Assembly (NCBI GenBank): GCA_016283985.1
Contig: JAEENZ010000106.1
Coordinates: 1 to 11,406, forward strand
Direction of reading: 5' to 3'
Length of the DNA stretch: 11,406 bases
DNA from: Bacteroidales bacterium
GTDB lineage: Bacteria > Bacteroidota > Bacteroidia > Bacteroidales > UBA932
Position numbers and translations under genes: made by a program
The notes under the pieces: generated by a model
What the model was told of the DNA's origin: nothing
The model's input: only the letters and a program-made list of their open reading frames with translations
Databases searched by the model: none
Shown: piece by piece, positions 1-11,406 of the stretch
Numbering within the stretch: position 1 is the stretch's first letter
How the letters are laid out: each line of letters starts with the position of its first letter

Positions 1-1040
1 TTGGCGTAGTCAATGTTTTTCAGTTGAGCTTCGTCGGTGACGCTGGTGTAATACATCAGGCAGGTATTCAGCCTTAAAGACACCAGTGCGTTGCATACAT
101 CGCGATGTGTTTCAGGCGTTTTCTGGTAATAATTGTCGTATGTGATCAGATAGTCGGCCACTATCTCGTCGTAAGTCGCCCCGCACAATCCTTCAAGCAG
201 CGCGCACACATATCCGGTGCGGTCCTTGCCCTCAATACAATGCACCACATAGGGAGCGGGGTGCGAGGGGAGCTCTTTAAGAGCCTCAATCAAGCGGTTG
301 TTGTAGTCCTCTGCCGTGGGGTCGGCCTTGAGCGGGCAAAGAATCACGTCGCCATCTTCCCATAATGTATTGCTATAGGGAGGCATATCGTAAGAGAGCA
401 TCTTTTCTTCGGTATCGGCAAGGTTGAGCGCAGTCTTGACATTGGCATCTTCAAGATAATCCGACACAAACCAGGCACGGCCAATCTCGTTGCTGAACGG
501 TGAAGAGCTGCGGTGCAATTTGCCGTATTTAATGTTCCCCGCCTTCACGGCACGGGCATTTGCAAACTCTGCATCGCTTAAAAATGAGTAGTCCGTGCGG
601 CTGTTGGTGTAGGTCATACTCAAGGCCTCCTGCACATCTATGCTGCCGCCCTTTTCCTTCAACTTAATCACTACTTTATGCCCTTCAAGAGAGGTCAGCT
701 CTGCCGGCAGCCCGGTGTTGTTGGCCGTGAAGCAGATGCTGGGGTAGGTGGGGTATGCCACGCACAGAAACTCGCCGGTGCGCGTATAGTAACCATCGTA
801 GTAGGGCATTTCTATTGTTTTGCCGTCAACGATTATGGTCACGACATCGCCAAGTGTAAATCCAGCCTCCGACATATCGGACTCGGTGAAGTCCAGCATA
901 GCCGCGCCAAACTCGTTATAGGACGAGATCTTACCCTGGATCGTGACATCGCTCTCGGGATAGTCCTTGGTACAGGAGGGCAGGAGTATCCAAACAAGAA
1001 CAGCCATGCCAATGGCTAGAAGGTTATTTTTCTTGATCAT
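1..1040 (-). CDS. Lipoprotein tyrosine phosphatase (DSP/Y_phosphatase3-like), 3' end outside window
   Basis: This gene runs off the left edge: 346 codons are open from ATG at 1040 with no stop. A lipoprotein signal is visible (hydrophobic residues 7-20, lipobox LPSC, lipid-modified Cys23), so the protein should be anchored facing the periplasm. Catalytic P-loop HCIEGKDRTG lies at about residues 267-276 (Cys268 nucleophile, Arg274), the CX5R signature of protein tyrosine phosphatases; the GKDRTG form plus an upstream RSSSPF segment fits the Y_phosphatase3 group. Residues about 32-118 form a separate beta-rich domain (GFTLGDVV, MPYYDGYY, NTGLPAE) that resembles the C-terminal domain of SAM hydroxide adenosyltransferases, from memory of similar two-domain proteins. 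The ATG lies 22 nt after the stop of the upstream gene at 1063-1920, so the two are probably co-transcribed. The physiological substrate (phosphotyrosine, phosphoinositide or other phosphoester) cannot be read from sequence. Confidence 0.85.
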   Translation of the reverse strand, partial: MIKKNNLLAIGMAVLVWILLPSCTKDYPESDVTIQGKISSYNEFGAAMLDFTESDMSEAGFTLGDVVTIIVDGKTIEMPYYDGYYTRTGEFLCVAYPTYPSICFTANNTGLPAELTSLEGHKVVIKLKEKGGSIDVQEALSMTYTNSRTDYSFLSDAEFANARAVKAGNIKYGKLHRSSSPFSNEIGRAWFVSDYLEDANVKTALNLADTEEKMLSYDMPPYSNTLWEDGDVILCPLKADPTAEDYNNRLIEALKELPSHPAPYVVHCIEGKDRTGYVCALLEGLCGATYDEIVADYLITYDNYYQKTPETHRDVCNALVSLRLNTCLMYYTSVTDEAQLKNIDYA

Positions 1041-1062
1041 ATTTATTGTCGTTGGTAGTGAA

Positions 1063-1920
1063 TTATTCTTGCAGTAAAGGTAATCCGTTTCTTTTAAGCT
1101 CAAACCGATACAGGTACAGATCTTTCCATGGGCCGGCATAAGTGACATATATGCCGCCTTTCCAGCCGCATACTCCTTCGGGCTCGAAGGGACCCACAAC
1201 GCTGTCTGTGGGAAAACTCCAGGTCTGGCCGGTGGCGATGTCGTTGACAGTCAGGCAAGTTGGTTCTGCGGCAAATCCGCAGGGGAAGAATTGGTATCCT
1301 TTCCAGGCACAGGCGCCCTGATGCACGACGGGGTTGTTCATAAGCCCTGAAGCCTTTTTGTTTCTCACCGAAAGGCGTACGATTTTGCGATGTCTGGATG
1401 GGATGGGGAAGTCCCATACCTCTCCCTTCCAGTGCATACTCAGCCGGCGTGATTTCTCATTAATAAACCAGCCAGTGCCGCATTCTACAGGGACAGGAGT
1501 GTCGGTTAGGAATATTCTCTGAACCTCAACCGCATGGTCTGTATAGAGGTCATACACATAGCAGGAGCCGTCCCAGGTGCAGTCGGAGATATAGACCATC
1601 GGGAACTGTGAAGCCCGGGAATACTTCTTCACTCCAAAGGAGGCATTGTTGCAGTGTGACTTGTTGCCCGGCAGGTAATAGCACGAAACAAACTCTTTTG
1701 TATCGATATTGTAGACCAGGACCTGCCCGCCGTGATGGAATACGAAGACATAGCCGTCACGCACCAACAATCCCTGCGGGTGGCCGCTTGGCTCCACATC
1801 GTCCGGTGTTATATCGCCCAGGTTTAAAACAAGGCTGTGCTGCAGCTCAGGCTCCTGGGCATAAGCGGCCAAAGAGAGGGAAACTGCCATCAGCATACAT
1901 ATAAGATGTGAGAGTTTCAT
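1063..1920 (-). CDS. Secreted protein of unknown function, possibly beta-propeller-like
   Basis: No family is recognised. The protein has a cleavable signal peptide (MKLSHLICMLMAVSLSLAAYAQ, probable cut after AYA) and no lipobox Cys, so it should be periplasmic or exported. The mature part is rich in short beta segments with repeated aromatic and glycine patterns (GYVFVFHHGGQVLVYNIDT, MVYISDCTWDGSCYVYDLYTD, GIYVTYAGPWKDLYLYRF), which suggests a beta-propeller or sandwich, as in six-bladed-propeller lipoproteins of Bacteroidales; this is a guess from pattern. Several Cys residues could pair into disulfides. An in-frame ATG at 1935 would add five residues, but the predicted transcription start (about 1938, see the -7 box at 1944-1951) would leave almost no leader, so ATG 1920 is preferred. 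It is the first gene of a two-gene unit with the downstream phosphatase. Confidence 0.75.
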   Translation of the reverse strand: MKLSHLICMLMAVSLSLAAYAQEPELQHSLVLNLGDITPDDVEPSGHPQGLLVRDGYVFVFHHGGQVLVYNIDTKEFVSCYYLPGNKSHCNNASFGVKKYSRASQFPMVYISDCTWDGSCYVYDLYTDHAVEVQRIFLTDTPVPVECGTGWFINEKSRRLSMHWKGEVWDFPIPSRHRKIVRLSVRNKKASGLMNNPVVHQGACAWKGYQFFPCGFAAEPTCLTVNDIATGQTWSFPTDSVVGPFEPEGVCGWKGGIYVTYAGPWKDLYLYRFELKRNGLPLLQE

Positions 1921-1943
1921 CGGAATGCAGGTCATAACCTCAC

Positions 1944-1951
1944 CAAAGGTA
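1944..1951 (-). promoter_or_regulatory. Bacteroidota -7 box for the minus-strand unit 1920 to <1
   Basis: Reading the minus strand the octamer is TACCTTTG, matching TAnnTTTG. It lies 23 nt before ATG 1920, the same spacing as other promoters in this window. No convincing -33 TTTG/TTG element is visible 19-20 bp upstream. The box sits only 12 bp from the oppositely oriented box at 1964-1971. Confidence 0.5.
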
Positions 1952-1963
1952 AGCAGTTTTAAC

Positions 1964-1971
1964 TATATTTG
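1964..1971 (+). promoter_or_regulatory. Bacteroidota -7 box for the lipoprotein operon 1997-4322
   Basis: TATATTTG matches TAnnTTTG exactly, 25 nt before ATG 1997. A -33 element is not clear. Transcription should begin near 1976, which favours ATG 1997 over ATG 1988 as the start of the first gene. Confidence 0.55.
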
Positions 1972-1996
1972 TAATAATGGAAACTAAATGAACTAT

Positions 1997-2419
1997 ATGA
2001 AAAAGTTGTTATTTGTGGCGCTTATCGCCAGCCTGTCTTTGTTTACATCCTGCGGCGTGAGTGTCGGTCACACCGGAGATTCAACGGGAACCATCTACGG
2101 CGTGTGGGCACTCGAGTCCAGAAATCAAGTCGATTACTCCGGAGTCCACTTCTATCTCTCTTTGAGTGAACCCCGCATCGCCCTTGCCAAGAAAGGGAGT
2201 TTCACGATGTTCGACCTCAAAGATGTAGATGTCGATGGCTCCCAGTTCTCTTACAACGCCTCCAAGAAACTGATCAGTTTTGAGAAGACCCTCTGGCTCA
2301 CGCAAGGCCTAAACTATGAGATGCGCCTGTCAGGTACATACAAAGTACTGGAAATGACCCGCACGAAACTGGTCATACAGAAAGGCATGACTACCTATTC
2401 CTTCCGCAGGTACAAATAA
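1997..2419 (+). CDS. Small lipocalin-like lipoprotein
   Basis: This is a 140-residue lipoprotein: MKKLLFVALIASLSLFTSC is a lipoprotein signal with Cys19 as the lipidation site (F-T-S-C, a slightly relaxed lipobox). The mature part begins near GTIYGVWALES and ends with SGTYKVLEMTRTKLVIQKGMTTYSFRRYK. The order 'G-x-W-x-L ... Y-x-V-L-x-x-T-x-x-x-L-V-I ... Y-x-F-x-R' is the pattern of the lipocalin-like domains common in small Bacteroidales lipoproteins; this assignment rests on pattern only. A ligand cannot be named. An alternative ATG at 1988 would add MNY; ATG 1997 was chosen because MKKLL is the usual signal start and its spacing to the -7 box is standard. It is the first of three lipoprotein genes, with a 15-nt gap to the next. 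Confidence 0.75.
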   Translation: MKKLLFVALIASLSLFTSCGVSVGHTGDSTGTIYGVWALESRNQVDYSGVHFYLSLSEPRIALAKKGSFTMFDLKDVDVDGSQFSYNASKKLISFEKTLWLTQGLNYEMRLSGTYKVLEMTRTKLVIQKGMTTYSFRRYK

Positions 2420-2434
2420 GTCAGGCGCTGACCA

Positions 2435-3262
2435 ATGAATATGAAAAGAAAGACTATTATCAGTTTTGCCCTGGTAATCATAGCTATTGCTTTGATGATG
2501 GCTGGGTGCAAGAATTCCGGCGTGAAAGTGAAGCCGGCGGCAGGCACTATGGAAGAGCCTCTGCCATCGGACATAATGCCCGATAATGTTCAGCAGGCAT
2601 TCGCGAAGGCGATTAAGTACCATTGCCACGACCTGCTGAGCGACCTAGAAAACGATATATACGTATCCAGCATTGACGAGGTTGACCTGACCTCAACGGA
2701 GGGTTATGGCATCAATGTCACTAAAGCGGCAATATCCACCACCTTTCCAAACATCCGCAATACTCGTGCTCCGCAGGCCAAATACAATGCCAGCACGGGC
2801 GACCTCTGGCTTACCAGTTCAGCAATGGAAGGCACGGGCGTCCGTGTAGAGTGGCTCCATCAGATCCGCTTTGGCGATAACGACCTGGCGTACGTGAAAA
2901 CAGAGGTCAACCCATACGGCGTGCAGCAAGAACTGCTGCAGCGCCTGGGTTACAGCATCAAGGGTGATACCATCTCGCTCTATGATAAAGACAAGCTGTT
3001 GGCCACTGTAACCAATTCCGTGAAGGATATGGGTGGCTTTGACAAAGAACAGCCGTTATGGATAGGTGAACAGTTGTTCTATGATGTCAGCAGCGGTGAG
3101 CCAAAGGTCATTTTCACTCCCGGCGTGAAATACACCACAGGTCTTGTGCTAATCTACGACGATATGCCAGAGCTGTCGGCGCCTATCACCATTGATGAAA
3201 ACGGATTGTTTACCATTCACGATATTGTTATTCTGTCAAAATCGGAAATAAATGAAAAATAA
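2435..3262 (+). CDS. Lipoprotein of unknown function
   Basis: A 275-residue protein with a lipoprotein signal (ISFALVIIAIALMMAGC, lipobox MAGC, Cys25), hence probably anchored in the inner or outer membrane on the periplasmic side. The mature domain is not a family I recognise; it is soluble-looking, with mixed alpha/beta character, a possible N-terminal helix (NVQQAFAKAIKYHCHDLLSDLE) and many beta segments afterwards (TGDLWLTSS, VEWLHQIRFGDN, GLVLIYDD). Another in-frame ATG at 2441 (MKRKT) is an equally plausible start. The 3' end overlaps the TlpA-like gene by 11 bp (3252-3262), so the two are very likely translated from one mRNA. The position between a lipocalin-like lipoprotein and a thioredoxin-fold lipoprotein suggests an envelope role, but nothing more specific can be supported. 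Confidence 0.75.
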   Translation: MNMKRKTIISFALVIIAIALMMAGCKNSGVKVKPAAGTMEEPLPSDIMPDNVQQAFAKAIKYHCHDLLSDLENDIYVSSIDEVDLTSTEGYGINVTKAAISTTFPNIRNTRAPQAKYNASTGDLWLTSSAMEGTGVRVEWLHQIRFGDNDLAYVKTEVNPYGVQQELLQRLGYSIKGDTISLYDKDKLLATVTNSVKDMGGFDKEQPLWIGEQLFYDVSSGEPKVIFTPGVKYTTGLVLIYDDMPELSAPITIDENGLFTIHDIVILSKSEINEK

Positions 3263-4322
3263 ACACATCATTACAATCCTGTCCGTCCTGGTTATTAGCC
3301 TCGTCGGTTGCAAGTCCCAGTCCGATAATTGCACCGTGAAAGGCTCCATCCAAGGTGTCAAGGAAGGAGCCGAACTTGAATTGCAGGATGCTTGGAACAG
3401 TTTTAAGGTTGTCGCCACGGCCAGTGTCAATAATGGGACCTTCGAGTTTCATCCAAGATTCAAGTCTCGCACCCACGTGTACCTGTATGCCAAGGATCCA
3501 AATGATGTATATGCCAATCCTTTGGACGGGGGCCAATTGAAGGATTTCTTCCTGGAACCCGGCACCATTAATGTCGATGTCCACGCCAATGATGAGGCTG
3601 ATATGTACACGGGTGCGACAGGAACGGTCCTGAATGACGCCTACCACAAAATCCAGACTGCGGATGACGACGCCAAAGAAGTTCTTTGGGAAGAAGCAAT
3701 CAGGGATGAACGGACGAGTCTCCTGGCCATAGAATATGCCGATAATGAATCCGGCGATCTCAGCAAAGCATCGGAGATACTGAACAGTTTGTCCCCGGGC
3801 CAGGCCAAGGACTATAAGAAATATATCGCCACTATGAAAAAAAGGTGGGCACGCCGGGCGAAAGCGGAAGAACGCAGGAAAATCGCTGCCGAAAAAGGTA
3901 TGAATCTCCTTCATCAGCAATACATCGATATGGAGTATACGGATGTGGATAACAATCGTGTCAGCCTGAGTTCAATAGTTGCCAATCCGGCAAACCACTA
4001 TGTTATCCTGGATTTCTGGGCGACCTGGTGCGGCCCCTGTGTGCAATCAATTCCCACGCTGAAGGATGTGTATGACCGTTATCACGACAGGGGACTGGAG
4101 ATATACAGCGTTTCCCTGGATTTCAAAACCAAGGAGTGGAAAACCTTCGTTGCTGAGAATGGGATGACTTGGGTCAATGTTCTGGGCAAAGACCGCAAGG
4201 CTGTAGAGGATTATGGAGTCGAGTCCATTCCGACCATATACCTGATTGATTGCAAGACCGGGGAAATCCTTGTCCGCGACGCACACCCGGACCTCGACTC
4301 AATTCTGTCAAACCTCCTTTAA
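3252..4322 (+). CDS. TlpA-like thioredoxin-fold lipoprotein with DUF4369-like N-terminus
   Basis: This is a periplasm-facing thiol-disulfide oxidoreductase. A lipoprotein signal ends at Cys20 (SLVGC). Residues about 26-115 (TVKGSIQGVKEGAELELQD ... FFLEPGTINVDV) match the DUF4369-type N-terminal beta domain of Bacteroidota TlpA proteins. A charged helical stretch (about 190-215, KKRWARRAKAEERRKIAAEKG) links it to the thioredoxin domain, about 225-356. The active site is WCGPC with Cys260 and Cys263, preceded by VILDFWAT; the cis-proline is in ESIPTIYLID. All key residues are present, so it should be redox active; substrates may include envelope proteins exported by the same operon. The length (356) is normal for the family. 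The gene starts inside the upstream gene's end, and its stop overlaps the convergent regulator gene by 15 bp (4308-4322). Confidence 0.92.
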   Translation: MKNKHIITILSVLVISLVGCKSQSDNCTVKGSIQGVKEGAELELQDAWNSFKVVATASVNNGTFEFHPRFKSRTHVYLYAKDPNDVYANPLDGGQLKDFFLEPGTINVDVHANDEADMYTGATGTVLNDAYHKIQTADDDAKEVLWEEAIRDERTSLLAIEYADNESGDLSKASEILNSLSPGQAKDYKKYIATMKKRWARRAKAEERRKIAAEKGMNLLHQQYIDMEYTDVDNNRVSLSSIVANPANHYVILDFWATWCGPCVQSIPTLKDVYDRYHDRGLEIYSVSLDFKTKEWKTFVAENGMTWVNVLGKDRKAVEDYGVESIPTIYLIDCKTGEILVRDAHPDLDSILSNLL

Positions 4323-5237
4323 CAGTTTTGCTTTAAGCCGCTGGCGTGCCTTGGTAACAGAGGCAGGGGAGATCCCCAGCAGGATGGCTTGCTCAGATAC
4401 TGAGAATTGCAGGTGCGAGAGGATATAGGTGCGTATATCACCTTTCGTGAGGTCTGGGTGCGTTTCCCGGAGAGATTCTGGCGCAAGGCCGCCTGAATTC
4501 CGGAGCATCCGTTCCAATTCGGTCCACTCTTCATCCAGAATATAGCGGGGCTTTGCGCGAAGCTGCTGTAGCAGATGATTCTGTCCGACGAGCGCATGCA
4601 TCAGCACATAAGAATCAACTTCACCGGCAGGACCTCCGCCTGCCTTCGGGACGAATCCCTCCCGCTCGTCGTTTCCGGCGCGGATTACCATCAGGAAAGC
4701 CCTGACATTTTTGCCGAGGATTTCGCTCACCTGCGGGATAGTTAAAGCACTTCTGCCGCCAATGCAGGTTGACGCAAGGCCAAGAGCCACCAGAATGAGT
4801 TGATAATAAAGCGTTTCGGCTTCGTCCCCCTGCAGACCGAAGGTTTCTGTTATGGCAGAAAGGCACTCTGGTTTGAAGCCAACGTAGGAATCAATGTAAT
4901 CCTTGTAAGAAGCAGGTTGCGTCTGCGATTCCATAATCATGGAGAATAGATACGGCTCGTCCATAGCGAACCAGATAAAGGCCACGCCAAAGCCTTTGAA
5001 AGGAGGATTGAGCGCAAAGCCGTCACCAACCCGCTTCCGGTACAGTTTCCGGGCTTCATCCCGGACAGCATCCCGGACACCTTGAATGGATCCGTAAGAA
5101 GAGAAGATAGCATTGGCACCGCAGCCCAATGACGCACACAGGTTGCGGGCTGTAAGTGACGAAAGACCTCCCGCGCGCACCAAATCAAGGGCTGCGGAAA
5201 GGATTCTTTCTTTTGTGACAGTAATCGGTCTTGCCAT
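4308..5237 (-). CDS. TetR-type regulator with an added C-terminal HTH
   Basis: A 309-residue DNA-binding protein, longer than a usual TetR (about 190-220). Residues 1-60 carry a TetR N-terminal HTH (ITVTKERILSAALDLV ... LTARNLCASLG ... IFSSYGSIQGVRDAV). Residues about 75-190 look like a TetR ligand/dimer domain of the WHG type (AFIWFAMDEPYLFSMIME). A Gly-rich linker (about 198-206) leads to residues about 238-307, which resemble the C-terminal DNA-binding module of Bacteroidota regulators: WTELERMLRNSGG, then HPDLTKGDIRTYIL, then FSVSEQAILLGISPASVTKARQRLKAKLL, a second HTH. The start ATG 5237 is 26 nt after a -7 box on this strand. It is divergent from the beta-barrel gene at 5402 and the natural regulator of that promoter, where TGTCCA repeats lie. 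The inducer is unknown. It could be an activator or repressor. Confidence 0.85.
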   Translation of the reverse strand: MARPITVTKERILSAALDLVRAGGLSSLTARNLCASLGCGANAIFSSYGSIQGVRDAVRDEARKLYRKRVGDGFALNPPFKGFGVAFIWFAMDEPYLFSMIMESQTQPASYKDYIDSYVGFKPECLSAITETFGLQGDEAETLYYQLILVALGLASTCIGGRSALTIPQVSEILGKNVRAFLMVIRAGNDEREGFVPKAGGGPAGEVDSYVLMHALVGQNHLLQQLRAKPRYILDEEWTELERMLRNSGGLAPESLRETHPDLTKGDIRTYILSHLQFSVSEQAILLGISPASVTKARQRLKAKLLKEV

Positions 5238-5263
5238 AATAGATGTTCCGTTTCAGTACATAA

Positions 5264-5271
5264 CAAAAGTA
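5264..5271 (-). promoter_or_regulatory. Bacteroidota -7 box for the TetR-type regulator
   Basis: Minus-strand TACTTTTG fits TAnnTTTG. A TTG at 5294-5292 (minus strand) gives a -33 element with 20-bp spacing. The box is 26 nt from ATG 5237. The first TGTCCA half-site (5288-5293) overlaps the -33 element, so binding there could give autoregulation. Confidence 0.6.
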
Positions 5272-5287
5272 AGAATTGAAGCCGGAA

Positions 5288-5325
5288 TGTCCAATCAGTT
5301 TTCAAGAATAATCCTCAATTGTCCA
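5288..5325. promoter_or_regulatory. TGTCCA half-sites 1 and 2 in the regulator/beta-barrel intergenic region
   Basis: TGTCCA occurs at 5288-5293 and again at 5320-5325, the second as TTGTCCA. The first overlaps the regulator's -33 element. The same hexamer recurs in the inverted repeat at 5331-5398, making four copies in 110 bp. Confidence 0.45.
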
Positions 5326-5330
5326 CATCA

Positions 5331-5398
5331 TTGTCCATATTGATTTTTATTTCGGAACGCTGGATACGCTAACTTTGCATCCGAAAAAATATGGACAA
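5331..5398. promoter_or_regulatory. Exact 11-bp inverted repeat TTGTCCATATT flanking the beta-barrel promoter (candidate operator)
   Basis: TTGTCCATATT is at 5331-5341 on the plus strand and its exact reverse complement AATATGGACAA is at 5388-5398. The left arm lies just upstream of the -33 region; the right arm covers the leader just before ATG 5402. The left arm is 12 bp from half-site 2 (5320-5325), about one helical turn. A dimeric regulator, most simply the divergent TetR-type protein, could bind both arms and loop the promoter. This assignment is inference. Confidence 0.5.
5346..5377 (+). promoter_or_regulatory. Promoter of the beta-barrel gene: -33 TTTA and -7 TAACTTTG
   Basis: TAACTTTG at 5370-5377 matches TAnnTTTG, with TTTA at 5346-5349 as a possible -33 element 20 bp upstream. 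ATG 5402 follows 24 nt after the box. A TTG at 5375 that would extend the reading frame lies inside the -7 box and so cannot be the translation start. Confidence 0.6.
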
Positions 5399-5401
5399 AC
5401 G

Positions 5402-7792
5402 ATGAAACGACTGATTGTATTGTTAATGCTCGCAGTAGTTGCGATTCCCGCTCTGGCCAAGGGTGACTGGAAGGGAAAGATTGTGGATGAGAAAGGCGAG
5501 CCTGTGGCTTACGCCAATGTGGCCGTGCTTTCCAAGACCGATTCCACTGTCGTGTGCGGCGTGGTGACTCAGGAGGACGGTACCTTCAATATAGTGACTA
5601 AAGAGACGGACGGCATAATGATGGTTGCTATGCTGGGCTACAGGACTGTGTATCTGGCGCCTGTCGACGGTGCTGTAATCACTTTGTCCGGCGATACGCA
5701 AATGCTGGAGGGGGCCGTAGCGAGCGCCGTCATGCCCAAAACAAAACTCACGGGGGAGGGTCTGCAAACCAACGTACGGGGTTCTGTATTGGAGAATGCG
5801 GGATCTGCCAACGACGTGCTGGAAAAGACGCCCGGTCTTATCAAGGGCCAGAACGGCTTGGAGGTGATTGGCAAAGGCTCGCCGGTGGTCTATATCAACG
5901 GGCGTCGTGTGAGCGATCCTACTGAGTTGGACCGCCTGCAAAGCAATGAGATCCAGAGTGTAGAGGTAATCACCAATCCCGGGGCCCAATACGATGCCAC
6001 GGTGCGGGCAGTGGTGCGCATTCGCACCATCCGGCGCCAGGGAGACGGTTTCGGCTTCAACCTGAACGCTTCGGATGCCCAGTCACTGCGATGGACCAAG
6101 GGCAACGACCCCTTTGGCGCCATCAATGTGAACTACCGCACGGGAGGCCTGGACTTTTTCGGCGGGGTCAACTATGCCCGCAACACTTCCCGTCAGGAGA
6201 GTTACCTGGAGAAGCAAACCTTCGGAAGGACCGCCACTGGGGACGACTGGCTCTTCGAGAACAAGGGGACGCTCCTGAACGAATACATCGGCAGTTCCAT
6301 CTATGGCAATGCCGGCGTGAACTGGCAGATGGCCGACAACCACTTCCTTGGCGGTAAAGTGGAATGGGGCCGACACCTGACATATAGCGTGCATACGGAG
6401 GTGAATGACAACGTGTTCGAGAACGGGGCGCTGGTCGATCGCCTCACCACGTTGTCGGATGACACGATGGGAGAGTGGACGCCGTACAACCTTGGCGCCA
6501 ACCTCTATTACAACGGCCTCGTTGCGGGCAAGCTGGGCATCGACATCAATCTGGACTATTACGGGACGGACGACAGTTCCAAATCAGTCTCTATGGAGAC
6601 GAGCGATATGACCCACAATGCCGCCATCCAGAGCGGCAGCACCAATGCCGGGCGTATGTATGCCGCCAAGGCGGTGCTTTCCTATCCTATCTGGAAGGGC
6701 CAGCTACAGGCGGGGACTGAGGAAACCTTCTCCCGCCGGAAGGATAATTATTCGGTGGAGGGGATCGACATCCCGGCATCGGAAGCCACGGTGAGGGAAG
6801 ATAATATCGCCGGATTCGCTTCTTACGGTTGCTACTTGCCGGAGATCGGGCAGTTCAGCGCAGGTGTACGTTACGAGTGGGTGCATTATGCCTACGAGGA
6901 TGCTGTGACGCCCGAAAACGACCTGGCCCGCGACTACGGCAACTGGTTCCCCAATGTATCCTACGCCGGTGTCATCGGCGCCCAGTCGCAGAATCCTGTC
7001 CAGGTGATGATGAATTACAGCGCCAAGACGCGCCGGCCCAATTACGCCAACCTTTCCAGCGCCATACGCTACAACAGCCGCTATATCTGGCAAAGCGGAA
7101 ACGCTGGCCTGCAGCCGGAACTGTCCCACAATCTGAGCCTTACGGCGGTGTGGAAATGGCTGACCTTCATGGTCAACTACGCCCGCACGGACAATGCCAT
7201 CATGACCTGGTCCTCGCCCTATGGGGACGAAGGCGTAGTGCTAGTGAAGCCCCGGAACATAGAGACGCCATACCGGATGATGTCGGCCTTTGTGAATCTG
7301 ACGCCCACGGTGGGTCCCTGGACCCTGAATTACACCGTCGGCATCCAGCCTCAATGGCTTACGATTAACGCTCCTGACCCGCGCGAGGCTTCCGGCATCC
7401 GCGTAACGTCCTTCAACGGCAAGCCCATCTACTTCGCACAGTTGCTGAACACCTTGACGGTAGAGGGCGGATGGCAGTTCGAGCTGGGCGGTATGGTGCA
7501 GTCCACGGGCTACACGCAGAACCTGTATCTGAAGAATGCCTATGTGGACATCACAGCCGCCATCCAGAAAACTCTCCTTGCCGATGGCTCCCTGGTGCTG
7601 CGCCTGGAGGGTGCTGACTTGGCTGGCTTGGCCCACTACGACGTGGACTCAGACTTCGGCAGCCACACCATTATGCAGACAAACATGATGGACACGCAGA
7701 AAGTTAAACTCTCTATCCGTTACAGCTTCAACACCGCTCAAAGCAAGTACCGCGGCACCGGCGCCGGGGCCGACAGCAAAGCCAGAATGTAA
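5402..7792 (+). CDS. Outer-membrane beta-barrel protein with carboxypeptidase-like domain and plug (TonB-dependent-receptor-like)
   Basis: This 796-residue protein has a signal peptide (MKRLIVLLMLAVVAIPALA), then a carboxypeptidase-D-regulatory-like sandwich at about 22-100 (WKGKIVDEKGEPVAYANVAVL ... QEDGTFNI), a plug domain at about 110-215 (ANDVLEKTPGLIKGQNGLEVIGKG, VVYINGRRV, SVEVITNPGAQYDA) and a long barrel of alternating aromatic beta strands to the C-terminus. The ending with SKYRGTGAGADSKARM is typical of the 'outer membrane beta-barrel protein family' (OMP_b-brl_3) of Bacteroidota. The role is presumably transport or surface binding of an unknown ligand; no SusD-like lipoprotein follows it, unlike polysaccharide-utilisation pairs. 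ATG 5402 is preferred over the upstream TTG 5375 because of the promoter position. A tiny 4-codon ORF (5391-5405) overlaps the start. Regulation by the divergent two-HTH protein is likely. Confidence 0.9.
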   Translation: MKRLIVLLMLAVVAIPALAKGDWKGKIVDEKGEPVAYANVAVLSKTDSTVVCGVVTQEDGTFNIVTKETDGIMMVAMLGYRTVYLAPVDGAVITLSGDTQMLEGAVASAVMPKTKLTGEGLQTNVRGSVLENAGSANDVLEKTPGLIKGQNGLEVIGKGSPVVYINGRRVSDPTELDRLQSNEIQSVEVITNPGAQYDATVRAVVRIRTIRRQGDGFGFNLNASDAQSLRWTKGNDPFGAINVNYRTGGLDFFGGVNYARNTSRQESYLEKQTFGRTATGDDWLFENKGTLLNEYIGSSIYGNAGVNWQMADNHFLGGKVEWGRHLTYSVHTEVNDNVFENGALVDRLTTLSDDTMGEWTPYNLGANLYYNGLVAGKLGIDINLDYYGTDDSSKSVSMETSDMTHNAAIQSGSTNAGRMYAAKAVLSYPIWKGQLQAGTEETFSRRKDNYSVEGIDIPASEATVREDNIAGFASYGCYLPEIGQFSAGVRYEWVHYAYEDAVTPENDLARDYGNWFPNVSYAGVIGAQSQNPVQVMMNYSAKTRRPNYANLSSAIRYNSRYIWQSGNAGLQPELSHNLSLTAVWKWLTFMVNYARTDNAIMTWSSPYGDEGVVLVKPRNIETPYRMMSAFVNLTPTVGPWTLNYTVGIQPQWLTINAPDPREASGIRVTSFNGKPIYFAQLLNTLTVEGGWQFELGGMVQSTGYTQNLYLKNAYVDITAAIQKTLLADGSLVLRLEGADLAGLAHYDVDSDFGSHTIMQTNMMDTQKVKLSIRYSFNTAQSKYRGTGAGADSKARM

Positions 7793-7801
7793 AAAAGTTC
7801 C

Positions 7802-7809
7802 TATATTTG
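7802..7809 (+). promoter_or_regulatory. Bacteroidota -7 box for the PPOX-fold gene
   Basis: TATATTTG matches TAnnTTTG, 25 nt before ATG 7835, in a short A/T-rich gap after the beta-barrel stop. No clear -33 element is seen; it would fall within the end of the beta-barrel gene. No terminator hairpin was seen between the two genes. Confidence 0.5.
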
Positions 7810-7834
7810 AAACACATATAAAGTATATTATCAT

Positions 7835-8560
7835 ATGGAGCAGATGTTTTGTCAGAGCTGCGGAATGCCGCTCACTCAGGAAATCTTAGGCACCAATGCC
7901 GATGGAAGCAAGAATGAAGATTACTGCATCTATTGCTATAAGGACGGGAAGTTCCTGCAGGATTGCACTATGGAAGAAATGATTGAGCACTGCGCCCAGT
8001 TTGTGGACGAGATGAACAAAGGCCTGCCGCAGCCCGTCACGAAGGAAGAATACATCGGCCAGATGAAGATGTATTTTCCACATCTGAAACGTTGGCGCAA
8101 AGAGCTGACACTTACGGATTCCATGCCGGAGAATCCCGCTCTGGCCGGAGTGAAGGAACTCATCGGCCAAATGGCCGATACACTGCCCATTTCCTTCATT
8201 TCATCAGTGGATGCGGAGGGCTATCCCTGCACAAAGGCGATGCTGGCACCGCGCGTCCGTGAGGGCATTAAAGTGTTCTATTTCACCACCAATACATTCT
8301 CCCTGCGAGTAGCCCATTACAAGGCGAATCCTAAGGCAAGCATTTATTTCTGCGACGCTGAGGGCTTCAAGGGGATGATGCTGCGCGGCACGATGGAGGT
8401 GCTTACGGATGCCGCCTCAAAGGAGATGATCTGGCGCGACGGCGACACTGAATACTATCCCGGCGGCGTCACCGACCCCAACTACTGCGTCCTCAAATTC
8501 ACTGCTACCGACGGCCGCTTCTACAGCGATTACTATCCTCGCAGTTTTGTGATAGAGTGA
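7835..8560 (+). CDS. Zinc-ribbon plus pyridoxamine 5'-phosphate oxidase-fold protein
   Basis: A 241-residue soluble protein with no signal peptide. Residues 6-34 hold a zinc ribbon with two CxxC knuckles (CQSC at 6-9, CIYC at 31-34), in the form FCQSCGMPL ... DYCIYC seen in the 'putative zinc ribbon' family. Residues about 45-100 are a helical segment (MEEMIEHCAQFVDEMNKG). Residues about 105-240 resemble the PPOX/general-stress-protein-26 split barrel: LPISFISSVDAEGYPCTKAML, then VFYFTTNTFSLRVAHYKANPKASIYFCD and MLRGTMEVLTD. Such barrels bind FMN, F420 or heme; the ligand and reaction here are not determined. It has its own promoter and is followed by a hairpin, so it appears monocistronic. 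ATG 7844 is an alternative start. Confidence 0.88.
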   Translation: MEQMFCQSCGMPLTQEILGTNADGSKNEDYCIYCYKDGKFLQDCTMEEMIEHCAQFVDEMNKGLPQPVTKEEYIGQMKMYFPHLKRWRKELTLTDSMPENPALAGVKELIGQMADTLPISFISSVDAEGYPCTKAMLAPRVREGIKVFYFTTNTFSLRVAHYKANPKASIYFCDAEGFKGMMLRGTMEVLTDAASKEMIWRDGDTEYYPGGVTDPNYCVLKFTATDGRFYSDYYPRSFVIE

Positions 8561-8571
8561 GTGGCGAAACG

Positions 8572-8584
8572 CATTTGCCAAATG
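8572..8584. repeat. Short palindrome CATTTG-C-CAAATG
   Basis: Arms 8572-8577 and 8579-8584 are perfect reverse complements around one base, 12 nt after the PPOX-fold stop. It could be a weak hairpin or an operator; the distance to the next promoter (about 135 bp) argues against direct control of it. Confidence 0.3.
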
Positions 8585-8603
8585 TCATATCTGTGCTCAG
8601 GAT

Positions 8604-8630
8604 AGCAGGCTCTGTCGGCCTGCTGTTTTG
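8604..8630 (+). terminator. Probable rho-independent terminator after the PPOX-fold gene
   Basis: AGCAGGC (8604-8610) pairs exactly with GCCTGCT (8618-8624) around a 7-nt loop, followed by GTTTTG. The stem is GC-rich but the T-run has only four bases, so efficiency may be modest. Its place between a stop and the next promoter fits a terminator. Confidence 0.5.
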
Positions 8631-8696
8631 CGAAGTGACAGGGTAGCCGTACTTGGTGTCGTGATTTTGGGGCAGACAAATCGCAATAAATGGGGA

Positions 8697-8727
8697 TTTA
8701 CCGCTAGAAGTATGCTCCGTAACTTTG
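8697..8727 (+). promoter_or_regulatory. Promoter of the ECF/methyltransferase operon: -33 TTTA and -7 TAACTTTG
   Basis: TAACTTTG (8720-8727) matches TAnnTTTG, with TTTA at 8697-8700 spaced 19 bp upstream. ATG 8751 follows 23 nt after the box. The same -7 octamer serves the beta-barrel gene. It is likely the main promoter of the genes from 8751 to the right edge. Confidence 0.6.
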
Positions 8728-8750
8728 CAGTTGAATAAAACAACTTTCTT

Positions 8751-9317
8751 ATGAAACCTGCATTCAAAATCATCCTGCTGGCTGTCGCATACCTTCTTAC
8801 ATTCATTCTGGGCGCTACATCCGGCATTATCCACCCGGCATGTTATGCCTATGTCGGGGCCATCCTGCCCCTGCTGACCGCGTTCGTCTATCTTCTGACC
8901 TGCACGACAATCCGGGGCTTCGGTGCGGCGACGGTCCTGAACGGATTCGTGCTTGTCGTCTTCTTGATCGCGGGCGAGGCTGATGTTCCATACATTATCG
9001 CCACTGTTGTACTGACAGCGCTCGCCGAGATGATCCGGTACTTCTGCAAATACGACACGCTGAAGGGCGTCCGATGGAGTTTCATCCCGTTTGCCTTCTC
9101 CTTCTTCGCTTACACGTCCCACTGGTGGTTCGACACGGAAGGTTCACTGGCAGCTGCCGTAGAGGAGATGCCGGCCGGATATGACCAGCTGATGATACCG
9201 GTCATCGACAACATCCCCGTGCTGGTGGTCGTGCTGGTCCTGACCATCCCCGTGGCCATCCTCGCCATGAGGCTTGCTGAACGTTCGCTGAAGAAACAAA
9301 CCGAAGGATTGAAATGA
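8751..9317 (+). CDS. ECF transporter S component, MptD/Trep_Strep-like (copy 1)
   Basis: A 188-residue integral membrane protein with about six hydrophobic segments (roughly 5-22, 33-51, 57-75, 79-97, 108-124, 150-175) and a basic C-terminal tail (MRLAERSLKKQTEGLK). Size, topology and the order of motifs resemble the Trep_Strep/MptD family of putative substrate-binding S components of energy-coupling-factor transporters: ILPLLTAFVYLLT, a central GFGAATVLNG segment, LAEMIRYFCKYDTLKG, and the final stretch ending in a basic helix. S components bind a vitamin-like small molecule and need EcfT and EcfA ATPases, which are absent here. The stop overlaps the start of the methyltransferase gene by 4 nt (ATGA at 9314-9317), so translation is coupled. 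A paralogue lies at 10767-11333; a hand alignment gives about 31 differences in 188 residues. Substrate unknown. Confidence 0.75.
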   Translation: MKPAFKIILLAVAYLLTFILGATSGIIHPACYAYVGAILPLLTAFVYLLTCTTIRGFGAATVLNGFVLVVFLIAGEADVPYIIATVVLTALAEMIRYFCKYDTLKGVRWSFIPFAFSFFAYTSHWWFDTEGSLAAAVEEMPAGYDQLMIPVIDNIPVLVVVLVLTIPVAILAMRLAERSLKKQTEGLK

Positions 9318-10078
9318 AACCGAATTACAAGAACTGGATGCCCAAAGGCATGATTTGGAGCTTTGCGGCGGGGACTGCCGTGAGTCTGGCGCTGACGCTG
9401 ATTGTAGGCATAAGCTGGCTGAAGATCCTCCTGCTCATCCTTACTATGGTCCTGACCGGGGTGACCGTATGGACGATACTGATGTACCGTGCCTTCTCCT
9501 ATGACGGGAAGCGTCAGATGTCCCGCCATATCATCGAAGGTGTGGCAGAGTATGTAAAACTGCCGGATGGTGGCCGATGCCTGGACGTTGGGTGTGGCAG
9601 CGGAGCTTTGGCCAACGCCGTGGCCAAGCGGAACCCGCAGGGCACGGTGACGGGCATCGACCGATGGGGTGCCGAGTACGCCTCCTTCAGCAAGAGACTC
9701 TGCGAGGACAATGCCAGGGCGGAAGGCGTGGCTGAGAGAACAGATTTCACGCAGGGGGATGCCTTGAAACTGGACTTCCCGGACGGTTCCTTCGACGCGG
9801 TCACCTCCAACTACGTCTATCACAACATCCCCAGCCGTGACCGTCAGGCAATCCTGCTTGAGACCCTACGCGTGCTGAAAAAGGGAGGTACCTTCGCCAT
9901 CCACGATATCTTCTCGAAGGAGAAATACGGTGATATGAAAGCCTTCGTGAAGAAACTCAAGGACTTAGGCTATGAACATGTCGAACTAATCCCCACCGAC
10001 GACGGCCGGTTCATGTCTCCCAGAGAGGCCAGGTGGATGGCACTCGGCGGATCGGCCATTCTCTTCGGAAAGAAATAA
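9314..10078 (+). CDS. Membrane-anchored class I SAM-dependent methyltransferase (copy 1)
   Basis: A 254-residue protein with two N-terminal hydrophobic segments (about 13-32 and 35-57) followed by a class I Rossmann methyltransferase on the cytoplasmic side. Visible motifs: motif I LDVGCGSGAL (90-99), acidic residue after strand 2 in TGIDRW (Asp116), QGDALKLDFPDGSFDAV (147-163), the motif IV region SNYVYHNIPS (165-174) and a final strand LKKGGTFAIHDIF (188-200). The catalytic core therefore looks intact. The acceptor (small molecule, lipid or protein) cannot be told from sequence. The start is coupled to the S component by an ATGA overlap, and a paralogous start occurs at 11330 after the second S component, so a physical pairing at the membrane is plausible. 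The stop is 43 nt before the hydrolase-like gene. Confidence 0.88.
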   Translation: MKPNYKNWMPKGMIWSFAAGTAVSLALTLIVGISWLKILLLILTMVLTGVTVWTILMYRAFSYDGKRQMSRHIIEGVAEYVKLPDGGRCLDVGCGSGALANAVAKRNPQGTVTGIDRWGAEYASFSKRLCEDNARAEGVAERTDFTQGDALKLDFPDGSFDAVTSNYVYHNIPSRDRQAILLETLRVLKKGGTFAIHDIFSKEKYGDMKAFVKKLKDLGYEHVELIPTDDGRFMSPREARWMALGGSAILFGKK

Positions 10079-10106
10079 TCATAACCCGGTTGCAAGGGAT
10101 TACCCG

Positions 10107-10114
10107 TAGCTTTG
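10107..10114 (+). promoter_or_regulatory. Possible -7 box close to the hydrolase-like gene
   Basis: TAGCTTTG fits TAnnTTTG but lies only 7 nt before ATG 10122, against 23-26 nt for the other promoters here, and no -33 element sits at 19-20 bp. Either it is fortuitous, or it drives a nearly leaderless mRNA, or translation starts at a later Met. Confidence 0.25.
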
Positions 10115-10121
10115 CGGCAGC

Positions 10122-10754
10122 ATGAAGAAAGAATACCAACCTCTGAACATGATCATGAACGGCCGCTACGCCGTTCTGTATGGGAAACTTGCCCCGGCCA
10201 TCCAGAAGGAAGTCCTTTCCAGGATGGCCGGACTCATTGAGGAAGAGAGGGATTACGAGGACAAGGGCAACTACGGCCACTTCTGCAACATCCTTCCAAC
10301 CATTGCCATCGACGACGTGCTTCAGCGTAACGGGAAGTCGCCGGAGGAAGCCTTCAAACTCATCTCCACACACATGTGGGCGGCACTGAATCCGGAGGGG
10401 TTCCAGAAACTCTCAAAGCTACCGTTCTTCCTCTCGGTGATGCGGAAGATCATCCCGCTGGGCTTCAAGTACGGCTCGGGCAAGGGCTGGAAGTACGTCT
10501 GGCATCCGGAGGACCCCAAGGAGTACTATCACTTCGAGACGCTGGAGTGCCTGTACAAATACGAATTCTCCAAGCACGGTGTGCTGGATCGCTTCGGCTC
10601 CATGTTCTGCCACAGCGACATCATCAATTACGGCAACCTTCATAACATCGATTTCATCCGTACGAAGACCCTCTGCCAGGGCGGCGACTGCTGCGATTTC
10701 CGCTTCGTGAGGCACCGCAGGGGAGAGGTTTGGGAACGTACCAAAAGTATTTAA
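10122..10754 (+). CDS. L-2-amino-thiazoline-4-carboxylate hydrolase-like protein
   Basis: A 210-residue soluble protein with no signal peptide or membrane segment. The C-terminal pattern FCHSDI (about 162-167), then RTKTLCQGGDCCDFRFVRH (about 180-198) is the signature I associate with the L-2-amino-thiazoline-4-carboxylic acid hydrolase family (ATC_hydrolase, Pfam PF14196). The founding enzyme opens a thiazoline ring on the route to L-cysteine, but most members of this family are uncharacterised, so activity here is inference. Candidate functional residues are Cys185, Cys190, Cys191, Asp192 and His164. The length is normal for the family. The gene sits between two copies of an S component/methyltransferase pair and is followed after 12 nt by the second S component, so it likely belongs to the same operon. 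Met10 or Met12 (10149, 10155) are less likely starts. Confidence 0.78.
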   Translation: MKKEYQPLNMIMNGRYAVLYGKLAPAIQKEVLSRMAGLIEEERDYEDKGNYGHFCNILPTIAIDDVLQRNGKSPEEAFKLISTHMWAALNPEGFQKLSKLPFFLSVMRKIIPLGFKYGSGKGWKYVWHPEDPKEYYHFETLECLYKYEFSKHGVLDRFGSMFCHSDIINYGNLHNIDFIRTKTLCQGGDCCDFRFVRHRRGEVWERTKSI

Positions 10755-10766
10755 TCATCATTGAAT

Positions 10767-11333
10767 ATGAAACCTGCATTTAAGATTCTTCTTCTGGCTG
10801 TTGCCTACCTTCTCACCTACATTCTGGGCTCGTGTACCGGCCTCATTCACCCGGCGTGCTACGCGTATGTCGGAGCGATCCTGCCCCTGTTGACCGCGTT
10901 CATCTATCTCTTGACCTGCGCGACGGTCCGAGGCTTCGGTGCGGCGACTCTCCTGAATGGATTCGTTTTCATCATGTTATTGATCGCGGGCGAGGCGGAC
11001 ACGGCGCTTGCCATAGGCTTCGCCATCCTGACGGCATTGGCCGAAATCATCCGTTACCTCTGCAAGTATGATACGCTGAAGGGCGTCCGCTGGAGCTTCC
11101 TTCCCTTTGCATTCTCCTTCTTTGCCTACACAGCCCACTGGTGGTTCGACACGGAAGGCTCGTTGGCCGCGGCTGTCGAGGAAATGCGCGCAGGCTACGA
11201 CCAGCTGATGATCCCGGTCATCAATAACATCCCCGTGCTCATCGTCGTACTGGTCCTGACCGTCCCCGTGGCCATCCTGGCCATGCGCCTTGCGGAACGG
11301 TCGCTGACGAAACAGACGGAGGGATTGAAATGA
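10767..11333 (+). CDS. ECF transporter S component, MptD/Trep_Strep-like (copy 2)
   Basis: A 188-residue paralogue of the protein at 8751-9317, with the same six-segment layout, HPACYAYVGAILPLLTAF core and the same basic tail. About 157 of 188 residues are identical in a hand alignment. Sixteen of the roughly 31 differences fall in two patches, residues 22-26 and 68-87, while the C-terminal half is nearly invariant. Synonymous codons differ often (for example 11 differing bases in the first 63), so the duplication is not recent. ATG 10767 was chosen because it aligns with ATG 8751; an in-frame TTG at 10761 would add only two residues. The 3' end again overlaps the methyltransferase start (ATGA at 11330-11333). 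It is 12 nt after the hydrolase-like stop. Confidence 0.75.
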   Translation: MKPAFKILLLAVAYLLTYILGSCTGLIHPACYAYVGAILPLLTAFIYLLTCATVRGFGAATLLNGFVFIMLLIAGEADTALAIGFAILTALAEIIRYLCKYDTLKGVRWSFLPFAFSFFAYTAHWWFDTEGSLAAAVEEMRAGYDQLMIPVINNIPVLIVVLVLTVPVAILAMRLAERSLTKQTEGLK

Positions 11334-11406
11334 AACCCGACTACAGGAACTGGATGCCGAAAGGCATGATAGGAAGTTTCGCGGCAGGGACTGCCGTGGC
11401 GCTGGT
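11330..11406 (+). CDS. Membrane-anchored SAM methyltransferase (copy 2), cut by right edge
   Basis: Only the first 25 codons are present. They read MKPDYRNWMPKGMIGSFAAG and on into the first membrane segment, matching the start of the copy-1 methyltransferase (9314) at all but four positions (N4D, K6R, W15G, S24A). The ATG overlaps the stop of the second S component by 4 nt, exactly as in copy 1. Whether the catalytic domain is complete cannot be seen. The repeated architecture makes a full-length paralogue likely. Confidence 0.8.
   Translation, partial: MKPDYRNWMPKGMIGSFAAGTAVAL

Follow-up and report, generated by a model that had tools for sequence, protein, structure and literature searches.

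Several described systems resemble the locus considered here. In the available part of PMC7299338, LhaSTA of Staphylococcus lugdunensis is presented as an iron-regulated ECF heme transporter. The equibactin locus combines the importer eqbHIJ with the YbtPQ-like eqbKL; according to the accessible sections of PMC3672683, eqbHIJ is a ferric-siderophore-like ABC importer necessary for iron import, and eqbKL is dispensable for the iron phenotype. The excerpts at hand of PMC12709192 and PMC6814731 contain no mention of MptD in equibactin-like loci with ECF-type genes. The PF14196 family is described as similar to HNOB and V4R in an extract of PMC5847659. For Porphyromonas, a better studied member of the phylum, a portion of PMC6613475 reports that its PgFur protein fails to bind the E. 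coli Fur box.

The window, i.e., the whole analysed stretch of 11,406 nucleotides of Bacteroidales DNA, carries two pairs of genes encoding a membrane protein (S1, S2) from a family presumed to bind small molecules for uptake and a membrane-tethered methyltransferase (MT1, MT2), with the gene of a PF14196 protein between the two pairs (Table 1). An S–methyltransferase pair joined by an ATGA overlap and occurring twice had been noted in the preliminary description, and both overlaps are indeed present in the gene calls and in the sequence; the second pair is visible only in part, because MT2 ends after 25 residues, 21 of them identical to MT1. Long homologues of the zinc-ribbon/PNPOx-like protein are also found near S in L001, L002, L003, L011, L012 and L022, and homologues of the TetR-like regulator near S in L001, L003 and L011. 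Plasmid carriage was rejected, since a plasmid collection gave no match in a near DNA search or in tblastn with S, MT and the PF14196 protein.

Table 1. Features of the window and the basis of their assignment.
Feature	Position	Strand	Basis or remark
TetR-like regulator, context	4308..5237	-	TetR_N match weak, below cut-off
Outer membrane beta-barrel PF14905, TonB-receptor-like, context	5375..7792	+	Pfam; homologue near S-MT in L003
Zinc-ribbon plus PNPOx-like protein, context	7835..8560	+	Pfam, neighbour survey
26-bp dyad AAATCnCCATTAATGGnGATTT, predicted operator	8676..8701	.	matrix scores
Dyad core AATCGCAATAAATGGGGATT	8679-8698		within 26-bp dyad before S1
-7 box TAACTTTG of S1	8720..8727	+	exactly 21 nt after dyad core
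S1, 188-aa PF09605 (Trep_Strep) membrane protein	8751..9317	+	Pfam profile, TIGR02185 comparison
MT1, 254-aa class I SAM methyltransferase, two N-terminal hydrophobic segments	9314..10078	+	Pfam, NCBIfam, hydrophobicity
Short inverted repeat AACCCGGTT upstream of PF14196 gene	10083..10091	.	possible operator
-7 box TAGCTTTG of PF14196 gene	10107..10114	+	15 nt upstream of start codon
PF14196 'ATC hydrolase' family protein, 210 aa	10122..10754	+	Pfam and fold model
S2, 188-aa PF09605 protein, S lineage other than that of S1	10767..11333	+	Pfam, tree
MT2, N-terminal part of second membrane methyltransferase	11330..11406	+	cut by contig end

The identification of S1 and S2 as ECF S components, made in that description, is backed by the Pfam profile PF09605 (93.1 and 89.1 bits, respectively, cut-off 28.7) but not by the NCBIfam family MptD (TIGR02185), where both proteins (46.3 and 46.7 bits) stay below the cut-off of 76.45. 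An AF2 model of S, built on 14 closely related sequences, was too poor for a fold check (pLDDT 48.6), and PDB sequence searches with S and with the PF14196 protein gave no match at E 1. Literature searches on Trep_Strep/PF09605, MptD, the ATC hydrolase name and a rumen xenosiderophore link returned nothing informative.

S1 and S2 are identical at 157 of 188 residues (84%), the two S–MT units show 79% identity over 640 nt, and the third codon positions of the two S genes are 58.5% identical; S2 is closer to the S protein of another species (93%) than to S1. The tree of 92 S proteins groups S1 with P0125 and puts S2 within a different clade of 16 rows (support 99/97), which means that two S lineages stand side by side here. 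Simple tandem duplication of S was rejected on account of this split; of the duplicated module described initially, the similar layout of both pairs stands, but S2 is no local copy of S1.

The dyad upstream of S1 was missed in the earlier account of this DNA. Scored with a matrix of 57 S-upstream sites from other loci, the window being left out, it reaches 29.0, and the next best site of the window reaches -1.3. The iterated matrix, for which the site in the window and sites before other genes of the 80 loci were used as well, gives 27.6, with 200 mononucleotide shuffles not exceeding 21.9. Sites scoring >14 number 140 in 1.21 Mb versus a mean of 7.3 (maximum 15) for ten permuted matrices. The distance to the -7 box is also exactly 21 nt in 40 of 58 S-linked dyad sites of relatives. 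No dyad site is present before S2 or before the PF14196 gene of the window. We regard the dyad as a candidate iron (Fur-type) box. Among the papers listed by literature searches, none was found to describe a Bacteroidales iron box of this kind, and the one match on Fur boxes in Bacteroidetes concerned Xanthomonas receptors; an earlier description may nevertheless exist.

Among the relatives surveyed, which are not independent samples, the dyad precedes S in 56 of 80, and no dyad scoring at least 18 lies within 160 nt before the other 24 S genes. Outside S, the most consistent target is the ferrous-iron transporter FeoAB, with a dyad upstream in 21 of 25 genomes versus 24 of 500 random same-locus windows. 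FeoAB loci are not among the matrix training sites; the S-only matrix gives 19 of 25 genomes versus 23 of 500 windows, and 14 of 20 when only genomes without a previously met FeoAB site are counted (FeoA-positive genomes met beforehand in site-led scans were G003, G011, G023, G327 and G361). The gene of a Fur-family regulator (PF01475, 29.9 bits, cut-off 23.1) follows the dyad at 6 of the 20 loci of its orthologues, including one known beforehand, versus 8 of 400 windows; the remaining 14 loci have no site scoring >14, and the regulator search gave no match in 5 of 25 genomes. The dyad also stands ahead of TonB-type receptors, metal permeases and methyltransferases in some relatives, and directly before none of 14 ABC genes. 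As in a Fur-type regulon, it is common to iron-uptake genes and its promoter spacing is conserved. Its occurrence before both S and FeoAB suggests that the S–MT module is probably iron-regulated, and this shared control site favours a role in iron scavenging over one in the uptake of vitamins.

The dyad could nevertheless belong to another metal regulator. It is found at 8 of 19 ZIP genes and 2 of 9 ArsP_1–HMA permeases, compared with 8 of 25 class I methyltransferase genes and 44 of 979 other genes, and in L032 it precedes a Cation_efflux (CDF) gene, in G003 the gene of an HMA protein. Such targets would fit zinc or general divalent-metal homeostasis; the dyad would then be a metal box of Zur or mixed type, and the S–MT pair would serve a zincophore or a metal response. 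We regard this as unlikely, because FeoAB is a more consistent target than any of these.

Recurrence of S with a methyltransferase was confirmed. Of the 80 genomes that carry S, 14 also have MT, and 13 of these 14 have it in the S locus; it is missing from the other 66, and therefore S works without MT. Among the 299 genomes surveyed from one family, 11 have S, 5 have MT and 3 have both (hypergeometric P = 3.6e-4 including the centre genome; P = 0.006 without it, as it was picked for having both). Pfam methyltransferase counts are 19/277 near S versus at most 1/150 far from it for any one family. Twelve of the near-S methyltransferases are MT itself and 7–8 are other class I enzymes, whose enrichment is only suggestive, because MT dominates the counts, and the enrichment seen with seed profiles is biased, because the seeds were taken from S neighbours. 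MT was rejected as a UbiE/MenG quinone methyltransferase (best 63.2 bits, NCBIfam equivalog cut-off 216). Of the 40 S-carrying genomes searched first for the PF14196 gene, 5 contain it, and in 4 of these it belongs to the S locus. Conservation of gene order, named earlier as a check, extends to the S–MT pair, but the complete five-gene order was found in none of the S loci of 80 relatives.

The PF14196 protein matches its Pfam profile with 54.7 bits (cut-off 28.1), and four Cys are invariant among 35 aligned relatives. Fold searches with its model revealed resemblance to H-NOX/V4R/Bet3 folds; because of this predicted likeness, the opening of a thiazoline ring, previously proposed for the protein, appears unsupported. 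Its -7 box, TAGCTTTG, is of the Bacteroidetes type; L003 and L012 likewise have the box at -15, but neither L025 nor L030 has an exact match. The inverted repeat upstream has the counterparts GCAACCCGGTTGC in L003 and GCGACCTAGTCGC in L012; this place is shared by only three loci, and the repeat is a possible operator. Co-transcription of all five genes is supported in part, with the separate -7 box of the PF14196 gene speaking against it. Sigma-70 promoters and terminators predicted in the window were rejected (4 promoter-like sites versus 2.3 in shuffles; 2 terminator-like sites versus 2.9).

None of the 24 S-carrying relatives searched, all draft genomes of unstated completeness, gave a match to EcfT (PF02361); the same search succeeded in 10 of 14 control genomes. 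An ECF motor of the ordinary kind is therefore unlikely. An ABC half-transporter gene is found among S neighbours in 9 of 80 loci and is not present in the window. In L003, the operator, TetR, two ABC genes, S and MT are all arranged in one direction, and the half-transporters are closest to siderophore importers: the best bacterial half-transporter matches in PDB were 6p6i chain A (320 bits), the partner chain of YbtQ, which is presumably YbtP, followed by IrtA (293 bits), for one protein and YbtQ (279 bits) for the other.

Uptake of a vitamin or another nutrient by a solitary or ECF-driven S protein, with methylation as metabolic trapping and a ring-opening PF14196 enzyme, would agree with the names of two families, as the nearest NCBIfam family is named a putative ECF S component and PF14196 takes its name from a thiazoline-ring hydrolase. 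The failure to find EcfT in 24 relatives, the iron-type operator before S1 and the sensor-type folds suggested for the PF14196 model make this a rather poor candidate. It is quite improbable that S is a sensor, i.e., a receptor of S-component fold rather than a transporter, with MT and the H-NOX/V4R-like protein as signalling partners, since Pfam found no kinase or other signalling domains in the module genes and importer-type ABC half-transporters adjoin S in several relatives, although the negative EcfT search in relatives, the neighbouring protein of V4R/H-NOX-like fold and the link between the S-component fold and receptors in the available text of PMC11109136, where no mention of the S protein family was found, are in its favour.

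In our opinion, held with moderate confidence, the module belongs to the response of rumen-type Bacteroidales to iron limitation, in which an iron chelate would be captured and methylated. Its substrate, transport partner and methylation target we infer as follows. Under iron scarcity, a Fur-family repressor would leave the operator, and S1 and MT1 would be produced with translational coupling. S1 may then capture a siderophore- or tetrapyrrole-like iron chelate in the inner membrane; inward delivery of the chelate would involve, or take place next to, a YbtPQ-like ABC heterodimer of the kind adjoining S in several relatives. The membrane-held MT might methylate the ligand or its carrier, so that the ligand is trapped or the metal is released; the PF14196 protein, expressed from its own promoter, could bind or sense the compound or the metal, and S2–MT2 may provide a second ligand specificity. 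It is doubtful that the module would go as far as an importer with a replaced motor, where S and the YbtPQ-like heterodimer dispense with EcfT/EcfA and MT modifies the arriving iron chelate under the iron box. If true, such a union of S, a siderophore-type importer of exporter-fold ABC proteins and a methyltransferase would represent a new way of assembling an importer.

This analysis assigns the 'putative ECF' membrane protein family of rumen-type Bacteroidales, in genomes where EcfT was not found, to the probable iron-starvation response, and the dyad is a specific candidate for an iron operator in this group. The fold modelled for the PF14196 protein places it beside MopR, PoxR and TRAPP Bet3 of the H-NOX/V4R/Bet3 superfamily. 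With the equibactin locus, the module shares probable iron regulation and, in relatives, YbtPQ-like half-transporters beside another small-molecule importer; in the sections available, that importer, eqbHIJ, is of the ferric-siderophore-like ABC type. YbtPQ and IrtAB are the best matches of the ABC pair beside S in L003, but this pair lies outside the window, and an S protein and a methyltransferase are added here. LhaSTA, as far as its accessible description goes, is alike in having an S component expressed under iron limitation with a role in iron acquisition, and differs in having its own T and A genes, in place of which a membrane methyltransferase is paired with S in the locus studied.

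The window closes with five genes on one strand: two PF09605 membrane proteins (S1 and S2), the membrane-tethered methyltransferases paired with them (MT1 and MT2) and, between the pairs, a gene of the PF14196 'ATC hydrolase' family. As the preliminary description stated, an S gene runs into a methyltransferase gene through a 4-nt ATGA overlap twice in the same orientation; both junctions are present in the window sequence, and of MT2 only 25 residues are visible, 21 of them identical to MT1. The assignment of the membrane proteins to the ECF S component family PF09605 also held, and NCBIfam TIGR02185 (cut-off 76.45) was passed by neither S1 (46.3 bits) nor S2 (46.7 bits). In MT1, two hydrophobic segments, peaking at residues 13-31 and 29-47, precede the class I domain. 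Elsewhere in the window, one ORF contains an HCIEGKDRTG stretch, which we take to resemble a tyrosine-phosphatase signature; its 3-1049 part gave zero NCBIfam matches.

Features of the window: positions, strands and family assignments
Feature	Position	Strand	Remark
ORF with HCIEGKDRTG stretch	3-1199	-	
Operator (26-bp dyad), the only one	8676-8701		
S1	8751-9317	+	PF09605, 93.1 bits (cut-off 28.7)
MT1	9314-10078	+	class I SAM methyltransferase
Short inverted repeat	10083-10091		ahead of PF14196 promoter
PF14196 gene	10122-10754	+	
S2	10767-11333	+	PF09605, 89.1 bits (cut-off 28.7)
MT2, start only	11330-11406	+	

The module had been called duplicated. Two S-MT pairs are indeed present, but a tree of 92 S proteins places S1 and S2 in separate lineages: S1 is the partner of the homologue P0125 (96% identity), and S2 lies within a 16-row clade (support 99/97). 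A local copy of S1 as the origin of S2 is rejected on the basis of this split; the two proteins share 157/188 residues (84%), and their genes agree at only 58.5% of third codon positions. The S proteins of two relatives' loci, L001 and L011, are each 93% identical to S2. Judged from these comparisons, the window holds two S lineages set next to each other. A third such locus, L012, has downstream of its PF14196 gene a 40-nt stretch that matches the S2 leader of the window at 90% and, immediately after it, 26 nt that match the MT2 start at 96%. For this single locus, this suggests a former PF14196-S-MT order from which S has been lost. Tandem PF09605 genes with a 12-nt gap and a strongly diverged second member (L067:10001-11161 and L069:969-2129) are another kind of S pair. 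One PF09605 copy was found in 19 of 22 genomes and two in the other 3, adjacent in 2 of these. An internal 27-residue insertion in the 215-aa S homologue P0169 repeats its own neighbouring segment.

A scan of genome contigs located relatives at 107 places, and the best 80 (L001-L080) were retained. Their titles read Bacteroidales, Bacteroidaceae, Prevotellaceae, Bacteroidia or Bacteroidetes, ruminants being the source of many; by construction, all 80 loci carry S. For MT (E 1e-40 or better), 11 genomes among the first 40 and 3 among the remaining 40 were positive, one of them (G334) with an internal stop. S with MT does recur, MT lying inside the S locus itself in 13 of the 14 positive genomes, with the same 4-nt overlap in L003 and L004. 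Among 299 genomes from the family to which L003's genome belongs, S occurred in 11, MT in 5 and both in 3 (P = 3.6e-4, or 0.006 leaving out the centre genome); two of the five MTs, from S-less genomes, are only 43% identical. Since MT is lacking in 66 of the 80 S genomes, S must be capable of functioning in its absence. A PF14196 relative was found in 5 of the first 40 genomes, inside the S locus in 4 (L003, L012, L025, L030). The full S-MT-PF14196-S-MT order was met in 0 of the 80 relatives' loci. A 132-aa membrane protein without a Pfam match (L043:7773-8171 and homologues) lies near S in ten loci.

Other METHYLTRANSFERASES beside S include a soluble 208-aa class I enzyme, an LCM-family enzyme and PEMT-type membrane enzymes. 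By Pfam, class I methyltransferases make up 14/141 and 5/136 of the genes within two places of S; among 150 sampled from the 517 genes at least five places away, none of the methyltransferase families had more than one match (P = 0.0017 with one). The S-MT pairing is well supported. A general attraction of methyltransferases to S is only suggestive, because MT itself accounts for 12 of those close to S. Related loci, moreover, do not count as independent samples.

A conserved block upstream of S1 yielded a 26-bp dyad, AAATCnCCATTAATGGnGATTT, taken as an operator. Its matrix found 140 sites scoring above 14 in 1.21 Mb versus a mean of 7.3 (maximum 15) for ten permuted matrices. With a matrix of 57 S-upstream sites from other loci, the window operator scores 29.0 (next best -1.3), and with the iterated matrix 27.6 (next best 6.5; 200 mononucleotide shuffles at most 21.9). 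A gap of 21 nt separates the core from the downstream -7 box TAACTTTG of S1, and this spacing is shared by 40/58 S-linked sites versus 21/76 others. Sites scoring at least 18 within 160 nt upstream were found for 56/80 S genes, 8/19 ZIP genes, 2/9 ArsP_1-HMA permeases, 8/25 class I methyltransferases, 1/4 PF14196 genes, 0/14 ABC halves, 0/12 zinc-ribbon genes, 0/9 PEMT enzymes and 44/979 other genes. The inverted repeat ahead of the PF14196 promoter recurs at L003 11331-11343 and L012 10570-10582, with changes between these two matching on both arms; it is possibly a site for the TetR-like regulator.

In whole-genome scans allowing up to two mismatches, the palindrome being counted on both strands, the pattern was matched in 5/5 and 23/23 genomes, the 23 giving 208 strand-wise matches versus 10 for the pattern read backwards. 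Downstream lie, among others, FeoAB, TonB-type receptors, an HMA protein, an outer membrane barrel and a PF01475 Fur-family gene; part of the matches have no plausible downstream gene. Starting from gene positions rather than operator sites, FeoA was present in 25/25 genomes (L210-L234), and the operator preceded FeoAB in 21 of them versus 24/500 random windows of the same loci, with the 21-nt spacing in 13 of the 21. A matrix of S sites only found it in 19/25 genomes, and in 14/20 not previously met. At the Fur-family gene, found in 20/25 genomes, the operator occurred in 6/20 versus 8/400 windows. Iron is the best-supported signal, a zinc or mixed response being a weaker but admissible reading. 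Its position before FeoAB makes the dyad a candidate for a general iron box in rumen-type Bacteroidales, useful beyond the S-MT finding. At L196 (G011:C15), sites precede the genes for a hemerythrin/LuxR-type protein and for a divergently oriented CbiX-type chelatase, an arrangement reminiscent of heme-iron handling.

An ordinary ECF transporter is not supported: the motor gene EcfT (PF02361) was found in 0/24 S-carrying genomes, all drafts, while the same search gave matches in 10/14 controls. What the sequences themselves show is the operator, the S-MT pairing and the failure to find EcfT in the tested relatives. In our opinion, S would bind an iron chelate, an ABC pair would power S, MT would methylate the chelate, and the Fur-family protein would bind the operator.

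ABC half-transporter genes occur among the examined neighbours of S in 9/80 loci. L003 has the order operator, TetR, ABC, ABC, S, MT, PF14196, TetR-like regulator, outer membrane barrel and zinc-ribbon/PNPOx gene, the last three being homologues of window genes upstream of S1, differently arranged. Against PDB, eukaryotic full transporters, some with two matched stretches, outscore the bacterial halves for both L003 ABC proteins. Among the bacterial half-transporters listed, the closest to the first is 6p6i chain A, YbtQ's partner (320 bits) and presumably YbtP, followed by IrtA (293), and the closest to the second is YbtQ itself (279 bits).
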